From an uncultured Cetobacterium sp. (GTDB lineage Bacteria; Fusobacteriota; Fusobacteriia; Fusobacteriales; Fusobacteriaceae): 64,000 nucleotides of DNA. The notes under the pieces were generated by a model. The model made no database searches. It worked only from the letters and a program-made list of their open reading frames with translations, and was not told the origin of the DNA. Every line of letters starts with the position of its first letter. The first letter of the stretch is position 1. The stretch is from NCBI RefSeq assembly GCF_945952365.1, contig NZ_CAMFHX010000001.1:62001-126000 (forward strand). Reading direction: 5' to 3'. The translations under genes were made by a program, and so were the position numbers. This document shows positions 1 to 64,000 of the stretch, one piece after another.

Positions 1-1253
1 CTTATATCTGTTCCATTAATTTTAATACTTCCCGCAGTTATATCGTAATATCTTGGCAGTAAGTTTACTAGAGTAGTTTTTCCACTTCCACTTTTCCCAA
101 CTAAAGCTACAACCTCTCCTGCTTTTACATTCAATGTAAAGTTTTTAAGAACTTTTTCATCTCCATCATCATATTTAAAATCAACGTTATTAAACTTAAT
201 AGTTTCTATAATCTCTGGAACCTCTTTTGGAGTTTCTCCTATATAATCAACCTCTAAATTTACATCTAAAATCTCTATAACTCTATCAGCTGAAGGTAGT
301 GCTTCTTGCAACTCACTATTTCTTTTTATTAAAGTTTTCAGTGGTTGTTGCATAAGTCCTATCGCTGTTATAAATGATATTAAATCTCCTGGAGTCATTG
401 TTTGAGCAACTATTATTTGATATCCTCCATAAGCTGCAACTAACAATATCATTATTGTTGATAAAACCTCATTTATCGGTGAAACTTTTGCTTTTATCTT
501 TGTAGCTTTATATATCTTATCAAACTCGTCCTGAGTTACACCTCTATAGTTATCTATCATCTTCTCACTTCTATTAAACCCCTTTATAACAGAGATTCCA
601 GATAGTGACTCTTGAACGAAAGCTGTTACATCTCCAACAGTATCCTGTCTAATTCTTCCAGATTTTCTAATCTTTTTAGTATACTTTTTTACCAATGATA
701 AAATAGCTGGTAAAACTGTCAGTGATATCAATGCCAAAATGAAATCCACTTGGAACATTCTAACTAAAAGCGCTATAACTGTCACAAACTCTTTTAGCAT
801 ATCAAATAACATAAACCCAATTCTTCCTAAAGTTGTTGAATCTCCAGAAAGTCTAGCCATTAAATCCCCAAGCTTATTTTGTTTGAAATAAGCTAAAGGT
901 AAGTTTTGTAGATGCGAAAAAACATCTATTTTAATATCTCTTCTAATTTTTTCTGTTATGTATCCAGAATAAACATCTGAGAAATAGTTTGTAATAACTT
1001 TTAAAATTGTAGAAAAGAATATAGCCCCTATTACAATTGACATCATTTTAGAATTTTTTGCAACAAGAACATCATCTATTAAATATTTACTAAGCCAAGC
1101 TGGTACAGCACTCATTAAAGAGGTAACTGTAGATAATATTATTACACCTAACATAGCCATTTTATATTTTAAACTATATCTTAAAAAAGTTTTTAAAGAT
1201 TTATTTTTAAAAAACCCCATTATTTTCGAATCTATTTTATTAACTTTTTCCAT
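1..1253 (-). CDS. msbA: MsbA-type lipid A/lipid exporter ABC half-transporter (3' end cut off by window edge)
   Basis: This is an ABC exporter half-transporter with the membrane domain fused to the ATPase. It begins with ATG at 1253 (MEKVNKIDSK). About six transmembrane helices follow, then the linker and the nucleotide-binding domain with Walker A (GKSGSGKTT, near residue 385). The reading frame runs out of the window, so the signature, Walker B and H-loop are not visible. It starts 1 nt after the lpxB stop, as last visible gene of the lipid A operon, which supports flipping of the lipid A core across the inner membrane (inference from family and context). Other MsbA-like multidrug exporters cannot be excluded, but the operon position makes this the best reading. 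Confidence 0.85.
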   Translation of the reverse strand, partial: MEKVNKIDSKIMGFFKNKSLKTFLRYSLKYKMAMLGVIILSTVTSLMSAVPAWLSKYLIDDVLVAKNSKMMSIVIGAIFFSTILKVITNYFSDVYSGYITEKIRRDIKIDVFSHLQNLPLAYFKQNKLGDLMARLSGDSTTLGRIGFMLFDMLKEFVTVIALLVRMFQVDFILALISLTVLPAILSLVKKYTKKIRKSGRIRQDTVGDVTAFVQESLSGISVIKGFNRSEKMIDNYRGVTQDEFDKIYKATKIKAKVSPINEVLSTIMILLVAAYGGYQIIVAQTMTPGDLISFITAIGLMQQPLKTLIKRNSELQEALPSADRVIEILDVNLEVDYIGETPKEVPEIIETIKFNNVDFKYDDGDEKVLKNFTLNVKAGEVVALVGKSGSGKTTLVNLLPRYYDITAGSIKINGTDI

Positions 1254-1254
1254 T

Positions 1255-2325
1255 CTATTTTCCTTTCAATAAAAATTCAGCATACCTTTTTGTAATGTCT
1301 GTACCTGAAAGTTTCTCTCTTATTCTCTCTATATCTTTTTGAACAGAGTCTAAATCTTTTAAAATTATTTTCATGCTCTTTTCTATCTCATTTGCATTAC
1401 ACTCTTTTTGAAGTAGCTCTGGGAAAACTTCCTCATTCAATGTTAAGTTTGGCAGTGATACAAAACCAACATTCAGAATATATTTGGCTATAAAATAGTT
1501 TATAAAATTAGTTTTATAAACAACAATCGTAGGTATACCTAGCAGTGCTAACTCTAAAGTTACCGTTCCTGACGCTGCTATTGCAATTTTACTTTTTCTT
1601 ACTGCTGATGATAAAGTCAAATCATAACTAATCTCTAAGTTACTATATTTTGTTAAATCCTCATCAATCCATTTCAGATGATCTTTCGAAGATAGTTTTA
1701 AAAGATAACTTTCACTTTTATTTCTTTTTACAATCTCTAAGAAATCAGGCATTAAAGATTTTATCTCCTGTTTTCTACTTCCAGGCAATAAAAGAATACT
1801 TTTATTTTCTCTTTCTATATTTTGATATCTCTCTGTGAAAGGATTTCCATAATAAATCGCATCCACTCCATGACTCTTATAAAAATCAACTTCCCAAGGA
1901 AATATAACCATTATATGGTCAGCTAATTTTAACTTTTCAATTCTTTTCTCCCCCCAAATCCAAAGTTTTGGTGGAATATAGTAAAATACTTCGATATCCT
2001 CAATCTCTTTTTTTAGCATCTCTAAAAATTTAAGATTAAATCCTCCATAATCTACCATAATAACTTTTTTTATCTCTTCTTTTTTTATAAACTCTAAATA
2101 CTCTAGTGCTTTATTTTTTAGATAACTATATTTTTTTATAGCTTCTGTAAATCCCATAATTGAGAGTTCGTCTATATCTTGAATAATATTGACACCTGCA
2201 TTTTTAGAGTGCTTTCCAGCAACTCCATAAAATTGCACACTTCCATCCAACTCTTTAGCCTCTTTAACTAAATAAGATAGATGTAAATCTCCTGATACCT
2301 CTCCTGTTGAAACAAATATTTTCAT
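1255..2325 (-). CDS. lpxB: Lipid-A-disaccharide synthase
   Basis: LpxB is the GT19 glycosyltransferase that joins UDP-2,3-diacylglucosamine and lipid X into the lipid A disaccharide on the inner face of the cytoplasmic membrane. Seen: N-terminal STGEVSGDLH (residues 6-15), the family hallmark; a second half with the nucleotide-binding motif LLLPGSRKQEI (about 178-188); and ASGTVTLELALLGIP, the donor-binding region. At 356 aa it is close to the usual 370-390. Its ATG overlaps the end of lpxI by 4 nt (ATGA), so translation is probably coupled. Confidence 0.95.
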   Translation of the reverse strand: MKIFVSTGEVSGDLHLSYLVKEAKELDGSVQFYGVAGKHSKNAGVNIIQDIDELSIMGFTEAIKKYSYLKNKALEYLEFIKKEEIKKVIMVDYGGFNLKFLEMLKKEIEDIEVFYYIPPKLWIWGEKRIEKLKLADHIMVIFPWEVDFYKSHGVDAIYYGNPFTERYQNIERENKSILLLPGSRKQEIKSLMPDFLEIVKRNKSESYLLKLSSKDHLKWIDEDLTKYSNLEISYDLTLSSAVRKSKIAIAASGTVTLELALLGIPTIVVYKTNFINYFIAKYILNVGFVSLPNLTLNEEVFPELLQKECNANEIEKSMKIILKDLDSVQKDIERIREKLSGTDITKRYAEFLLKGK

Positions 2326-3125
2326 ATTTTCACTCCAATAATAAAGATATTATTTTTTTCTGCTAACTCTATACACTCTTTCATATCCAAGAATAACATT
2401 TTATTAGCTTCTGCTACTATCCCTTTAGCTTTTATTTTAACAGCTCTTTTCACTGTTTCAATTCCTACAGCAGGAATATCTACTCTCATATCTTGTTGAG
2501 GTCTTGCCATTTTTACTATCACACAACCCTCGCCTGCATACTCTCCAGCTCTATCAATTGTTTTATCAGTTCCCTCTATTCCTTCTAAAGCAACAACAGA
2601 GGATTCTTTACAAACAACAGTTTGCCCTGCATCAACTTCACTTAAAGCTTTTGCAGCTTCTGTTCCTATTTTGAGTGTTTTCTCATCCTCTTTAGTAGGT
2701 TTAATAGACGTGTAACATCTCTCTTTAAACATCATATCACCTAAAAGATGATTTTGAGGTAATACTTTTATTTTGTTTAATCTTAAAAAAGAGATTACTC
2801 CAAATAAAAGTGTTTCATCTTTCTTATCTGGTAGCTTCTCCATTAATCCTTCACCAAAAGAATCTAACTTCATCTCTTGGAAGAGTATTGACTTTTCAAC
2901 TTTTCCAAGCATAACTACCTCTTTAATATCATTTAACAGTAAAAATTTTGTAATTTTTCCAATCTCTCCAATATTAAATCCTCTATAATTTTTATGAGAT
3001 TTAATCTCCTCTTCGATAGTTTCAAATAATCCTATTAAGTATACCTCTATCCCTTTAGCCTCAGCTTCTCTAAGGAAATATAGAGGTAACTTCCCGTTAC
3101 CTACTATTATTCCAACTTTTTTCAT
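2322..3125 (-). CDS. lpxI: UDP-2,3-diacylglucosamine pyrophosphatase LpxI
   Basis: LpxI (DUF1009 family) cleaves UDP-2,3-diacylglucosamine to lipid X and UMP, the fourth step of lipid A synthesis, and replaces LpxH in organisms that lack it. Seen: N-terminal GIIVGNGKLPLYFLREA (residues 5-21) and the C-terminal DUF1009 half with DAGQTVVCKESSVVALEGIE and the GxxVVKMARPQQDMRVDIPA region. Length (267 aa) fits the family. The gene overlaps lpxA by 1 nt and lpxB by 4 nt, placing it exactly between the preceding and following pathway enzymes. Confidence 0.95.
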   Translation of the reverse strand: MKKVGIIVGNGKLPLYFLREAEAKGIEVYLIGLFETIEEEIKSHKNYRGFNIGEIGKITKFLLLNDIKEVVMLGKVEKSILFQEMKLDSFGEGLMEKLPDKKDETLLFGVISFLRLNKIKVLPQNHLLGDMMFKERCYTSIKPTKEDEKTLKIGTEAAKALSEVDAGQTVVCKESSVVALEGIEGTDKTIDRAGEYAGEGCVIVKMARPQQDMRVDIPAVGIETVKRAVKIKAKGIVAEANKMLFLDMKECIELAEKNNIFIIGVKI

Positions 3126-3898
3126 TATCTTGTAATCCCCCTATTACTATCTTTTATGAAGTCTACAAGATATTTTATATTTTTATCCTCTGGGAATGTA
3201 GCCTCTAATTCAGCTAAAGCATCCTTCAGTGGATTTCCATTTCTAAATATTATTCTGTAAGCTTTTTTCAGATTTGAACGATCCTCTTCTGTGAACCCTT
3301 TTCTTCTAAGCCCAACTGTATTCAATCCTCTTATTACAGCTTTGTTTCCTTCAGCCATAACAAATGGACAGATATCCTGGTTTATTGCACTTCCTCCACC
3401 TGTCATAGAGTATGATCCTACTCTACAGAATTGATGAACTGGTGTTAATCCACCTATTATTGCAAAGTCATCCACTGTAACATGACCAGCTAAAGTAACT
3501 CCATTAGCTAATATGCAATTGCTTCCAACAATAACATCATGAGCAACGTGAACGTAAGCCATCAATAAGTTGTTACTTCCAACTCTTGTTTCCCATCTAT
3601 CATCTGTTCCTCTATGAATTGTTACAAACTCTCTAATACTATTATTATCTCCAATTATAGTTTTAGTTGGTTCTCCTTTATATTTTAAATCTTGAGAAGC
3701 CTTTCCTATTGAAACAAAAGAGTAAATTGTATTATTCTCTCCTATCTCTGTTATTCCTTCAACTACAACGTGAGATTGTAACTCTGTATTTTTTCCTATT
3801 TTAACATCTTTCCCCACTATACAGAAAGGACCTATCTTAACTCCAGGTTCCAGTATCGCTCCATCCTCAACTATAGCAGTGCTATGTATTTCAGCCAC
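3125..3898 (-). CDS. lpxA: Acyl-ACP--UDP-N-acetylglucosamine O-acyltransferase
   Basis: LpxA transfers a 3-hydroxyacyl chain from ACP to UDP-GlcNAc, the first step of lipid A synthesis. The N-terminal two thirds are hexapeptide repeats of a left-handed beta-helix (for example IHSTAIVEDGAILEPGVKIG). YVHVAHDVIVGSNCILANG (about 116-134) holds the catalytic histidine region; the C-terminal helical domain with GLRRKGFTEE follows. 257 aa is the usual length. It lies between fabZ (19 nt upstream) and lpxI (1-nt overlap). Confidence 0.96.
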   Translation of the reverse strand: MAEIHSTAIVEDGAILEPGVKIGPFCIVGKDVKIGKNTELQSHVVVEGITEIGENNTIYSFVSIGKASQDLKYKGEPTKTIIGDNNSIREFVTIHRGTDDRWETRVGSNNLLMAYVHVAHDVIVGSNCILANGVTLAGHVTVDDFAIIGGLTPVHQFCRVGSYSMTGGGSAINQDICPFVMAEGNKAVIRGLNTVGLRRKGFTEEDRSNLKKAYRIIFRNGNPLKDALAELEATFPEDKNIKYLVDFIKDSNRGITR

Positions 3899-3917
3899 TA
3901 TTTTTTCACCCTACTCT

Positions 3918-4343
3918 CTATTTGTCCATTATAGTAAATGTAAACGATGCTTCTGTTACAACTTTTCCATCTACTTTTGCTACTCCTGTAGCTTTTACTA
4001 TATTTCTTCTTAATTTATCTACTTGTACTTCATATATTAATTGGTCTCCTGGTCTAACTGGAGCCTTAAATTTTACTCCTTCTATAGCTGCGAAGTAAGG
4101 AACTTTTGATCCTGAATCATCAAGTATTAAAACTCCTAAGCATTGAGCCATTCCTTCAACGATTAAAACACCTGGCATAATTGGATGTCCTGGGAAGTGA
4201 CCATTAAAAAACTCCTCATTTACTGTTACGTTTTTTAATCCTCTTATTTTTTGTCCTTCTACATCCATCTCTAAAATTCTATCAACTAATAAAAACGGAT
4301 ATCTGTGTGGTATTCTCTTCATTATCTCCATAACATCTAACAT
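3918..4343 (-). CDS. fabZ: 3-hydroxyacyl-ACP dehydratase
   Basis: FabZ dehydrates 3-hydroxyacyl-ACP in fatty acid elongation, competing with LpxA for the same 3-hydroxyacyl-ACP pool. Seen: IPHRYPFLLVDRI at the N-terminus and the hot-dog active-site motif HFPGHPIMPGVLIVEGMAQ (residues 49-67) with the catalytic His and Glu. 141 aa is normal. The start overlaps the end of lpxC by 7 nt, the classic lpxC-fabZ-lpxA order. Confidence 0.96.
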   Translation of the reverse strand: MLDVMEIMKRIPHRYPFLLVDRILEMDVEGQKIRGLKNVTVNEEFFNGHFPGHPIMPGVLIVEGMAQCLGVLILDDSGSKVPYFAAIEGVKFKAPVRPGDQLIYEVQVDKLRRNIVKATGVAKVDGKVVTEASFTFTIMDK

Positions 4344-5179
4344 ATTTCTTCCTCCTGCTTTTTAAGTAATTTTGCAAATTCTATATCTAAAGCATGTCCT
4401 GCTTTAATAGCTATTATGTGCCCTTTGATCGGTTTGTTTAAAACCTTTAAATCTCCAATTAAATCAAGTATCTTATGTCTTACAAACTCATCCTCATATC
4501 TCAATCCACTTGGATTTAAAACACCATCTTTTTTTACAACAATAGCATTATCTAAAGTTCCACCTAAAGCTAAGTTGTTTTTCTTTAAATAATCAATCTC
4601 ATAGTCAAATCCAAAAGTTCTAGCGTTAGCTATCTCATTTTTATAAGACTCCATATTTAAAACAACTTCTAACATTTGGCTTTTTAAAAACGTATGATCA
4701 AACTTTATAGTGTAAGTAACTTTATATCCATCAAATGGTAGTGCTACAATATGTTTATCTCCTACCGTTAAGTTCAGTGGTGATTTTATAACAATCTCTT
4801 CAATCTCCTCTTCTAACTCTTTCACTCCAACACTCTCAATAACTTCTATAAAAACTTTAGCACTTCCATCTCCTATTGGTAATTCGTTACCATCTAGTTC
4901 AACTACTAAATCTGTTATTTCTGCTATATAAAGTGCTGATAAGAAGTGTTCTATTGTATAAACTGCTGCTCCGAACTCGTTTTTCAGATTCGTTCCTCTT
5001 GTTAGATCAAACGTATTTTCTAAAGACATTGAGATTATATTTTTTCCCTCTTCTAAATCAACTCTTTTAAAAATTATTCCACCTTTTTGGGCTGGAACTA
5101 ATCTCATTTTAATCTCTTCTCCTTTATGAAGTCCAATCCCGTTATATTGAACCTCTCTGTTCAGAGTTTTTCTTTTCAT
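4337..5179 (-). CDS. lpxC: UDP-3-O-acyl-N-acetylglucosamine deacetylase
   Basis: LpxC is the Zn-dependent deacetylase that commits UDP-3-O-acyl-GlcNAc to lipid A. Seen: TIEHFLSAL (around residue 76) with the catalytic Glu and a zinc His; VRHKILDLIGDL (around 228-239), giving the second zinc His and the Asp; and KAGH near 262, the catalytic histidine. 280 aa is slightly short compared with the usual 300. It sits 18 nt downstream of pcrA in the same direction. Confidence 0.96.
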   Translation of the reverse strand: MKRKTLNREVQYNGIGLHKGEEIKMRLVPAQKGGIIFKRVDLEEGKNIISMSLENTFDLTRGTNLKNEFGAAVYTIEHFLSALYIAEITDLVVELDGNELPIGDGSAKVFIEVIESVGVKELEEEIEEIVIKSPLNLTVGDKHIVALPFDGYKVTYTIKFDHTFLKSQMLEVVLNMESYKNEIANARTFGFDYEIDYLKKNNLALGGTLDNAIVVKKDGVLNPSGLRYEDEFVRHKILDLIGDLKVLNKPIKGHIIAIKAGHALDIEFAKLLKKQEEEIC

Positions 5180-5197
5180 AAAATTCTCTCCTTTGAA

Positions 5198-7387
5198 CTA
5201 TGCTTTAGTTAAAAATTTCGTAGCTAAAACTAAAGCAATCTCTTTTTTCCCATCTACAAATTGAACTCCTATTTTTTTCTCTGATATCTCTACCACTTTT
5301 CCTAGTCCAAATTTTGTATGCATTACTTTCTCACCCATTTTAAATGGCGAATTTGCAATATTTTTCATCTTTTTTAAATCACTTGCATCTATAACATTTT
5401 TAAACCCTGTTACTTTTTTTGTTTCAGTTGAAATTCTTGATTTAGGCAGAAGCTCTTCAACTTTTCTTTCCTCTTCAACAACCTCTCTAGGTAACTCATC
5501 TATAAACCTAGACTTTATCTTACCTAAAAACTCGCCATATACAAATCTACTTTTAGCATAACTCATATATAACTTCTCTTCAGCTCTCGTTATAGCTACA
5601 TAACAAAGTCTTCTTTCCTCTTCTAACTCTTCAGGATTGAAGAGAATCTTTTTAGACCCTGGGAATATATCATCCTCTACTCCAGTTAAAAATACAACTG
5701 GAAACTCCAATCCTTTTGAGTTGTGAATAGTCATAAGTTTTACATAGTCTACATCAGTATTTAAATCATCTGTTGCACTCACTAAAGAGATATTCTCTAA
5801 ATACTCTCTTAAAGTTAGGAAATCTACTGTTTTTTCTAACTCGACGATTGAGTTCTTCAACTCTTCAACGTTTTCTATTCTTCCCTCAGCTTCAACTCCA
5901 TAAGTTGAATTTAAGTATGAGAAATATCCGACTCTTCTTATAAGTTCGTCATATATCTCACTCACAGACCCATCATTTGTTAGCTCTATTAAATCAGTTA
6001 GTGTTGTATACAGCTCATCTAAAGCAATTTTAACTCCAGCTGTCAATCCTGGAATATCACTTCCTTTTCCAAGAGCTTCAAACATTGAAATTCCACTTTC
6101 ATTTGCAAAATCTCTGATTTTCTCTATACTTTTATCTCCTATTTTTCTTTTAGGAACATTTATTATTCTATTTAAATTGATTGTATCTTGAGGATTATTT
6201 ATAACTGTTAAATAAGCTACAACATCTTTTATCTCTGCTCTTTGATAGAACTGCATTCCACCAAAAACCTTATATGGAATATTGTATTTTAATAACCCTT
6301 CTTCAAAAAGTCTTGACTGAGCATTTGTTCTATAAAGAACTGTAAAATCTTTATAAGCTTTTCCAAGATTTTTTCTTTTTATAATCTCCTCGATTACATA
6401 GTTTACTTCTGCTCTTCCATCTAGACACTCTTTAACTGTTATAAGCTCCCCTTGAGGTTTCTTAGTCCAAAGGTTTTTATCTTTTGAAGTTTTGTTATTT
6501 TTTATTACCTCATTTGCTGCTGTTAAAATTGCAGATGTCGAACGATAATTTTCCTCTAGTTTTACAACTAAGGCATCTTTATAATCCTTCTCAAAATCAA
6601 GTATATTTTTTATATTAGCTCCTCTAAATCCATATATACTTTGATTTTCATCTCCAACTACACATATATTTCTATACTTAGCAGCTATTTTAGTTATAAT
6701 GTTGTATTGGATATTATTTGTATCCTGATACTCATCCACCATAACATATTGGAATTTATCCTGTAACTTCTCTAAAACTTCAGGTACATCTAACAATTTA
6801 TGTAGATTTACCAATATATCTGAGAAATCCATTCCATTATTTTCTTTTAAAACTCCATTATATCTTCTATAACACTCTAAAATTATTTTATAGTTGTTAT
6901 CAAATCTATTTTCTTTTTCATAATCAGATACACTTACACTATTTTCTTTTAACTTTGAGATTATTGATACAACTGCACCCTCTGTTAAAGTTTTATCTCC
7001 AACAACAAGCTCTTTCATTATAGCTCTAATAACTCTTTTCTGATCGTCTGTGTCGTATATTGTAAAGTTAGCTCCATAACCTAGTTTATCTCCATAAACT
7101 CTAAGTAATCTTACTCCAAACGAGTGGAATGTTGATATCATAGCTTTATGTGCATCATCACCTATCAGTGACTCAACTCTCTCTCTCATCTCTTTAGCGG
7201 CTTTATTTGTAAATGTAACTGCCAGTATTTTATACGGAGAGATACCTTTTTCATTTATCATATGAGCTATTCTGTAAGTTATTGTTCTTGTTTTCCCTGA
7301 CCCAGCTCCCGCTAATATTAGAAGTGGACCCTCTATTTTTTGAGCTGCTGCTCTTTGCTTTTCATTTAATTTATCTAATATACTCAT
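5198..7387 (-). CDS. pcrA: UvrD/PcrA-family superfamily I DNA helicase
   Basis: This is a 3'-5' SF1A helicase for nucleotide excision and mismatch repair and replication-fork maintenance. Visible motifs in order: Q-motif LNEKQRAA, Walker A AGAGSGKT, motif II DEYQDTN, motif III GDENQSIYGFRGA, motif IV LEENYRS, motif V TIHNSKGLEF, and motif VI VAITRAEEKLYM. The C-terminal tail contains MGEKVMHTKFGLGKVVEI, the Tudor-like PcrA C-terminal element that binds RNA polymerase in Gram-positive PcrA, which favours pcrA over uvrD/rep. ATG at 7387 follows AAAGGAG. It is the promoter-proximal gene of the lipid A operon. Confidence 0.93.
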   Translation of the reverse strand: MSILDKLNEKQRAAAQKIEGPLLILAGAGSGKTRTITYRIAHMINEKGISPYKILAVTFTNKAAKEMRERVESLIGDDAHKAMISTFHSFGVRLLRVYGDKLGYGANFTIYDTDDQKRVIRAIMKELVVGDKTLTEGAVVSIISKLKENSVSVSDYEKENRFDNNYKIILECYRRYNGVLKENNGMDFSDILVNLHKLLDVPEVLEKLQDKFQYVMVDEYQDTNNIQYNIITKIAAKYRNICVVGDENQSIYGFRGANIKNILDFEKDYKDALVVKLEENYRSTSAILTAANEVIKNNKTSKDKNLWTKKPQGELITVKECLDGRAEVNYVIEEIIKRKNLGKAYKDFTVLYRTNAQSRLFEEGLLKYNIPYKVFGGMQFYQRAEIKDVVAYLTVINNPQDTINLNRIINVPKRKIGDKSIEKIRDFANESGISMFEALGKGSDIPGLTAGVKIALDELYTTLTDLIELTNDGSVSEIYDELIRRVGYFSYLNSTYGVEAEGRIENVEELKNSIVELEKTVDFLTLREYLENISLVSATDDLNTDVDYVKLMTIHNSKGLEFPVVFLTGVEDDIFPGSKKILFNPEELEEERRLCYVAITRAEEKLYMSYAKSRFVYGEFLGKIKSRFIDELPREVVEEERKVEELLPKSRISTETKKVTGFKNVIDASDLKKMKNIANSPFKMGEKVMHTKFGLGKVVEISEKKIGVQFVDGKKEIALVLATKFLTKA

Positions 7388-7403
7388 TTTTTTCTCCTTT
7401 AAA

Positions 7404-7433
7404 ATTATACCATAGAAACGTATTATTCTTCAA
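7404..7433 (-). promoter_or_regulatory. Promoter of pcrA-lpx operon
   Basis: On the minus strand TTGAAG (7428-7433), an 18-nt spacer, and TATAAT (7404-7409), ending 16 nt before the pcrA ATG. It lies between the pssA terminator and pcrA. Confidence 0.75.
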
Positions 7434-7438
7434 ATAAA

Positions 7439-7480
7439 ATACCCGATTTTCCAATAGTTTTTTTGGATTTTATCGGGTAT
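7439..7480 (-). terminator. Intrinsic terminator after pssA
   Basis: Inverted repeat ATACCCGAT / ATCGGGTAT with an inner TCCAA/TTGGA pairing, followed on the minus strand by TTTTATTT. It separates pssA from the pcrA promoter. Confidence 0.8.
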
Positions 7481-7496
7481 CATCGTTAATTATTTT

Positions 7497-8213
7497 CTAT
7501 TCAAGTTCCTCTTTTGATCTCTCCGAGAAAAACTTTATTAAATTTACTAAAATATAGTAACATGTAACTATAAACATACTATATTTCAGCGTAACTAATA
7601 TTACCACAACAAATGGTAACATAAGTTTTTTAGGAACAAATCCAAACACCTTATCTGGAGTCTTAAATGGAATTGTACTTACCATCAATATGGCTGCTAA
7701 TAAAGTTAACCCTACAAAAGCTTCTATTGAAAAGAGATTCATTCCAAAACTTTCTTTCATCGCTTCAACAAACAGAAGATATGAACAAACTACTGACGCT
7801 CCAGACGGAATAGGCATTCCACTAAAGTCATCTTTTTCACTTGAAGCTGTCGTCACTATGTTAAACTTTACCAATCTCATAACTCCACATAACGCATATA
7901 TAAACGATATAGGAACTACAAATGATTTTATGCTATTTAATCCTAGTGCATTAAGACGTGAGTAAACTAATATTGCCGGTGCTAATCCAAAAGTTATTGC
8001 GTCACAGAAAGAGTCAAACTCTTTTCCGAATTCACTAAATGCATCTAATTTCCTTGCTGTTTTTCCATCCAAACCATCGCAAACCATCCCCAAAATTATA
8101 AACCAGATAGCTTTTGAATAATCCCCCGCTATAGAAGCTGTGATGCTTAGATATCCTAAAAACATATTCGCTGCTGTAATTGCATTAGGTGCAATATACT
8201 TTCTTTCTACCAT
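7497..8213 (-). CDS. pssA: CDP-diacylglycerol--serine O-phosphatidyltransferase
   Basis: This membrane CDP-alcohol phosphatidyltransferase makes phosphatidylserine, the precursor decarboxylated by Psd (encoded at 18043-18939). The family motif reads CDGLDGKTARKLDAFSEFGKEFDSFCD, with the DG...AR...G...D...D pattern around residues 45-70. About six to eight hydrophobic segments follow. I chose ATG at 8213 (MVERKYIAPN), which follows AGGGAG. A longer GTG start at 8258 falls inside the probable promoter -10/-35 and is unlikely. Length from 8213 is 238 aa. Confidence 0.92.
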   Translation of the reverse strand: MVERKYIAPNAITAANMFLGYLSITASIAGDYSKAIWFIILGMVCDGLDGKTARKLDAFSEFGKEFDSFCDAITFGLAPAILVYSRLNALGLNSIKSFVVPISFIYALCGVMRLVKFNIVTTASSEKDDFSGMPIPSGASVVCSYLLFVEAMKESFGMNLFSIEAFVGLTLLAAILMVSTIPFKTPDKVFGFVPKKLMLPFVVVILVTLKYSMFIVTCYYILVNLIKFFSERSKEELE

Positions 8214-8245
8214 CTTTAACCATCTCCCTATTTTTACAAATCTAT

Positions 8246-8277
8246 TTGATTTTATCACAAATGTACGATAAAATCAA
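8246..8277. promoter_or_regulatory. Palindromic face-to-face promoter pair for pssA and the S4-domain gene
   Basis: An 11-bp perfect inverted repeat, TTGATTTTATC (8246-8256) and GATAAAATCAA (8267-8277). Each strand reads TTGATT, 17 nt, TAAAAT, so each arm holds the -35 of one direction and the -10 of the other. Both predicted start sites lie upstream of the chosen start codons (8213 minus, 8321 plus). Confidence 0.6.
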
Positions 8278-8320
8278 CTTATCTATGTTTTTCAAAATAT
8301 TTAAGAGAAAGAGAGATTTT

Positions 8321-9097
8321 ATGAATAAAAACTATTTTTTTAATCTTTTCAAAGGAGAGGATGAGTTTCTAATTGCGTCTATTTTCGAGGATATATCTCT
8401 ATGTATAGATATCGATTACCCTGTTTATGGAACAACTTTTTTACCACCTCAAATTGCGAGTAAACTTTGTGAATTTTGTAGCTCTATCGGGCTCCAAACT
8501 AAGAGTTTTAGTTTAACTCAAAGTAGTGAAAAAAAGCTGATTGTATTCACTCCAAAAGATTTTGATATCTCTACACTAGATTCACCTGTAACCTATTTTA
8601 AAATCGACGCCAGTAATAAATTCAAAACTTTACAGCATAAAGATTTTTTAGGATCAATTATGAGTCTTGGTCTAAAAAGAGAGGGGTTAGGTGATATCTT
8701 AGTTAAAGATAATATCGGTTACTGTGTCGCTTTAACTGATATTTACAATATTATTTTTAACTCTTTAGAAGGAATAAATACAATCCCTATAAAAATTAAA
8801 GAGCTTTCCTCTTCAGAGATTCCAGAACCTCAATTTAAAGAGTTCACTGATACAATTCCATCTTTTAGATTGGATTCTATAATTGCATCTATCGGTAATT
8901 TTTCAAGAAATGTCAGTGTAAATTTGATTGAAAGTGGAGATGTTCTCGTTAACTACTCTATTGAAAAAAGTAAAAGTAAAACTGTTGAAATTGGCTCAGT
9001 CATAACTATCAGAAAAAAAGGAAAGTTTATCTTAGAGCAAAATCTAGGGGAAAACAAAAAAGGAAAATTTAAAATTCTAATCAAACAATACATTTAG
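8321..9097 (+). CDS. YlmH-like S4-domain RNA-binding protein
   Basis: The 258-aa protein resembles the YlmH family of RNA-binding proteins; in Gram-positives ylmH sits near divisome genes and has been tied to ribosome-associated quality control. Seen: the central motif LGSIMSLGLKREGLGDILV and a C-terminal S4 domain with SFRLDSIIASIGNFSRNVSV, NLIESGDVLVN and VEIGSVITIRKKGKFIL. I start at ATG 8321 (MNKNYFFNLF) because an AAGAGAAAGAGAG stretch precedes it; a longer frame upstream crosses the promoter. The next gene begins 8 nt downstream, so they are cotranscribed. Confidence 0.8.
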   Translation: MNKNYFFNLFKGEDEFLIASIFEDISLCIDIDYPVYGTTFLPPQIASKLCEFCSSIGLQTKSFSLTQSSEKKLIVFTPKDFDISTLDSPVTYFKIDASNKFKTLQHKDFLGSIMSLGLKREGLGDILVKDNIGYCVALTDIYNIIFNSLEGINTIPIKIKELSSSEIPEPQFKEFTDTIPSFRLDSIIASIGNFSRNVSVNLIESGDVLVNYSIEKSKSKTVEIGSVITIRKKGKFILEQNLGENKKGKFKILIKQYI

Positions 9098-9105
9098 GAG
9101 GAAAA

Positions 9106-10119
9106 ATGAAAACTGTTAAAACTGTAGATGCTGTTGGTATGATTTTATGCCACGATATAACAAAAATTGTCCCTGGTGAATTTAAAGGTGTTGCTTTTAA
9201 AAAAGGACATATTATCACTGAAGAGGATGTTCCTGAACTTTTAAAGTTAGGTAAGGATAATCTTTTCGTTTGGGAGCACATAGAGGGAACACTTCATGAA
9301 AATGATGCTGCTATAAGAATTAAAGAGCACACTGCTGGTTGCGGTTTAGATTTTTCTGCTATCAAAGAGGGTAAAATAGATTTTTTAGCTGCTGAAGATG
9401 GTCTTTTAAAAGTTGATGTTGACGAGCTTTTAAAAATTAATAGTCTAAGAGAGATTGTTATTGCAACTTTACACAACAATACTCCTGTAAAAAAAGGAAC
9501 TAAAGTTGCTGGGACTAGAGTTATTCCTTTAGTTATAAACGAAGAGAAAATTCTAGAGATGGAAAAAATCTCTAAAAAAGAGATTATAAAAGTTTTACCT
9601 ATAAAACCAAAAAAGGTTGCTATAATTACAACTGGCAACGAAGTTTTTTATGGTAGAATCACAGATAAATTTGGACCTATTCTAACTAGAAAAGTTAATG
9701 AATACGGATGCGAAGTTGTTTATCACACATTCTCATCTGATGATAAAGAGATGATAAAAGAGAAAATTGCTCAAGCTTTAAACTCTGAGGCGGAAGTTAT
9801 ACTTTGTACTGGTGGAATGTCTGTTGACCCAGATGATAGAACACCTCTTGCTATAAGAGAGATGGGTGGAGAACTTATAACTTATGGATCACCCGTTCTT
9901 CCAGGAGCTATGCTTCTTTTAGCATATCATGGTGAAAAAGCAATTCTTGGACTACCTGGATGTGTTATGCACTCTAAAAGAACTGCTTTTGATTTAGTTC
10001 TTCCAAGAATTTTAACAGATGAAAAACTTACTTTTGAAGATATAGCAAAATATGGTCATGGTGGACTTTGTCTTGATTGTCCAATCTGCACATATCCTCA
10101 CTGTTCATTTGGAAAATAA
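9106..10119 (+). CDS. Molybdopterin-binding (MoeA/MogA-like) domain protein with Cys-rich tail
   Basis: The 337-aa protein contains a MoCF_biosynth domain: VAIITTGNEVFYGRITDKFGP (about 173-193), CTGGMSVDPDDRTP (about 236-249) and GSPVLPGAMLLLAY. It lacks the full four-domain MoeA layout, so it is probably a MoeA/CinA-like molybdopterin-binding protein of the type found beside selenium- or molybdenum-dependent hydroxylases; no such hydroxylase is in the window. The tail CLDCPICTYPHCSFGK has four cysteines and could bind metal (inference). RBS GGAGGA precedes the ATG. Confidence 0.75.
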   Translation: MKTVKTVDAVGMILCHDITKIVPGEFKGVAFKKGHIITEEDVPELLKLGKDNLFVWEHIEGTLHENDAAIRIKEHTAGCGLDFSAIKEGKIDFLAAEDGLLKVDVDELLKINSLREIVIATLHNNTPVKKGTKVAGTRVIPLVINEEKILEMEKISKKEIIKVLPIKPKKVAIITTGNEVFYGRITDKFGPILTRKVNEYGCEVVYHTFSSDDKEMIKEKIAQALNSEAEVILCTGGMSVDPDDRTPLAIREMGGELITYGSPVLPGAMLLLAYHGEKAILGLPGCVMHSKRTAFDLVLPRILTDEKLTFEDIAKYGHGGLCLDCPICTYPHCSFGK

Positions 10120-10140
10120 TTTTTTTATATTTTAAAATAA

Positions 10141-10179
10141 AAAATAGCAACTCACGTCATTTTTGTGAGCTGCTATTTT
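10141..10179. terminator. Bidirectional terminator
   Basis: Stem AAAATAGCA-CTCAC / GTGAG-TGCTATTTT with T runs on both sides; serves the converging molybdopterin-binding gene and the 10180-10896 gene. Confidence 0.85.
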
Positions 10180-10896
10180 TTATATTTTTATTTCATTCTT
10201 AATCTTATTCAACTTTTGTAAAAAATTTTTATCTCCTATTTTTTTCAATTCTAATTTCATTTTTTTTATGCTAACTTTCAAGTTATATAATTGATGTAAT
10301 TTTTTACCTTTTATTTCATCCAACTCTTTATTTAATAGATTGATTTCAAAATCTATATGTCTATTTAACGGTGTATCCTGTTTCTCATCTTTTTTTATCA
10401 GTTTTGAAATCTTTTTTACCTCTGATAATTTCTCTCTTAATTGAATTAACTCTTTCTCTAAATCTTCTTTTAATTTATCAATATCCTTTAGATTTTCCAT
10501 ATTTTGCAACAAATCATCTTGTAGATTTTCTTTTCTTGAAATTAAACTAATTTTACCTAAAAAATCTTTTTCATTGTAAGAATCCGCATTTTTAATATTT
10601 TCCTCTTCTTTCTCTTTCAAGAAATAATTTTTTTCAATTGAATCAAAAAACTTTTTCTTTCCAACAACCTGAATATCTTCATAAAATCCATCATACTCTT
10701 TTACGGCATTCCAGCCAGAATCTTTCGTAGTTAGAAAATATATACCGTATTTTGCATTTGTATATTTAGTTTTTAACTCATCTTTCATTTTTTTGGCTTC
10801 TATCAAAAATTTTTGTGAGTTATCCTCCTCTATATGATACCCTATTCTTTTTCCAGAATTATAATCACTAAAAACAAAAATATAATGTCTATACAT
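10180..10896 (-). CDS. Unknown coiled-coil protein paired with an alarmone synthetase
   Basis: I do not recognise this 238-aa protein. Residues 1-95 look globular (MYRHYIFVFSDYNSGKRIGY, then KYGIYFLTTKDSGWNAV); residues 100-238 are rich in Lys/Glu/Leu heptads, most likely coiled coil. It has no signal peptide or membrane segment. Its ATG lies 3 nt after the alarmone-synthetase stop, and its Shine-Dalgarno GGTGGTG is inside the end of that gene, so the two are translationally coupled. An antitoxin or a regulator/effector partner is a reasonable guess, not shown. Confidence 0.6.
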   Translation of the reverse strand: MYRHYIFVFSDYNSGKRIGYHIEEDNSQKFLIEAKKMKDELKTKYTNAKYGIYFLTTKDSGWNAVKEYDGFYEDIQVVGKKKFFDSIEKNYFLKEKEEENIKNADSYNEKDFLGKISLISRKENLQDDLLQNMENLKDIDKLKEDLEKELIQLREKLSEVKKISKLIKKDEKQDTPLNRHIDFEINLLNKELDEIKGKKLHQLYNLKVSIKKMKLELKKIGDKNFLQKLNKIKNEIKI

Positions 10897-10899
10897 AAA

Positions 10900-11517
10900 C
10901 TATTCACCACCTTTATAAACAAACGGAGCTTTTACATAACCTATTTTATATTTTTTATGAGATTCTAAATTCATTTTCTCATTTTTAACATCCCAAATTT
11001 GAACTTCAATATGAAATACAAAATTATCTTTTCCTTTTATATATATGTGATGAGCTCTATAATCTTCACTCGGATTATTTTTGGGTAAAAAACGATAATC
11101 TCTTTCTTTACACTTTAATTCCAACTTTTCTATAAAACTATCTACATCAGTAACTATACACCTTACTCCAAACAAATCATTTAGAACCCTTGAAACCATA
11201 ATATGATCTTTTGAATTTCTTATTATTTTACTCATTATTGAGTCTGGACTCTTTTTTCTCATATTTACTTTAAAATCTTCACTTATATATTTAGATGAAA
11301 TTTCTAAAACACGAAATTCAAAATCATCTATTTTATCTAAATAATACTGTAATTCCTTATTAAATTCACCATTTAAAGATTCGTTAGTGTATATTTTATT
11401 TGTTCTTAACTTATGTATATTTAAAGATATTTTTACATCTTCATGAAATGATAGATACTCTTTCTCTACATCTAAAATAAATTCTAAAATTTTATTTAAT
11501 GTAATTTCCTTCTCCAA
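10900..11517 (-). CDS. Single-domain RelA/SpoT (p)ppGpp-type alarmone synthetase
   Basis: This 205-aa protein contains one RelA/SpoT nucleotidyltransferase domain and no HD hydrolase, TGS or ACT domain. Motifs: RKKSPDSIMSKI (ATP-binding R-x-KSP type), VLNDLFGVRCIV (Mg-binding Asp), DYRAHHIYIKG (G-loop Tyr), and FHIEVQIWD (ExQ motif Glu), then ESHKKYK. The catalytic set looks intact. I chose TTG at 11517 because AGGAGG lies 6 nt upstream; the longer GTG start at 11538 would overlap that site. Family possibilities are a small alarmone synthetase or a toxSAS toxin (nucleotide or tRNA pyrophosphorylation). The coupled downstream gene and adjoining dead HsdM favour a toxSAS/defence reading (inference). 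Confidence 0.75.
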   Translation of the reverse strand: MEKEITLNKILEFILDVEKEYLSFHEDVKISLNIHKLRTNKIYTNESLNGEFNKELQYYLDKIDDFEFRVLEISSKYISEDFKVNMRKKSPDSIMSKIIRNSKDHIMVSRVLNDLFGVRCIVTDVDSFIEKLELKCKERDYRFLPKNNPSEDYRAHHIYIKGKDNFVFHIEVQIWDVKNEKMNLESHKKYKIGYVKAPFVYKGGE

Positions 11518-11588
11518 ATTTAACCTCCTATATATCACAACCTAAGTTAGCTCTTATTTCTTCTAGGTGCTTACTCTTTAGAAATCAC

Positions 11589-11740
11589 TCACATAGAATT
11601 GTCCTTCATTTTTCCCTCCGAGTTAGTAAACTTTTCTAAGAAAATTCATAAACTTAACCAAGTCCATCTTGCCCTTTATCTGTTTTAGCCTATAAGTTAA
11701 TTCCACCAACTATATCTATCAACTCTCTTAGCTTTCCTTT
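11589..11740 (-). pseudogene. Remnant of type I restriction-modification methylase subunit HsdM
   Basis: The minus strand read across frames gives KLRELIDIVGGINL, a stop, AKTDKGQDGLG, a stop, VYEF; after a frameshift FLEKFTNSEGK; and after another shift GQFYV. This follows the HsdM pattern KLxELIDLI..IGL..., DxLGRVYEYFL.KF...EGK and GGQFYTP. At least two in-frame stops and two frameshifts show decay. The rest of the 391-nt gene-free stretch 11539-11929 holds no further convincing protein; it contains a candidate promoter at 11824-11832 and the epimerase terminator at 11879-11901. Confidence 0.7.
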
Positions 11741-11823
11741 ATTTAAAAGAGAGTTTGAATACATCTTATATATTTTAAAAATACCAATCCTAGTGGCTAA
11801 CTTTAACAAGTCTATTCATACAT

Positions 11824-11832
11824 AGTATACCA
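11824..11832 (-). promoter_or_regulatory. Extended -10 promoter facing the HsdM remnant and alarmone-synthetase operon
   Basis: Minus strand TGGTATACT (TGn plus TATACT at 11824-11829). The -35 is poor. It is the only promoter-like element I see upstream of the operon, about 300 nt away. Confidence 0.4.
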
Positions 11833-11878
11833 TATTTAAACTATCTATTTTAGATTTATTTTATAGTTGAAATAAACA

Positions 11879-11901
11879 AAAAGAGTGCTAAAAGCACCCT
11901 T
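11879..11901 (-). terminator. Terminator of aldose-epimerase gene
   Basis: Minus-strand hairpin GGGTGCT-TTT-AGCACTC followed by TTTTTG; lies about 30 nt after the stop of the 11930-12817 gene. Confidence 0.8.
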
Positions 11902-11929
11902 CTAATTGTTCTTAAATTTTGTATACTTC

Positions 11930-12817
11930 CTAATACACTCTTATTATTTGAGTATGTTTTTTCTGCTCGTTTGAATTTAACTTTTGGATGTGCTTTTTCT
12001 CTTCAACTCTATTAGAGTTTTCAGTGAAATCAGTTATTCCAGCCCAAGGCTCTAAACAGATAAATTCGCTCGAATCAACACTTGTCCATACAGCTAAAGT
12101 ATCTAGTTCTTCAAAAGTAAACTCAACACCATGTGATGATTTTGTATGCTTTATATTTACAGTGTTGCTCTCTAAACCTTCAAATACTAAAGCATCTTTT
12201 AAGAACTTCTCTTTAGATAACATAAACTTTTCTGGCAATCTATACTTTTGAATTTCTGATGATAAGAAGCTATTATTTCTAGCATCTATCATATATAAAT
12301 CGCACTCTTGTTCTTGAAACTCAATATAATAATTTTCAAAGTTTTTATCCCCGTTATAGTTACAATAAAAAGCTGTATGTCCTCCTATGTGGTAGTACAT
12401 CTCTATGACACCATTGTTTTTCACGTAATAGTTGTGATAAACTTTGTCTTCAACTAAGATATATTCTACTATTAAAGAGAAATTATACGGATATCTTTCC
12501 TCTGTATAAGCATTTGGTTTCAATTGAAACTTTGCTGTACTCTCTGTTATCTCTAAAATCTCAAAGTCTACATCTCTAGCAAAACCATGCTTAGTCATTG
12601 GAAGAGTTACCCTTTCATTTTTACCTAAAGGATAATCAATTGTCCCTGTAACTATATTTCCAATAAATGGAAAAAGATTGGGAGCACTTTTTTTGAAAGA
12701 ACCCTCTGTTCCTGGCCAAATATATTCAATACCATTCTCTTTATTCGTTATACTTTTTAGTTCTGCACCGAATTTATTTATCAGTACAACCAACTTTTCA
12801 TTCTCTATTCTTATCAC
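11930..12817 (-). CDS. Aldose 1-epimerase family protein
   Basis: Galactose-mutarotase-fold protein of 295 aa. Seen: GAELKSITNKENGIEYIWPG at the N-terminus, SAPNLFPFIGNI, KHGFARD (about 76-82, with the catalytic-type His), YYHIGGHTAF (second His), and WAGITDFTE near the C-terminus with the catalytic Glu region ECLEPWAG-like. It interconverts sugar anomers or may act on phosphosugars; the substrate is unknown. Start is GTG at 12817, preceded by GGGGGAG. It follows the cyclophilin gene by 22 nt and probably ends the psd-led operon. Confidence 0.85.
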   Translation of the reverse strand: MIRIENEKLVVLINKFGAELKSITNKENGIEYIWPGTEGSFKKSAPNLFPFIGNIVTGTIDYPLGKNERVTLPMTKHGFARDVDFEILEITESTAKFQLKPNAYTEERYPYNFSLIVEYILVEDKVYHNYYVKNNGVIEMYYHIGGHTAFYCNYNGDKNFENYYIEFQEQECDLYMIDARNNSFLSSEIQKYRLPEKFMLSKEKFLKDALVFEGLESNTVNIKHTKSSHGVEFTFEELDTLAVWTSVDSSEFICLEPWAGITDFTENSNRVEEKKHIQKLNSNEQKKHTQIIRVY

Positions 12818-12839
12818 GAGAATCTCCCCCTGTTTAAAA

Positions 12840-13502
12840 TTAGTATTGTACTAAATTTGGAAATTGAGCGTCTAAAGCGTCATCCATATCAGCTATTATC
12901 TCTGCGTTTTCTTGACTCTTTAAGAACTCTTGAACATCTCCAGTTATTTCGATTTTCTCGATTATATCTCCTTGCTTTATAGAGTCTACAACTTTTTGGT
13001 CAGCTTCAGAAACAACTTCTCCAAATATTGTATGCTTATAGTTTAACCAAGGTGTTGGAACGTGAGTGATGAAGAATTGAGAACCGTTTGTTTCTGGTCC
13101 TGCATTAGCCATAGCTAAAATTCCTTTCTTATCAAAAACTACTCCTTCTTGGAACTCATCTATAAAGTTATATCCTGGTCCACCTGATCCAGTTCCTGTA
13201 GGGTCTCCACCTTGAACCATGAAGTCCTCAATCACTCTGTGGAATTTAATTCCGTTGTAGTACTCTCTCATTGCTAAATGAGCAAAGTTTAATACTGTTA
13301 TAGGTGCTACTTCAGGGAAAAGAGTTAAATTAACCTCTCCTCTTGTTGTAACTATTTTTGCATTTAATTTAACTTGTTTCATAATTCTTACCTCCGTATT
13401 TTTTCCTAAAACTACTTTTTGTTTTGCAAACATCTTTTTCGAAAGAAAAAAGACAATAAATACTGCCAATAAAATTAAAATCTGTTTGAACCCTTTTTCC
13501 AT
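12840..13502 (-). CDS. Cyclophilin-type peptidyl-prolyl cis-trans isomerase, membrane-anchored or exported
   Basis: Residues 7-20 ([14 protein letters not shown]) form a hydrophobic signal/anchor segment without a lipobox cysteine; the cyclophilin domain follows. Motifs include [19 protein letters not shown] (catalytic Arg in FHRV), NGSQFFIT, and [11 protein letters not shown]. It would assist folding at the outer face of the inner membrane. The C-terminal extension after residue 195 is acidic. An internal Met at residue 41 ([10 protein letters not shown]) would give a cytoplasmic form; the upstream start is preferred for its position 6 nt from the previous stop. Confidence 0.88.
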
Positions 13503-13508
13503 TTCTAA

Positions 13509-14162
13509 CTAGTCCTCCATTTTAAAAGCTTCTTTATATGTTTCTAAAAGTTCCTCCTCTGAAACAACCCCATACATCTCATAAGGCCATTTTGATTCTA
13601 ACTTTCTTTTTAACTGATTAATATCTCTTTCTACTGATAGATATCTCTGTTCTATTTCTCTCAGTTTTTCTCTCACCGGTTGCAGCTTATAAATTATATC
13701 AAATTGTTCCTCTTCTTGTATAGTCTCTTTTAATAAGTTTTCTAAATTTTGTTCTTCTAAAGCTAACTCATTATATTTCTCAGTTATTTTATCCTTCTTA
13801 TCTAAAAGTCTATTCAAGTTATATTTGAAAAATCTTTTTACTACTGTCGCTCCTGAAATTCCTTTTAACTTCTCTCTTTTCTCTAAGTTTTCCAATACTT
13901 TTTCCACTGATAAAGAGTTTTTCTCTCTTATCTCTTCTACCATCTCTTCAAAAGGTTTAAACTCATCATCTGACATGTTTTCAACCTTCATCTCTAAAAG
14001 AGCACCGTAGATTTTTTCGTAAGGAATAACAACCTTCTCTTCCAATATCTCTACTCCAGATAGATCTCCCATCTCTCTTAGTTTATCTATCTGTACAGAA
14101 GTCATCTTTAAAACTGTTAAAATAACTTCCTGTGCATATACTCTAAATCTTTCTCTCTCCAT
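13509..14162 (-). CDS. Conserved-looking coiled-coil protein of unknown function
   Basis: No family recognised. 217 aa, highly charged, no membrane segment or signal peptide. Residues 1-75 look globular; residues 115-195 (KDKITEKYNELALEEQNLEN and on) have strong heptad character. Its ATG abuts the stop of the flavoprotein gene and the cyclophilin gene begins 6 nt after its end, so it is a fixed part of this operon. A scaffold or adaptor role is only a guess. Confidence 0.75.
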   Translation of the reverse strand: MERERFRVYAQEVILTVLKMTSVQIDKLREMGDLSGVEILEEKVVIPYEKIYGALLEMKVENMSDDEFKPFEEMVEEIREKNSLSVEKVLENLEKREKLKGISGATVVKRFFKYNLNRLLDKKDKITEKYNELALEEQNLENLLKETIQEEEQFDIIYKLQPVREKLREIEQRYLSVERDINQLKRKLESKWPYEMYGVVSEEELLETYKEAFKMED

Positions 14163-15395
14163 CTACCTCATCTCCTTTTTCTTCATAGACTTAGCAGCTA
14201 AAACTCCCATAGAACATGCAGCTTGAATATTATATCCACCTGTATCTCCATCTATATCTAAAATTTCACCAACTAAGTACAGTCCTGAAACTTTTTTAGA
14301 TTCCATTGTTTTAGAATTTACCTCATCAATAGCTACTCCACCTCTAGTTACCATAGCCATTTCAAAGCTTCCAACTTTTGTTACCTCCATTTTATTAGAT
14401 GATAACATTTTTACTAAATTTTCTCTTTTCTCTTTTGATAACTCAGATAGTTTCAACTCTTCAGATATCTCTGCTAAATATAAAACTCTTCTTATGAATC
14501 TATCCGGTAAGAAATAGCTATTTAAAACTCTTTTAACAGTTTTCTTTCCATCTTTATTCATCTCTTCAATTATCTCTCTATTCAAAGTTTCAAAATCTTT
14601 ATCCACATAGTTTATCTCTAAGAAACTTCCGTTTTCTATGTATCTAGAGTTGTCTAAAATTCCTGGTCCACTAAAATTAGTATGTGTAAATAATACTGGC
14701 CCTCTTTTCTCAACAACTTTTTTATTCTCTCTCCAAACTGTCACTTTAACATCTTGGAAACTTATTCCAGATAACTCTTCAAACATATAGTCTCTAACAA
14801 AAACTGGTGTCAAAGCTGGTTTTGGTGGAACGATTTTATGCCCTAGCTCTTTAGCCATAACGTATCCATCCCCTGTTGTTCCAACTCCTGGATATGATTT
14901 TCCTCCAGTAGCTAAAGCCACATTGTCAGATATATATGTATCTTTATCTGTTGTTATTATAAATTCATCCTCTGATTTTGTAACGTTCTCTATTTTTATA
15001 TTTTCAACTATTTTTACACCTAGATTTTCCATTTTTCTTTTTAATAAAGCTACTACATCTAGCGAACTAAACGTTTGTGGGAAATACTTCCCACTCTCCT
15101 CTACTAAAACCAAAGGTAATCCATTCTCTTTAAAGAAAGTTTTCAACATCTCTGGTGAAAATTTATTTATAGCTTCTTTTAAAAATTTTCCATTCATACC
15201 ATACTTATCTAAAAATTCTTTTGGCTTTCCTGTATGAGTTAAATTACACTTTCCACTCCCAGCAACAAGGATTTTATTTCCAATACGTTTATTTTTTTCA
15301 AGCAAAGCAACTTTCAATCCTTTTTCTGCTGCTGTTATAGCTGTAAAAATCCCACCAGGACCTCCACCAACTACTATTAAATCAAATCTATTCAT
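14163..15395 (-). CDS. HI0933-family FAD-dependent oxidoreductase (BaiN/YhiN-like)
   Basis: Flavoprotein of 410 aa. Seen: N-terminal dinucleotide-binding VVGGGPGGIFTAITAAEKG (residues 8-26), the family signature NKILVAGSGKCNLTH (about 43-57), ATGGKSYPGVGTTGDGY (about 161-177), and the C-terminal FAD contact GEILDIDGDTGGYNIQAACSMG. In E. coli the family member YhiN is uncharacterised; a clostridial relative (BaiN) reduces bile-acid intermediates. The substrate here is unknown. It overlaps the preceding methyltransferase gene by 1 nt (TAATG). Confidence 0.9.
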   Translation of the reverse strand: MNRFDLIVVGGGPGGIFTAITAAEKGLKVALLEKNKRIGNKILVAGSGKCNLTHTGKPKEFLDKYGMNGKFLKEAINKFSPEMLKTFFKENGLPLVLVEESGKYFPQTFSSLDVVALLKRKMENLGVKIVENIKIENVTKSEDEFIITTDKDTYISDNVALATGGKSYPGVGTTGDGYVMAKELGHKIVPPKPALTPVFVRDYMFEELSGISFQDVKVTVWRENKKVVEKRGPVLFTHTNFSGPGILDNSRYIENGSFLEINYVDKDFETLNREIIEEMNKDGKKTVKRVLNSYFLPDRFIRRVLYLAEISEELKLSELSKEKRENLVKMLSSNKMEVTKVGSFEMAMVTRGGVAIDEVNSKTMESKKVSGLYLVGEILDIDGDTGGYNIQAACSMGVLAAKSMKKKEMR

Positions 15396-16528
15396 TATCT
15401 AGCTCCGTAATATTGGTAATAGTGACACTTTATTCCACCATTATATAACTTTCTATTTTTTGTAGCTTTCTTTCCGAAAGTTTTTTCAAAGTTTTCATAC
15501 GATGTAATTATGTAGTAAGACCATCTAGGGAATCTCATTTGGAAAATATCTCCCATAAGTCCATATAATCTTTCTACTGCATCCTCATCTAAAAGACGAT
15601 CTCCGTAAGGTGGGTTAGTTACTATACAACCTTTTTCTATTGTATTTTCTAATTCTAGGAAGTTCATACATCTAAACTCTATCTCTTCATCTACTCCAGC
15701 TCTCTTTGCATTTAATTTCGCAACTTCTACTGTCTCCTCATCTATATCAGAAGCATAGATAGTTACCTCTTTGTCGTAGTCCTCTCTTGAGAAAGCGTCA
15801 TCTCTTAAATCAACCCAAAGATTTTCAGGTATGATTGGCCACTTCTCAGATGCAAAGTTTCTATTTACTCCTGGAGCAACATTTCTAGCTATCATAGCTG
15901 CTTCTATAGCTATAGTTCCCGTTCCACACATTGGATCTATAAGTGGTCTATCTCCACCTTTCCAACGACTTAATAAAACTAAAGCCGCTGCCATAGTCTC
16001 TTTTAATGGTGCTTCATTTATTAGGTTTCTATACCCTCTTTTATGTAGCCCCTCTCCACTTGTATCTACCATAACTAAGAATATATCGTTATGAGCTTGA
16101 ATCTTAACTCTATACGCTCCTCCAGTTTCTGGCAATCTTTCCGTTTGATAAGCTACTCTAAGTCTTTCAACAATCGCTTTTTTTACAATCTTTTGAATAT
16201 CTGATTTTGAGAATAACTTACACTTAACTGAACTAACCCAGCTAATTGGAAACTCTCCATCAGCAGATATTATATTTTCCCAAGGTAATCTTTTAATATT
16301 TTCAAAAAGATTATCAAATGTCAGAGCTTTAAACTCTCCCATTTTTATGAAAACTCTATCAGCACATCTAAGATGTAAGTTTGCTTCTACAATTTCTTTT
16401 TCATCTCCATCAAACTCAACTCTTCCGTTGAATGTCTCAACATTTTCAAATCCTAACTCTTTACACTCATCTTTTACAACACTTTCTAATCCCATTGTTG
16501 CTGACGCTATTAATCTGTACTTCTTCAT
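15395..16528 (-). CDS. THUMP-domain class I SAM-dependent RNA methyltransferase (RlmL/YpsC-like)
   Basis: The N-terminal ferredoxin-like/THUMP region (residues 1-160) contains VKCKLFSKSDIQKIVKKAI. The Rossmann methyltransferase follows, with DPMCGTGTIAIEAAMIARN (about 198-216) for SAM binding and the catalytic NPPYGDRL (about 297-304). This is the N2-guanine methyltransferase family that modifies 23S rRNA (RlmL N-terminal half, guanine 2445 in E. coli). 377 aa is typical of the single-module Gram-positive form. It directly abuts the permease gene upstream. Confidence 0.9.
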   Translation of the reverse strand: MKKYRLIASATMGLESVVKDECKELGFENVETFNGRVEFDGDEKEIVEANLHLRCADRVFIKMGEFKALTFDNLFENIKRLPWENIISADGEFPISWVSSVKCKLFSKSDIQKIVKKAIVERLRVAYQTERLPETGGAYRVKIQAHNDIFLVMVDTSGEGLHKRGYRNLINEAPLKETMAAALVLLSRWKGGDRPLIDPMCGTGTIAIEAAMIARNVAPGVNRNFASEKWPIIPENLWVDLRDDAFSREDYDKEVTIYASDIDEETVEVAKLNAKRAGVDEEIEFRCMNFLELENTIEKGCIVTNPPYGDRLLDEDAVERLYGLMGDIFQMRFPRWSYYIITSYENFEKTFGKKATKNRKLYNGGIKCHYYQYYGAR

Positions 16529-17620
16529 CTATTCACTCCTTCTTTTTAAACACTCTAAATATATAAATTTTATAACCACAAATATAGGTACTCCTAAGAA
16601 CATCCCTAGTGGTCCAAAAAAGTTTCCACAAACCATTACACCTATGATAGTCCAAAAACTACTCATTCCAACTGACTCTTCCATAATTTTAGGCCCTATT
16701 ACAAATCCATCAACTGTTTGCCCTATAGCGATTGCTATAAATAGGTAAATCACTTTTAAAGGCGCAGCTAACAGTATTAAAAATGTAGCTATCGTTCCAG
16801 CTACTATAGAACCTACATACGGAATCATATTTCCAACTCCAACCATCACACCACTAAGTAAGGCATATGGTACTTTTGCTATGAATAGAACTATAAATAC
16901 TAAAAGTCCTACAACTGCTGAAGTTAAAACTCTTCCTAAAACATATTTCAAGAAAACATCATTTACTTTTCTTACAAAGTCAACACCATATCTAGCATTT
17001 TTCTTTGTCATAAATAATAAAAATAGATTTTCTAAAAACTCCATAAAATACTCTTTACTATACATTAAATATAGTGAAATAAAAACTCCAATAAAAAAGT
17101 TTAATACTCCAACTAAGCTTCTTAAAACTCCTGCACCTAATCCAAAAGCTAAGTTTTTAAAATTACCCAAATTCGTTTTTATAACTGAAATCAAATTAGC
17201 TTCTATCTCCTTTGGATCAAAAAATAATAAATCTTTCGCCTCTAGAAAATGGATAACATTCTCTGTATTAGTTGTTAAAGTTCCTAACATTGTTGGAAAT
17301 TTCTCAACTAAATCTGAAATACTATTAATTATATTTGGAATTACAATTAAAAACAACCCCAAAATAGTTGTAAAAACAATTATTAAACTTAATCCAATTG
17401 ATGTAGCTCTTTTCAATTTAGTTTTACTCTCAAAAATTTTTACAAGAGGACTCACTAAAATCGCTATAAAAATAGCATATATAAATGGCTTTATAGAACT
17501 TACAGCTTGACCTACAATTGATGTAAAAGCGTCGTTATATTGAAAAAACGTTTGAATTAAAACTAGAATTACTCCAACAATAAAAAGATGTAAATACTCT
17601 TTTTTCATAAACTTACTCAT
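16529..17620 (-). CDS. AI-2E family (PerM-type) membrane transporter
   Basis: Integral membrane protein of 363 aa with about eight hydrophobic segments. Family signatures: SLVGVLNFFIGVFISLYLMY (around 183-202), VMVGVGNMIPYVGSIVAGTIA, and the C-terminal DGFVIGPKIMEESVGMSSFW (about 306-325). Members have been linked to AI-2 export and to Na+(Li+)/H+ antiport; the substrate cannot be told from sequence. It lies between the NusG-domain-II gene and the RNA methyltransferase with very short gaps. Confidence 0.87.
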   Translation of the reverse strand: MSKFMKKEYLHLFIVGVILVLIQTFFQYNDAFTSIVGQAVSSIKPFIYAIFIAILVSPLVKIFESKTKLKRATSIGLSLIIVFTTILGLFLIVIPNIINSISDLVEKFPTMLGTLTTNTENVIHFLEAKDLLFFDPKEIEANLISVIKTNLGNFKNLAFGLGAGVLRSLVGVLNFFIGVFISLYLMYSKEYFMEFLENLFLLFMTKKNARYGVDFVRKVNDVFLKYVLGRVLTSAVVGLLVFIVLFIAKVPYALLSGVMVGVGNMIPYVGSIVAGTIATFLILLAAPLKVIYLFIAIAIGQTVDGFVIGPKIMEESVGMSSFWTIIGVMVCGNFFGPLGMFLGVPIFVVIKFIYLECLKRRSE

Positions 17621-17635
17621 CTCCTATAACTCTAA

Positions 17636-18034
17636 TTACTTTATAATAAAATCAACCTCATCTGATCCTTCACTCTTTTTTCCAACTATTTTTATTATAA
17701 GTTTATCCGGAACCCCTATTATAACCTCACCTGGTTGTCCGATCCAACCCTGTTTGACATTTAATTTCAAAGGTGAATTTGATGTTATAACTCTTATTTT
17801 TTTATCCTTAATTTTTATATTTACTCCACCTATATCGGTTGGAACAAACATATCTTTCTCTTCATTTTGTAATGGATATACATATTTCAGAGAGTTATTT
17901 ACATATATCTCTGCGTTAGCTGCATCTGCTGCTTTAAACTGCGTTATTCCATAGCCCAATGTAGAGAATGTAATTATTAAAATAAGATAGATTAATATAT
18001 CCCCTTTTCTAAAATATTCCCTTCGTCTTTTCAC
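17636..18034 (-). CDS. NusG domain II (KOW-like)-containing membrane-anchored protein
   Basis: 132 aa: a basic N-terminus, one transmembrane segment (ILIYLILIITFSTLGYGI, residues 13-30), then an extracytoplasmic beta-rich domain matching the NusG-domain-II family, with KLNVKQGWIGQPGEVIIGVPDKLIIKIV. In Firmicutes such genes sit next to rnf or thiamin/electron-transport lipoproteins; here it follows psd by 8 nt. The function is not established. Confidence 0.8.
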   Translation of the reverse strand: MKRRREYFRKGDILIYLILIITFSTLGYGITQFKAADAANAEIYVNNSLKYVYPLQNEEKDMFVPTDIGGVNIKIKDKKIRVITSNSPLKLNVKQGWIGQPGEVIIGVPDKLIIKIVGKKSEGSDEVDFIIK

Positions 18035-18042
18035 AACTACAC

Positions 18043-18939
18043 CTACTTAGCTTTCCCTATTTTTTCACCCATGTAAACTTTTGTTTCTAATCCTTTTTTA
18101 CTATTTTCTAAAATATCCTCATCAAATTGAACTTTATCTTTCTCAAATAATAACACACAAGATGACCCTCCAAAGAAGAAGTATCCCTTTTCATCCCCTT
18201 TTTTTACAAAGCCCTCTTTATAAGTTTGCTCTATTCCACCAACCATAGTTGCACCAATCTCACTTAAAACTATCTCTCCAAACTTTTCTGTTTTTAAAAT
18301 TGAAACCTCTCTTTTATTTTCACAGTAAACTCTAAAGTTCTTCTTTATAGCATAAGGAGAAACTGAATAGTAATATCCATCTATCAATTTAGATTTTCCA
18401 ATTTGACCTGTAGCTGGGAAATGGAATCTGTGGTAATCAACAGGAGCTAATCTTATTATAAGAATTGTTCCTCCATGGAATTTTTTAGCTTCATCTTTAT
18501 CCATTAAAAACTCTTCTATTGTAAATTCGTCACCTTTTAAAAAGAATTTTGTTGTTTCCTTTAAATCATTAAAAACTAAAACTTTACCATCAGCTGGAGA
18601 TACAAGAGCTTCTGGATTATTATCAATCTCTCTTGCTCCTTCTTTTAGCTCTCTTATAAAAAAGTCATTAAATGATGTAAAATCCTCTACAGATTTTTTT
18701 GATTCCTCCATATTTATACAATTTTCTTGAACAAATGGCTTTATTTTTTCTTTAGATGAGGCTTCTGACATCTTCTTTCCATAAAAATCTGTTAAAAACT
18801 TTTTTCTAACTACTAAATTCAAAGGTAATTTTCCTAATGGATTATAATATAAAAACTTTAAAAATCCTTCTCCTGGTGGATTTTCTGTCTTTAATTCCTT
18901 AGTTTTTCTCTCAATATAATTAATTTTATCAAAATTCAT
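18043..18939 (-). CDS. psd: Phosphatidylserine decarboxylase proenzyme
   Basis: Psd converts phosphatidylserine to phosphatidylethanolamine and, with PssA at 7497-8213, completes the pathway in this window. Seen: [18 protein letters not shown] (about 89-106), [10 protein letters not shown] (about 113-122), [11 protein letters not shown] (about 167-177) with the catalytic His, and [11 protein letters not shown] (about 254-264), the self-cleavage site where the Ser of the GSS motif becomes the pyruvoyl group. 298 aa matches the longer (type II-like) enzymes of clostridia and fusobacteria. RBS AAGGAG precedes the ATG. Confidence 0.95.
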
Positions 18940-18951
18940 ACACTTACTCCT

Positions 18952-18979
18952 TTTACATATTAATTTTTTGTTGTATAAT
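18952..18979 (+). promoter_or_regulatory. Promoter of mgsA
   Basis: TTTACA (18952-18957), 16-nt spacer, TATAAT (18974-18979), about 28 nt ahead of the mgsA start codon. Confidence 0.7.
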
Positions 18980-19007
18980 AGTTATAGCAAAACTTATGGA
19001 GGTCCAA

Positions 19008-19376
19008 ATGAAAAAAATAGCATTAATCGCTCACGACAACATGAAGCCGGAAATAGTTAGCTTTGCACAAAGACATGAGCACATACTAGCAAAATATCCT
19101 CTAGTTTCTACTGGTACAACAGGACTTAGAATTATGGAGGCTACTGATTTAGAAATCCATCGCTTTAAATCTGGTCCCATCGGTGGTGATCAACAAATCG
19201 GTGCTGAAGTAGCTACAGATAAAATAGCCGCTATTTTATTTTTCAGAGATCCGCTAACTTCACAGCCACACGAACCAGATATCTCCGCTCTTATAAGAGT
19301 TGCAGATGTTCACAAAGTACCAATTGCTACAAACTTAGCTACTGCTGAACTGCTTATTTTAGGTTTAGACAAGTGA
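19008..19376 (+). CDS. mgsA: Methylglyoxal synthase
   Basis: MgsA converts dihydroxyacetone phosphate to methylglyoxal and phosphate, a bypass that relieves sugar-phosphate stress. Motifs: [10 protein letters not shown] with the catalytic-loop region, [21 protein letters not shown], and [14 protein letters not shown] (about 87-100), including the catalytic Asp/His residues. I start at ATG 19008 ([10 protein letters not shown]); an in-frame ATG at 18996 overlaps the GGAGG ribosome-binding site. 122 aa is a minimal single-domain MgsA. Confidence 0.95.
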
Positions 19377-19380
19377 TTAT

Positions 19381-19411
19381 AATAGGCTGACTAAAGTCAG
19401 CCTATTTTTAA
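19381..19411. terminator. Bidirectional terminator mgsA/pncB
   Basis: AATAGGCTGAC-TAAA-GTCAGCCTATT with flanking T/A runs between two converging genes. Confidence 0.9.
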
Positions 19412-20916
19412 TTTATCTGATTTTTTATTTTTTTAATTAAGTTATACTTTAATTCCAATAGATCTTTAGATAAATCAACTTTATACTGATGAGGGTTCTC
19501 AAGTCTTTTTCTTTCATCTGAAACTTTTTCTAAAGAGCTTAAGTAATACTTTCTCGATGATACAACATCATTTAACTGTGAAGCCTCTGGTTTTATAACT
19601 CCATTTTTTACAAATTCATTAGTTATTTTTCTAAATGAGTATTCTCCATTTTTTAATAAGCTCGATTTGAACTCATATTTTTCATCTCTTATAGTTAAGT
19701 CGTCCCCATTTAATAGTTTAACTTTATCTGTATCTTTATTTACAAGCGTTATTAAATCTGCGTATGCAAGACCTTCGCTATCATAAATTCTATAAACCTC
19801 TTTGAATCCTGGGTTTGAAATTTTTATTACATCTTCAGATAGCTTTATAACTGGATTACTATCTATTTCAACTATTTTATAAACTCCACCAAAACAAGGA
19901 TTTGATTTACTCACTGCAATAGCATCTCCAACCCCGAATATATCCACTGCTGCTCCTTGCTCTTTTAAAGATTTAATCAACGACTCGTTTAAAGAGTTTG
20001 TTAAAAATATCTTTGCTTTTTTTAGCCCAGCCATATCTAAAGCTTTTCTACATTTTTTAGAAAGATATGCCAAATCTCCAGAATCTATTCTTATTCCATA
20101 TATCCCTTCATATGAATCATCTATCCCACTATCTTTAAAACTTTGAATAGCATTTTTCAATCCAATACCTACTGTATTGTAAGTATCTATCAGTAAAATA
20201 AGCGAATTTGCTTTTCTTTCTCTTCTATGTTTTATAAATGTATCGAAAGCTTTTTTTTCAGCTTCAGCTCCAACACCAAAAGCTTGTATATAAGAGTGCG
20301 CCATTGTCCCAACACTTGGAACACCATATTTATACTCTGTCACTAAATTAGAGTGTGATAAACACCCTCCTATTATAGACGCCTTTGTTCCTGCTACAGC
20401 ACTGTCAAAACCATGAGCTCTTCTACTTCCAAATGATGTAACTGGAATTGGTGAAGCTGCTCTAGTTATTCTAGAAGCTTTTGTTGCTATAGCTAGTTGC
20501 ATATTCATCAAGTTTAAAATTGGAGTTTCCAATATTTTTGCTTGAATCAATGGTGCCTTTATCGTTATTATTGGCTCATTTGGATATACAATCTCCCCAT
20601 CTCTCATAGCATATAAATTTCCAGTAAATTTCATTTTAACTAAGTACTCTAAAAGATGTTTCTCTTCTATTATTTTAGAAAAATACTCTCTTTTTTCATC
20701 CTCACTAGTTCTATTTAAAATATCAATAAGCTCAATTACTTCTTGTACTCCTGAAACAACTGCAAAACCACCATCTTCAGTTTTTCTAAAGTACATATCA
20801 AATATAGCTTCCTTCTCCTGCATCTCTTCCATTAAAAAAATGTCACTTTCAGTATATTGATATCTATCTGAATTAATAACCTTTGCAAAATCCGTTAAAA
20901 CTCTTTCTCTCCCCAT
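19408..20916 (-). CDS. pncB: Nicotinate phosphoribosyltransferase
   Basis: PncB makes nicotinate mononucleotide from nicotinate and PRPP, the entry of the Preiss-Handler NAD salvage route. Seen: SFGSRRAHGFDSAVAGTKAS (about 164-183), YGVPSVGTMAHSYIQAF (about 199-215, the His phosphorylated in the ATP-coupled cycle), LIDTYNTVGIG, and GIRIDSGDLAYLS and DIFGVGDAIAVS, the phosphoribosyl-binding strands. At 502 aa it is the longer bacterial type. It ends within the shared terminator with mgsA and diverges from dtd. Confidence 0.93.
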   Translation of the reverse strand: MGRERVLTDFAKVINSDRYQYTESDIFLMEEMQEKEAIFDMYFRKTEDGGFAVVSGVQEVIELIDILNRTSEDEKREYFSKIIEEKHLLEYLVKMKFTGNLYAMRDGEIVYPNEPIITIKAPLIQAKILETPILNLMNMQLAIATKASRITRAASPIPVTSFGSRRAHGFDSAVAGTKASIIGGCLSHSNLVTEYKYGVPSVGTMAHSYIQAFGVGAEAEKKAFDTFIKHRRERKANSLILLIDTYNTVGIGLKNAIQSFKDSGIDDSYEGIYGIRIDSGDLAYLSKKCRKALDMAGLKKAKIFLTNSLNESLIKSLKEQGAAVDIFGVGDAIAVSKSNPCFGGVYKIVEIDSNPVIKLSEDVIKISNPGFKEVYRIYDSEGLAYADLITLVNKDTDKVKLLNGDDLTIRDEKYEFKSSLLKNGEYSFRKITNEFVKNGVIKPEASQLNDVVSSRKYYLSSLEKVSDERKRLENPHQYKVDLSKDLLELKYNLIKKIKNQIN

Positions 20917-20961
20917 TTTGTACCTCTTTTTAAATTGTTAGTTTTTTATTTTTTCTTAATA

Positions 20962-20985
20962 ATTATATCATTTTTATGGTATAAT
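20962..20985. promoter_or_regulatory. Divergent extended -10 promoters for pncB and dtd
   Basis: Plus strand TGGTATAAT (TATAAT at 20980-20985) faces dtd; minus strand TGATATAAT (20962-20967) faces pncB. Neither has a strong -35. Confidence 0.6.
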
Positions 20986-21014
20986 TACCAATAAAAATAG
21001 AAAAGGAGATATTG

Positions 21015-21461
21015 ATGAGAGCTGTTATACAAAGAGTCAAACATGCAAGTGTTACTGTAGATAATGAAATTACTGGAAAAATAAACCACGGATTCTTAAT
21101 ACTTTTAGGTGTTACACATAGCGACACTGAAAAAGAGGTGGATTGGTTAGCTAAAAAAATAACTGATTTAAGAGTTTTTAATGATGCTGATGACAAAATG
21201 AATCTTGGATTAAAAGATGTTGATGGAGAACTACTTGTAATCTCACAATTTACGCTTTATGGAAACTGTATCAAAGGACGTAGGCCAGCGTTTATTGACG
21301 CTGCTAAACCAGATATGGCGAACGAGCTTTATGAAAAGTTTTTAGCAAAATGTAAAAGTCTTGGTTTCAAAACTGAAGCTGGTATTTTTGGTGCTGATAT
21401 GAAAGTAGAACTTTTAAATGACGGACCTGTAACTTTAATTATTGATACAAACGACAGATAA
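21015..21461 (+). CDS. dtd: D-aminoacyl-tRNA deacylase
   Basis: DTD removes D-amino acids (and glycine mischarged on tRNA-Ala) from tRNA. Seen: MRAVIQRVKHASVTV at the start, LLGVTHSDTEKEVDWLAKKI, LLVISQFTLYGNCIKGRRPAF (about 75-95, the SQFTL motif) and the C-terminal NDGPVTLIIDT (the Gly-cisPro loop, here GP). I start at ATG 21015, 6 nt after AGGAG; a TTG one codon earlier is possible. 148 aa is the family norm. Confidence 0.95.
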   Translation: MRAVIQRVKHASVTVDNEITGKINHGFLILLGVTHSDTEKEVDWLAKKITDLRVFNDADDKMNLGLKDVDGELLVISQFTLYGNCIKGRRPAFIDAAKPDMANELYEKFLAKCKSLGFKTEAGIFGADMKVELLNDGPVTLIIDTNDR

Positions 21462-21502
21462 TTAATTTTGAAATAAACTATGAGTATTTTTTGGAGGGGA
21501 TT

Positions 21503-22528
21503 ATGGATATAAAAGAGATTAAAAAAAATGCAAAGGAAAGAATGAAAGATTTTTGTATACTATGTCCAGAGTGTAACGGACGTTGGTGTGCTGGAAAAGT
21601 TCCTGGCATGGGTGGAGCTGGAAATGGTGGAAGTTTTAATAGAACTTATGAAAAACTTAAAGAGGTTAAAGTTGCAATGAGAACTCTTCATAATGTTTCT
21701 GATCCAAAACTCTCTTGCTCTATATTCGGTGAAGAACTTTCTTTCCCAGCTATGATTGCACCTATAACAGGAACAAAATTTAATATGGGTGGATATGTTA
21801 ACGATATTGAATATTCTGATGATGTTGTTTTAGGAGCCCTTGACGCTGGAACAATAGCTATGATTGGAGATACAGGAGACCCTAACTGTTTTGCAGCTGG
21901 AATTGAAGCTATAAAAAAAGGAAACGGAAAAGGAATCGCTATAATAAAACCTAGAGAAAATTCAGAAATTATAAAAAGAATTAAAATAGCTGAAGCTGCT
22001 GGTGCAGTAGCTATTGGAGTGGATGTTGACGGTGCTGGATTAGTTACAATGAAACTTTTCAACCAACCCGTTGGTCCTAAATCACTAAATGATTTAAAAG
22101 AGATTATCTCTTCAACTAATCTTCCATTTATAGTAAAAGGAATTTTAACTGTAGATGAAGCTAAACTTTGTGTTGCTGCTGGTGCTGCTGCTCTTGTCGT
22201 ATCAAATCATGGTGGTCGTTGCTTGAATGAAACTTTTGCACCTGCAGAAGTTTTAAAAGATATTGCCGATGCTGTCGGAGACGAAATTATTGTTTTAGCT
22301 GATGGTGGAGTTAGAGAAGGTGTGGATATTTTAAAATATCTTGCTCTTGGAGCTAAAGCTGTTTTAATTGGAAGACCTATCATTTGGGGTTCGATTGGCG
22401 GAAGACAAGAGGGTGTAAAAGTTGTTTTAGATACTTTCAAATCTCAACTTTATCAAAGTATGATACTTACTGGTGCAGAGGATGTTAAAAATTATAAAAA
22501 TTTCTCTTGCATTTTATACACTAAATAA
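21503..22528 (+). CDS. FMN-dependent alpha-hydroxy-acid oxidizing protein
   Basis: Member of the lactate/glycolate oxidase TIM-barrel family, 341 aa. Seen: VKGILTVDEAKLCVAAGAAA, VVSNHGGRCLNETFAP (about 232-247, with the catalytic His and substrate Arg of the NHGGR motif) and ADGGVREGVDILKYLALGAKAVLIGRP (FMN phosphate site). The N-terminus carries CPECNGRWC (residues 16-24), a cysteine cluster absent from classic lactate oxidases and possibly redox- or metal-active (inference). ATG 21503 follows GGAGGGG; an upstream in-frame TTG overlaps that site. tpx follows directly. Confidence 0.85.
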   Translation: MDIKEIKKNAKERMKDFCILCPECNGRWCAGKVPGMGGAGNGGSFNRTYEKLKEVKVAMRTLHNVSDPKLSCSIFGEELSFPAMIAPITGTKFNMGGYVNDIEYSDDVVLGALDAGTIAMIGDTGDPNCFAAGIEAIKKGNGKGIAIIKPRENSEIIKRIKIAEAAGAVAIGVDVDGAGLVTMKLFNQPVGPKSLNDLKEIISSTNLPFIVKGILTVDEAKLCVAAGAAALVVSNHGGRCLNETFAPAEVLKDIADAVGDEIIVLADGGVREGVDILKYLALGAKAVLIGRPIIWGSIGGRQEGVKVVLDTFKSQLYQSMILTGAEDVKNYKNFSCILYTK

Positions 22529-22535
22529 GTATAAT
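22507..22535 (+). promoter_or_regulatory. Promoter of tpx
   Basis: TTGCAT (22507-22512), 17-nt spacer, TATAAT (22530-22535). The -35 lies inside the end of the preceding oxidase gene, so tpx can be read both from it and with the oxidase. Confidence 0.7.
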
Positions 22536-22564
22536 TTAAATACAAAATTTAGGGAGGTTTTATC

Positions 22565-23071
22565 ATGGAAAGAAAAGATGTTATTACATTCGCAGGAAGT
22601 CCACTAACATTAGTAGGAAAAGAGGTAGTTGTTGGAGATGTAGCTCCTAACTTTACTGTTACTAAAACTGATTTATCACCTCTTTCTTTAGCAGATTTAA
22701 AAGGAAAAACAATAGTTATTTCGGCTATGCCATCTATTGATACTCCTGTTTGTGAGTTACAAACAATCAGATTCAACAAAGAAGCTGCTGCATTAGAAAA
22801 CGTTGTTATTTTAACAGTTTCAATGGATTTACCATTTGCATTAAGCAGATTCTGTGGAGCAAAGAGTATAGAAAATGCTATAACTACTTCAGATTATAAA
22901 GATAGAGATTTTTCAAACAACTACGGATTATTTATCAAAGAGCTTGCACTTGTTTCAAGAGCAGTTATCATCGTTGATAAAGATGGAAAAGTTGCTTACA
23001 CTGAATACTTAAAAGAGATTACTGAAGAGCCTAACTACGATTTAGCTTTAGAAGCATTAAAAAAATTATAA
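22565..23071 (+). CDS. tpx: Thiol peroxidase (Tpx-type atypical 2-Cys peroxiredoxin)
   Basis: Tpx reduces hydrogen peroxide and alkyl peroxides with thioredoxin. The peroxidatic Cys lies in PSIDTPVCELQTIRFN (about residue 60); the resolving Cys in LSRFCGAKS (about residue 94), spacing typical of Tpx. N-terminal VITFAGSPLTLVGKEVVVGD is the family start. 168 aa is normal. RBS GGGAGG precedes the ATG. Confidence 0.95.
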   Translation: MERKDVITFAGSPLTLVGKEVVVGDVAPNFTVTKTDLSPLSLADLKGKTIVISAMPSIDTPVCELQTIRFNKEAAALENVVILTVSMDLPFALSRFCGAKSIENAITTSDYKDRDFSNNYGLFIKELALVSRAVIIVDKDGKVAYTEYLKEITEEPNYDLALEALKKL

Positions 23072-23082
23072 TAAAAAAATAA

Positions 23083-23124
23083 CCCCACTCAGATATATTT
23101 TATATCTGGGTGGGGATTTTTTTA
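23083..23124. terminator. Bidirectional terminator tpx/DUF368 gene
   Basis: Long stem CCCCACtCAGATATA / TATATCTGgGTGGGG followed by seven T on the plus strand; an A run precedes it, giving a T run for the minus-strand gene. Confidence 0.9.
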
Positions 23125-23865
23125 TATAAATAAAGTTTGTATAATTTCAAACAGTGATACTATAATAATTCCTACTATAAAGTTTAATGTGTAACTTCTA
23201 TATCTATTTAAAAGTATATTTATTCCTTTTGAAACTAAAACCAGTCCAATTCCTGTTCCAGCTGCAAAAAAGATTAATGGCAGTATCGCAAAACTTTTTA
23301 TATATCCTAAAATATTATAATACTCACCTAACAATATAAGAAGTAACGATCCTGAAATTCCAGGGATAACCATTGCTCCCGCAGCAACTAACCCACATAA
23401 AAACAGTTTCATACCATATCCAATTGTAAATAAACTTTCAGCTGTTCTAGCTATCTCCTCTCCTGCTATAGCTTTTGTTAAAAACATAAAAGCTCCTGTA
23501 AAAGCTACTCCGCCAAAGAAAGCAATCAGATTATCTTTTTTAAAGAACTTCTCTCCTTTTAAAATAACAGGAATCGAAGGTAAAATTAAAAATAAAAATA
23601 CAACCGTCGTTCCTTTAGGATAAAGTTCATACATCTTAGATATAACTCCTGCAAATGCCACTATTCCTAAAGCTGCACCCGCACCAATCTGAGATAAAAA
23701 TTTAGCATACTCTATCTTTTTTTCAATTGAGGCTGTTAAAAAATTCCCCACCGCTTCTGTCAAATTATCATAAATGCCTAATACTACTGCTAATGTTCCT
23801 CCTGAAACTCCCGGCAATACATTTGCTATTCCTATTACAATTCCTATTAAAAAATTTCTTATCAT
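23122..23865 (-). CDS. DUF368/PopT-family polyprenyl-phosphate translocase
   Basis: DUF368 membrane protein, 247 aa with about seven to eight hydrophobic segments. Seen: the N-terminal GIANVLPGVSGGTLAVVLGIYDNL (residues 12-35 region) and the repeat GAMVIPGISGSLLLILLGEY (about 161-180), the two inverted PGxSGG re-entrant motifs. The family (PopT) is reported to recycle undecaprenyl phosphate across the cytoplasmic membrane for envelope synthesis. RBS AGGAG precedes the ATG; 8 nt separate it from the transposase-like gene upstream, so they may be cotranscribed. Confidence 0.88.
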   Translation of the reverse strand: MIRNFLIGIVIGIANVLPGVSGGTLAVVLGIYDNLTEAVGNFLTASIEKKIEYAKFLSQIGAGAALGIVAFAGVISKMYELYPKGTTVVFLFLILPSIPVILKGEKFFKKDNLIAFFGGVAFTGAFMFLTKAIAGEEIARTAESLFTIGYGMKLFLCGLVAAGAMVIPGISGSLLLILLGEYYNILGYIKSFAILPLIFFAAGTGIGLVLVSKGINILLNRYRSYTLNFIVGIIIVSLFEIIQTLFI

Positions 23866-23873
23866 AATCTCTC

Positions 23874-24935
23874 CTAGTATTCTTTTATCAATTTAGCACT
23901 ACCTATAAACTTATCTTTTAAATATACATCTACACATTCATTAGTAAATTCACTATAAAAAACATCTGCAATTTCACCCTCATACTCCTTCAATATAGGG
24001 CTATTATATAAGTTATTTTTCACTCTAACTCCATTATTATAGATTTTCCTTTTATATCTATTTAAAAAATACAACAACTTTTGAATCTCATCGGGTAAAA
24101 CTTTCTTTTCCTCATTTATTTCAATAAATAGATATTTTTTTATAAAAATACAAATTTTTTCTAATGTTATCATTTTTTCTTTATTAAACTCTTTCAATAT
24201 ATCTGTATCTATATATCTAACAAAGCCAAGCATATTTTCATCTGGTTCCTCTTGAAGAATATTTATTTTCGTTTCAAAATATATACTTCTTAACAGGTTT
24301 TTAGAAACCCCATCTATTTTGAAATCTAAAGATATATTTTTTGGATAGGCTCCCTCAATTATAATACTTTCTCTTATAAAATTAAACAAATTTTTTAACT
24401 CTCTTTTTTTTTCTTCAAAAATAAAATTAATCATTTTATAATTTTCTTTATTATAAAAAATAGTTAAATAAAATATTTTATTTTTATTATTAAAAAAAGG
24501 AATTGGAACTGCTTTTTGTATAATAGCATATTCATACACTTGATTTTTTTTTACAGATTTTATTGAATTTAGTTTTATATTTTCATCTAGATTGTTTATT
24601 ATTCTAAAAAAAGTTGGATAACTTATCATGCTATTATATGAGTTTAAGGTTTTCTTTGCTTTTTCATATAGCTTTGTAATTGGCAGAGTGTGATACTCTT
24701 TATATAGAGTTTTTAGATGATCTAAAGCATCATCATTGACTTTTTTAAAGGTGTTTTTATCTGCTCTTATTTTTTTTGCTAAACCTTTTTCTCCAGAATC
24801 TTTATATTGACTCACCCATCTTTTAAGAGTAGCATAGGATATTTGAGTTTCTCTCTCTATCTCCCTGAGCTTTTTCTCTTTCTTGAAAAAGGGCTCAAGT
24901 ATCTTATATTTTTTATTTTTTTCGTCCTGTTGCAT
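23874..24935 (-). CDS. Degenerate Mu-type (MuA/TnsB-like) transposase, probably domesticated
   Basis: 353 aa. Residues 1-55 form a helix-turn-helix with REIERETQISYATLKRWVSQY and GEKGLAKKIRADK; residues about 125-270 align with an RNase-H-fold integrase core; the last 60 residues (RVKNNLYNSPILKEYEGEIA to the end) match a Mu-type C-terminal beta-barrel. By eye the first catalytic Asp (expected W..D) and the Glu of the KGKIER-type motif are absent; only the middle Asp (SLDFKIDG) may remain. No terminal inverted repeats or target duplication are visible. The gene is intact, so it is likely retained for DNA binding rather than transposition (inference). It diverges from the PTS gene. Confidence 0.65.
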   Translation of the reverse strand: MQQDEKNKKYKILEPFFKKEKKLREIERETQISYATLKRWVSQYKDSGEKGLAKKIRADKNTFKKVNDDALDHLKTLYKEYHTLPITKLYEKAKKTLNSYNSMISYPTFFRIINNLDENIKLNSIKSVKKNQVYEYAIIQKAVPIPFFNNKNKIFYLTIFYNKENYKMINFIFEEKKRELKNLFNFIRESIIIEGAYPKNISLDFKIDGVSKNLLRSIYFETKINILQEEPDENMLGFVRYIDTDILKEFNKEKMITLEKICIFIKKYLFIEINEEKKVLPDEIQKLLYFLNRYKRKIYNNGVRVKNNLYNSPILKEYEGEIADVFYSEFTNECVDVYLKDKFIGSAKLIKEY

Positions 24936-25022
24936 AACTCGCTTACTCCCTTTTAAATTCTTTTGTTAAATTATAACACAGATGATGCGTAAAAAAAAGG
25001 CTCATTTATTTTGATAATTTTC

Positions 25023-25051
25023 TTGACTTTTTTTAAAATAAAATGTATTCT
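25023..25051 (+). promoter_or_regulatory. Promoter of the PTS transporter gene
   Basis: TTGACT (25023-25028), 17-nt spacer, TATTCT (25046-25051), about 50 nt before the start codon. Confidence 0.8.
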
Positions 25052-25104
25052 TTTAGTGACTTAATGATTCTTTATTATCACAATATAATATATGGAGGAG
25101 TTTT

Positions 25105-26580
25105 ATGAAATTATTTGCTGAAGTTCAAAAAATCGGTAAAGCTTTAATGACACCGGTTGCAATTCTACCAGCTGCTGGTATATTCCTTGCTGCTGGAAAC
25201 AAATTAGGAATACCTTTAATGGAACAAGCAGGGGGAATAATATTTGGTAACTTACCACTTCTATTCGCTGTAGGAGCTGCTATCGGTCTTGTTGGAGGAG
25301 ACGGAATCGCTGCCCTTGCTGCTATTGTTGCTCTTTTAATAATGAACACAACTATGGGATCACTTACAGATGCTGCTAATGGAATCGCTGCTGGAAACCC
25401 AGCTTTCGCTGAAGTTTTAGGAATCCCTACACTTCAAACTGGAGTTTTTGGAGGATTAATCGCTGGTATTATCGCTGCTATTTGTTATAAGAAATTCTAC
25501 AAAACAGAATTACCTGCATTCTTAGGATTCTTTGCTGGAAAAAGATTAGTTCCAATTATGACTGCTGTTCTTGCTTTCTTAGTTGGTTTAGCTATGCCAT
25601 ACATCTGGCAACCAGTTCAAGCTGGACTTGCTCAACTTTCTTTCCTAGCTAACGAAACAAACACAAACGTATCAACATTACTATTTGGTATCACAGAAAG
25701 AGCGTTAATCCCATTCGGATTACACCACATCTTCTACTCACCATTCTGGTACCAATTTGGTGAATATACAAACGCTGCTGGACAAATCGTTAACGGAGAC
25801 CAAGGAATCTGGTTTGCAATGTTTAAAGATGGAGTTCACTCATTCGATTCAGCTACTTATTCTGGTGCTGGTAAGTTCTTAACTGGTAAGTTCCCATTCA
25901 TGATGTTTGGATTACCTGCTGCTGCTCTTGCTATGTATCATGAAGCTAAATCTGAAAACAAAAAAATGGCTGCTGGAATTTTATTCTCTGCTGCTCTTAC
26001 TTCATTCTTAACTGGAATAACTGAGCCTTTAGAGTTCTCATTCCTATTCGTTGCACCTGTACTATACGGAATTCACTGTGTATTCGCAGGATTATCATTC
26101 ATGTTAATGAATATGTTTAAAGTTAGAATTGGTATGACATTCTCTGGTGGAGTTATTGACTATATCATGTTCGGTGTTTTACCTGGAACTGAAGGATTCA
26201 AAACTAACTGGCCAATGGTTATCGTTATCGGATTAGGATTCTCTGTTATATACTACTTAGGATTCAGATTCTTCATCAGAAAGTTCAACTTAGCTACTCC
26301 TGGAAGAGAAGCTGGAACTGATATGGACGATGCACCAAAAGCTGAAGGAAGCGAATTAGCTGCATTAGTTCTTGCCGCACTTGGTGGAAAAGAAAACATA
26401 ATCTCTGTTGACGCTTGTATCACAAGATTAAGACTTGAGGTTAAAGATTCTTCAATCGTTAACGACGCTGAGTTAAAAAGATTAGGAGCTTCTGGAGTTT
26501 TAAAAGTTGGACAAAATGGGGTTCAAGCTATATTTGGTGCTAAAGCACAATTTATCGCTAACGACATAAAAGCATTATAA
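25105..26580 (+). CDS. ptsG: Glucose/N-acetylglucosamine-type PTS transporter, EIICB
   Basis: PTS permease of the Glc family, 491 aa. The EIIC domain spans residues 1-400 with about ten membrane segments; it contains [37 protein letters not shown] and the substrate-binding [16 protein letters not shown] is C-terminal (about 415-491) with the phosphorylated Cys in [12 protein letters not shown]. There is no EIIA domain, so a separate EIIA is needed. GlcNAc (NagE-like) versus glucose cannot be separated by eye. Codons are richer in C-ending and AA-favoured forms than neighbours, suggesting high expression. Confidence 0.9.
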
Positions 26581-26599
26581 TTAAAATCATAAAATAAAA

Positions 26600-26629
26600 C
26601 TAAAGGGAGGAGCTTATTGCTCCTCCCTT
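26600..26629. terminator. Bidirectional terminator ptsG/DNA methyltransferase
   Basis: AAGGGAGGAGC-TTATT-GCTCCTCCCTT. The stop codon of the minus-strand methyltransferase gene (26614-26616) lies in the loop; the minus-strand tail TTTAGTTTTATTTT is T-rich. Confidence 0.85.
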
Positions 26630-28152
26630 ATATCTATATTCATAACTTTACTAAAGTATAAATCTATCTCTTCTTGAGTTTCATCACTATAATTTTCTAA
26701 CTGCTTTTTTACCAAAGAAACAACTTCTATTAACTCTTCAGATTTTTCTGGATAATAAAGCGGACACTCTTTTAAAGGTGTCGAATAAAACTCTAAATTC
26801 TTTCCTTTTTTCTTTCCTATATAATTAAACCAATAATAAAAAACTTTCGAATTTAAATAACCTAGAATATAAAATAGATTTACCTCAGAGGCTTTAGCTG
26901 TTAAATAGTATACATCAGCACTACTATAAAACGGATCCTCAGTATACCCGAAATTATTTGTCTTACATCTTTGTCTAACAACAATTTTTGGCTTTAAGAA
27001 AATCTCCTCATCTCTTCCCCATTGTAACTCCCACCAATTTATTCTGTTATTAACGACCTCTCTTCTCAAAGATAATTTTGCTTTATATTCCAATAGATAA
27101 TTCATTAAATTCTCATCCAAAGTTGATTTTCCATTTAGATATATTATCCAAAATGGTGGTTTTTTTGAAACTTCATACTTTCCTATATCTTTATTTTTAT
27201 AAAATGGTTTCAAATAGTTTTTAAACTCCTCTTTATACTCGTCAAAAACAAAGACCTTATCTGCTCCACTAACTATCCCTTGATTCACTTTCAATAGTTC
27301 TCCTAAAGTTCTATTGCTATTATCTCTTATTTTTTGAATATTTTTTTTACAAAATGGTGGTATCAAAATTATTTTACTGTGCTCTTGTGCAAATATATTG
27401 TTTTGCTCAATCGTATAGTCTATATTGTCATCATTTATAAAAACATCACTATTTTCCTTAGATTTCTGCCAATAAAATATGATATTATGTTGACCTATCG
27501 CATCTTTAAAAATAGAGTGACTATAGTTTTCAATTCTAAAAAATTCACCTTCAGCTCTCAATTTATCTCTCAACCCTTCTGCACTATCAGCTTTTAGCCA
27601 ATAGTTAGTTGTAAGATAAACTAAAATTCCATTCTCTTTTAAAATATCTACTCCTTTTTCAATGAAAAAGTAAAAATAGTCCATTTTAGGTTTATAATAT
27701 TTTTTCCCAAAATCAGTTTCTTTTATCGTATGAAAAATCTCTTTATGGTTTTTTTCACCTAAATAGGGTGGATTTCCAATAACTATATCATACTTTTCAT
27801 CTATTATTTCATAAAGTGAATCACACTCTTTTAAATTTAAGTTGCCCTTTATACCATATGTAAAGAAAAGAGCCTCCGCTCTTTTTTTTAAAATATTTAA
27901 TGCATTCGAATCTATATCATATCCTGTTAACCATTTTTCACTGTATCTATATTCTCCAAATACTTTCTTTGAAGTTTTCAATAACTCCTCTAACATAGCT
28001 AAAAGTAGATTTCCTGATCCACAAGATATATCTACTATTTTTATATCTAAAATATTTTCATTACAATTTTTTTCTAAATATTTAGCTAATGATATTTTTG
28101 CCATGCTCACAGCATATTGTTCTGGAGTATATATTTTATAATTATATTCCAA
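26614..28152 (-). CDS. Orphan N6-adenine DNA methyltransferase (Eco57I/TaqI-like)
   Basis: 512-aa gamma-type amino-methyltransferase. Seen: N-terminal YTPEQYAVSMAKISLAKYL, SAM motif I IVDISCGSGNLLLAML (about 40-55), motif III-like YDIDSNALNIL, catalytic motif IV VIGNPPYLGEK (about 125-135), then a TaqI-type specificity domain (about 280-480). No nuclease motif is present and no restriction enzyme gene adjoins it. It begins 1 nt after the scpA stop, inside the polA-whiA-ribF-scpA operon, so it appears to be a solitary methylase with a housekeeping transcript. The target sequence is unknown. Confidence 0.85.
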   Translation of the reverse strand: MEYNYKIYTPEQYAVSMAKISLAKYLEKNCNENILDIKIVDISCGSGNLLLAMLEELLKTSKKVFGEYRYSEKWLTGYDIDSNALNILKKRAEALFFTYGIKGNLNLKECDSLYEIIDEKYDIVIGNPPYLGEKNHKEIFHTIKETDFGKKYYKPKMDYFYFFIEKGVDILKENGILVYLTTNYWLKADSAEGLRDKLRAEGEFFRIENYSHSIFKDAIGQHNIIFYWQKSKENSDVFINDDNIDYTIEQNNIFAQEHSKIILIPPFCKKNIQKIRDNSNRTLGELLKVNQGIVSGADKVFVFDEYKEEFKNYLKPFYKNKDIGKYEVSKKPPFWIIYLNGKSTLDENLMNYLLEYKAKLSLRREVVNNRINWWELQWGRDEEIFLKPKIVVRQRCKTNNFGYTEDPFYSSADVYYLTAKASEVNLFYILGYLNSKVFYYWFNYIGKKKGKNLEFYSTPLKECPLYYPEKSEELIEVVSLVKKQLENYSDETQEEIDLYFSKVMNIDIREEQ

Positions 28153-28153
28153 A

Positions 28154-28834
28154 TCAGCCCCTCCTAAAGAGTTTTAAGCTACCTTCACCCTCTATTGATA
28201 TAACCCCATCTCTGTACAAATCTAGAACCGCTAAAAATATATATACCAAGTGAGTTCTATTCTCTGCTCTTCTAAAAAGATCCACTACATTTTTCTCTGC
28301 TGAATAAAGTATTACTTTTATTCTATCCATCTCCTCTTTTAAAGAGTATCTTTTCTCCACTTCAATCTCTAAAAACTCCTCATCTTTTGGAAGATATTTA
28401 ACATAGCTATTAAATACATCCTGAAGTTTTAAAGTTGTCAAATCAAACTCTTTAGGGATATTTTTTGTTATCTTTCTTCCCTCTCCTCTTGTATAAGCAA
28501 TATTATATTCACACTCTATAGTAGCTATAACTGTCGCTACCTCTTTAAAGACTTTATAGTCCTCTAATCTTCTTTTTAAATCCTTTTCTTTTTCCTCTTC
28601 TTTATTTACACTTAAAATAGACACTGCTTTTATCTCTAAAAGTTCAGAAGCTATCTCTAAAAACTCTACCTTTATACCTAAATTGTCAGTTTGTGCTTTT
28701 TCTATATAGTGAATATATTCATCTATTATCTGAGATATTTTTATTTCAGATATTTTCATTTTTTTCTTTTCGATAAGATGTAGTAGAAGGTCTAATGGAC
28801 CTTCAAAATTATCTATCTTTAGTACTATCTCCAT
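28154..28834 (-). CDS. scpA: Segregation and condensation protein A
   Basis: ScpA is the kleisin that bridges SMC heads with ScpB in the bacterial condensin. Seen: the N-terminal FEGPLDLLLHLIEKKKMKISEIKISQI pattern (residues 9-35) and the C-terminal winged helix with RTHLVYIFLAVLDLYRDGVISIEGEG. 226 aa is usual. The start lies 26 nt inside the ribF end, indicating translational coupling. scpB is not in the window. Confidence 0.94.
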   Translation of the reverse strand: MEIVLKIDNFEGPLDLLLHLIEKKKMKISEIKISQIIDEYIHYIEKAQTDNLGIKVEFLEIASELLEIKAVSILSVNKEEEKEKDLKRRLEDYKVFKEVATVIATIECEYNIAYTRGEGRKITKNIPKEFDLTTLKLQDVFNSYVKYLPKDEEFLEIEVEKRYSLKEEMDRIKVILYSAEKNVVDLFRRAENRTHLVYIFLAVLDLYRDGVISIEGEGSLKLFRRG

Positions 28835-29768
28835 CCTCTATTACCCTAACCTTAGCTCTCCAATTAAGAACATCATTTTTTATTGTTTCTTTTAACTCAT
28901 CCATTGAATTAAATTTTTTCTCTTCTCTTAAAAACTCCATTAAAGATACATATATTCTTTTTCCATAAATATCTCTATCAAAATCTAAGATATGTACTTC
29001 TATACTTCTTTCATCAGGCTTTAGTGTTGGATTTTTACCAATATTAATGACAGCACTCCAACTTCTCTCTTCCCCTTCTACTACTACTCTTCCTCCATAT
29101 AATCCAAATGGAGGATATATTTTATTTAAAATTTTCAAATTAGCTGTTGGAAACCCCATAACTCTTCCTAATTTTCTTCCATGTACAACCTCACCAATAA
29201 TTAAAAATGGTTGCCCTAAACATCTATTTGCTATATCCAAATTCCCTGTTGCTAACATCTCTCTTATAAAAGTTGAACTTATTACCTGCTCTTGAAGCTT
29301 TATTGGCTCAATCACATTTACGTTCATATCTAAATTTTTTGCAAAACATTTTAAGTTATGAACTGTCCCTTTCCCACCTTTTCCAAAAGAAAAGTTAAAT
29401 CCTACATAGATCTCTTTTGTATTTAAAGTTTCCTTTAACACTGTCTTTATAAATTGCTCAGGGCTCATACTTGAAAACTCTTTAGTAAAAGGTTGTAAAA
29501 TTAAATAGTCTACTCCTAAAGATTTTATTATATGTACCTTCTCCTCTAAAGAGCTAATTAACTTCGGTGCTTTTATACTATTTGTCACCTCTAAAGGATG
29601 GTTTAAAAACGTAAATACCGCGGATTTACCTCCAGCTTTTTTCGCCTCTTCAACTGCTTTAGATATCAACTCCCTATGTCCCATATGAATTCCATCAAAA
29701 GCACCGATAGCAACATAAATATTTTCAAATTTTTCTTCAGTTAGCAAAATATTATCTATTATCTTCAT
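28809..29768 (-). CDS. ribF: Bifunctional riboflavin kinase/FAD synthetase
   Basis: RibF makes FMN and then FAD. The N-terminal FAD synthetase has GAFDGIHMGHRELI (about residues 22-35, the HxGH nucleotidyltransferase motif) and FSFGKGGKGT; the C-terminal riboflavin kinase has GRVMGFPTANL (about 201-211), GLYGGRV and the catalytic-Glu region RSIEVHILDFDRDIYG. 319 aa is normal. It supplies flavin cofactors relevant to the several flavoenzymes in this window. Confidence 0.95.
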   Translation of the reverse strand: MKIIDNILLTEEKFENIYVAIGAFDGIHMGHRELISKAVEEAKKAGGKSAVFTFLNHPLEVTNSIKAPKLISSLEEKVHIIKSLGVDYLILQPFTKEFSSMSPEQFIKTVLKETLNTKEIYVGFNFSFGKGGKGTVHNLKCFAKNLDMNVNVIEPIKLQEQVISSTFIREMLATGNLDIANRCLGQPFLIIGEVVHGRKLGRVMGFPTANLKILNKIYPPFGLYGGRVVVEGEERSWSAVINIGKNPTLKPDERSIEVHILDFDRDIYGKRIYVSLMEFLREEKKFNSMDELKETIKNDVLNWRAKVRVIEDGDSTKDR

Positions 29769-29778
29769 AGTACTCCCC

Positions 29779-30681
29779 TTATGCCTCTCTATCTTTTTCT
29801 AAAAGTTCATTGTGTATATCTTCAATTCTTCTAAATCTGTTTCTTATTCCAGATTTAGATATTCCTATTATTTCTGCTAACTCTTGCAAAGAAGCTTCTG
29901 GATTTTCTAATCTCAAGAATGCAATCTCTTCAAGAACAGGACTAAGGTTATTTAGCCCCATTCTATTTCCTATTAGGTTTATCATTTTTATCTGTTTTCT
30001 CGCTGTATCCAATGTTTTCGTTTCATTGGCAACTTCCCAGTTCATCTCTCTAATAGTTTTATTTTTCAAATCTTTAATCATAGTAGTCTCTTCATAATTA
30101 TAAAACTCTTTCATCGATCCTATTAAAACTATTATATCCATAATATCTTCAGCGTTTCTCATATAAACTAAAGGTTTATTTCTCTTGATTGTCTTATATG
30201 CTCTTTTCTCCATCTTTATTAAAAGATTATATAGTTCATCAGCTAATTCATCACTATCTACGAAAAAGTCTAATGCATACTCTTTTTCAGGAGATTTTAT
30301 ATATCCACACCCTAAGAACATCCCTCTTATAAATCCTTTTTCTATTGTCTCATTTATATTTTCACTATGTAAACTATACCTATCTAAACTATCTATAAAT
30401 CTCTTTACACCTGGTTGAGACGGAATAGTTATTACATATGTATTATGTTCTCCAAACTTTTTACTTTTAGAAAATTTTATGAATATCTTTAATTTTGTTA
30501 ATTCCTTTAGCATTGTGTATATTCTTTCAGCTATCTCTTTATTCTCTAGCTTCAACTCTATACTATTTTCATTTATGGCGTGTTTTAACAAGAGTATCGC
30601 TCTTATTTCAGCGTACTTTTCATCTTCTAATAGTTCACACCTATGAAGTATCTCATTTTTCACTTTATAAGTATACGACAC
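29779..30681 (-). CDS. whiA: WhiA family DNA-binding protein
   Basis: WhiA has a LAGLIDADG-homing-endonuclease-like N-terminal fold and a C-terminal helix-turn-helix; in actinomycetes it activates sporulation-division genes and in B. subtilis affects division and chromosome segregation. Seen: FIRGMFLGCGYIKSPEKEY (about 114-132), NWEVANETKTLDTARKQI, and the HTH SLQELAEIIGISKSGIRNRF (about 265-284). GTG start at 30681 follows AGGAGG. It lies between polA and ribF. Confidence 0.92.
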   Translation of the reverse strand: MSYTYKVKNEILHRCELLEDEKYAEIRAILLLKHAINENSIELKLENKEIAERIYTMLKELTKLKIFIKFSKSKKFGEHNTYVITIPSQPGVKRFIDSLDRYSLHSENINETIEKGFIRGMFLGCGYIKSPEKEYALDFFVDSDELADELYNLLIKMEKRAYKTIKRNKPLVYMRNAEDIMDIIVLIGSMKEFYNYEETTMIKDLKNKTIREMNWEVANETKTLDTARKQIKMINLIGNRMGLNNLSPVLEEIAFLRLENPEASLQELAEIIGISKSGIRNRFRRIEDIHNELLEKDREA

Positions 30682-30692
30682 AATTTTTCCTC

Positions 30693-33440
30693 CTACTTCG
30701 TTTCAGACCAATTCTGTCCTATAGAGCTATTTACCTCTAGATTTACTTTAGAGAACTTTATACTTTCTCTCATAACTTTCTCTATTTCAGTTTTATACTC
30801 TAAGGCTTTATCTTTTTCCACTTCGAATATAAGTTCATCGTGTACTTGAAGTAACATATGAATATCATTTTTATCTTTTAAAAGATTATATAAATTTATC
30901 ATAACTTTTTTTAAAACCTCAGCAGCTGTTCCTTGAATCACTGTATTTACAGCCATTCTTTCAGCCTGACTTTTTATAACTCTATTGTTTGAATTGATTC
31001 CATCTATTATTCTTTTTCTTTTGAAATATGTTTCTACATATCCATTTTCTTCAGCAGACATTATAATCTCTTTCTCTAAATGTTTCACCGAAGGGTATTG
31101 TTCAAAATATCTACTGATATAATCAGACGCTTCTTTTGGAGTTATCTTTAACTCTTGAGATAATCCAAATGCTGTCTTACCATATATTATACTGAAGTTT
31201 ACTGTTTTTGCTGCATCTCTTTGCTCTCTTGAAACACTCTCTTCATCTGACAATTGGAATAACTTTCTAGCTGTTAAACTATGTAAATCTAAATTTTCAG
31301 CATAAGCTTTTATCAGATTTTCATCCTGTGATATCTCTGCTAAAACTCTCAACTCAATTTGAGAGTAGTCTATACCTAAAAGTACACATCCCTCTTTAGC
31401 TACAAATCCAGCTCTTATCTTCATTCCCTCCTCTGTTCTCACAGGGATATTTTGAAGATTTGGGTCTGATGATGACAATCTTCCTGTAGCTGTTCCTGTT
31501 TGATTGAATGTCGTATGAAGCCTATCATTTTCATCAGCCATCTTTGGAAGTGGATCTACATATGTAGATTTCAGTTTACTCAGTTTTCTATATTCTAAAA
31601 TATACTTAGCTATTGGGTAGCCTTGTTCATCTAACTTTTCTAAAACTTCACTGTCTGTTGAGAACCCTGTTTTTGTTTTCTTTACAGGTGGAATATTTAA
31701 GTTGATAAACAGAATCTCTCCTAGTTGCTTTGGAGAGTTAATATTGAACTCGCCCTCTGCTTCCTCATATATTTTAGCTGTTAAATTTTCTAGTTTTACT
31801 TCTAGCTCTGTACTATACTCTGCAAAATACTTTGGACATATTTTTATTCCCTCTATTTCCATAGCTGCTAAAACTTTTATTAAAGGCATCTCTGTATCTT
31901 TTAAAACTTCATATAGATTGTTATGCTTTAACTCTTTTAAAAGCTCTGGATATGCTAATAGCATCCCTCTAGTTCTCTTTGCTAAAAACTTTCCATACTC
32001 TTCAGCTGACACATCGTCTATTTTTGTTTTTCCAAATACCTCTGAATATTTCTCAATATCTTCCTCTATAACATTTCTTAACATAACCTCAATCTCTTCT
32101 CTAGTTTGAGATGTTAAAAGATGATAAGCTAACATTGTATCAAACTCCATATTTTTTATAGAGTAACCTTTTCTTAAAATATTCTTAAATCCGTAAGAGA
32201 TAAATTGAGTATCTGATTCTAGTAGTTTTTTTAATGAATCAATACTTTCGTTATCATCTAGTGGTAAATAGTAATCTCTACTTTTTAAAGAAGCTGCCAC
32301 TCCTTTATCACCTAAATATATTGCTACTTTCTCATTTGAAGATAACTTTTTAAAAATCTCTTCTCCTTTTAAAATGAAAAAACCTTTTTCTTCAGGAGAT
32401 ACAATTTCTGTAGAAGCCATAAAATTAAACAATCCAAGTTGCATTCCACCACTTGCAGGAGCTGAAGCTACAACCTTCTCTTCTGCTGGTTCTATACTCA
32501 ATGTCATCTGTGTTTCAGATTTTTCTTCAGAAGATGTTTGTGATATTTCTGTACTCACTAGATTTTCAAGTCCTAACTTTTTTATTAGAGATTTAAACTC
32601 TAACATCTTAAAGAACTCCAACAACCTTGCATTATCCCTTTTATATTCCAACTCTTCATCTTTTAAATCCAAATGGATATATTGAATAGTAGCTAACTCT
32701 CTACTTAAAAATGCCATCTCTTTATCTTCAATTAAATTATTTATTAATGATTTACCAATTCCAGGAAGTTCTGTTAAAGAATCTATATTTTTATATACAC
32801 CCTCTAGATTTCCATACTTTTCTAACATCGGTATAGCTTTTTTTGATCCTATTTTTCTAACACCTGGTATTCCATCACTTGTATCTCCAATTAATCCAAA
32901 CAGATCAGGAATCATATCTGGTTTTACACCTAGCTGTTCTATTACATCCTCTTCAGTTCTAAGTATTTTTAAACCTCCACCATCTCCTTTTCCTAAAAGA
33001 GCTATATTTACGTGGTCATTTAATATTTGAGATAAGTCTTTATCTCCTGTTATCACATATGACTCGATTCCTTTCGCTGCTAAATCTTTAGCTAAACTTC
33101 CTAAGACATCATCTGCTTCATAGCCATCTATTTTAAATTTCTTTATTCCAAAACAATCTAAAAGTTCCTCTATTCTTGGAATTTGAACTACTAAATCCTC
33201 AGGGGCTGCATCTCTTTTTGCTTTATAATCCTTATACATCTCACTTCTTTTTAGAGTCGCTCTTTTAACATCAAAAGCAGCTCCTATATAATCAGGTTCT
33301 AACTGATTTATTACACTTAACAGTGTGTTTATGAATCCATAAACCGCTCCTGTCGGTTCATTTTTAGTTCTAAAATTAAGATTCCCATAAAAAGCTCTGT
33401 ACATTATTGCACTTACATCTAATAAAACTGCTTTTTTCAT
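30693..33440 (-). CDS. polA: DNA polymerase I
   Basis: PolA, 915 aa. Residues 1-290 are the 5'-3' flap exonuclease (DVKRATLKRSEMYKDYKAKR, DGYEADDVLGSLA, SDGIPGVRKIG). The middle region lacks a DxE exonuclease motif (the matching strand reads EKVAIYLGDKG), so proofreading is probably absent, as in B. subtilis and Taq. The polymerase has motif A LLGIDYSQIELRVLA, motif B RDAAKTVNFSIIYGKTAFGL and motif C QVHDELIFEV. It is the first gene of the polA-whiA-ribF-scpA-methyltransferase operon. Confidence 0.96.
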   Translation of the reverse strand: MKKAVLLDVSAIMYRAFYGNLNFRTKNEPTGAVYGFINTLLSVINQLEPDYIGAAFDVKRATLKRSEMYKDYKAKRDAAPEDLVVQIPRIEELLDCFGIKKFKIDGYEADDVLGSLAKDLAAKGIESYVITGDKDLSQILNDHVNIALLGKGDGGGLKILRTEEDVIEQLGVKPDMIPDLFGLIGDTSDGIPGVRKIGSKKAIPMLEKYGNLEGVYKNIDSLTELPGIGKSLINNLIEDKEMAFLSRELATIQYIHLDLKDEELEYKRDNARLLEFFKMLEFKSLIKKLGLENLVSTEISQTSSEEKSETQMTLSIEPAEEKVVASAPASGGMQLGLFNFMASTEIVSPEEKGFFILKGEEIFKKLSSNEKVAIYLGDKGVAASLKSRDYYLPLDDNESIDSLKKLLESDTQFISYGFKNILRKGYSIKNMEFDTMLAYHLLTSQTREEIEVMLRNVIEEDIEKYSEVFGKTKIDDVSAEEYGKFLAKRTRGMLLAYPELLKELKHNNLYEVLKDTEMPLIKVLAAMEIEGIKICPKYFAEYSTELEVKLENLTAKIYEEAEGEFNINSPKQLGEILFINLNIPPVKKTKTGFSTDSEVLEKLDEQGYPIAKYILEYRKLSKLKSTYVDPLPKMADENDRLHTTFNQTGTATGRLSSSDPNLQNIPVRTEEGMKIRAGFVAKEGCVLLGIDYSQIELRVLAEISQDENLIKAYAENLDLHSLTARKLFQLSDEESVSREQRDAAKTVNFSIIYGKTAFGLSQELKITPKEASDYISRYFEQYPSVKHLEKEIIMSAEENGYVETYFKRKRIIDGINSNNRVIKSQAERMAVNTVIQGTAAEVLKKVMINLYNLLKDKNDIHMLLQVHDELIFEVEKDKALEYKTEIEKVMRESIKFSKVNLEVNSSIGQNWSETK

Positions 33441-33477
33441 CTTTGTCCCCTTTCATTCTTTTTACATTTTTCATATT

Positions 33478-33486
33478 ATTATACCA
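33478..33486 (-). promoter_or_regulatory. Extended -10 promoter of polA operon
   Basis: Minus strand TGGTATAAT (TATAAT at 33478-33483), about 38 nt upstream of the polA ATG; weak -35 (TTTTAT). Confidence 0.6.
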
Positions 33487-33546
33487 TACAGACTAACTTT
33501 ATAAAAAAAATTATTTTATAAATAAATATTATTTTTTCTATTTTTC

Positions 33547-33555
33547 TGTTATAAT
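33547..33555 (+). promoter_or_regulatory. Extended -10 promoter of ssb
   Basis: TGTTATAAT (TATAAT at 33550-33555), 33 nt before the ssb ATG; no clear -35. Confidence 0.6.
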
Positions 33556-33588
33556 TTGAATGTATAAACTAAAATATAGGAGGTATTT

Positions 33589-34014
33589 ATGAATCTAGTT
33601 GTATTAATTGGACGTTTAACTAGAGATCCTGAACTTAAATTTGGACAAAGTGGTAAAGCTTACTCAAGATTTAGCTTAGCTGTTGACAGACCTTTCTCTA
33701 AAGGTGAAGCAGATTTCATCAACTGTGTCGCTTTCGGAAAGACAGCTGAACTTATTGGTGAGTACCTAAGAAAAGGAAGAAAAGTTGCTGTTAACGGTAG
33801 ACTTCAAATGAATAGATATGAAGTAAATGGAGAAAAAAGAACTAGTTACGATGTACTAGTTGAAAGTATGGAGTTTGTTGAAGGAAGAGGAGAGGCTTCT
33901 CCATCAAATGACTTCGCACCAACACCATCATACTCAGCACCAAGAGCTGCTGAGGCACCATCAAAAGATGACTTCGGTGGATCATCTTTCGATGAGGACG
34001 AATTCCCGTTCTAA
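33589..34014 (+). CDS. ssb: Single-stranded DNA-binding protein
   Basis: SSB, 141 aa. The OB-fold spans residues 1-105: MNLVVLIGRLTRDPELKFGQSGKAY-type start, FINCVAFGKTAELIGEYLRKG and GRLQMNRYEVNGEKR. A short disordered linker leads to the acidic tip DEDEFPF that recruits partner proteins. It is monocistronic, followed by a TPP riboswitch, and diverges from polA. Confidence 0.96.
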   Translation: MNLVVLIGRLTRDPELKFGQSGKAYSRFSLAVDRPFSKGEADFINCVAFGKTAELIGEYLRKGRKVAVNGRLQMNRYEVNGEKRTSYDVLVESMEFVEGRGEASPSNDFAPTPSYSAPRAAEAPSKDDFGGSSFDEDEFPF

Positions 34015-34032
34015 TAATTAAATAATTTATAA

Positions 34033-34108
34033 ACTACTAGGGGTGCCTTCGGGCTGAGATTTTACCCTTAGAACCTGATCTAGTTAATACTAGCGTAGGG
34101 AAGTAGTC
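34033..34108 (+). promoter_or_regulatory. TPP riboswitch (THI box) aptamer
   Basis: The region reads ACTACTAGGGGTGCC...GGGCTGAGAT...TACCCTTAGAACCTGATC...GTTAATACTAGCGTAGGGAAGTAGT when taken in parts, with P1 ACTACT/AGTAGT and all the THI-box landmarks (GGGTGCC, CTGAGA, ACCCTT, GAACCTGATCTAGTTAATAC, GCGTAGGGAA). It precedes tenA and a thiamin-precursor transporter. Confidence 0.95.
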
Positions 34109-34141
34109 TTAACACACATTTATCTTCTATAATTGTGTTCT

Positions 34142-34186
34142 AAAAGCTATTTTCCTAATTTTTTGGAAAATAGCTTTTTTTATTTT
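34142..34186 (+). terminator. Riboswitch-controlled intrinsic terminator
   Basis: Perfect stem AAAAGCTATTTTCC (34142-34155) and GGAAAATAGCTTTT (34165-34178) followed by TTTTATTTTT. It lies between the TPP aptamer and tenA, so TPP probably stops transcription here. An upstream AACACA/TGTGTT pairing may take part in the alternative structure. Confidence 0.85.
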
Positions 34187-34221
34187 TACAAAATTTTCGA
34201 CAAATTTTACAGGAGGATTTT

Positions 34222-34875
34222 ATGTTTTCAAAAGAGTTATATTTAAGTGCAAAAGAGATTTGGGATAGCTACTACGAGCATCCGTTTGTAAAAGAGATAG
34301 GTGAAAATAGTTTAGAAAAAGAGAGATTTAAATTCTATATTATTCAAGATTATCTGTATCTTTTAGAATATGCAAAACTTTTTGCTCTTGGAGTTATAAA
34401 AAGTAAAAATGAAAGTGATATGAAAAAGTTTGCAAAACTTACTGATGGAATTTTAAACTCTGAGATGGGAATACATAGAGTTTATATGAAAAAATTAGGT
34501 ATAACCGAAGAGGATATTTCAAAAATAAAACCAACTTTAGATAATGTCTCTTATACAAGTTATATGCTTTCAGTTTCACACTGTGGAGATATAAAAGAGA
34601 TTGCTGTTGCTGCTCTTTCATGTATGTGGAGTTATAAAATGATTGGTGATAAATTAAAAGAGCTCTATGGAACTGAACAAGATTTTTATGGAGATTGGAT
34701 TAAAACATATTCATCTTCTACTTATGAAGAGCTTACAAATTGGAATATTGAACTTGTTGAAAAATATTGTATAAATATCTCTGAAGAGGAGAAAGAGCAT
34801 CTAAAAACTATATTTATCAACTGTAGTATCTACGAGTATAAATTCTGGGATATGTCATATAAGGGGTCTCATTAA
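34222..34875 (+). CDS. tenA: TenA-family aminopyrimidine aminohydrolase / thiaminase II
   Basis: TenA hydrolyses aminomethyl-aminopyrimidine from degraded thiamin to HMP, salvaging the pyrimidine. Seen: HPFVKEIGEN near the N-terminus, FKFYIIQDYLYLLEYAKLFA (about 37-56, with the pyrimidine-binding Asp), the active-site Cys in AVAALSCMWSYKMIG (about 127-141), and the C-terminal catalytic Glu region SIYEYKFWDMSY. 217 aa is normal. It leads the TPP-controlled operon; RBS AGGAGG precedes ATG. Confidence 0.93.
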   Translation: MFSKELYLSAKEIWDSYYEHPFVKEIGENSLEKERFKFYIIQDYLYLLEYAKLFALGVIKSKNESDMKKFAKLTDGILNSEMGIHRVYMKKLGITEEDISKIKPTLDNVSYTSYMLSVSHCGDIKEIAVAALSCMWSYKMIGDKLKELYGTEQDFYGDWIKTYSSSTYEELTNWNIELVEKYCINISEEEKEHLKTIFINCSIYEYKFWDMSYKGSH

Positions 34876-34876
34876 A

Positions 34877-35599
34877 ATGGATATTCTTAATGTTAGCAAT
34901 CTTACTTTTAATTACAATAACAACTTAGAAAATTTGCCGATTTTAAAAAATCTATCATTTAATGTCAAGAGTAATGAACTAGTAAGTATAGTTGGTGGAA
35001 GTGGTTGTGGAAAATCAACTATCATAAAACTTTTAGCAAGTATTGAAAAACCTATTCAGGGTGATATCGTTATAAACAGCATCTCATACATGCCACAATC
35101 GGATACTCTGCTACCTTGGAGGACTATCCTTCAAAATATTCTTCTTCCAATTGAGATTGAAAAAGGAGATTTGATTAAAGAGAAAGAAAACGCTTTAAAC
35201 CTTTTAAAAAGGTTTAATCTTTTACCCTATGCTGATAATTATCCAAAAGAACTTTCTGGTGGAATGAAACAGCGTATCTCTCTAATTAGGACTCTTATGA
35301 ACAAAGGTGAACTTTTACTTTTAGATGAGCCTTTCTCTGCTCTTGATGCTATTACACGTGAGGATTTACAAAAATGGCTTTTAGATAGTTTAAACTCTCT
35401 TCAAAAAAGTATGATTTTTATTACTCATGATATTGATGAAGCTATATTTTTATCCGATCGTATCTTAGTTTGTAATGAAAAACCACTTTCATCTTTTAAG
35501 GAGTTTAAAGTTCCTAAAGATATAACTTTTGAAGAAACAGCAAAATTAAAAAAAGAGATTTTGAAATCTGTGAAAGGTGTTGAAGATGAAAAAATTTAA
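34877..35599 (+). CDS. thiZ: ABC transporter ATPase for pyrimidine/thiamin precursor uptake (ThiZ-like)
   Basis: NitT/TauT-type ABC ATPase, 240 aa. Walker A is GGSGCGKST (about residues 40-48), the Q-loop YMPQSDTLLPW, signature LSGGMKQR (about 130-137), Walker B LLLLDEPFSALD and the H-loop THD. The LPW after the Q-loop is typical of the TauB/SsuB/ThiZ group. It starts 1 nt after tenA and overlaps the permease gene, so the operon is tightly coupled. Confidence 0.9.
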   Translation: MDILNVSNLTFNYNNNLENLPILKNLSFNVKSNELVSIVGGSGCGKSTIIKLLASIEKPIQGDIVINSISYMPQSDTLLPWRTILQNILLPIEIEKGDLIKEKENALNLLKRFNLLPYADNYPKELSGGMKQRISLIRTLMNKGELLLLDEPFSALDAITREDLQKWLLDSLNSLQKSMIFITHDIDEAIFLSDRILVCNEKPLSSFKEFKVPKDITFEETAKLKKEILKSVKGVEDEKI

Positions 35600-36326
35600 T
35601 CCTGGAACAATATCTATATCATTATTTTTTATATTCTGGGAGATTTTAGGACGAGTTATAAATAAAGGGTATATTCTTCCTACTCCTATAAATATTCTTC
35701 TAAAAATATGGGCTTTAAAGGAAAGTATTTTTCTAACTCATCTACCCGCTACTTTAACAATAGCTGTTATTGCTTCTATTTTGACTTTAATTCTAGGTGT
35801 TGCCTTAGCTATTGCTATGGATTCTAACAAAACTGTTTATGACTCAATCTATCCTTTGATTGTCACAAGCCAGACTATTCCAATAACTGCATTAGCACCA
35901 ATTTTTATTTTATGGTTTGGCTACTCTATTTGGAGTAAAATTATTGTTGCAGTTATAATCTCATTTTTTCCAATAACCATAACTATTTATAACGGATTTC
36001 AAAACATTGAAAATGATGAGATTAACTATTTTAAAAGTTTAAAAGCTACAAAGACTCAGATTTTTTTCAAATTGAAACTACCGAGAGCACTCCCGAACTT
36101 TTTCTCGGCTTTAAAAATGAGTGTTCCTTTAGTTTTAATTGGTTCTGCCATAGGAGAATGGCTTGGAGCTACATCTGGACTTGGATATTTTAGTAAAAGA
36201 ATGATGTCGCAACTTGATGGAGCAGGAGTATTTGCTCCGATTGTAGTTATCTCTCTTTTAGCAATCATTTTAGTGAGAATAATTACAAGCTTAGAAGATA
36301 AAATTTTACATTGGAGGAAAAAATAG
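35586..36326 (+). CDS. thiX: ABC transporter permease (ThiX-like)
   Basis: BPD_transp_1-type permease with about six membrane segments. The EAA loop is NGFQNIENDEINYFKSLKATKTQIFFKLKLPRALPNFF (about 139-176), and GSAIGEWLGATSGLGYF is typical of TauC/ThiX relatives. I start at ATG 35586 inside the end of thiZ (14-nt overlap); a GTG three codons earlier is possible. It partners the ThiY-like binding lipoprotein. 246 aa. Confidence 0.88.
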   Translation: MKKFNPGTISISLFFIFWEILGRVINKGYILPTPINILLKIWALKESIFLTHLPATLTIAVIASILTLILGVALAIAMDSNKTVYDSIYPLIVTSQTIPITALAPIFILWFGYSIWSKIIVAVIISFFPITITIYNGFQNIENDEINYFKSLKATKTQIFFKLKLPRALPNFFSALKMSVPLVLIGSAIGEWLGATSGLGYFSKRMMSQLDGAGVFAPIVVISLLAIILVRIITSLEDKILHWRKK

Positions 36327-37309
36327 TGAAAAAATTACTAACTTTATTTATTTTAGCAACTCTATTTTTTAGCTGTAACTCAAAAAGTTCAGAAAAAACA
36401 AAAAATTTAAAAGAAGTTTCTATAATTTTAGATTGGTATCCAAATGCTGTTCACTCTTTTTTATACACAGCTATTGAAAAGGGATATTTTGAAGAGGAGG
36501 GAATAAAACTTAATATTATATACCCATCTTCTCCGTCTGACTCTCTAACTTTACCCGCTGCAAAAAAAGCTGATATTGGAATATCTTATTTAAATAGTGT
36601 GGTTATGGCTAAAGTAAACGAAAATGTTCCTGTGAAATCTTTTGGTGCTGTTCTTCAAAGGTCTGTAAATACAGTTATCTCTTTAAAAGAGAAAAATATA
36701 ACTTCTCCAAAAGATTTCGAAAATAAAATTGCAGGAACAAGCGGTGGTGTTTTATCTGAAACATACCTTAACTCTATGATGAAATTTGAAAGCTTAGACC
36801 CTAAGTCTCTGAAAATAATTGATGTCGGTTTTGAACTTCTAACTGCAATGATAACAAATAGAGTTGATTTTACTATTGGAAATATGGTTAATCACGAGGT
36901 GCCTGTTATTAAGGAAAAAGGGATTGATATAAACTACTTCCTTATAGATAATTTTGGTATTCCTCAAGCTTATGAACTTATCTTAGTTGCAAATGAAGAT
37001 CTTTTAAATCAAAATAAAGATATCTATGAAAAAGTTTTAAAAGCTATGAAAAAAGGGTTCTATGCTGTTCAAAATAACCCTGAAGAAGCTTTAAAACTTT
37101 TACTTTCAAAACAAGCCGTAGAACAGTTCCCTCTAAGTGAAAATGTTGAGAAAGAAAGCCTAGAGATTCTGTTACCAATTATGGAAACTGAGAGTGCCAA
37201 ATTCTTAGAGCAAAATGAGAACATCTGGGAAAATAATATAAATTGGCTATATGAAAATGGTATTATTCAAAAAAAATTACCTGCTCAAAATTTTATATAT
37301 CAATTTTAA
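36326..37309 (+). CDS. thiY: NMT1/THI5-like substrate-binding lipoprotein (ThiY-like)
   Basis: Periplasmic binding lipoprotein of the NMT1/THI5 family, 327 aa. The signal peptide ends in LATLFFSC (lipobox Cys about residue 16). The mature part has ILDWYPNAVHSFLYTAIEKGYFEEEGI, the family hallmark WxPNxxH region, and a two-lobe fold. Start is GTG at 36326, sharing 1 nt with the thiX stop (TAGTG) and following GGAGG; the longer TTG start would remove the lipoprotein signal. Probable ligand: formyl- or amino-aminomethylpyrimidine, from TPP control and TenA. Confidence 0.88.
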   Translation: MKKLLTLFILATLFFSCNSKSSEKTKNLKEVSIILDWYPNAVHSFLYTAIEKGYFEEEGIKLNIIYPSSPSDSLTLPAAKKADIGISYLNSVVMAKVNENVPVKSFGAVLQRSVNTVISLKEKNITSPKDFENKIAGTSGGVLSETYLNSMMKFESLDPKSLKIIDVGFELLTAMITNRVDFTIGNMVNHEVPVIKEKGIDINYFLIDNFGIPQAYELILVANEDLLNQNKDIYEKVLKAMKKGFYAVQNNPEEALKLLLSKQAVEQFPLSENVEKESLEILLPIMETESAKFLEQNENIWENNINWLYENGIIQKKLPAQNFIYQF

Positions 37310-37320
37310 ATTTTTTAAAG

Positions 37321-37326
37321 TATAAT
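37321..37326 (+). promoter_or_regulatory. Candidate -10 of the MATE gene
   Basis: TATAAT 33 nt before the TTG start; the -35 region is A/T only. No terminator is seen after thiY, so read-through is also possible. Confidence 0.45.
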
Positions 37327-37358
37327 ACCCTTTAGAATGAAAATTTGGAGGGATTATT

Positions 37359-38702
37359 TTGAAACAACTTCGCTCTTTATGGAGAGAAAACAAAAGTGAA
37401 ATTTTATCAATTTTTACAATTGCTTTACCAACTATCGTCGATATGTTTGTACAAACATTACTCGGTTTCTTCGACTTAATTATGGTTGGTAGACTTGGAC
37501 CTGAGGCAATTGCTGCTGTCGGACTTGGAACTGCACCTATCTTAACTGTAATACCAATATTTTTTGCTATAAGTGTGGGAACTACAGCTATGGTAAGTAG
37601 AGCGTACGGAGCTAAAAACTACTCTGAAGCTCGTGATGGTATGAGTCAAAGTTTAATCTTGGGGATTCCTGCTGCTCTTATTGTTACAATTGCTTTTATC
37701 ATTTTTGGACAAAATATTTTAGGGCTTATCAGTAAAAATCAGCCGATTGGTGATGCTTTAAGCTACTTAAAAGTTGTTTCATTGGGAATTCCATTTCTAT
37801 GTTTCAATATCATTTTCTCTTATGGATTTAGATCTATAAGTAAGTCTAAAATTCCAATGATAAACAACACTATAAGTATTTTTTCGAATATACTTTTGAA
37901 CTACATATTTATTTTCGTATTAAATCTTGGAGTTTTTGGAGCTGGAATTGCAACTACAATATCAAGAGGAATAGTTACACTTATCTTCTCTTTCCTTATA
38001 ATATATAAGAAAAACTATTGTATTTCTTTAACTAAAAAGGATTTTAAAATAAAAAAAGAGGTTTGTAAAAGACTTATAAAAGTTGGATTACCATCTGCTG
38101 GTGAGCAGAGTATATTTAGAATTGGAATGCTTATATTTGAAGCTATGGTTATAAACTTAGGAACACTTCAATATGCAGCTCATAAAATTGCCCTTACAGC
38201 TGAATCGTTCTCTTTCAATTTAGGATTGGGATTCTCAGTTGCAGGAACTGCTCTTGTTGGTCAACATCTTGGAGCTAAAAAATACCAAGATGCTAAAAAA
38301 GCTGGTTATCTGAATATGTTTTTAGCTATGTTTGTTATGACTGCATTTGGATTTATCTTTATGGTATTTCCTAAATTCGTTATATCAATGTTTACAAAAG
38401 AGCAAAACATTGTTCCTATGGCTAGTTCTGCACTTAGAATAGTTTCAATAGCTCAACCTATTCTTGCAGTATCTATGGTTTTGAGTGGTGCTTTAAGAGG
38501 TGCTGGAGATACTAAATCTGTTCTTTGGATAACATCTTTAGGAATGTTTCTTATTAGAATCCCTATAACATATCTGTTCCTTTATGTATTTAACTTTGGA
38601 TTAAATGGTGCTTGGATGGTTATGATTATAGATTTAACTTATAGAGGAATTGCTTGTTTATACAGATTCAGACAGGGAAAATGGAGATATATAGAGGTGT
38701 AA
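37359..38702 (+). CDS. MATE family efflux transporter
   Basis: Multidrug and toxic-compound extrusion protein with 12 predicted membrane helices in two homologous halves. Seen: ALPTIVDMFVQTLLGFFDLIMVGRLGPEAIAAVGLG (residues 22-57) and the second-half counterpart LPSAGEQSIFRIGMLIFEAMVINLGTLQYAAHKIA. 447 aa is typical. It belongs with the NorM/DinF-like bacterial proteins; substrates unknown. Start is TTG at 37359, 7 nt after GGAGGG. The ArsC/Spx-like gene follows by 1 nt. Confidence 0.9.
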   Translation: MKQLRSLWRENKSEILSIFTIALPTIVDMFVQTLLGFFDLIMVGRLGPEAIAAVGLGTAPILTVIPIFFAISVGTTAMVSRAYGAKNYSEARDGMSQSLILGIPAALIVTIAFIIFGQNILGLISKNQPIGDALSYLKVVSLGIPFLCFNIIFSYGFRSISKSKIPMINNTISIFSNILLNYIFIFVLNLGVFGAGIATTISRGIVTLIFSFLIIYKKNYCISLTKKDFKIKKEVCKRLIKVGLPSAGEQSIFRIGMLIFEAMVINLGTLQYAAHKIALTAESFSFNLGLGFSVAGTALVGQHLGAKKYQDAKKAGYLNMFLAMFVMTAFGFIFMVFPKFVISMFTKEQNIVPMASSALRIVSIAQPILAVSMVLSGALRGAGDTKSVLWITSLGMFLIRIPITYLFLYVFNFGLNGAWMVMIIDLTYRGIACLYRFRQGKWRYIEV

Positions 38703-38703
38703 T

Positions 38704-39036
38704 ATGATAATACAAATTTTTGGCAGAAAAAACTGCAATGAAACTAAAAAAGTTCAAAGATTTTTTAAAGAGAGAGGAATAAAGTTTCAATTTATTGATC
38801 TTATTGAAAAAGCCCCTTCTAAAAAAGAATTAGAAACTTTTTTAAGATATTTTGATATTGAGGAGTTATTAGACAAATCTAGTAATGAGTACAAAAAAAG
38901 AAACTTAGAATATATGGTTTATGATACCGAGGAACTTCTTTTAGAAAGTCCTGTTCTATTTAAAACTCCTATTATTAGATGGGATAAAGGTGTTTCTTTA
39001 GGATATTGTCTTGACGAACTTAAAAAAATGTCTTAA
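38704..39036 (+). CDS. ArsC/Spx-family thioredoxin-fold protein
   Basis: 110 aa with the ArsC/Spx fold. Seen: IQIFGRKNCNETKKVQRFFKERGIKFQFIDLIEKAPSKKEL-type start with a single Cys (residue 12, C-N-E-T instead of Spx CxxC) and the C-terminal LFKTPIIRWDKGVSLGY, with the cis-proline TP. One cysteine suggests an ArsC/YffB-like reductase rather than Spx. It is coupled to the MATE gene. Confidence 0.82.
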   Translation: MIIQIFGRKNCNETKKVQRFFKERGIKFQFIDLIEKAPSKKELETFLRYFDIEELLDKSSNEYKKRNLEYMVYDTEELLLESPVLFKTPIIRWDKGVSLGYCLDELKKMS

Positions 39037-39054
39037 TTTTTAATTTTAATAAAA

Positions 39055-39098
39055 AAAGGAACCACGCTGAAATAATTTCAGCAGGTTCCTTTATTTTT
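39055..39098. terminator. Bidirectional terminator
   Basis: AAAGGAACC...CTGAAAT-AATTTCAG...GGTTCCTTT with T run downstream; separates the ArsC-like gene from the converging WYL gene. Confidence 0.88.
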
Positions 39099-39933
39099 TA
39101 TACTGTTCTAAAGCTTTTATATATTTATTTTTAAACCACTCTCTCAACTCAATGGGCTCTAAAATCTCCACTTCATCTAAAAAGAAACTAAAGTATCTTT
39201 TAGCTTTCTCTTCAGAGCACTCTAAGATATATTCGTTTAATTTTTTTTGAATAACTTTAGGTCGATTTGTTTGAAGCTCTTTAAATAGATTTTCTCCAGA
39301 ATTTGTTAATCTTATTTTTACTTTTTTCCCAAAGGAGATAAATGGATCGAAATCCTCTTTCATTCTTTGAACAAAATCTATATCTCTTATTTTAAAATTA
39401 CTATTTTTTGTATAAACTGAATCTATATACTTTATTCTATAATTTTTCCACAATTTTTCTTTTAAATTATAACAAAACAGATAATTTGCAACCTCTAACT
39501 TTGAGCTCTCAATCAAATATGGTTCAACCTCAATACTCTTACCATCTCTGAAGTTTACTTTTATCAATTTTCTCTCAGCAATAGAATCATTAATTCTCTC
39601 TACTTTTTCTTTAAACAGAAAAAGTTCTCTTTTCTTTTTACAATTTTCAGAGTAATCACTTAAAATCTCTCTAAAAAATTCTGATTCATTTTGAATCTTA
39701 TTCTCTTCTAAAAAATTATAATATCCTCTAAGATTTTTTTTGTTTAAATTGAACTGTATAACTGAAGTTTCACTTTTATCAACTTCAACTTCTACTCTTG
39801 TATAATTCTCTTTTGCATACTCTTCATATAAATAATTCAATAAAGTATTTTTTTTTATAAAAAACTCCTCAATATCACTCTCTAATATTTCAGCTATTCT
39901 TTTTGGTAATGTTACTCTTATTTTTTTTTCCAT
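39091..39933 (-). CDS. WYL-domain transcriptional regulator with ribbon-helix-helix-like N-terminus
   Basis: 280 aa. The N-terminus (RVTLPKRIAEILESDIEEFF) resembles a ribbon-helix-helix DNA-binding segment. A WYL domain occupies about residues 115-175 (RKLIKVNFRDGKSIEVEPYLIESSKLEVANYLF in parts, then LWKNYRIKYIDSVY), and a WCX-like C-terminal extension follows. The WYL triad is only partly kept (the Tyr of EPYLI). WYL regulators sense nucleic-acid or nucleotide ligands in defence and repair systems; the target here is unknown. Confidence 0.72.
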   Translation of the reverse strand: MEKKIRVTLPKRIAEILESDIEEFFIKKNTLLNYLYEEYAKENYTRVEVEVDKSETSVIQFNLNKKNLRGYYNFLEENKIQNESEFFREILSDYSENCKKKRELFLFKEKVERINDSIAERKLIKVNFRDGKSIEVEPYLIESSKLEVANYLFCYNLKEKLWKNYRIKYIDSVYTKNSNFKIRDIDFVQRMKEDFDPFISFGKKVKIRLTNSGENLFKELQTNRPKVIQKKLNEYILECSEEKAKRYFSFFLDEVEILEPIELREWFKNKYIKALEQYKK

Positions 39934-40046
39934 AAATCACTCCAATAGAATCTTTCTCAAAAAGAATTATATCATACAAATAACTGTTTTTTTAAGTAAA
40001 TATTTATGATATTATTATATTATCATATTCTATAGGAGGATTTTTT

Positions 40047-40841
40047 TTGGATGTAATCTACGAAATAAAACAAAAATATAACAGCTTTTCTTCTAAAGAA
40101 AAAGAGATTGCAAACTATATTTTAGAAAATAAAAATAACATTGAAAATATATCTATTACAAATTTATCAAAAGCTATTGGAGCTTCAACTTCGACTATTA
40201 CAAGATTTTCAAAAAAAATAAATTGTGAAAGCTTTGTTCAGATGAAGATGAAACTGAATGCTCACTCTGCTAACTCTTCTAGTAAAGAAGAGGATATCTT
40301 TTCTGCTGTTCACGATTATTATACAGAGGTTGTTGAAAAAACAAATCAACTTCTTAATAAAGAGCTTATTCTTAAAGTGATTGAAGAGATTAAAAAAGCT
40401 AAAAAAATATATATCTATGGGGTTGGAAGTTCTGGTTTAAGTGCCCAAGAGTTTATGCAAAGACTTTTAAGAATGGGATTCAATGTCTCTTCTATCACGG
40501 ATTCACATATGATGATTATAAATAGTGCCATTCTAAAAGAAAGTGATCTTGTTATTGGAATCTCTATCTCTGGAGAAACTAAAGAACTTGTAGATTCTTT
40601 TAGAGTAGCTCGGAAAAATGGTGCTAAAACAATTGGAGTTACTAGTTTACCTAATAGTAGCTTAAAAGATTTTTCTGATGATTTAATTCTAATCTGTGCA
40701 TCTAACTTTATAAATAAAAGAGATTTTATAAATACTCAATTTTCAACTATGTATCTCTTCGATCTAATCTCAACTATTTTATTAGAAGATTCAAATTTAA
40801 GAGATAAAATGCAACTAACCATTAAGGCAATTCTAAAATAA
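40047..40841 (+). CDS. MurR/RpiR-family transcriptional regulator
   Basis: 264 aa: N-terminal HTH_6 domain (SKEKEIANYILENKNNIENI, then ITNLSKAIGASTSTITRFSKKI) and a C-terminal SIS sugar-phosphate-binding domain (IYIYGVGSSGLSAQEFMQRLLRMG, GISISGETKELVDSFRVARKNGAKTIGVTS in parts). Such proteins control amino-sugar and sialic acid genes; nanE about 670 nt downstream is the obvious candidate target. Start is TTG at 40047 after AGGAGG; the nearby ATG at 40051 is out of frame. Confidence 0.9.
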   Translation: MDVIYEIKQKYNSFSSKEKEIANYILENKNNIENISITNLSKAIGASTSTITRFSKKINCESFVQMKMKLNAHSANSSSKEEDIFSAVHDYYTEVVEKTNQLLNKELILKVIEEIKKAKKIYIYGVGSSGLSAQEFMQRLLRMGFNVSSITDSHMMIINSAILKESDLVIGISISGETKELVDSFRVARKNGAKTIGVTSLPNSSLKDFSDDLILICASNFINKRDFINTQFSTMYLFDLISTILLEDSNLRDKMQLTIKAILK

Positions 40842-40873
40842 GACCAACTTTTGAATAGTTTGGTCTTATTTTT
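40837..40873. terminator. Bidirectional terminator rpiR-like/GNAT
   Basis: AATAAGACCAA / TTGGTCTTATT followed by TTTTTC; the regulator stop codon is inside the stem. Confidence 0.88.
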
Positions 40874-40874
40874 T

Positions 40875-41300
40875 CTATAACTTTTTCCATTTCATTACAA
40901 ACTCTTTCTCAGATGTATCCTCATCAATTTTTTCAGATACAACTTTAAACCCCTCTCTTTCATAAAACTTCTTTGCTCTTTCATTTTTTTTGTAAACACT
41001 CAGTATTAAAATACTTTTATCATTTTTTAGATAATCTAATAATACTTTTCCAATGCCTCTCGATTGAGATAAATTTGACACAAAAATACCAGCTATATAA
41101 GCATCTACAACACCTACAAATGCTTCAATTTCACCTTGAACTTCATATACATGAACTTCTGCTTGAGGCAACATACTTTTTACCTCTTCATATTTACCTT
41201 CCCAATAAATTTCCGGAATAAAATTATGTGCTTCTTTATTTGCTTCAAACCAAATTTGGGCTACTCTATCTATATCTCTATTTTGTAATTTTCTTATCAT
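40875..41300 (-). CDS. GNAT family N-acetyltransferase
   Basis: 141-aa acetyltransferase. Seen: MIRKLQNRDIDRVAQIWFEAN at the start, the acetyl-CoA loop SNLSQSRGIGKVLLDYL (about 73-89, Q/RxxGxG/A pattern as QSRGIG), and LSVYKKNERAKKFYEREGFKVV (motif B). It resembles RimI/YjaB-like enzymes; the substrate is unknown. It is monocistronic and diverges from nanE. Confidence 0.88.
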   Translation of the reverse strand: MIRKLQNRDIDRVAQIWFEANKEAHNFIPEIYWEGKYEEVKSMLPQAEVHVYEVQGEIEAFVGVVDAYIAGIFVSNLSQSRGIGKVLLDYLKNDKSILILSVYKKNERAKKFYEREGFKVVSEKIDEDTSEKEFVMKWKKL

Positions 41301-41336
41301 TAATTTTCTCCTTTAGATATACTTTTATTTAAATGA

Positions 41337-41441
41337 TTATATCATATATTCTAAAAACTTCATTCATTGTATTTTTATCATATATTTCGAACATATTTTT
41401 GCAACTTTTTCTTGTATTTTTAAAAGTTATATGATATATTC
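41337..41441. repeat. Three copies of a 15-16 bp AT-rich motif between GNAT and nanE
   Basis: TTATATCATATATTC (41337-41351), TTTTATCATATATTTC (41373-41388) and TTATATGATATATTC (41427-41441). The first overlaps the minus-strand GNAT -10 (TATAAT, 41336-41341) and the third the nanE -10. They may be operators, or simply reflect the shared extended -10 (TGATATAAT/TGATATATT). Confidence 0.5.
41412..41440 (+). promoter_or_regulatory. Promoter of nanE
   Basis: TTGTAT (41412-41417), 17-nt spacer, TATATT (41435-41440) with a TGA extension. Confidence 0.7.
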
Positions 41442-41511
41442 ATACTACATTACAAGAAAACATTTTTCATTAATTTAAAAAAAATGAAAATAATTTTAGG
41501 AGGATACAACA

Positions 41512-42159
41512 ATGAATAAAGGTCTTATTGTTTCGTGTCAAGCATTGGAGAATGAACCACTACATAGTTCTTTCATTATGGGTAGAATGGCTGTAGCTGC
41601 TGAAATGGGAGGAGCAGTTGGTATTAGGGCCAATGGTATAGAGGATATTTTAGAAATAAAGAAATTGGTTAATCTACCTATCATTGGTATTATCAAAAAA
41701 GATTATGAAAATATGATTTCATACATAACTCCAACTGAAAAAGAGTTAGAAGCTTTAATTGCGACTGATATAGATGTTATCGCTCTTGATGCAACTATAA
41801 ATGCTGATATTGAGCTTTTAAAATCTTTAAAAATAAAGTATCCAAATCAAAAATTTATGGCAGATATCTCAACTGTTGATGAGGGAATTCGTGCTGAAGA
41901 GTTAGGGTTTGATTTTATTGGAACAACTTTAGTTGGTTATACTGAACATTCTAAAGGATTAAATAACTTTGATGTTTTAAAGGAGCTTATAGCTAAATGT
42001 AAAAAACCTGTTATTGCTGAAGGGAATTTTGATACACCTGAGAAATCTAGGTCTGCTATGGAGATGGGCTCATATGCTGTTGTTGTGGGTGGAGCTATAA
42101 CTAGACCTCAGCTAATAGCTAAAAAATTCAGCGATGAAATAAACAAAGCAAATTTTTAA
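41512..42159 (+). CDS. nanE: N-acetylmannosamine-6-phosphate 2-epimerase
   Basis: NanE converts ManNAc-6-P to GlcNAc-6-P in sialic acid/ManNAc catabolism. Seen: [23 protein letters not shown] (residues 4-26), [57 protein letters not shown] in parts, and [33 protein letters not shown] in parts. 215 aa TIM barrel. It stands alone, without nanA or nanK nearby. RBS AGGAGG. Confidence 0.95.
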
Positions 42160-42170
42160 AATAATAAAAG

Positions 42171-42202
42171 AGGCTGATCCTTTTGATCAGCCTAAATTTT
42201 TT
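42171..42202 (+). terminator. Terminator of nanE
   Basis: AGGCTGATC-CTTTT-GATCAGCCT followed by AAATTTTTT. Confidence 0.9.
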
Positions 42203-42236
42203 CCAAACTTTTCTTAAACTCCTCTAAATAAAAAAA

Positions 42237-42842
42237 TTAAACCTCTTCTGTATTAAACTCACTATAGCCCTCATAGTAATAGCTAATATCTATCCCTTTC
42301 ATAAACACATTACGATTATTGATTTCATCAGTTAAAGCTTGTTTTAAAAGATATTTAATCTCAATATCTTTAACAACACTTCTCTCCATAGCAGATAAAT
42401 ACTCATCTTTGTCAACTAAGTTCCAATCAACTACTTTTTTGATATTTACTTTTAATATAAGATCAAGCCAGATACGAGTCGCTCTTCCATTTCCTTCACG
42501 GAAAGGATGAGCTATATTCATCTCAACATATTTCTCAATAATTTCATCAAATGTTGATTGTGGCATAGTATCTATATATTTTAATGAGTGCTCAAGATAC
42601 ATTAGTGGTGCAAAACGAAAATTATTTTTAGCTATATTAACCGTTCTTATTTTTCCTGCAAAATCATAAATATCTTCAAATAGATATTTATGAATATATT
42701 GAAGTCCTTCAAATGTTCCTATTTCAATTTTATTGATATCTCCAGAATCAAAAAGCTGCTTAGCTTTTTGTTTACTAATTTTCTCCTCTACCTTTGAAAG
42801 CTCAATTTGATTATTAATTTTTAATTTATTTTCTAAAATCAT
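42237..42842 (-). CDS. fic: Class III Fic protein (AMP-transferase) with C-terminal autoinhibitory motif
   Basis: 201 aa. The Fic motif is [12 protein letters not shown] (about 112-123), with catalytic His, acidic Glu and the anion-binding GNGR. The flap [19 protein letters not shown] precedes it. The C-terminal helix carries SYYYEG (about 188-193), matching the S/T-xxx-E-G/N inhibitory motif of class III Fics such as the Neisseria meningitidis enzyme, which self-inhibits and AMPylates gyrase. The protein looks intact. No antitoxin gene adjoins it, consistent with built-in inhibition. Start ATG 42842 follows GGTGG. Confidence 0.92.
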
Positions 42843-42919
42843 TGTTAATCCACCTCAACCTCTATAATTATTTATTATATAATATTTACTTCAAAATACT
42901 AAGTATTTTTAGAGATGAA

Positions 42920-44071
42920 TTAATTTTTACTGACAAAATCTACAAACCTATCAATAGCCTCATTTAAAATCTCTTTATCCTTAACCAAAGATATTCTGAT
43001 ATAGTTATCCATTCCAAAGGCAACTCCAGGAACAACAGCTACCCTCTCCACTTCTAAAAGTTTTTGAGCAAACTCTAAAGAACCTAGTTCAGTTATTCCA
43101 TCCAATGAAATAAATATGTATATAGCCCCTTTTGGCTCTATTGCAGATATATTTGCTTCTTTCAATTTTTTATAAACTAACTGAGCACGCTCCTTATAAA
43201 TTCCAACTTGCTTACTTATATCCTGACACTTTCTAGCAGCAATAAGAGCTCCCCTTTGAGATATAATACTTGGTGACGTCACCGCATATTGATGAACTTT
43301 AACAAGGTAATCTCTCAATTTTTTATGAGCTATAATATAACCTATTCTCCATCCTGTCAATGAATGAGACTTTGAGAATCCATTTACTAGAATTACATTC
43401 TCTCTGTATCTATCATCTAAAAACGTATTATGCTCAACATCAAAAACAAGCTCACTATAAACCTCATCACTGATTATATAGATATGATTCTCTTTTACAA
43501 ACTCTAAAATTTCATCTCTATTCTTTTTCGATATCACTACTCCTGAAGGGTTTGATGGATAATTTAAAATTATAGCTTTTGTTTTTGAAGTGACGTATTT
43601 TTTTAAAGTTTCCACTGTCAATTCAAAATTGTCTTTCGAAGTATCTACTTTTACTAAATTAGCTCCTGCTAAATTTATTAGAGGTTCATATCCTGGATAA
43701 ACTGGTAGAGGTGCAATAACCTCATCACCTGGTAAAATAACAGTTCTAATTGCTGTTGATAATCCCTCTGTACTTCCAACTGTTATTATTATTTCATCTG
43801 ATCTTACATCAACTTTATATTTTTCTCTATAAAATTTTGCAATCTCATCTCTTAGCTCTATCATCCCACCAAGTTGTGGATAACCTAACTTCCCCTCTTG
43901 CATATACTCTATAGTTCCATCTATAATCTCTTTTGGCTGAGGTAAATCTGGTTCACCAATTGTTAAATTGATAAGCTCTTTCTCTCCACCTTCATACTCT
44001 CTACACGCTTCTGCTATTTTTCTAATAACAGATATCTCTATTTTATCTAAATTTGGATTTATTTTTAACAT
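42920..44071 (-). CDS. Class I/II PLP-dependent aminotransferase (aspartate or N-acetyl-diaminopimelate type)
   Basis: 383-aa fold-type I aminotransferase. Seen: NLTIGEPDLPQPKEI (about 41-55), LNYPSNPSGVVISKKN (about 167-182), the Schiff-base Lys in NGFSKSHSLTGWRIGYI (about 230-246; SKSHS), and the C-terminal Arg in NYIRISLV. It is the third gene of the lysine-riboswitch operon after lysC and asd, so either aspartate aminotransferase or the PatA-type N-acetyl-LL-diaminopimelate aminotransferase of lysine synthesis would fit; sequence alone does not decide. Confidence 0.85.
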   Translation of the reverse strand: MLKINPNLDKIEISVIRKIAEACREYEGGEKELINLTIGEPDLPQPKEIIDGTIEYMQEGKLGYPQLGGMIELRDEIAKFYREKYKVDVRSDEIIITVGSTEGLSTAIRTVILPGDEVIAPLPVYPGYEPLINLAGANLVKVDTSKDNFELTVETLKKYVTSKTKAIILNYPSNPSGVVISKKNRDEILEFVKENHIYIISDEVYSELVFDVEHNTFLDDRYRENVILVNGFSKSHSLTGWRIGYIIAHKKLRDYLVKVHQYAVTSPSIISQRGALIAARKCQDISKQVGIYKERAQLVYKKLKEANISAIEPKGAIYIFISLDGITELGSLEFAQKLLEVERVAVVPGVAFGMDNYIRISLVKDKEILNEAIDRFVDFVSKN

Positions 44072-44085
44072 ATTTTCTCCTCGAA

Positions 44086-45069
44086 CTACTTTTTCATTAA
44101 AACCTCTGCAATCTGAATTGCATTCGTTGCTGCTCCTTTTCTTATGTTATCAGCTACAACCCAAAGATTTAATCCATTTTGAATACTAAAATCTTTTCTA
44201 ATACGCCCAACAAAAACATCATCTTTTCCTGTTGCTGAAGCAGCTAAAGGATAAACACTGTTCTGTACATCATCCTCTAAAGTTATTCCATCAAACTCTC
44301 TAAATTTAGCTTTTAACTCCTCAATATTAGCTTCTCTTTCTAATTCAACATTTATAGATACAGAGTGCCCATTCATAACAGGAACTCTAACACAAGTGGC
44401 TGTTACAGGAAGCTCCCAGTTCCCTAAAATTTTACGAGTTTCATTTATCATCTTTTCCTCTTCTTTTGTGTACCCATTTTCTAGGAAAGAATCTATCTGT
44501 GGTAAACAGTTATTCACTATTGGATGAGGATAAGTTTTTGGTGCCTCTCCTCTAAGCCCTCTTTCTAGGTCCTCTATACCTTTTATTCCACTTCCAGATA
44601 CAGCTTGATAAGTTGAATAAACAACTCTTTTTATTCCATAAAGATCATTAATCACTTTTAAAGGAACAACCGATTGAATCGTTGAACAATTCGGATTAGC
44701 TATTATACCTTTATTTTTAAATATATCCTCTGGATTTACTTCTGGTACAACTAAAGGAACTGTTTCGTCCATTCTCCAAGCACTACTATTATCAACTACA
44801 ATCACACCTTTTTCACTTGCAATAGGTGCAAACTTTTTACTGATATCTCCTCCTGCTGAAAATAGTGCTATATCTATTTTTCTATCAAAACTATTTTCAG
44901 TTAGCTCCTCTATAACTAAAGTTTTTCCTTTAAAAGTAACCTCTTTTCCAGCCGAACGAGCTGATGCAAATAGATATAGATTATCTATCGGTAAATCCCT
45001 CTCCTCTAAAACTTTTAAAAATGTTCCTCCAACTAATCCACTCGCTCCAACTATCGCTATATTATACAT
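44086..45069 (-). CDS. asd: Aspartate-semialdehyde dehydrogenase
   Basis: Asd reduces aspartyl phosphate to aspartate semialdehyde, the branch point to lysine/diaminopimelate, threonine and methionine. Seen: NADP-binding AIVGASGLVGGTFLKVL (residues 4-20), active-site Cys in IANPNCSTIQSVVPL (about 124-138), AVSGSGIKG, and the catalytic-His segment VPVMNGHSVSINVEL. 327 aa is the short Gram-positive-like form. It is 14 nt downstream of lysC. Confidence 0.95.
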   Translation of the reverse strand: MYNIAIVGASGLVGGTFLKVLEERDLPIDNLYLFASARSAGKEVTFKGKTLVIEELTENSFDRKIDIALFSAGGDISKKFAPIASEKGVIVVDNSSAWRMDETVPLVVPEVNPEDIFKNKGIIANPNCSTIQSVVPLKVINDLYGIKRVVYSTYQAVSGSGIKGIEDLERGLRGEAPKTYPHPIVNNCLPQIDSFLENGYTKEEEKMINETRKILGNWELPVTATCVRVPVMNGHSVSINVELEREANIEELKAKFREFDGITLEDDVQNSVYPLAASATGKDDVFVGRIRKDFSIQNGLNLWVVADNIRKGAATNAIQIAEVLMKK

Positions 45070-45084
45070 TGCTTTATCCTCCTA

Positions 45085-46287
45085 TTATATTGAAAATACT
45101 TCTGCTAATCTTTCTACTACTTTTACCGCTTCATCCTCTTTTATGATTAACGATATTGAAATCTCTGATGTTGTACATTGATAAAACTCTGCATCTATGT
45201 CTGCTAAAACTTCAAACACTTTTGCTGCTACTCCAAAGTTACTTATCATTCCTATTCCTACTAAAGATATTTTTACAACCCCTGTTCTCTTTGTAACCTC
45301 TATTGAAGGAATCTCTTTTCTAATATCCTCTAATGAATTATTTAAAAAATGATCATCCGTTAAAGGACAAGTAAATCCTATACTTCCTTTTATATTCTGA
45401 ACCTCATTTTGTGATATCATATCTACATTTACACTGTGCTTTGCCAGATTATTAAAAACAGTAGCTACATTTTTAGGTATTCCTGAAAAATTCTCTAGAT
45501 TTACCATTATAACATTTTTATTTATAGATATTCCAGTCACAGCTTTTTTCTCTATTATCTCATTACTGTCACAAATATATGTACCCGTTTCTACTCCTAA
45601 AGTTTGCCCTACATATATTCTCACTCCATACTTCTTTCCTATCTCAACCGCTCTTGTCTCCATTACACCAGCTCCTAAATTTGCCATCTCCATCATCTCC
45701 TCGTATGAAATTTTTTCTAGTTTTTTTGCATTTTTATAAACTCTAGGGTCTACTCCAAATATACCTGTAACATCTGTATAAATCTCACAATCACATTTTA
45801 AAGCTGCCGCCAAAGCCACAGCACTTGTATCTGAGCCACCTCTTCCAAGAGTAGTTACATCTCCATCTTCATTTATACCTTGAAACCCCGCTACTATAAC
45901 TATTTTCCGATCTTCTAAGTGCTTTTCTATTCTATCTATCTTTATACTCTCTATCTTATTTTTGGTATGAACTCCACCAGTTCTGATTCCTGCTTGAGCT
46001 CCTGTTAAAGATATCGCCTTACATCCTTGCTCTTTCAAAGCCATACTCAAAAGAGAGGTTGTTTGTTGCTCTCCTGTAGATAAAAGAGAATCTAACTCTC
46101 TTACATCAGGGGTATCCGATATCTCCTTAGCTAACTTTATAAGTGCATCCGTTGTTTTACCCATTGCTGAAACTACAATTACAACTTCATCACCCTCTTT
46201 ATAATTTTTAGCTATATCCATAGCTATATTTTTTATTTTTTCTGTTGTTGCAACTGAACTTCCACCAAATTTTTTTACTACTCTCAT
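45085..46287 (-). CDS. lysC: Aspartate kinase
   Basis: Aspartokinase, 400 aa, with an amino-acid-kinase domain (VVKKFGGSSVATTEKIKNIA, LLSTGEQQTTSLLSMAL, TLGRGGSDTSAVALAAAL in order) and two C-terminal ACT domains (about 265-400) for feedback control. ATG 46287 follows GGAGG by 5 nt and gives the canonical start MRVVKKFGG; a longer frame upstream runs through the riboswitch terminator. It is first in the lysC-asd-aminotransferase operon under a lysine riboswitch. Confidence 0.95.
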   Translation of the reverse strand: MRVVKKFGGSSVATTEKIKNIAMDIAKNYKEGDEVVIVVSAMGKTTDALIKLAKEISDTPDVRELDSLLSTGEQQTTSLLSMALKEQGCKAISLTGAQAGIRTGGVHTKNKIESIKIDRIEKHLEDRKIVIVAGFQGINEDGDVTTLGRGGSDTSAVALAAALKCDCEIYTDVTGIFGVDPRVYKNAKKLEKISYEEMMEMANLGAGVMETRAVEIGKKYGVRIYVGQTLGVETGTYICDSNEIIEKKAVTGISINKNVIMVNLENFSGIPKNVATVFNNLAKHSVNVDMISQNEVQNIKGSIGFTCPLTDDHFLNNSLEDIRKEIPSIEVTKRTGVVKISLVGIGMISNFGVAAKVFEVLADIDAEFYQCTTSEISISLIIKEDEAVKVVERLAEVFSI

Positions 46288-46311
46288 TAGTTCCTCCTCC
46301 GATGACATTAT

Positions 46312-46345
46312 AATAAAAAAAACGATAGTTAAAAAATAACTATCG
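46312..46345 (-). terminator. Lysine-riboswitch expression-platform terminator
   Basis: Minus strand CGATAGTTA (46337-46345) pairs with TAACTATCG (46323-46331), followed by a run of eight T. The GCGATAG arm can alternatively pair with CTATCG at the 3' edge of the aptamer, giving a simple terminator/antiterminator choice. Confidence 0.9.
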
Positions 46346-46390
46346 CCTGAAAAACTCATTTCAACTATGTTAGCTTAAAATAATAATCTA

Positions 46391-46554
46391 CGATAGCACA
46401 ACACCATTTCGGTGACAGTTGTATAAATCTTCTTTATACACCCAGCTCATCTTTCTAGTAGAAAAAGTTGAACTTCGGCGAACTTCCCTTTCAACAAACC
46501 TCTTTGACCTACTAAATCTTAGTTTGTTTACTTTTGAATTTCGCAACCTCTATC
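46391..46554 (-). promoter_or_regulatory. Lysine riboswitch (L-box) aptamer
   Basis: Minus strand shows the L-box landmarks in order: GATAGAGGTTGCGA, AGTAGGTCAAAGAGG, GAAAGGGAAGTTCGCCGAAG, GAGCTGGGTG, ACTGTCACCGAAATGGTG, and closing GTGCTATC pairing with GATAG. It lies between the promoter at 46572-46600 and lysC. This and the terminator account for the 309-nt gene-free stretch. Confidence 0.95.
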
Positions 46555-46571
46555 AAATATTAATTTAAAGT

Positions 46572-46600
46572 AGAATATCATTTTTCTTTTCGAATGTCAA
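46572..46600 (-). promoter_or_regulatory. Promoter of the lysine-riboswitch operon
   Basis: Minus strand TTGACA (46595-46600), 17-nt spacer, TATTCT (46572-46577) with TGA extension. The argG stop codon TGA is part of the -35 hexamer. Confidence 0.85.
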
Positions 46601-47799
46601 AACTTTTTTCTTAATAAAGCTTCTATTTTTATTGGAAGTCCAAACAGATTTATAAATCCTTCTGCGTCCTGTTGGTTATAAACACTATCTTTTTCAAACG
46701 TTGAGTACTCCTCTGAGTATAAAGAAAATGGTGATGTTGTCCCTGCTAAAATTATATTTCCTTTATACAATTTTAACTTCACTTCACCTGTAACAAACTC
46801 CTGTGTAACATCTACAAAAGCTGAAATAGCTGCTCTTAAAGTTGTAAACCACTGTCCATTATAAACTAATTTTGAAAAATCGTGAGAAAGTTTTACTTTC
46901 TCTTGGTAGGTATCTTTATCTAAGCATAATCTTTCTAACTCTTCATGTGCAAAGTATAGAATTGTTCCACCCGGTGTTTCATAGACTCCTCTAGATTTCA
47001 TTCCAACCAATCTATTTTCAATCATATCTAAAACACCAATTCCATGCTCCCCACCTATTTTATTAAGTTTTTTTATAATTTCAACACCTGACAGTTTCTC
47101 TCCATTTAAAGCTACAGGAACTCCTTTGATAAACTCTAAAGTTATATATTCACTCTTCTCGTTTGCAGCTTCTAAAGTTTTTACCCATTGCAATACATTT
47201 TCAAAATTTGGCTCTTTTGATGGATATTCCAAATCGAACCCTTCGTGGCTCACATGGAAAAGATTTTCATCTCTACTGTATGGAGATTTTTTATGAAACG
47301 GAAGAGTTATTCCTTTTTTCTCTAAATATTCTATCTCCTCCTCTCTAGATTTTATATCCCAAATACGCCATGGTGCTATCACCTTTAAAGATGGATCAAG
47401 AGCTTTTATAGCTAACTCAAATCTAACCTGATCGTTTCCTTTTCCTGTTGCTCCATGCGAAATATATTTCGCTCCTTCTTTGTGTGCTATTTCTACTAAG
47501 GCTTTTCCTATTACTGGTCTTGCCATAGATGTTCCTAATAGGTATTTATTTTCATATATTGCACCAGCTTTCAGGGTTGGAAATATATAATCATTTACAA
47601 ACTCCTCTACTTTATCCACCAAATAAAATTTTGATGCTCCTGTCACATAAGCTTTCTCCTCAATGGCTTTAAAATCCTCTTTTTGTCCAACATCCACAGC
47701 AACAGCTATAACCTCGTAATCATAATTTTCCTTTAACCACGGTACTATAACCGATGTATCCAATCCCCCAGAATATGCTAAAATAACCTTTTCTTTCAT
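46597..47799 (-). CDS. argG: Argininosuccinate synthase
   Basis: ArgG condenses citrulline and aspartate with ATP. Seen: [19 protein letters not shown] (residues 6-24, the PP-loop), [26 protein letters not shown] (about 113-130), [12 protein letters not shown], and [26 protein letters not shown] in parts. 400 aa is typical. It follows the binding-protein gene by 11 nt; no argH is visible in the window, so citrulline-to-arginine conversion must be completed elsewhere. Confidence 0.96.
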
Positions 47800-47810
47800 A
47801 ACTTTCCTCC

Positions 47811-48524
47811 CTAGTTAAAATATTTTATAATAAGTTTGTCGTAAGTTCCCTCTTCTTTTATCTCTTTTAAAGCTTTGTTTATCGATTCTAGAAGCTCTTT
47901 TTTTCCTTTAGCAACAGCTATAGCATACTTCTCCTCTTCTGCATCAATTTTTACTATTTTCAATCCTTTATTTTGTACTATATAACTTCCAGCTGGTGCT
48001 GAATCAAGAATCATAGCATCCACTTTTCCTGAAGTCAAAGCCATAATTGCTCCTGGGGCTGAGTTATACTGAACTTTATCTACTCCCTCTATTTTTGAAA
48101 CCATCAAATCTCCTGTATACCCCAATACTACTCCTACTTTTTTCCCTTTTAATGAATCTAAATTTACAATATTTGAATCTTTTTCAGGTACTATTATCAC
48201 TTGGTTAGCAACAAAATAATCATCCGAAAAATCTACAAACTTCTCTCTTTCTGCTGTCATAGTCATTCCAGCAATAACTAAATCCAATTTATTTGTTTGA
48301 AGTGCTGGTAGTAATCCATCAAACGTAATATTTTTTATTTTTATCTCTTTTCCAATTTTTTCTCCAACTTTATTTATCAAGTCAATATCAAATCCAACAA
48401 TCTCTCCATTTTCTAAATATTCGAATGGTGCAAACTCTGCATTTGTTCCCACATATAAAACATCATTTCCAAAACTTAAAACTCCCATAATACAAAATAA
48501 AACCAACGATAAAATCTTTTTCAT
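47811..48524 (-). CDS. Amino-acid ABC transporter substrate-binding protein (basic amino acid type)
   Basis: Periplasmic SBP_bac_3 protein, 237 aa, with a signal peptide ([19 protein letters not shown]). Seen: [36 protein letters not shown] in parts, [37 protein letters not shown] in parts, and GVVLGYTGD. Its fit to ArtJ/ArtP-type arginine/lysine binders and cotranscription with argG suggest arginine or another basic amino acid as ligand (inference). No permease or ATPase gene adjoins it. RBS AGGAGG. Confidence 0.85.
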
Positions 48525-48568
48525 AACTCTCTCCTCCTAATTTTTATATTTTTATTTATTTTTTTGTA

Positions 48569-48601
48569 TAAAAAAAGCCAGTGCTATAAAAACACTGACT
48601 C
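48569..48601 (-). terminator. Attenuator terminator ahead of the binding-protein/argG operon
   Basis: Minus strand GTCAGTG-TTTTTATAG-CACTGGC followed by seven T. The loop segment TTTTATAG can pair with CTATAAAG at 48617-48624 upstream. Confidence 0.85.
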
Positions 48602-48611
48602 AAAATACAAT

Positions 48612-48643
48612 TGTAGCTTTATAGAATAATAAAAAAATCTACA
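48612..48643 (-). promoter_or_regulatory. Attenuator hairpin overlapping the leader stop codon
   Basis: Minus strand TGTAG (48639-48643, containing the leader TAG) pairs with CTACA (48612-48616). The intervening CTATAAAG (48617-48624) is the predicted antiterminator partner of the terminator loop, giving 1:2, 2:3 and 3:4 alternatives. Confidence 0.6.
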
Positions 48644-48740
48644 GCATAACAACATTCGTGAGATTGTTTTTTAGGGCACACAAAAACATATTTTTTTTAA
48701 TCATTTTAGTTTGTGTCCTTAAAATCCTTCTCATAGTCAT
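48639..48740 (-). CDS. Leader peptide rich in basic residues, probable attenuator of the arginine operon
   Basis: 33 codons: starts MTMRRILRTQTKMIKKNMF and ends NVVML. The ATG follows AAAGGAGGAAAGCAG, a strong ribosome-binding site, within 35 nt of the promoter. It has three Arg codons among the first eight and four Lys codons. A hairpin (GG-ACACAAA with TTTGTGT-GCC, 48675-48718) lies inside the frame just after the Arg codons, and the stop codon is in the next hairpin. The layout fits translation-controlled attenuation by arginine (or lysine) supply, or a nascent-chain sensor; neither is shown. Confidence 0.65.
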   Translation of the reverse strand: MTMRRILRTQTKMIKKNMFLCALKNNLTNVVML

Positions 48741-48774
48741 CTGCTTTCCTCCTTTAATTTTTTTATTTGAAATG

Positions 48775-48804
48775 ATGATATCAGATTTAATATGAAAATG
48801 TCAA
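48775..48804 (-). promoter_or_regulatory. Promoter of leader peptide-binding protein-argG operon
   Basis: Minus strand TTGACA (48799-48804), 18-nt spacer, TATCAT (48775-48780) with TGA extension. Confidence 0.8.
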
Positions 48805-48848
48805 TCTTTTTTTGAAAAAATTTTTTCATTTTTTATTTTTTGATTTTA

Positions 48849-48889
48849 TTTATACTGTATATTTTTTTAATTATAATTCTATATAGAAT
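48849..48889 (+). promoter_or_regulatory. Candidate hut promoter with overlapping palindrome
   Basis: TTTATA (48849-48854), 17 nt, TATAAT (48872-48877), overlapped by the perfect 14-bp palindrome ATTCTATATAGAAT (48876-48889), a possible operator. The remaining leader to 48962 shows no other structure I can support. Confidence 0.45.
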
Positions 48890-48962
48890 ATATTTTATTT
48901 TTCTGACTTTATGGGGTAATAAATTACTGTTCTTAAATATATTTTATTTACTGGAGGAGATT

Positions 48963-50981
48963 ATGTTAAATCAAGAAATTTTCAATGCTATGACTATTAA
49001 ATTAACTGCCCATGATATTCCTTTAGAGACTCAAAAGTTTGATCCTAAAATCAGAAGAGCTCCTAAAAGAGTTGTTCATTTAGAAAAAGATGAGATCGCA
49101 CTTGCTCTAAAAAATGCTCTTAGATATATTCCAGAAGAGTTTCACGAAATGCTTGCACCTGAGTTTTTAGATGAACTTCAGACTTATGGAAGAATTTATG
49201 GATATAGATTTAGACCAACTGGTAATATCTATGGTAAACCTATATTTGAATATGAAGGTAAGTGTACTGATGCTAAAGCTATTCAAGTTATGATTGATAA
49301 TAATCTTGATTTTGATATCGCTCTTTATCCTTATGAACTTGTTACTTATGGTGAAACAGGACAAGTTTGTCAAAACTGGATGCAATATAGATTAATTAAA
49401 AAATATTTAGAAAATATAACTATGGACCAAACTCTTGTTGTAGCTTCTGGTCATCCAACTGGAGTTTTTAAATCTCACCCTTCAGCTCCTAGAGTTATAA
49501 TTACAAATGCTCTTATGATTGGAGCTTTTGATGATTATGACAACTGGGCTAGAGCCGCTGCTCTTGGAGTTGCAAACTACGGACAGATGACAGCAGGTGG
49601 ATGGATGTATATCGGTCCCCAAGGAATTGTTCATGGAACTTATTCAACAATTTTAAATGCTGGTAGACTTTTCTGTGGAGTTCCTGCTGATGGAGATTTA
49701 AGTGGAAAACTTTTTGTTACGTCAGGTCTTGGTGGAATGAGTGGAGCTCAAGGAAAAGCCACTGTTATTGCTAAAGGGGTATCTATTATTGCAGAGGTTG
49801 ATCTATCTAGAATTCAAACCAGATTAGAGCAGGGATGGATAAACAAGTTCCTTTCGACTCCAGCAGAAGTTTTCACTTTAGCAAAAGAGAAAATGGATTC
49901 TAAAACTCCATATGCAATAGCTTATCATGGTAATATCGTAGATTTATTAGAATACGCTGACAAAAACAACATTCATATAGATTTATTATCTGATCAAACC
50001 TCTTGTCATGCTGTTTATGATGGGGGATATTGCCCTGTTGGAATAACGTTTGAAGAGAGAACTAGACTTCTAGCTGAAGATAGAAAAACATTTAGTAAAT
50101 TAGTTGATGAAACTTTAGAAAGACACTATAATGTTATTAAAAGTTTAACTAGTAAAGGTGTGTATTTCTTTGATTATGGTAATAGCTTCCTAAAGTCTAT
50201 ATATGATATAGGTATTAAAGAGATTTCAAAAAATGGAAGAGATGATAAAGGTGGATTTATATTCCCTTCATATGTCGAAGATATCTTAGGTCCTGAACTC
50301 TTTGATTATGGTTATGGTCCTTTCAGATGGGTTTGTTTATCTGGAAAAAAAGAGGATCTACTTAAAACCGATGCTGCTGCTTTAGAGTTAGTTGACCCAA
50401 ACAGAAGATACCAAGATAGAGATAACTACGTTTGGATTAAAGATGCTGACGAAAATGGTCTTGTTGTTGGAACTCAAGCTAGAATATTCTATCAAGACGC
50501 TATGAGTAGAACTGCTATAGCTTTAAAGTTCAACGATATGGTTAGAAAAGGTGAAATTGGCCCTGTTATGTTAGGGCGTGATCACCACGATGTATCTGGA
50601 ACTGACTCTCCATTTAGAGAAACTTCAAATATAAAAGATGGAAGTAACATCATGGCTGATATGGCGACTCAATGTTTTGCTGGAAATGCAGCTAGAGGAA
50701 TGACTATGATTGCTCTTCATAATGGTGGAGGAGTTGGAATAGGAAAATCTATCAACGGTGGGTTTGGAATGGTACTAGATGGAAGCAAAAGAGTAGATGA
50801 AATTTTATCTACTGCTATGCCTTGGGATGTTATGGGAGGAGTTGCAAGAAGAGCTTGGGCTAGAAACCCACACTCTATTGAAACAGTTATCGAGTTCAAC
50901 AGTAATAACTCTGGAACTGATCATATTACACTACCATATATTGCTAGTGAAGACTTAATTAATAAACTATTAGATAAATAA
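48963..50981 (+). CDS. hutU: Urocanate hydratase (long form)
   Basis: Urocanase converts urocanate to imidazolone propionate using NAD as a prosthetic group, the second step of histidine breakdown. Seen: ASGHPTGVFKSHPSAPRVIITN in parts, YGQMTAGGWMYIGPQGIVHGTY (NAD site), SGLGGMSGAQGKA and DGGYCPVGITFEER with the catalytic-region Cys. It is 672 aa, like the eukaryotic enzyme (about 676) and longer than the common bacterial form (about 555). ATG 48963 follows GGAGGAG; an upstream in-frame ATG at 48840 would add a hydrophobic stretch that overlaps the promoter. hutG follows. Confidence 0.95.
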   Translation: MLNQEIFNAMTIKLTAHDIPLETQKFDPKIRRAPKRVVHLEKDEIALALKNALRYIPEEFHEMLAPEFLDELQTYGRIYGYRFRPTGNIYGKPIFEYEGKCTDAKAIQVMIDNNLDFDIALYPYELVTYGETGQVCQNWMQYRLIKKYLENITMDQTLVVASGHPTGVFKSHPSAPRVIITNALMIGAFDDYDNWARAAALGVANYGQMTAGGWMYIGPQGIVHGTYSTILNAGRLFCGVPADGDLSGKLFVTSGLGGMSGAQGKATVIAKGVSIIAEVDLSRIQTRLEQGWINKFLSTPAEVFTLAKEKMDSKTPYAIAYHGNIVDLLEYADKNNIHIDLLSDQTSCHAVYDGGYCPVGITFEERTRLLAEDRKTFSKLVDETLERHYNVIKSLTSKGVYFFDYGNSFLKSIYDIGIKEISKNGRDDKGGFIFPSYVEDILGPELFDYGYGPFRWVCLSGKKEDLLKTDAAALELVDPNRRYQDRDNYVWIKDADENGLVVGTQARIFYQDAMSRTAIALKFNDMVRKGEIGPVMLGRDHHDVSGTDSPFRETSNIKDGSNIMADMATQCFAGNAARGMTMIALHNGGGVGIGKSINGGFGMVLDGSKRVDEILSTAMPWDVMGGVARRAWARNPHSIETVIEFNSNNSGTDHITLPYIASEDLINKLLDK

Positions 50982-50993
50982 CAGGAGTGAGTT

Positions 50994-51938
50994 ATGTACT
51001 GGAATGGAAGAGTAGATGGAGAAGAGTTAGATGTTCTTAGGATTCATCAAGTTGTTAAAATTATGACTCTTGAAGAGTTAATAACTGTAGACTTCGATGA
51101 AAAAAAAGTTTGTTTTGTCAGTTTTAACTCGGATGAAGGAGTAAGAAGAAACTCTGGAAGATTAGGAGCTAAAGATGGATGGATTCAGGTTAAAAAAGCT
51201 TTATCAGGCTTCCCTATATTTAAAGAGGACTTAAAATTTTATGATTTAAAGTTTCCAATTGAAGTAGTTGGGCATGACCTTGAATCAGCCCATGCTGAAC
51301 TAGCTAATATTGTCACAGAACTTAAAAAAAGAAACTTCTTAGTTGTACTTTTGGGTGGTGGACACGATGTCGCTTTTGCTAACTATAGTGGGATTTTACA
51401 ATACGCTTCTGAAAAAAGTATAGCTCCAAAAATTGGAATTATAAACTTTGACGCTCATTTTGATATGAGAGAGTATTCTAACGGTAGAAACTCTGGAACT
51501 ATGTTTTTACAAATAGCTGATATCTGTAAAGAAAAAAATCTTAGTTTTGACTACAATGTTTTTGGAGTTCAGAAATTCTCTAATACAAAAAGACTTTTTG
51601 ATAGAGCTGATAGCTTAGGTGTTAATTACTATTTTGCAGAAGAGATAAGAACAATCCCTAACGATGAACTTTACTCTATTTTAAATAGAAATGATTATAT
51701 TCATCTCACTTTATGTACAGATGTATTTCATATTACATCTGCACCTGGAGTTAGTGCACCCCAAACTTTTGGTGTAAATCCTAGAAATGCATTACCATTA
51801 CTTAAAACAATTGCTAGATATTCTAAAAATTTAACAATTGATGTAGCTGAAATCAATCCAACATTTGACTATGATGATAGAACGTCTCGATTGATGGCTA
51901 ACATAATATACGAACTTATTCTCTGTCATTTTGAATAG
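50994..51938 (+). CDS. hutG: Formimidoylglutamase
   Basis: HutG hydrolyses N-formimidoyl-glutamate to glutamate and formamide; arginase-family, binuclear Mn. Seen: NSGRLGAKDGW (about 45-55, near the substrate site), LGGGHDVAFANY (about 119-130), INFDAHFDMRE (about 147-157), and CTDVFHITSAPGVSAP (about 239-254), the metal ligands. 314 aa is usual. It lies 12 nt after hutU, the downstream step of the same pathway; hutH and hutI are not in the window. Confidence 0.94.
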   Translation: MYWNGRVDGEELDVLRIHQVVKIMTLEELITVDFDEKKVCFVSFNSDEGVRRNSGRLGAKDGWIQVKKALSGFPIFKEDLKFYDLKFPIEVVGHDLESAHAELANIVTELKKRNFLVVLLGGGHDVAFANYSGILQYASEKSIAPKIGIINFDAHFDMREYSNGRNSGTMFLQIADICKEKNLSFDYNVFGVQKFSNTKRLFDRADSLGVNYYFAEEIRTIPNDELYSILNRNDYIHLTLCTDVFHITSAPGVSAPQTFGVNPRNALPLLKTIARYSKNLTIDVAEINPTFDYDDRTSRLMANIIYELILCHFE

Positions 51939-51958
51939 TATACTGGAGAGGATAAATT

Positions 51959-53056
51959 TTGAAAGAGTTATTTAATAGATTAAAATCTGAGTCGCTATTT
52001 CTTATAGCGACCCTTTTTGCTGTAATTACGAGTTTTATTTCATTGCCAAAATTTTCATATATTGATACTCATGTATTGATGATACTTTTTAATCTGATGG
52101 TTGTTGTTGAACTCTATAAAAAAGAGAATATTTTGGATTTTATAGCTATCAGTTTTTTAAAAAAGTATAGTAATCAAAGAGTAATTTGTGCAGTTCTAAT
52201 ATTTTTAGTTTTTTTCTTTAGTATGTTTTTAACTAATGATGTGGCACTTATAACTTTTGTTCCATTAACTATAATAATTGGAAAAAAATCCAATTTTTCT
52301 ACTTTAAAAATTATTATTTTAGAAACTATCGCTGCTAATTTAGGCTGTGCTCTAACCCCTATGGGTAGTCCACAAAATATTTTCATATTTTCTAAATATG
52401 CACCTTCAGCTTTTGAATTTTTTAAAGTTACAATCGGTATATCCGCTTTAGGTTTAGTTATTCTTTTAACTATTAATTTTTTTACACCAAAGGATCAGCT
52501 ATCTTTTGAGTTAGACATACCTATTTTGAATAAAAATTTAAATGTTTTATTTTCATCAACTATTTTTATTTTAGTTTTGATGAATATATTTTTTAAATTT
52601 CCAATAACCTATGTAACTCTTTTAAATCTAACTTATCTTATTTTAAGAAAAGAAAATATTTTTAAAGAATTAGATTGGATTCTTTTGGCTACTTTTGTCA
52701 GCTTCTTTATATTTGTTGGTAATCTTTCTAATATAACTTTTATAAAAGAGATAATGACAAATTTACTGGCAACTGATTTAGGAATATATTTAACTGGAAT
52801 TTTTATGAGTCAAATTATCAGTAATGTTCCTGCTGCAATTCTTATTTCTGGTTTCACAGCAGAATGGAAACCTCTTCTTATAGGAGTTAATATTGGTGGT
52901 CTTGGAACTTTAATCGCATCGTTAGCTAGTTTAATATCATATAAACTATATCTTGATGAATATCCTGAAGATAAAAAAGAATACTTTAAAGTTTTTTCGA
53001 TTTTAAATTTTTCAATTTTAATTCTTTTAGGAAGTTTATTTATACTTTTTATTTAA
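51959..53056 (+). CDS. SLC13/ArsB-like (ion transporter superfamily) anion permease
   Basis: 365-aa membrane protein with about ten helices. Signature elements: FLTNDVALITFVPLTIIIG (about 89-107) and ANLGCALTPMGSPQNIFIF (about 124-142) in the first half, FVGNLSNITFIKEI and ISNVPAAILISGFT in the second, the hairpin re-entrant motifs of the IT superfamily. It is third in the hut transcript, 20 nt after hutG, so it may carry urocanate, histidine-derived or dicarboxylate anions (inference). Start is TTG at 51959 after GGAGAGG. Confidence 0.78.
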   Translation: MKELFNRLKSESLFLIATLFAVITSFISLPKFSYIDTHVLMILFNLMVVVELYKKENILDFIAISFLKKYSNQRVICAVLIFLVFFFSMFLTNDVALITFVPLTIIIGKKSNFSTLKIIILETIAANLGCALTPMGSPQNIFIFSKYAPSAFEFFKVTIGISALGLVILLTINFFTPKDQLSFELDIPILNKNLNVLFSSTIFILVLMNIFFKFPITYVTLLNLTYLILRKENIFKELDWILLATFVSFFIFVGNLSNITFIKEIMTNLLATDLGIYLTGIFMSQIISNVPAAILISGFTAEWKPLLIGVNIGGLGTLIASLASLISYKLYLDEYPEDKKEYFKVFSILNFSILILLGSLFILFI

Positions 53057-53059
53057 AAC

Positions 53060-53095
53060 AAAAGCCTAGCATTTTTTTTGCTAGGCTTTTTTTAA
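53060..53095. terminator. Bidirectional terminator hut operon/metallophosphoesterase
   Basis: AAGCCTAGCA-TTTTTT-TGCTAGGCTT followed by a T run. Confidence 0.92.
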
Positions 53096-54063
53096 TAGTA
53101 TAAATCTATAATATTTATCTCACTCGTGCTGTTTACTCTATATGGTACAAGCCATGAACTAAATCCTGCACTCACAAGTGTATGAGTTTCATCAAATTTT
53201 TTATACCCATGATAATTCTTATACATCTTTTTTACTATAAGATTATAAGGGAAAAATTGTCCTCTATGTGTGTGACCACAAAGCTCTAAATCAATTTTAT
53301 TTAAAATTGCTTCCTCTATCGAATTTGGATTGTGATCTAGAAGGATTGTTGGTAAATCAGTATCTATCTTTTTTGTTAAATATGCAATTTTTTTTCTTCT
53401 TTTATTTGTAACATCATCTCTTCCAATTATATTTACACCATCAACTGTTAAAACTTCATCTCTTAAAATTTTTATTCCCAAATTTTCAATATATTTTATA
53501 TTTGATTCAATTCCACCTTGATATTCATGATTTCCAACAATAGCATAAACTCCATATCGAGGTGTAACTCTTCTAAAACTATTTGAAAAATTTGATTTTA
53601 TATCTCTACAGCTATAATCTATTAAATCTCCACCTATCAAAAGAATATCTGGTTCCTCTTCAAACATTCGTTCTAATGAACGCTCTATATTTTGTTTATT
53701 AGTCAATGCAGATAAGTGAACATCAGATATAAAAGCTATTCTCAATTTTTTGCCTATATTATGGTTTTTTAAATGAATCTCTGTTCTTATTACTCGAGCA
53801 ACTGAAAAATTGTAATAAGAAAAAATAAAAAATATTGGCAAAACTATAAAAGCTACAGTCAACATATCAAATTTAGTTAAGTTATAAAAATGATTTACAA
53901 CTCCTAGTATAATCAATAGAAAAAATATATAGTGAGTTATAAAAATATAGTTACCCAAAAATCTTCCTAAAAAAATATTTCTTCTAAAATAACTACGTCT
54001 TAAATATATAATTGGTAAAATTGCTAATAAAAACATAAAATTTACTAAAAACAATCGTTCCAT
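53092..54063 (-). CDS. Membrane-anchored metallophosphoesterase (YkuE/YaeI-like)
   Basis: 323 aa: about three to four N-terminal membrane segments (residues 1-95), then a calcineurin-like phosphoesterase domain: AFISDVHLSAL (about 109-119), LLIGGDLIDYS (about 140-150), VGNHEYQGG (about 176-184), ILLDHNPNSIEE and ELCGHTHRGQFFPYN. All metal-binding motifs are present. The family includes UDP-diacylglucosamine hydrolase-like lipid phosphatases; the substrate is unknown. It is 12 nt after mntP. Confidence 0.87.
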   Translation of the reverse strand: MERLFLVNFMFLLAILPIIYLRRSYFRRNIFLGRFLGNYIFITHYIFFLLIILGVVNHFYNLTKFDMLTVAFIVLPIFFIFSYYNFSVARVIRTEIHLKNHNIGKKLRIAFISDVHLSALTNKQNIERSLERMFEEEPDILLIGGDLIDYSCRDIKSNFSNSFRRVTPRYGVYAIVGNHEYQGGIESNIKYIENLGIKILRDEVLTVDGVNIIGRDDVTNKRRKKIAYLTKKIDTDLPTILLDHNPNSIEEAILNKIDLELCGHTHRGQFFPYNLIVKKMYKNYHGYKKFDETHTLVSAGFSSWLVPYRVNSTSEINIIDLYY

Positions 54064-54075
54064 AATCTCTCCTCT

Positions 54076-54636
54076 TTAGATAAAGTGACTTACGAAAGCT
54101 TTCAATCCCATCAAAACTAAAATTCCTCCACCTAGATACTCTGTTTTATAGCTTATTAGATGACCCATCTTATGCCCTAAGAAAACTCCAATTGAAGCTA
54201 TAAAGAAAGTTATTATTCCTATTATCTCTATTGAATAATAGATATCTAAATTTGGAACTAATGAGAATGAGAATCCAATAGCCAAAGCATCAATACTTGT
54301 AGCAAATCCTAATAAAAGTAAATTTGATACCATATCGCATTTACCTTTCTCTTCGCACTCTTGCTCTTGCCATCCATCATAAATCATTTTCCCACCAACA
54401 AATAATAGTAATACTGTTGTTACAATATAATCATACTTCGATATTTTCTCTGCAAAAACTCCACCTATTCTCCATCCTATATACGGCATTAGAGCTTGGA
54501 ATCCTCCAAAAACAAGTGCAATTCTAAATATATTCCTTTTTTTTAATCTCTTCATTGCCAATCCCTCTGTCAATGAAACTGCAAATGCATCCATAGCCAA
54601 CCCTATAGATATTAATACTAGTGATAACGTGTCCAT
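54076..54636 (-). CDS. mntP: Manganese efflux pump MntP
   Basis: MntP exports Mn(II). Six-helix protein of two DUF204 repeats: GLAMDAFAVSLTEGL (about 12-26) and GFATSIDALAIGFSFSL (about 110-126), both carrying the essential Asp. 186 aa from ATG 54636, chosen because GGAGGA lies just upstream; a TTG four codons earlier overlaps it. No yybP-ykoY manganese riboswitch is visible in its short leader. Confidence 0.94.
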   Translation of the reverse strand: MDTLSLVLISIGLAMDAFAVSLTEGLAMKRLKKRNIFRIALVFGGFQALMPYIGWRIGGVFAEKISKYDYIVTTVLLLFVGGKMIYDGWQEQECEEKGKCDMVSNLLLLGFATSIDALAIGFSFSLVPNLDIYYSIEIIGIITFFIASIGVFLGHKMGHLISYKTEYLGGGILVLMGLKAFVSHFI

Positions 54637-54667
54637 ATCTTCCTCCAAATTAGTTTTGTCAATTTAC

Positions 54668-54696
54668 ATTATACATTTTCCTCAGAATTTTCTCAA
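54668..54696 (-). promoter_or_regulatory. Promoter of mntP
   Basis: Minus strand TTGAGA (54691-54696), 17-nt spacer, TATAAT (54668-54673). Confidence 0.75.
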
Positions 54697-54715
54697 TTCC
54701 TTTAAGAAATTTCTA

Positions 54716-54743
54716 AAAAAAAAGAGAGAACTAACTCTCTCTT
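54716..54743 (-). terminator. Terminator of the purine permease gene
   Basis: Minus strand AAGAGAGA-GTTAGT-TCTCTCTT followed by TTTTTTT. Confidence 0.9.
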
Positions 54744-54752
54744 AAATACTAA

Positions 54753-56060
54753 CTATGATACCACTAAGTTTAAAACTGATAAAGCCCCTATTACCCAAAG
54801 TGTTAAATTTATTTTCTTTATCTCTCCCGCAGCTATGTGAGTTATTATATAAGCAACAAATCCAAAACTAAGTCCAATACTAATACTATAAGTCAACGGC
54901 ATTATAACTATTGTTATAAATGCTGGTACAGCTAACTTCATATCTGTAAAATCTATATTTCCTATAGATTTAAACATAAATACTCCAACTAGTACTAATG
55001 CTGGTGCTGATGCATATCCTGGAACTACTCCTACTAAAGGAGTGAAAAGTAACGCTAATAAAAATAGTCCACTTGTAACTAATGAAGCCAATCCTGTTCT
55101 AGCTCCAGCTGCTATTCCTGCTGCTGATTCAGCAAATGATGTTACTGTACTTGTTCCTAAAACAGCTCCGATTAAAGTTGAAGACACATCTACTTGAAGC
55201 ATTCTTTTTAAACCTTTTGCTCCTTCATCCCCTTGAACCAATCCCATGTTTTTATAACAAGCCATCATAAACCCTAAAGAATCAAATAAATCTATAAACA
55301 TAAACGAGAAAATTGATCCTATTAATGATATTTTTAAAGCTCCTAAAATATTCACCTTCATAAAGATTGGTGTAATTGCTGGTGGCAGTGAAACTATTGC
55401 TGTTGGAGCATCTACTATTCCTAATACCATACCAATTACTGTTGTTATTGCTATACTTATTAAAATTCCACCTCTAACTCTTTTTATCTCACAAACAGCC
55501 ATTATAGCTAATCCTAAAATTCCTAAAACAGTCGGTAAAGAGAATTTTCCTAATCCTACAAAAGTTGCTGGATTGGCTACAATTACCTCCATATTTTTTA
55601 ATCCTATGAAAGCTATAAATAGTCCAATTCCTGATGTTGCCGCTGTTGAAACAACTGATGGAATAGCATTTGCTATCTTTTCTCTAATCCCACCTAACGT
55701 CATAAGTAAAAAGAATAGTCCTGATATAAATACAACACCTAATGCATCCTCCCAAGAAACTCCTTGCCCTAAAACTAATGTATAAGTGAAAAATGCGTTC
55801 AATCCCATTCCTGGTGCTAACGCAAACGGTGCATTTGCCCACAGTGCAGCTATTCCAGTTCCAATAGCTGTCGCTAAACATGTAACTGTTATTAGTGCTC
55901 CTTTATCCATTCCAGTAGCCGAAAGTATTGCTGGGTTAACGAATACTATATAAGCCATTGTTAAAAATGTTGTAAGCCCTCCTAAAACCTCGGTTCTAAT
56001 AGAACTTCCTCTCTCCTCTATTCTAAAAAATCTATTTAATTTATTTGTTAATGTGCTCAC
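54753..56060 (-). CDS. AzgA/PbuG-type (NCS2) hypoxanthine/guanine permease
   Basis: 435-aa purine permease with about 12-14 helices. Seen: EVLGGLTTFLTMAYIVFVNPAIL (about 24-46), ANAPFALAPGMGLNAFFTYT (about 75-94), SGIGLFIAFIGLKN, FMFIDLFDSLGFMMACYK, GTSTVTSFAESAAGIAAGARTG in parts, the AzgA-subgroup pattern. It follows the amidohydrolase gene by 11 nt under a purine riboswitch, consistent with uptake of guanine, hypoxanthine or xanthine. Confidence 0.93.
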   Translation of the reverse strand: MSTLTNKLNRFFRIEERGSSIRTEVLGGLTTFLTMAYIVFVNPAILSATGMDKGALITVTCLATAIGTGIAALWANAPFALAPGMGLNAFFTYTLVLGQGVSWEDALGVVFISGLFFLLMTLGGIREKIANAIPSVVSTAATSGIGLFIAFIGLKNMEVIVANPATFVGLGKFSLPTVLGILGLAIMAVCEIKRVRGGILISIAITTVIGMVLGIVDAPTAIVSLPPAITPIFMKVNILGALKISLIGSIFSFMFIDLFDSLGFMMACYKNMGLVQGDEGAKGLKRMLQVDVSSTLIGAVLGTSTVTSFAESAAGIAAGARTGLASLVTSGLFLLALLFTPLVGVVPGYASAPALVLVGVFMFKSIGNIDFTDMKLAVPAFITIVIMPLTYSISIGLSFGFVAYIITHIAAGEIKKINLTLWVIGALSVLNLVVS

Positions 56061-56071
56061 TTTATCCTCCG

Positions 56072-57442
56072 TTATATTATATCCACTACTGGGAATCTAT
56101 TTGGTAACTCAATCTTTGCTTTCTTTTTTATCTCTGCTGCTTTCTCTTTTAACTTTTCAATCAGCTCAGCTTCATCTAAAACTAAAATCTCTCTATTTTT
56201 CATTAACCACTGCCCATTACACATTGTCGATTCAACATTTTCACTCGACATTGTATAAACTATATTAGCTATAGGGTCATGAAGTGGTAATGAGTGAAGT
56301 GTATTTGGATTTAAAACTATTAAGTCAGCTTTTTTTCCAACTTCTAAGCTTCCAATCTCTTTATCTAACAGTGCACATTTAGCTCCATGAACAGTTGCCA
56401 TCTCTAGAACTTGTTCTGCTGGAACAGCTTTTGGATTTAAAGTTCTACCTTTATGAATAAGTGATGTTAAATACATCTCCCTCATCATATCCATTCTATT
56501 ATTCGAAGGTGCTCCATCTGTTCCGATAGAAACATTCAGTCCTTTTTCTAACATCTCTGGAATTCTTGCAAATCCTAATACAACCTTCATTGCTGCCGCT
56601 GGGTTATGGGATACTTTTACATCATATAATCTAAACAAATCAATCTCTCTATCCGTTAACCAAACCGTATGAACAGCTAATAAATTTGGTCCTAAAGCAC
56701 CTAATTTATGCAGATGCTCTACTGTTGAATCTCCTCTACTCGCTTTTACATAATCATTCTCTGCTGCTATCTCTGCTATATGCATATGAATTCCTGTGTT
56801 TAACTCATCTGCCATCTTTTTTGTTTTTAATATCAGTTCATCTGAGTTATTAAATATAGTTCTCAATCCAAACCAAATTCTAACTCTTCCATCTGCGGTA
56901 TTATTAAATCTATCATACAAATCTTTTTGAGTTGCAATCTCTTCATCCGCTGTTTTTATCCAGTTTTCTGGAAGTCCAACGCCCTCATCCATAACTGATT
57001 TTGAAAGTGCTGCTCTAATTCCTGTAGTTTTTACTGCTTCAACCATAGCATCTACATATTGTCCACCAGATTCTAAAAATGTTGTAACTCCAGATTTTAT
57101 CATCTCAACACAACAAGCTGTTGATGATATTAAAGAACTCTCATAATCAAAACTACTTTCATATGGCCAAACTCTCTCTCTTAACCAAGTTAAAAGATCT
57201 ACATCATCAGCAATCCCTCTCCCTAATTGCTGTGATAGATGAACGTGAGTATTTACAAATCCAGGTAATACAATTTTCCCCTTTGCATCTAAAACTTCTA
57301 CATCTGCTAATAAATTTTTCTCATCTATTTTTCCAATCTCTTTTATTCTATCATTTTCAATTAAGATAGAACCGTTGTTAAAAATTTCTCTTTTTGCATT
57401 CATAGAAACTATATATGCATTCTTTATTAAAATCTGTCTCAC
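56072..57442 (-). CDS. Amidohydrolase-family deaminase (guanine/8-oxoguanine deaminase or SsnA-like)
   Basis: 456 aa, ATZ/TRZ-type metal hydrolase. Seen: LPGFVNTHVHLSQQLGRG (about 57-74, HxH metal site), IHMHIAEIAAEN (about 217-228, HMH), LLAVHTVWLTDREI (metal His), SHNPAAAMKVVLGFARIPEM and SIGTDGAPSNNRMDMMREM (metal Asp). Start is GTG 57442 after GGAGG; upstream codons belong to the riboswitch terminator. The purine riboswitch and adjoining purine permease point to a purine (guanine-type) deaminase, but 5-methylthioadenosine/S-adenosylhomocysteine deaminase and SsnA share this architecture. Confidence 0.82.
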   Translation of the reverse strand: MRQILIKNAYIVSMNAKREIFNNGSILIENDRIKEIGKIDEKNLLADVEVLDAKGKIVLPGFVNTHVHLSQQLGRGIADDVDLLTWLRERVWPYESSFDYESSLISSTACCVEMIKSGVTTFLESGGQYVDAMVEAVKTTGIRAALSKSVMDEGVGLPENWIKTADEEIATQKDLYDRFNNTADGRVRIWFGLRTIFNNSDELILKTKKMADELNTGIHMHIAEIAAENDYVKASRGDSTVEHLHKLGALGPNLLAVHTVWLTDREIDLFRLYDVKVSHNPAAAMKVVLGFARIPEMLEKGLNVSIGTDGAPSNNRMDMMREMYLTSLIHKGRTLNPKAVPAEQVLEMATVHGAKCALLDKEIGSLEVGKKADLIVLNPNTLHSLPLHDPIANIVYTMSSENVESTMCNGQWLMKNREILVLDEAELIEKLKEKAAEIKKKAKIELPNRFPVVDII

Positions 57443-57459
57443 AAAAAACCTCCGATTAA

Positions 57460-57503
57460 ATAATAAAAAAAGTGTAAACTCTAATCTAGGATAGAATTTA
57501 CAC
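57460..57503 (-). terminator. Purine-riboswitch expression-platform terminator
   Basis: Minus strand GTGTAAATTCTA (57492-57503) pairs over 12 bp with TAGAGTTTACAC (57472-57483), followed by TTTTTTTATTATT. Confidence 0.9.
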
Positions 57504-57554
57504 TCAAGTACCACTTAAAATATATTTTTCAAGAAGTTTTTTCGTATAATCTCT

Positions 57555-57622
57555 ACCCATAGCATCCATATTTGTGGTTAGGACGTAGAAACTTTTGGAC
57601 CATATCTCCAAAATATACGAGT
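57555..57622 (-). promoter_or_regulatory. Purine (guanine-class) riboswitch aptamer
   Basis: Minus strand: P1 ACTCGTA with TATGGGT, J1/2 TATTT, P2 TTGGA/TCCAA closing loop GATATGG (identical to the B. subtilis xpt L2), J2/3 AAGTTTCTAC, a short P3 GTCC/GGAT with loop containing CCACAAA (xpt: CCGTAAA), and J3/1 GC before TAT. The C at the ligand-pairing position predicts guanine/hypoxanthine rather than adenine. P1 depends on G-U pairs, and TATACGA just downstream can pair with TCGTATA of the 5' P1 strand instead. Confidence 0.85.
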
Positions 57623-57638
57623 AAACTTTTTATTTTTT

Positions 57639-57667
57639 ATAATACCATATTTGTATGCAAAGTTCAA
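57639..57667 (-). promoter_or_regulatory. Promoter of the purine-riboswitch operon
   Basis: Minus strand TTGAAC (57662-57667), 17-nt spacer, TATTAT (57639-57644) with TGG extension. Confidence 0.75.
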
Positions 57668-57710
57668 TAACCTTGTGAAAAATATATACTTATTCTTTTT
57701 TTAAAATTCA

Positions 57711-57719
57711 TGCTATAAT
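57711..57719 (+). promoter_or_regulatory. Extended -10 promoter of the lipoprotein gene
   Basis: TGCTATAAT (TATAAT at 57714-57719), 35 nt before the start codon; -35 unclear. Confidence 0.55.
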
Positions 57720-57754
57720 TAACTATTATATTAATCATGAAAGGAGTTTTCGTT

Positions 57755-58780
57755 ATGAAAAAATATTCTTTTTTTAAAATTGCTCTGTTATCATTTACTC
57801 TACTCTTACTATCTAGTTGTAGTGCTATTATGACCTCTATTGGAAATAGTAAAATTGATAATGCTTTGAAAATCTATTACTCAAGAGGATTGACTTCTGA
57901 AGGAACTTCTGATTTAATATCTGGATTGGATTATGTCCCTGACTCAGGTGTTGGTATAGCTCAATATCAAAAGCAATACGCAGAGATTACTTCTCAAAAA
58001 AATAGAGTACTTCAAAATAGATATTTTTCTACTCAAGATATAAACTCGTTAAATTTATATCTTCTTACTGTTGAAGAATTTAGAAAAATACATTCTAAAT
58101 TTCCTACAGTTAAAATTGATTACAATGACTTTAACTCTTCAAAGTTAAAAATTACTAAGATATTTGAAGATTTTGTTTTAAAAGATGAAAAAATCTATAT
58201 TCCTAGAAATCAAAAAATACAAAATATTAACTATTATAAAATTTTAAATAAATATGTTAGTAGCTATATAATAAACAGTGCTATTGCTAATCTTGAAAGA
58301 GACGTCACTATCAACCTTTATGTTTCCTCATCTTTTAGAGGATTTTCTAGATTGGATTACTTAGTTACAAACTCTTTAGTTTATGCTTCTGATATGAATA
58401 GAGATAGAAATCTTGGAGACTATGTTATTTTTAAAGGTTTTTCAAATTCAATAATGCCTACATCTAAAGATTACTTTATTGATTTTAATTTCTCGAATGT
58501 ATATATTAGAACACTTGAAACAAGAGAGGAAGTAAAAGATAAAAACAAGATATTCGTAGCAAGAAAAAGAGTTACAATCAGTGGATTTTATAAAGTTTAT
58601 TCACCAAATAAAAAAACAACTACAAAATATTTTGATTTCAGTGAAAATTACACTATTAGAGTAAGAAGTTACGATCACTCAACTTTTTATGATGACGAAA
58701 GAGATATAATTAAAGATATTTTAGAAGATAAGTTCTCAAATATTATTCGTTATGATTTAAATAACTTAATTACTCCCTAA
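57755..58780 (+). CDS. Unknown lipoprotein
   Basis: No family recognised. 341 aa with a type II signal peptide: MKKYSFFKIALLSFTLLLLSSC, lipobox LLSSC near residue 22. The mature part is about 320 aa, charged, with no membrane segments; the C-terminal half (FKVYSPNKKTTTKYFDFSENYTIRV in parts) looks beta-rich. I start at ATG 57755 after AAGGAG; a longer in-frame ATG at 57737 overlaps that site. It stands alone between the purine operon and the IclR gene, each with its own promoter. Confidence 0.75.
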   Translation: MKKYSFFKIALLSFTLLLLSSCSAIMTSIGNSKIDNALKIYYSRGLTSEGTSDLISGLDYVPDSGVGIAQYQKQYAEITSQKNRVLQNRYFSTQDINSLNLYLLTVEEFRKIHSKFPTVKIDYNDFNSSKLKITKIFEDFVLKDEKIYIPRNQKIQNINYYKILNKYVSSYIINSAIANLERDVTINLYVSSSFRGFSRLDYLVTNSLVYASDMNRDRNLGDYVIFKGFSNSIMPTSKDYFIDFNFSNVYIRTLETREEVKDKNKIFVARKRVTISGFYKVYSPNKKTTTKYFDFSENYTIRVRSYDHSTFYDDERDIIKDILEDKFSNIIRYDLNNLITP

Positions 58781-58792
58781 AAAAATACTTAA

Positions 58793-58821
58793 CTGATAAT
58801 TCTTTTAAAACATGCTATAAT
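58793..58821 (+). promoter_or_regulatory. Promoter of the IclR-type regulator
   Basis: CTGATA (58793-58798), 17-nt spacer, TATAAT (58816-58821) with TGC extension. Confidence 0.65.
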
Positions 58822-58853
58822 AATCTAAATATATAACTTAAAAGAGGTTTTTT

Positions 58854-59495
58854 ATGGAAAAAAAATTTATACAGTCTTTAGGAAGAGCAATTGATATTCT
58901 TGAATATTTAGCTTTAAATCCTAAAGCTAGATTACAAGATATAAGTAGTAGCCTAAATTTGAATAAAAGTACTCTACATTCGTTAATATCTACGTTAGAA
59001 CAACTCGGATATGTCGAAAGAGGAGATACTCCTATTTATTCTCTTGGAGTAAAAGTTTTTCAATTGGGTAAAGTTTACGAAAGAGATTTTGAAATAAAAA
59101 AGTTAATTAATCCAATATTAAAAGAGTTAACTGAGTTTTCTTCTGAAACAACATATTTAACACTACAAATTGGTAGTTCATATATATATGTCGACAAATC
59201 TGAAAGTAAAAATAATTTAAAATTAGACCCAGAACTTGGAATAGAAGAGAGTGTTTATTCAAAGTCTGCTATTGGAAAAATATATAAAAGTTTTTCTAAT
59301 AATGAATTTTTAGAATTTGCTTTAGATTTAGAAGAAATTGAAATAGGAATGAACTGTATTGCATTTCCTATATTAAAGAATAATAAATTATTAGGTGTAA
59401 TTGGAATTGGTGGCCCATCTTCTAGATTAAATTTAGAAAAAATGATGAAATGTAAAGAAAAATATTATGAAATTTCAAGTAGAGTTTTTAAATAA
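58854..59495 (+). CDS. IclR-family transcriptional regulator
   Basis: 213 aa: N-terminal winged helix (SLGRAIDILEYLALNPKARLQDISSSLNLNKSTLHSLISTLEQLGYV in parts, residues 8-54) and a shortened C-terminal effector domain (YSKSAIGKIYKSF, NCIAFPILKNNKLLGVIGIGGPSSRL in parts). Typical IclR proteins are about 250 aa, so the ligand domain has lost a segment around residues 130-160. The target is unknown; the upstream lipoprotein and downstream HxlR module are neighbours only. Confidence 0.88.
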   Translation: MEKKFIQSLGRAIDILEYLALNPKARLQDISSSLNLNKSTLHSLISTLEQLGYVERGDTPIYSLGVKVFQLGKVYERDFEIKKLINPILKELTEFSSETTYLTLQIGSSYIYVDKSESKNNLKLDPELGIEESVYSKSAIGKIYKSFSNNEFLEFALDLEEIEIGMNCIAFPILKNNKLLGVIGIGGPSSRLNLEKMMKCKEKYYEISSRVFK

Positions 59496-59508
59496 CTCTA
59501 CTTTTTTA
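59477..59508. terminator. Bidirectional terminator iclR-like/hxlR-like
   Basis: AGTAGAGTT-TTTAAAT-AACTCTACT followed by TTTTTT; overlaps the end of the IclR gene and lies 3' of the converging HxlR gene. Confidence 0.85.
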
Positions 59509-59509
59509 T

Positions 59510-59848
59510 TTAATCCCCAATCACACAAGAATCTAAATATTTTTCAGCCCACTTTTCAATTAATTCTAAAGCTGGTAGTAAAGCTAACCCTTTTTCTGTA
59601 AGCTTATATTCAACTCTTGGTGGAACTTCTGGATAAATAATTCTTTCAACAATTCCTTCTTCTTCTAGTGCTTTCAATTGTTCATTTAATATTTTTTGAG
59701 TTATACCCTTCGTTCTTCTTTGAAGCTCTAAAAATCTAACAGGCTCATTTTTTAAGTGACAAATTATAAGTCCCTTCCATTTCCCACGAATAAACTCTAA
59801 TCCTAAATCTAATTGGCAAAAGTAATTTTTATCTTTATAGTTTAACAT
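59510..59848 (-). CDS. HxlR-family (YodB-like) redox-type transcriptional regulator
   Basis: 112-aa winged-helix protein. Seen: LEFIRGKWKGLIICHLKNEPVRFLELQR in parts, ITQKILNEQLKALEEEGIVERIIYPEVPPRVEYKLTEKG in parts, the standard HxlR core. A Cys at residue 11 (NYFCQLDL) sits where YodB, CatR and HypR of B. subtilis have their electrophile-sensing cysteine; another Cys (IICHL) and a C-terminal Cys (DSCVIGD) are present. I start at ATG 59848 after AGGAG. It diverges from an MFS pump whose leader, like that of the old yellow enzyme, carries the shared TTAC/GTAA motif. Confidence 0.9.
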   Translation of the reverse strand: MLNYKDKNYFCQLDLGLEFIRGKWKGLIICHLKNEPVRFLELQRRTKGITQKILNEQLKALEEEGIVERIIYPEVPPRVEYKLTEKGLALLPALELIEKWAEKYLDSCVIGD

Positions 59849-59882
59849 TTTATCTCCTTTCATTTTAAAATTCTTTCTTTTT

Positions 59883-59910
59883 ATTTTAACATTTTAATCA
59901 ATATTGTCAA
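59883..59910 (-). promoter_or_regulatory. Promoter of the HxlR gene
   Basis: Minus strand TTGACA (59905-59910), 16-nt spacer, TAAAAT (59883-59888). Confidence 0.6.
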
Positions 59911-59936
59911 ATTATAAAATAATTTTAAAATATTTT

Positions 59937-59965
59937 TCGACAATATAAAATATTTTTTTTATTCT
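59937..59965 (+). promoter_or_regulatory. Candidate promoter of the MFS pump gene
   Basis: TCGACA (59937-59942), 17-nt spacer, TATTCT (59960-59965), directly upstream of the operator-like repeats. Confidence 0.5.
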
Positions 59966-59989
59966 ATCAAAGTTTAATTTTATTAAATT

Positions 59990-60027
59990 CCTACAAAAAA
60001 GTAAGTAGTCTTACAAAAAAGTGCCTA
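59990..60027 (+). promoter_or_regulatory. Candidate HxlR operator 1
   Basis: Two tandem related 18-mers, CCTACAAAAAAGTAAGTA and CTTACAAAAAAGTGCCTA (second at 60010-60027). The second recurs with one change ahead of the old yellow enzyme gene. Confidence 0.6.
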
Positions 60028-60098
60028 ATTTTCAAATTTTTAATTTTATTGTACACTGACTTTGTTAAGAAAAATTGAAAACTTTAGGAGGATTTTAT

Positions 60099-61292
60099 AT
60101 GAGTACAAAAACAAAAATGCCAAGAGCACTGTTAGCTCTTACACTAAGTTCATTTGCAATAGGTGTAACTGAATTTATTCCATTAGGATTATTAGCTGAG
60201 ATGTCAAATTATTTTAGCACATCTCTTAGTTCTATGGGAATGGTGGTTTCTATGTATGCCATTGGAGTTGCTATTGGTGCACCAATTTTAACAAATTTAA
60301 TAAGTAGTTTAAGTAGAAAAAATCAACTTATTTTCACATTAGTCTTATTTACATTAGGTAATCTTTTAGCAGCAGTCTCAACTAGTTTTAATATGTTAAT
60401 TTTAGCTAGAGTAATTTCTGGATTATCTCATGGAGTATTCTTTACGATTGGAAGTATTATTGCATCTGAGGTTTCAGCTCCTGAAAAGAGAAGTCAAGCG
60501 ATTGCAATTATGTTTGCTGGATTAACTGTTGCCTTAGTTATTGGAGTTCCTTTAGGAACATTTTTAGGTAAAACATTCTCGTGGAATTTCTCATTCTACT
60601 TAGTTACTATATTAGGAGCAATCGCTACTTTTCTTTCTTATATTTTAACACCTAAAACTTTAAAAAAATCTGAAAAGGGAAGTATTGCAGATCAATTTTC
60701 TGTTTTAAAAGAAGAAAGATTAATTAAATCATATCTTCTAACTATCATCGGTTATGGTGGATCGTTTGTTCTTCTAACTTATTTAGCTGAAGTGTTAAAA
60801 AATGTAAGTGGATTTGGTTCGAACGCTATAAGTGTTTTACTTCTAATTTATGGTGTTGCTGTTGCAATTGGAAATATCTATGGTGGTAAAATTTCAGATA
60901 AAATGGGAGCTATGAACTCTTTAAAATTACTTTTCTTTATTCAAGTAATTGCGTTTGGAGCTTTCTACTTTACAGCTAAATCCCCAATTTTAGCAGTAAT
61001 CAATGTGTTTGCATTAGGACTATTAGATTTTGCAATTGTACCACCACTTCAGATGAATGTTGTGGAAGTAGCAAGTGAAGTAGCTCCAAAAGCTACTGAT
61101 TCAGCGGCTGGATTAAATATTGCCGCATTCAACTTAGGAATAGCTGGAGCCTCTACAATAGGAGGAGTTGTTGTTTCTACAGTAGGTGTTGAACATACTC
61201 CATGGGTAGCCGCTTCAATTTTATCTATTGCATTCTTAATGTCAGCTTATGAAGTAGCTAAAAATAAAAAAGTAGCTCAACTTTGTAGATAA
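60099..61292 (+). CDS. MFS efflux transporter (DHA1 / sugar-efflux-like)
   Basis: 397 aa with 12 membrane helices. Seen: ALTLSSFAIGVTEFIPLGLL (about 13-32, the ExxP motif C-like start typical of AraJ/SotB relatives), GAPILTNLISSLSRKN (motif A-type loop), LARVISGLSHGVFFTIGSI (motif B) and a central loop at about residue 200. I start at ATG 60099 after AGGAGG. Under probable HxlR control, it may export quinones or other electrophiles (inference). Confidence 0.88.
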   Translation: MSTKTKMPRALLALTLSSFAIGVTEFIPLGLLAEMSNYFSTSLSSMGMVVSMYAIGVAIGAPILTNLISSLSRKNQLIFTLVLFTLGNLLAAVSTSFNMLILARVISGLSHGVFFTIGSIIASEVSAPEKRSQAIAIMFAGLTVALVIGVPLGTFLGKTFSWNFSFYLVTILGAIATFLSYILTPKTLKKSEKGSIADQFSVLKEERLIKSYLLTIIGYGGSFVLLTYLAEVLKNVSGFGSNAISVLLLIYGVAVAIGNIYGGKISDKMGAMNSLKLLFFIQVIAFGAFYFTAKSPILAVINVFALGLLDFAIVPPLQMNVVEVASEVAPKATDSAAGLNIAAFNLGIAGASTIGGVVVSTVGVEHTPWVAASILSIAFLMSAYEVAKNKKVAQLCR

Positions 61293-61306
61293 AACTAAAA
61301 AAATTG

Positions 61307-61350
61307 TAAGCTAGAATATATCGTTATATATTGTTTCTAGCTTATTTTAC
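61307..61350 (+). terminator. Terminator of the MFS gene
   Basis: TAAGCTAGAA (61307-61316) / TTCTAGCTTA (61335-61344) followed by TTTTAC. Confidence 0.75.
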
Positions 61351-61356
61351 ACAATT

Positions 61357-61394
61357 CTTACTTTTTTGTAACTAATCTTACAAAAATGTGCCTA
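61357..61394 (+). promoter_or_regulatory. Candidate HxlR operator 2
   Basis: CTTACTTTTTTGTAA (TTAC-6-GTAA palindrome, 61358-61371) followed by CTTACAAAAATGTGCCTA (61377-61394), the same 18-mer as at 60010-60027 with one difference. It touches the -35 of the downstream promoter. Confidence 0.65.
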
Positions 61395-61395
61395 C

Positions 61396-61424
61396 TTGTT
61401 AGAAGTGAAAAAACAGATTATAAT
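61396..61424 (+). promoter_or_regulatory. Promoter of the old yellow enzyme-nitroreductase operon
   Basis: TTGTTA (61396-61401), 17-nt spacer, TATAAT (61419-61424). Confidence 0.8.
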
Positions 61425-61466
61425 CCATTTAGAAAATAAATTTATAAATAGTTAGAAGGAGAACCC

Positions 61467-62576
61467 ATGAAAAGTATTTTTGATAAAACAAAATTAGGTA
61501 ATTTAGAAATGAAAAATAGAATAATAAGAGGAGCCCTTTGGGAAGATTTAGCAGATGAAAACGGTCATTTGACTCCTGAGCTTTCAGCTATATATGAAGA
61601 GCTAGCTGCAGGCGGAGCAGGAACACTTATTACTGGATATGCTTTTGTTACTGAAGATGAACAACCTAATCCTGGAATGATGGGAATATATAATGATAGT
61701 TTTATAGATGAATACAAAATATTTACTGATAAAATCCATCAACATGGAACTAATATTATTATGCAAATAGTTTATGGTGGATTCATGACTAACTATAAAG
61801 TTGGAGATAGAGTTATTTGGGGCCCATCAACTATACAAAATGAAAATACTGGAACTTGGGCTAAAGAGATTTCTAAAGAGGAGATTAAATACTTAGTTAA
61901 AGCATTTGCTGACGCAGCATTAAGAGTTAAAAAATCTGGATTTGATGGTGTTCAAATACATGGAGGACATGGATATTTATTAAGTCAATTTTTATCTCCA
62001 TACTACAATAAGAGAGAAGATGAGTATGGTGGCAGTATCGAAAATAGAGGAAGAATCATTTTTGAAATTTTTACAGCAATGAGAGAGGCTGTAGGAAAAG
62101 AGTTTCCTATTTGGATAAAATTAAATTCTGCTGACTACATTAAAGATGGAGGACTTACAGAAGATGACAGTATGTATGTAGCTAAAAAATTAGCAGAGTT
62201 AGGAATCGATGCGATAGAAGTTACTGGTGGAAACGAATCAATAAAAGAAGTTGGAGAAAACAATTTAGGAGCTGCAAGAACTAAGGTTATTGTTTCAAAA
62301 GAAAATGAATCATACTTTAGAAATTATGCTAAAAAGTTGGCAGAAGAGATAGAGACTCCTGTTATTTTAATCGGTGGAAATAGACATGTGGATGTTATGG
62401 AGGATATTTTAAATTCTTCTAAAGTGCAGTATTTCTCTTTATCTAGACCACTTACTTGCGAACCTGATTTAGTTAATATCTGGATGTCTGGAGATTTAAA
62501 AAGACCTAAATGTGTATCGTGTAATAAATGCTACTTTACACCTGGAAAAAGATGTATTTTTAATTTAAAAAAATAG
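61467..62576 (+). CDS. Old yellow enzyme-family NADH:flavin oxidoreductase
   Basis: FMN TIM-barrel ene-reductase, 369 aa. Seen: LGNLEMKNRIIRGALWEDLA (about 11-30), MQIVYGGF, FDGVQIHGGHGYLLSQFLSPYYNKREDEYGGSIENRGR in parts (about 166-203, with the HxxH/N substrate pair as HGGH and the catalytic YGGS region), and VTGGNES. The C-terminus has CVSCNKCYFTPGKRC but no fused FeS/FAD domain, so it is the single-domain type. It would reduce activated alkenes or quinones. The nitroreductase follows in the same transcript. Confidence 0.9.
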   Translation: MKSIFDKTKLGNLEMKNRIIRGALWEDLADENGHLTPELSAIYEELAAGGAGTLITGYAFVTEDEQPNPGMMGIYNDSFIDEYKIFTDKIHQHGTNIIMQIVYGGFMTNYKVGDRVIWGPSTIQNENTGTWAKEISKEEIKYLVKAFADAALRVKKSGFDGVQIHGGHGYLLSQFLSPYYNKREDEYGGSIENRGRIIFEIFTAMREAVGKEFPIWIKLNSADYIKDGGLTEDDSMYVAKKLAELGIDAIEVTGGNESIKEVGENNLGAARTKVIVSKENESYFRNYAKKLAEEIETPVILIGGNRHVDVMEDILNSSKVQYFSLSRPLTCEPDLVNIWMSGDLKRPKCVSCNKCYFTPGKRCIFNLKK

Positions 62577-62591
62577 ATGAAGGAGCTTATA

Positions 62592-63110
62592 ATGAATTCA
62601 ATTTTTTATAGAAGAAGTATTAGAAATTTTACTGATAAAGATGTCGAGTGTGAAAAAATAGAGCGTATTTTAAGAGCTGCTATGCAAGCACCATCAGCTC
62701 ATAATTTTAAGCCGTGGGAGTTTATTATAGTTGAAAGTGATGAAAAGAAAAAAGAAATCTCTTTAATGAGCCCTCATGCAACGCCAGCTGGAAAATCAAA
62801 AGTTTCTATTGTTGTTTTGGGTAATTCAAAATTAATAGAAAAAGATGATATGTGGCTACAGCAAGATTTAGGAGCAGCTATTCAAAATATGCTACTTCAG
62901 ATTGTTGAAGAAGGGTTAGGTGGAGTTTGGCTTGGATTCTATCCTGAAGTTGAAAGAGTTCAAAAAATAAAAAAATATTTTAATCTTCCTGAACATATAA
63001 TTCCATTTGGTGTTGTATCGTTTGGATATTCAGAAGAGGAAAATAAATTTATCAATAGATATGATAAATCTAAAGTTCATTGTGAAAAATATTGTTCTAT
63101 AGAAGAATAA
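62592..63110 (+). CDS. Nitroreductase-family NAD(P)H-dependent flavoprotein
   Basis: 172 aa. Seen: SIFYRRSIRNFTDKDVE (FMN phosphate-binding RRSIRxF, residues 3-19), MQAPSAHNFKPWEFIIVE (about 36-53), QDLGAAIQNMLLQIVEEGLGGVWLGFYPE in parts, and FGVVSFGYSEE. Typical of dimeric FMN nitro/quinone reductases. Start ATG 62592 follows AAGGAG; an earlier in-frame ATG at 62577 overlaps the OYE stop region. Confidence 0.92.
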   Translation: MNSIFYRRSIRNFTDKDVECEKIERILRAAMQAPSAHNFKPWEFIIVESDEKKKEISLMSPHATPAGKSKVSIVVLGNSKLIEKDDMWLQQDLGAAIQNMLLQIVEEGLGGVWLGFYPEVERVQKIKKYFNLPEHIIPFGVVSFGYSEEENKFINRYDKSKVHCEKYCSIEE

Positions 63111-63115
63111 TATTT

Positions 63116-63152
63116 AAAAACTACCCTGCTATAGATAGCAGGGTAGTTTTTA
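63116..63152. terminator. Bidirectional terminator
   Basis: AAAAACTACCCTGCTA-TAGA-TAGCAGGGTAGTTTTT between the nitroreductase and DUF309 genes. Confidence 0.92.
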
Positions 63153-63512
63153 TTATTTATGCAAAGGCAGATAAAGCTCTTCGTAATCTTTTTGCTTTTT
63201 AATTTTTAATATTGTATCTTGAATAGTATCTTTTAACTCTTTTGAATCTATCCCTAGGTCTTCTATCAAAAATGAAACCTCTTCATAGTTATTAAGTGAA
63301 TTTTCTAAAACTTGGACTGCGCCCTTAAAGTTTTTATTTCTCCAATGAAGCAATCCAACCGAAATCAACAATAAATTTATCGCTACGTGTTTTCTTGTTT
63401 CACACTTTGTTTCCTCTACCCAAATCTCTTCTAAAATCTCATGACACTCAAAGAAATCTCTCTCATTTTGGAAAATCTCTATAAATTTTAAATAGCTTTC
63501 TTTATTTTTCAT
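63153..63512 (-). CDS. DUF309 domain protein
   Basis: 119-aa all-helical protein matching DUF309: FFECHEILEEIWVEE (about 20-34, the HExLExxW motif), KHVAINLLLISVGLLHWRNKNFKGAVQVLENSL in parts. A conserved His/Glu cluster suggests a metal or small-molecule site, but no function is established. The start overlaps the flavodoxin end by 11 nt, indicating translational coupling. Confidence 0.85.
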   Translation of the reverse strand: MKNKESYLKFIEIFQNERDFFECHEILEEIWVEETKCETRKHVAINLLLISVGLLHWRNKNFKGAVQVLENSLNNYEEVSFLIEDLGIDSKELKDTIQDTILKIKKQKDYEELYLPLHK

Positions 63513-64000
63513 TTAAATCCTCTTCAAAATTTTCTATCAACCAATTATTAAGTCTATCTTTTATCTCTTTTAACATAAACATCTCATCTAAAACTAATCC
63601 TATAAATTTACCATTCACAACAGCTGTGCTTTTTACAAAAGCATATCCCTCTATTGAAGTTTCTCCAACTATATTTGCATTTTTTTCTAATAAAACATCA
63701 TAAATAGGTTTCATTCCGTTAACAAAGGTAGCTGCATAAAAGCCTTGATTTCCTCTTCCTATCAATCCCACATCTTTTCCACTGAAATCTATCTCTCTTA
63801 ATTTTTCAATTACATTTATCCACTCTTGATGAGGAACTCCAAAACCATAGGTTGGAATTATAAAAATTAACCTATTATATTCCTTTACTTTCTCAACTAA
63901 ATTTTCATCCGAAACTTTATATACATCACACTTTTCTTTTAATTTATCCTTAATTAAAGTCGTAACAAACTCGCTTTTTCCTCTTTGACTACTATAAAAT
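63502..64000 (-). CDS. Flavodoxin-like protein (5' end cut off by window edge)
   Basis: Visible part about 166 aa. At the N-terminal edge FYSSQRGKSEFVTTLIKDKL is the FMN phosphate loop (S-x-R-G-K-S), followed by FIIPTYGFGVPHQEWINVI (about residues 55-73 of the visible part) and GLIGRGNQGFYAATFVNG, the isoalloxazine-contact loop. This is a short-chain flavodoxin, probably an NrdI- or general electron carrier. An internal GTG/ATG start at 63771 would cut through the domain and is rejected. Upstream sequence is outside the window. Confidence 0.85.
   Translation of the reverse strand, partial: FYSSQRGKSEFVTTLIKDKLKEKCDVYKVSDENLVEKVKEYNRLIFIIPTYGFGVPHQEWINVIEKLREIDFSGKDVGLIGRGNQGFYAATFVNGMKPIYDVLLEKNANIVGETSIEGYAFVKSTAVVNGKFIGLVLDEMFMLKEIKDRLNNWLIENFEEDLNEK

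Follow-up and report, generated by a model that had tools for sequence, protein, structure and literature searches.

In the 64,000-nucleotide window of an uncultured Cetobacterium sp. analysed here (contig NZ_CAMFHX010000001.1, positions 62,001 to 126,000), the genes for a basic-amino-acid-binding protein and for argininosuccinate synthase (argG) are preceded by a short open reading frame (ORF) and an intrinsic terminator, which raises the question of whether a ribosome on that ORF decides the transcription of the operon and, if so, what it reads there. An earlier note on this DNA had read the region as a three-state, leader-peptide attenuator of transcription that responds to arginine and lies ahead of uptake and argG genes, and conservation and folding support that proposal. 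On the modelled structures we consider it probable that the feature is a ribosome-mediated transcription attenuator with the logic of the trp, his and leu leaders, sensing arginine through an AGG codon and controlling the operon of the substrate-binding protein (SBP) and argG.

Organization of the leader and its operon

The leader and the operon occupy the minus strand of the window, with the following parts.

48775..48804, minus strand: promoter, TTGACA (48804-48799), an 18-nt spacer and TG-TATCAT (48780-48775), 11/12 consensus matches
48748..48755, minus strand: Shine-Dalgarno sequence of the leader ORF, AAAGGAGG, recognized by sequence and kept in homologs
48639..48740, minus strand: leader ORF of 33 codons, MTMRRILRTQTKMIKKNMFLCALKNNLTNVVML, with profile homologs in 23 genomes
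48726..48731, minus strand: codons 4-5, AGA AGG, extra Arg codons of Cetobacterium leaders that are not conserved outside the genus
48717..48719, minus strand: codon 8, AGG, the conserved control codon, AGG in 23/23 profile leaders
48705..48740, minus strand: seg1 (ORF nt 1-36), which forms the 5' side of the protector and lies mostly within the footprint of a ribosome that has codon 8 in its A site
48649..48685, minus strand: seg2 (ORF nt 56-92 here, ~57-82 in the general model), which forms the 3' side of the protector, from folding and duplex search
48660..48671, minus strand: antiterminator part of seg2, ORF nt 70-81, in duplex with the terminator 5' arm
48588..48601, minus strand: seg3, terminator 5' arm and loop, antiterminator partner of seg2, from duplex search and folding
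48570..48601, minus strand: intrinsic terminator, stem 48601-48575 and seven T, -13.8 kcal/mol
47811..48524, minus strand: basic-amino-acid ABC transporter SBP (SBP_bac_3 match)
46597..47799, minus strand: argG, argininosuccinate synthase (NF001770, 592 bits, above cut-off)

Transcription is predicted to start near 48767 (minus strand), and a TTGAC with a -10-like hexamer lies upstream of nearly all homologous leaders. Much of this anatomy had been described in the earlier note, and its strong promoter, strong ribosome-binding site, 33-codon frame, seven-T terminator and downstream basic-amino-acid-binding protein and argG were all recovered; the terminator search returned 1 terminator against 0.1 expected in shuffles. 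The hairpin that the note placed inside the frame, GGACACA:UGUGUGCC, is likewise present in the window leader, where it belongs to the conserved protector. The best NCBIfam match of the SBP is to lysine/arginine/ornithine binding, below that model's cut-off.

Taken alone, the fold of the window leader is mildly unusual relative to shuffles (z -2.05). Rfam covariance models gave no family above threshold in 48500-48850, neither a T-box nor a known riboswitch, and at a permissive threshold the leader returned chance-level matches only. Elsewhere in the window, a lysine riboswitch lies at 46386-46560 (minus strand), between argG and an aspartate kinase gene, so that arginine and lysine control elements are adjacent on the same strand; TPP and purine riboswitches lie at 34029-34118 (plus strand) and 57540-57640 (minus strand).

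Distribution within the Fusobacteriaceae

A DNA search of the family returned near copies within the genus and one in a sister genus, and leaders of the same kind were seen upstream of SBP homologs in other genera. A profile built from 18 leader peptides recovered 23 leaders in five genera among 98 Fusobacteriota genomes (E values of 3e-14 to 2e-9), with no further match at E <= 0.001 in those genomes outside the five genera. Three additional leaders upstream of SBP-argG (G037, G049 and G051) were recognized by eye, bringing the total to 26 in seven genera of the Fusobacteriaceae, with carriers that include Cetobacterium sp. UBA6069 and Fusobacterium mortiferum An814.

The gene order leader, SBP, argG holds in every representative inspected and in every clade inspected. 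The leader is present in 24 of 25 genomes whose argG is at least 71% identical, and 11 genomes of the same genera that lack argG also lack the leader, a co-occurrence that is partly expected because the elements form one operon. The one exception, G046 (L280, G046:C9:8800-10500), carries an argG 79% identical to that of the window with the SBP downstream of it, and no recognizable leader upstream of argG. Within 1.2-3 kb upstream of ten SBP/argG operons that are more distant, no leader of this kind was seen, though some of these operons may begin farther upstream.

An invariant AGG codon

What these leaders share is an arginine at codon 8 in 25 of 26 (at codon 7 in G037), encoded by AGG in all 26, that is, in the 23 profile leaders and the 3 found by eye. 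AGG accounts for only 38 of the 627 Arg codons (6%) in the ORFs of the window, over which codon usage was measured, and AGA for 549 (88%). The peptides themselves diverge widely (MTMRRILRTQ..., MLKALKLRNRKY..., MMTILNLRLHN..., MKGSGFARQRK...), M1 and R8 being the only invariant residues among 18, and the neighbouring codon 7 is variable (TTA, TTG, CTA, ATG, ATC, TTT or GCA). The Arg/Lys-rich start noted earlier holds for the window peptide as far as lysine is concerned, but Lys-richness is not conserved and the conserved element is AGG at codon 8; leader codon conservation had been suggested as a check, and the key codon bears it out.

Strong preference for one synonymous control codon is expected of attenuators on theoretical grounds (PMC1183508). 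Each leader has only 1-3 Arg control codons and no run of them, with a single Arg codon within the first 12 in G047, and by the same theory so few codons may make for modest sensitivity (PMC1183508). Pairing in the RNA is insufficient as the sole reason for AGG, since in several g5 leaders the third-position G is in a G-U pair or unpaired and an A would pair equally or better; in Cetobacterium and g4, where the third base pairs with C in the protector, structure may contribute to the conservation. A single tRNA-Arg(CCU) gene stands beside multi-copy tRNA-Arg(UCU) in G005 and G025, and most other Cetobacterium genomes contain close matches to it; a search of the window's own draft genome did not find the gene.

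A rare codon could also act without reference to arginine, if AGG or its Shine-Dalgarno-like AAGGA slowed ribosomes constitutively and thereby set a fixed readthrough or reported general translation capacity. The scarcity of AGG fits such a device, as do the AGG/AGA pauses of S. aureus rbfL, which occur in vitro under optimal conditions too (PMC13009471), and the leaders that, like G047, have one early Arg codon. We nevertheless regard it as improbable, because the operon consists of argG and a basic-amino-acid SBP in every inspected clade, as arginine sensing predicts, and because the further early Arg codons are enriched in AGG as well (40 AGG against 12 AGA in the first 12 codons of the leaders).

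Probable sensing by codon identity rather than peptide sequence

Arginine sensing by codon stalling has also to be weighed against arrest by the nascent chain, which the earlier note had offered as an alternative: a peptide of the SpeFL or TnaC kind would stall the ribosome from within the exit tunnel on binding free arginine or ornithine, and the RNA switch would read that stall. It is favoured by the basic residues close to the N-terminus, by an FFN-like motif at codons 20-22 common to many Fusobacterium leaders, and by the precedent of SpeFL, a leader (orf34) with Arg residues (PMC6386406). The conserved peptide that such a sensor calls for is not seen, given the near absence of invariant residues, and a peptide sensor would not require the conservation of AGG beyond that of Arg itself.

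Natural variants bear on the same point. The ORFs of G049 and G051, of only 18 and 17 codons, stop short of seg2 and of the FFN-coding RNA, yet both leaders keep UUUUUAAUGUUUUC at nt ~66-85, where it pairs with the terminator arm; the FFN motif therefore reflects RNA pairing. The leader of G004 has lost one base after codon 16, which changes all the remaining peptide sequence; apart from that its RNA is retained. Together these variants indicate that the leader does not work through its C-terminal peptide, and they count against arrest by the nascent chain. The distance of the Arg codons from the stop-codon hairpin, which had motivated that alternative, poses no problem, since seg1 of the protector lies under a ribosome at codon 8, and arrest by the nascent chain is then not needed. 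We judge it quite improbable, and retain codon-level sensing of arginine.

A probable RNA switch set by ribosome position

When the ORF was searched for its best duplex with the terminator 5' arm, every one of the 23 profile leaders gave a start at ORF nt 57-70, and all but one an end no later than nt 86, in sequences that vary from clade to clade. The pairings were followed in a pre-terminator folding model that leaves out kinetics and RNA upstream of the ribosome. Folding downstream of a placed ribosome gave antiterminator pairing for ribosomes at codons 2 to about 16-18, and the pairing was lost with the ribosome past about codon 22; at codons 8-10 the ribosome frees seg2 in nearly all leaders. 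A ribosome with codon 8 in its A site has a footprint of about nt 4-34, which takes in 20 of the 25 paired nucleotides of seg1. In ribosome-free RNA with its full 5' end, seg1 is the main partner of seg2, leaving almost no antiterminator pairing in 22 of 23 leaders and partial pairing in G034. Several clades have a seg1 that copies the terminator arm, with ACATTAAA or GCATTAAAA at codons 4-6 and again in the terminator.

Across 13 clade representatives, which are not fully independent, the difference between a codon-8 stall and free RNA exceeded that in dinucleotide shuffles of the region after codon 10 (Fisher p ~4e-7). The window leader's own switch was not significant against shuffles (p 0.54), because the 5' UTR is available as a partner for its terminator arm when that arm is free, and G009 switches poorly in the model; the case for the switch is carried by conservation across genera. 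Covariation in the alternative stems, a check proposed earlier, was obtained in part: it is modest for the protector (6 double-change cells, this count and the covariation score each being reached by 1/500 shuffles) and absent from the antiterminator (2:3) columns inside g4/g5, where the core is invariant.

The version of the switch drawn in the earlier note, in which the outcome depends on a hairpin at the stop codon and on the antiterminator CTATAAAG:TTTTATAG, and the ribosome acts at that codon or close to it, can be dismissed as scarcely credible: its 8-bp pairing is drawable in the window and G007, but a mismatch breaks it in G006, it is lost in G003, G004, G005 and G009, where the hairpin is also broken or absent, and in nearly all leaders the duplexes that the spacer between ORF and terminator makes with the terminator arm do not exceed shuffles (z +0.3 in the window's own genome).

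Proposed mechanism

The arginine attenuator would operate as follows. With ample Arg-tRNA, the ribosome would pass codon 8, seg1 and seg2 would pair behind it, and this pairing would let the terminator form and transcription stop. When the Arg-tRNA that decodes AGG is scarce, the ribosome would stall when codon 8 (or 10) reaches the A site, masking about nt 4-34, that is, seg1; seg2 would then be able to pair with the terminator 5' arm during its synthesis, blocking the terminator and allowing the SBP and argG genes to be transcribed. If the leader were not translated, seg1:seg2 would form and the terminator would win.

The hallmarks of an attenuator are present: a short leader ORF with its own ribosome-binding site, predicted to be translated, between the promoter and the first structural gene; control codons matching the amino acid that the operon supplies by synthesis or import; an intrinsic terminator ahead of the first gene; and, by folding, a mutually exclusive protector and antiterminator switched by ribosome position. 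Anatomy, conservation, AGG invariance and mutually exclusive pairings were computed; we infer that Arg-tRNA shortage is the signal, as we do the direction of the response in the cell and the isoacceptor specificity. A more far-reaching reading, which we put forward tentatively and think rather less probable than its opposite, is that the leader responds, through its fixed AGG, only to how far the rare tRNA-Arg(CCU) is charged, and that this AGG logic recurs before other basic-amino-acid ABC genes, which would make an arginine leader regulon in the Fusobacteriaceae.

Other leaders

A second Arg-type leader, MILRNKRAFSKYNNLEKLSLLLWKF, was seen in the window's own genome (L220:400-477, G000:C2), followed by a terminator and another SBP paralog; it has homologs in L297, L298 and L299, and the first Arg is AGG in 4/4 homologs. 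The switch model gave no on/off behaviour for the L220 leader, and we do not claim it as the same device. Short ORFs with early AGG codons and terminators also precede basic-amino-acid ABC genes at L068:2353, L089:3804 and L090:3466 (MLFRNDRNRVQ..., MKLRNLRSILN... and MLRTIRFRKYL..., respectively). A leader with methionine codons, MTNYNLISKTTMMNMMPMGVGTKN, in L002 (own genome, G000:C23, reverse complement position 1331) has hairpins and a terminator before a MetN-like ABC ATPase, as well as a homolog in G003 (L302) with MMNMMMPM, and looks like a methionine attenuator.

Relation to known systems

The trp, his and leu attenuators (PMC1183508) resemble the Fusobacteriaceae leader in their short leader ORF, whose translation passes control codons specific to the amino acid of the operon, their mutually exclusive protector, antiterminator and terminator, and their one preferred synonymous control codon. 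The Fusobacteriaceae leader differs from them in its amino acid, arginine, in having 1-3 control codons rather than a run, with one AGG fixed at codon 8, and in a seg2 that can fall outside the ORF (G049, G051). In Salmonella orf34-speF (SpeFL), early Arg codons of a short ORF also choose between two RNA structures according to arginine (PMC6386406). The Salmonella leader acts through RNase G decay, Rho termination and exposure of the ribosome-binding site of the ornithine decarboxylase gene, and rare and frequent Arg codons both work (PMC6386406), whereas the leader described here combines an invariant AGG with an intrinsic terminator ahead of argG; the two leaders showed no relation in sequence.

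S. aureus rbfL (PMC13009471) is likewise a short upstream ORF, whose RKR motif slows ribosomes at low arginine via AGA/AGG. It acts on translation by blocking the ribosome-binding site of a biofilm regulator, so that starvation leads to repression (PMC13009471), in contrast to the transcription antitermination of arginine genes, with predicted induction on starvation, of the Fusobacteriaceae leader. Arginine T-box leaders (PMC1262725) share RNA-level antitermination of arginine genes by tRNA-Arg charging; T-boxes, however, bind tRNA directly, whereas this leader has an ORF predicted to be translated and no Rfam T-box match. The attenuators listed in one survey are those for his, thr and phe, with arginine represented by T-boxes (PMC1262725), and the open PMC literature that we searched contained no description of a transcription attenuator for arginine ahead of arginine genes and nothing on arginine leaders in Fusobacteriota.

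An attenuator of this kind would extend peptide-coded attenuation to arginine and to the Fusobacteriaceae. The one rare AGG fixed amid divergent leaders makes the selective-charging prediction, of which synonymous codon is used and why, a testable one, and it points to a nutrient that these gut and opportunistic bacteria monitor.
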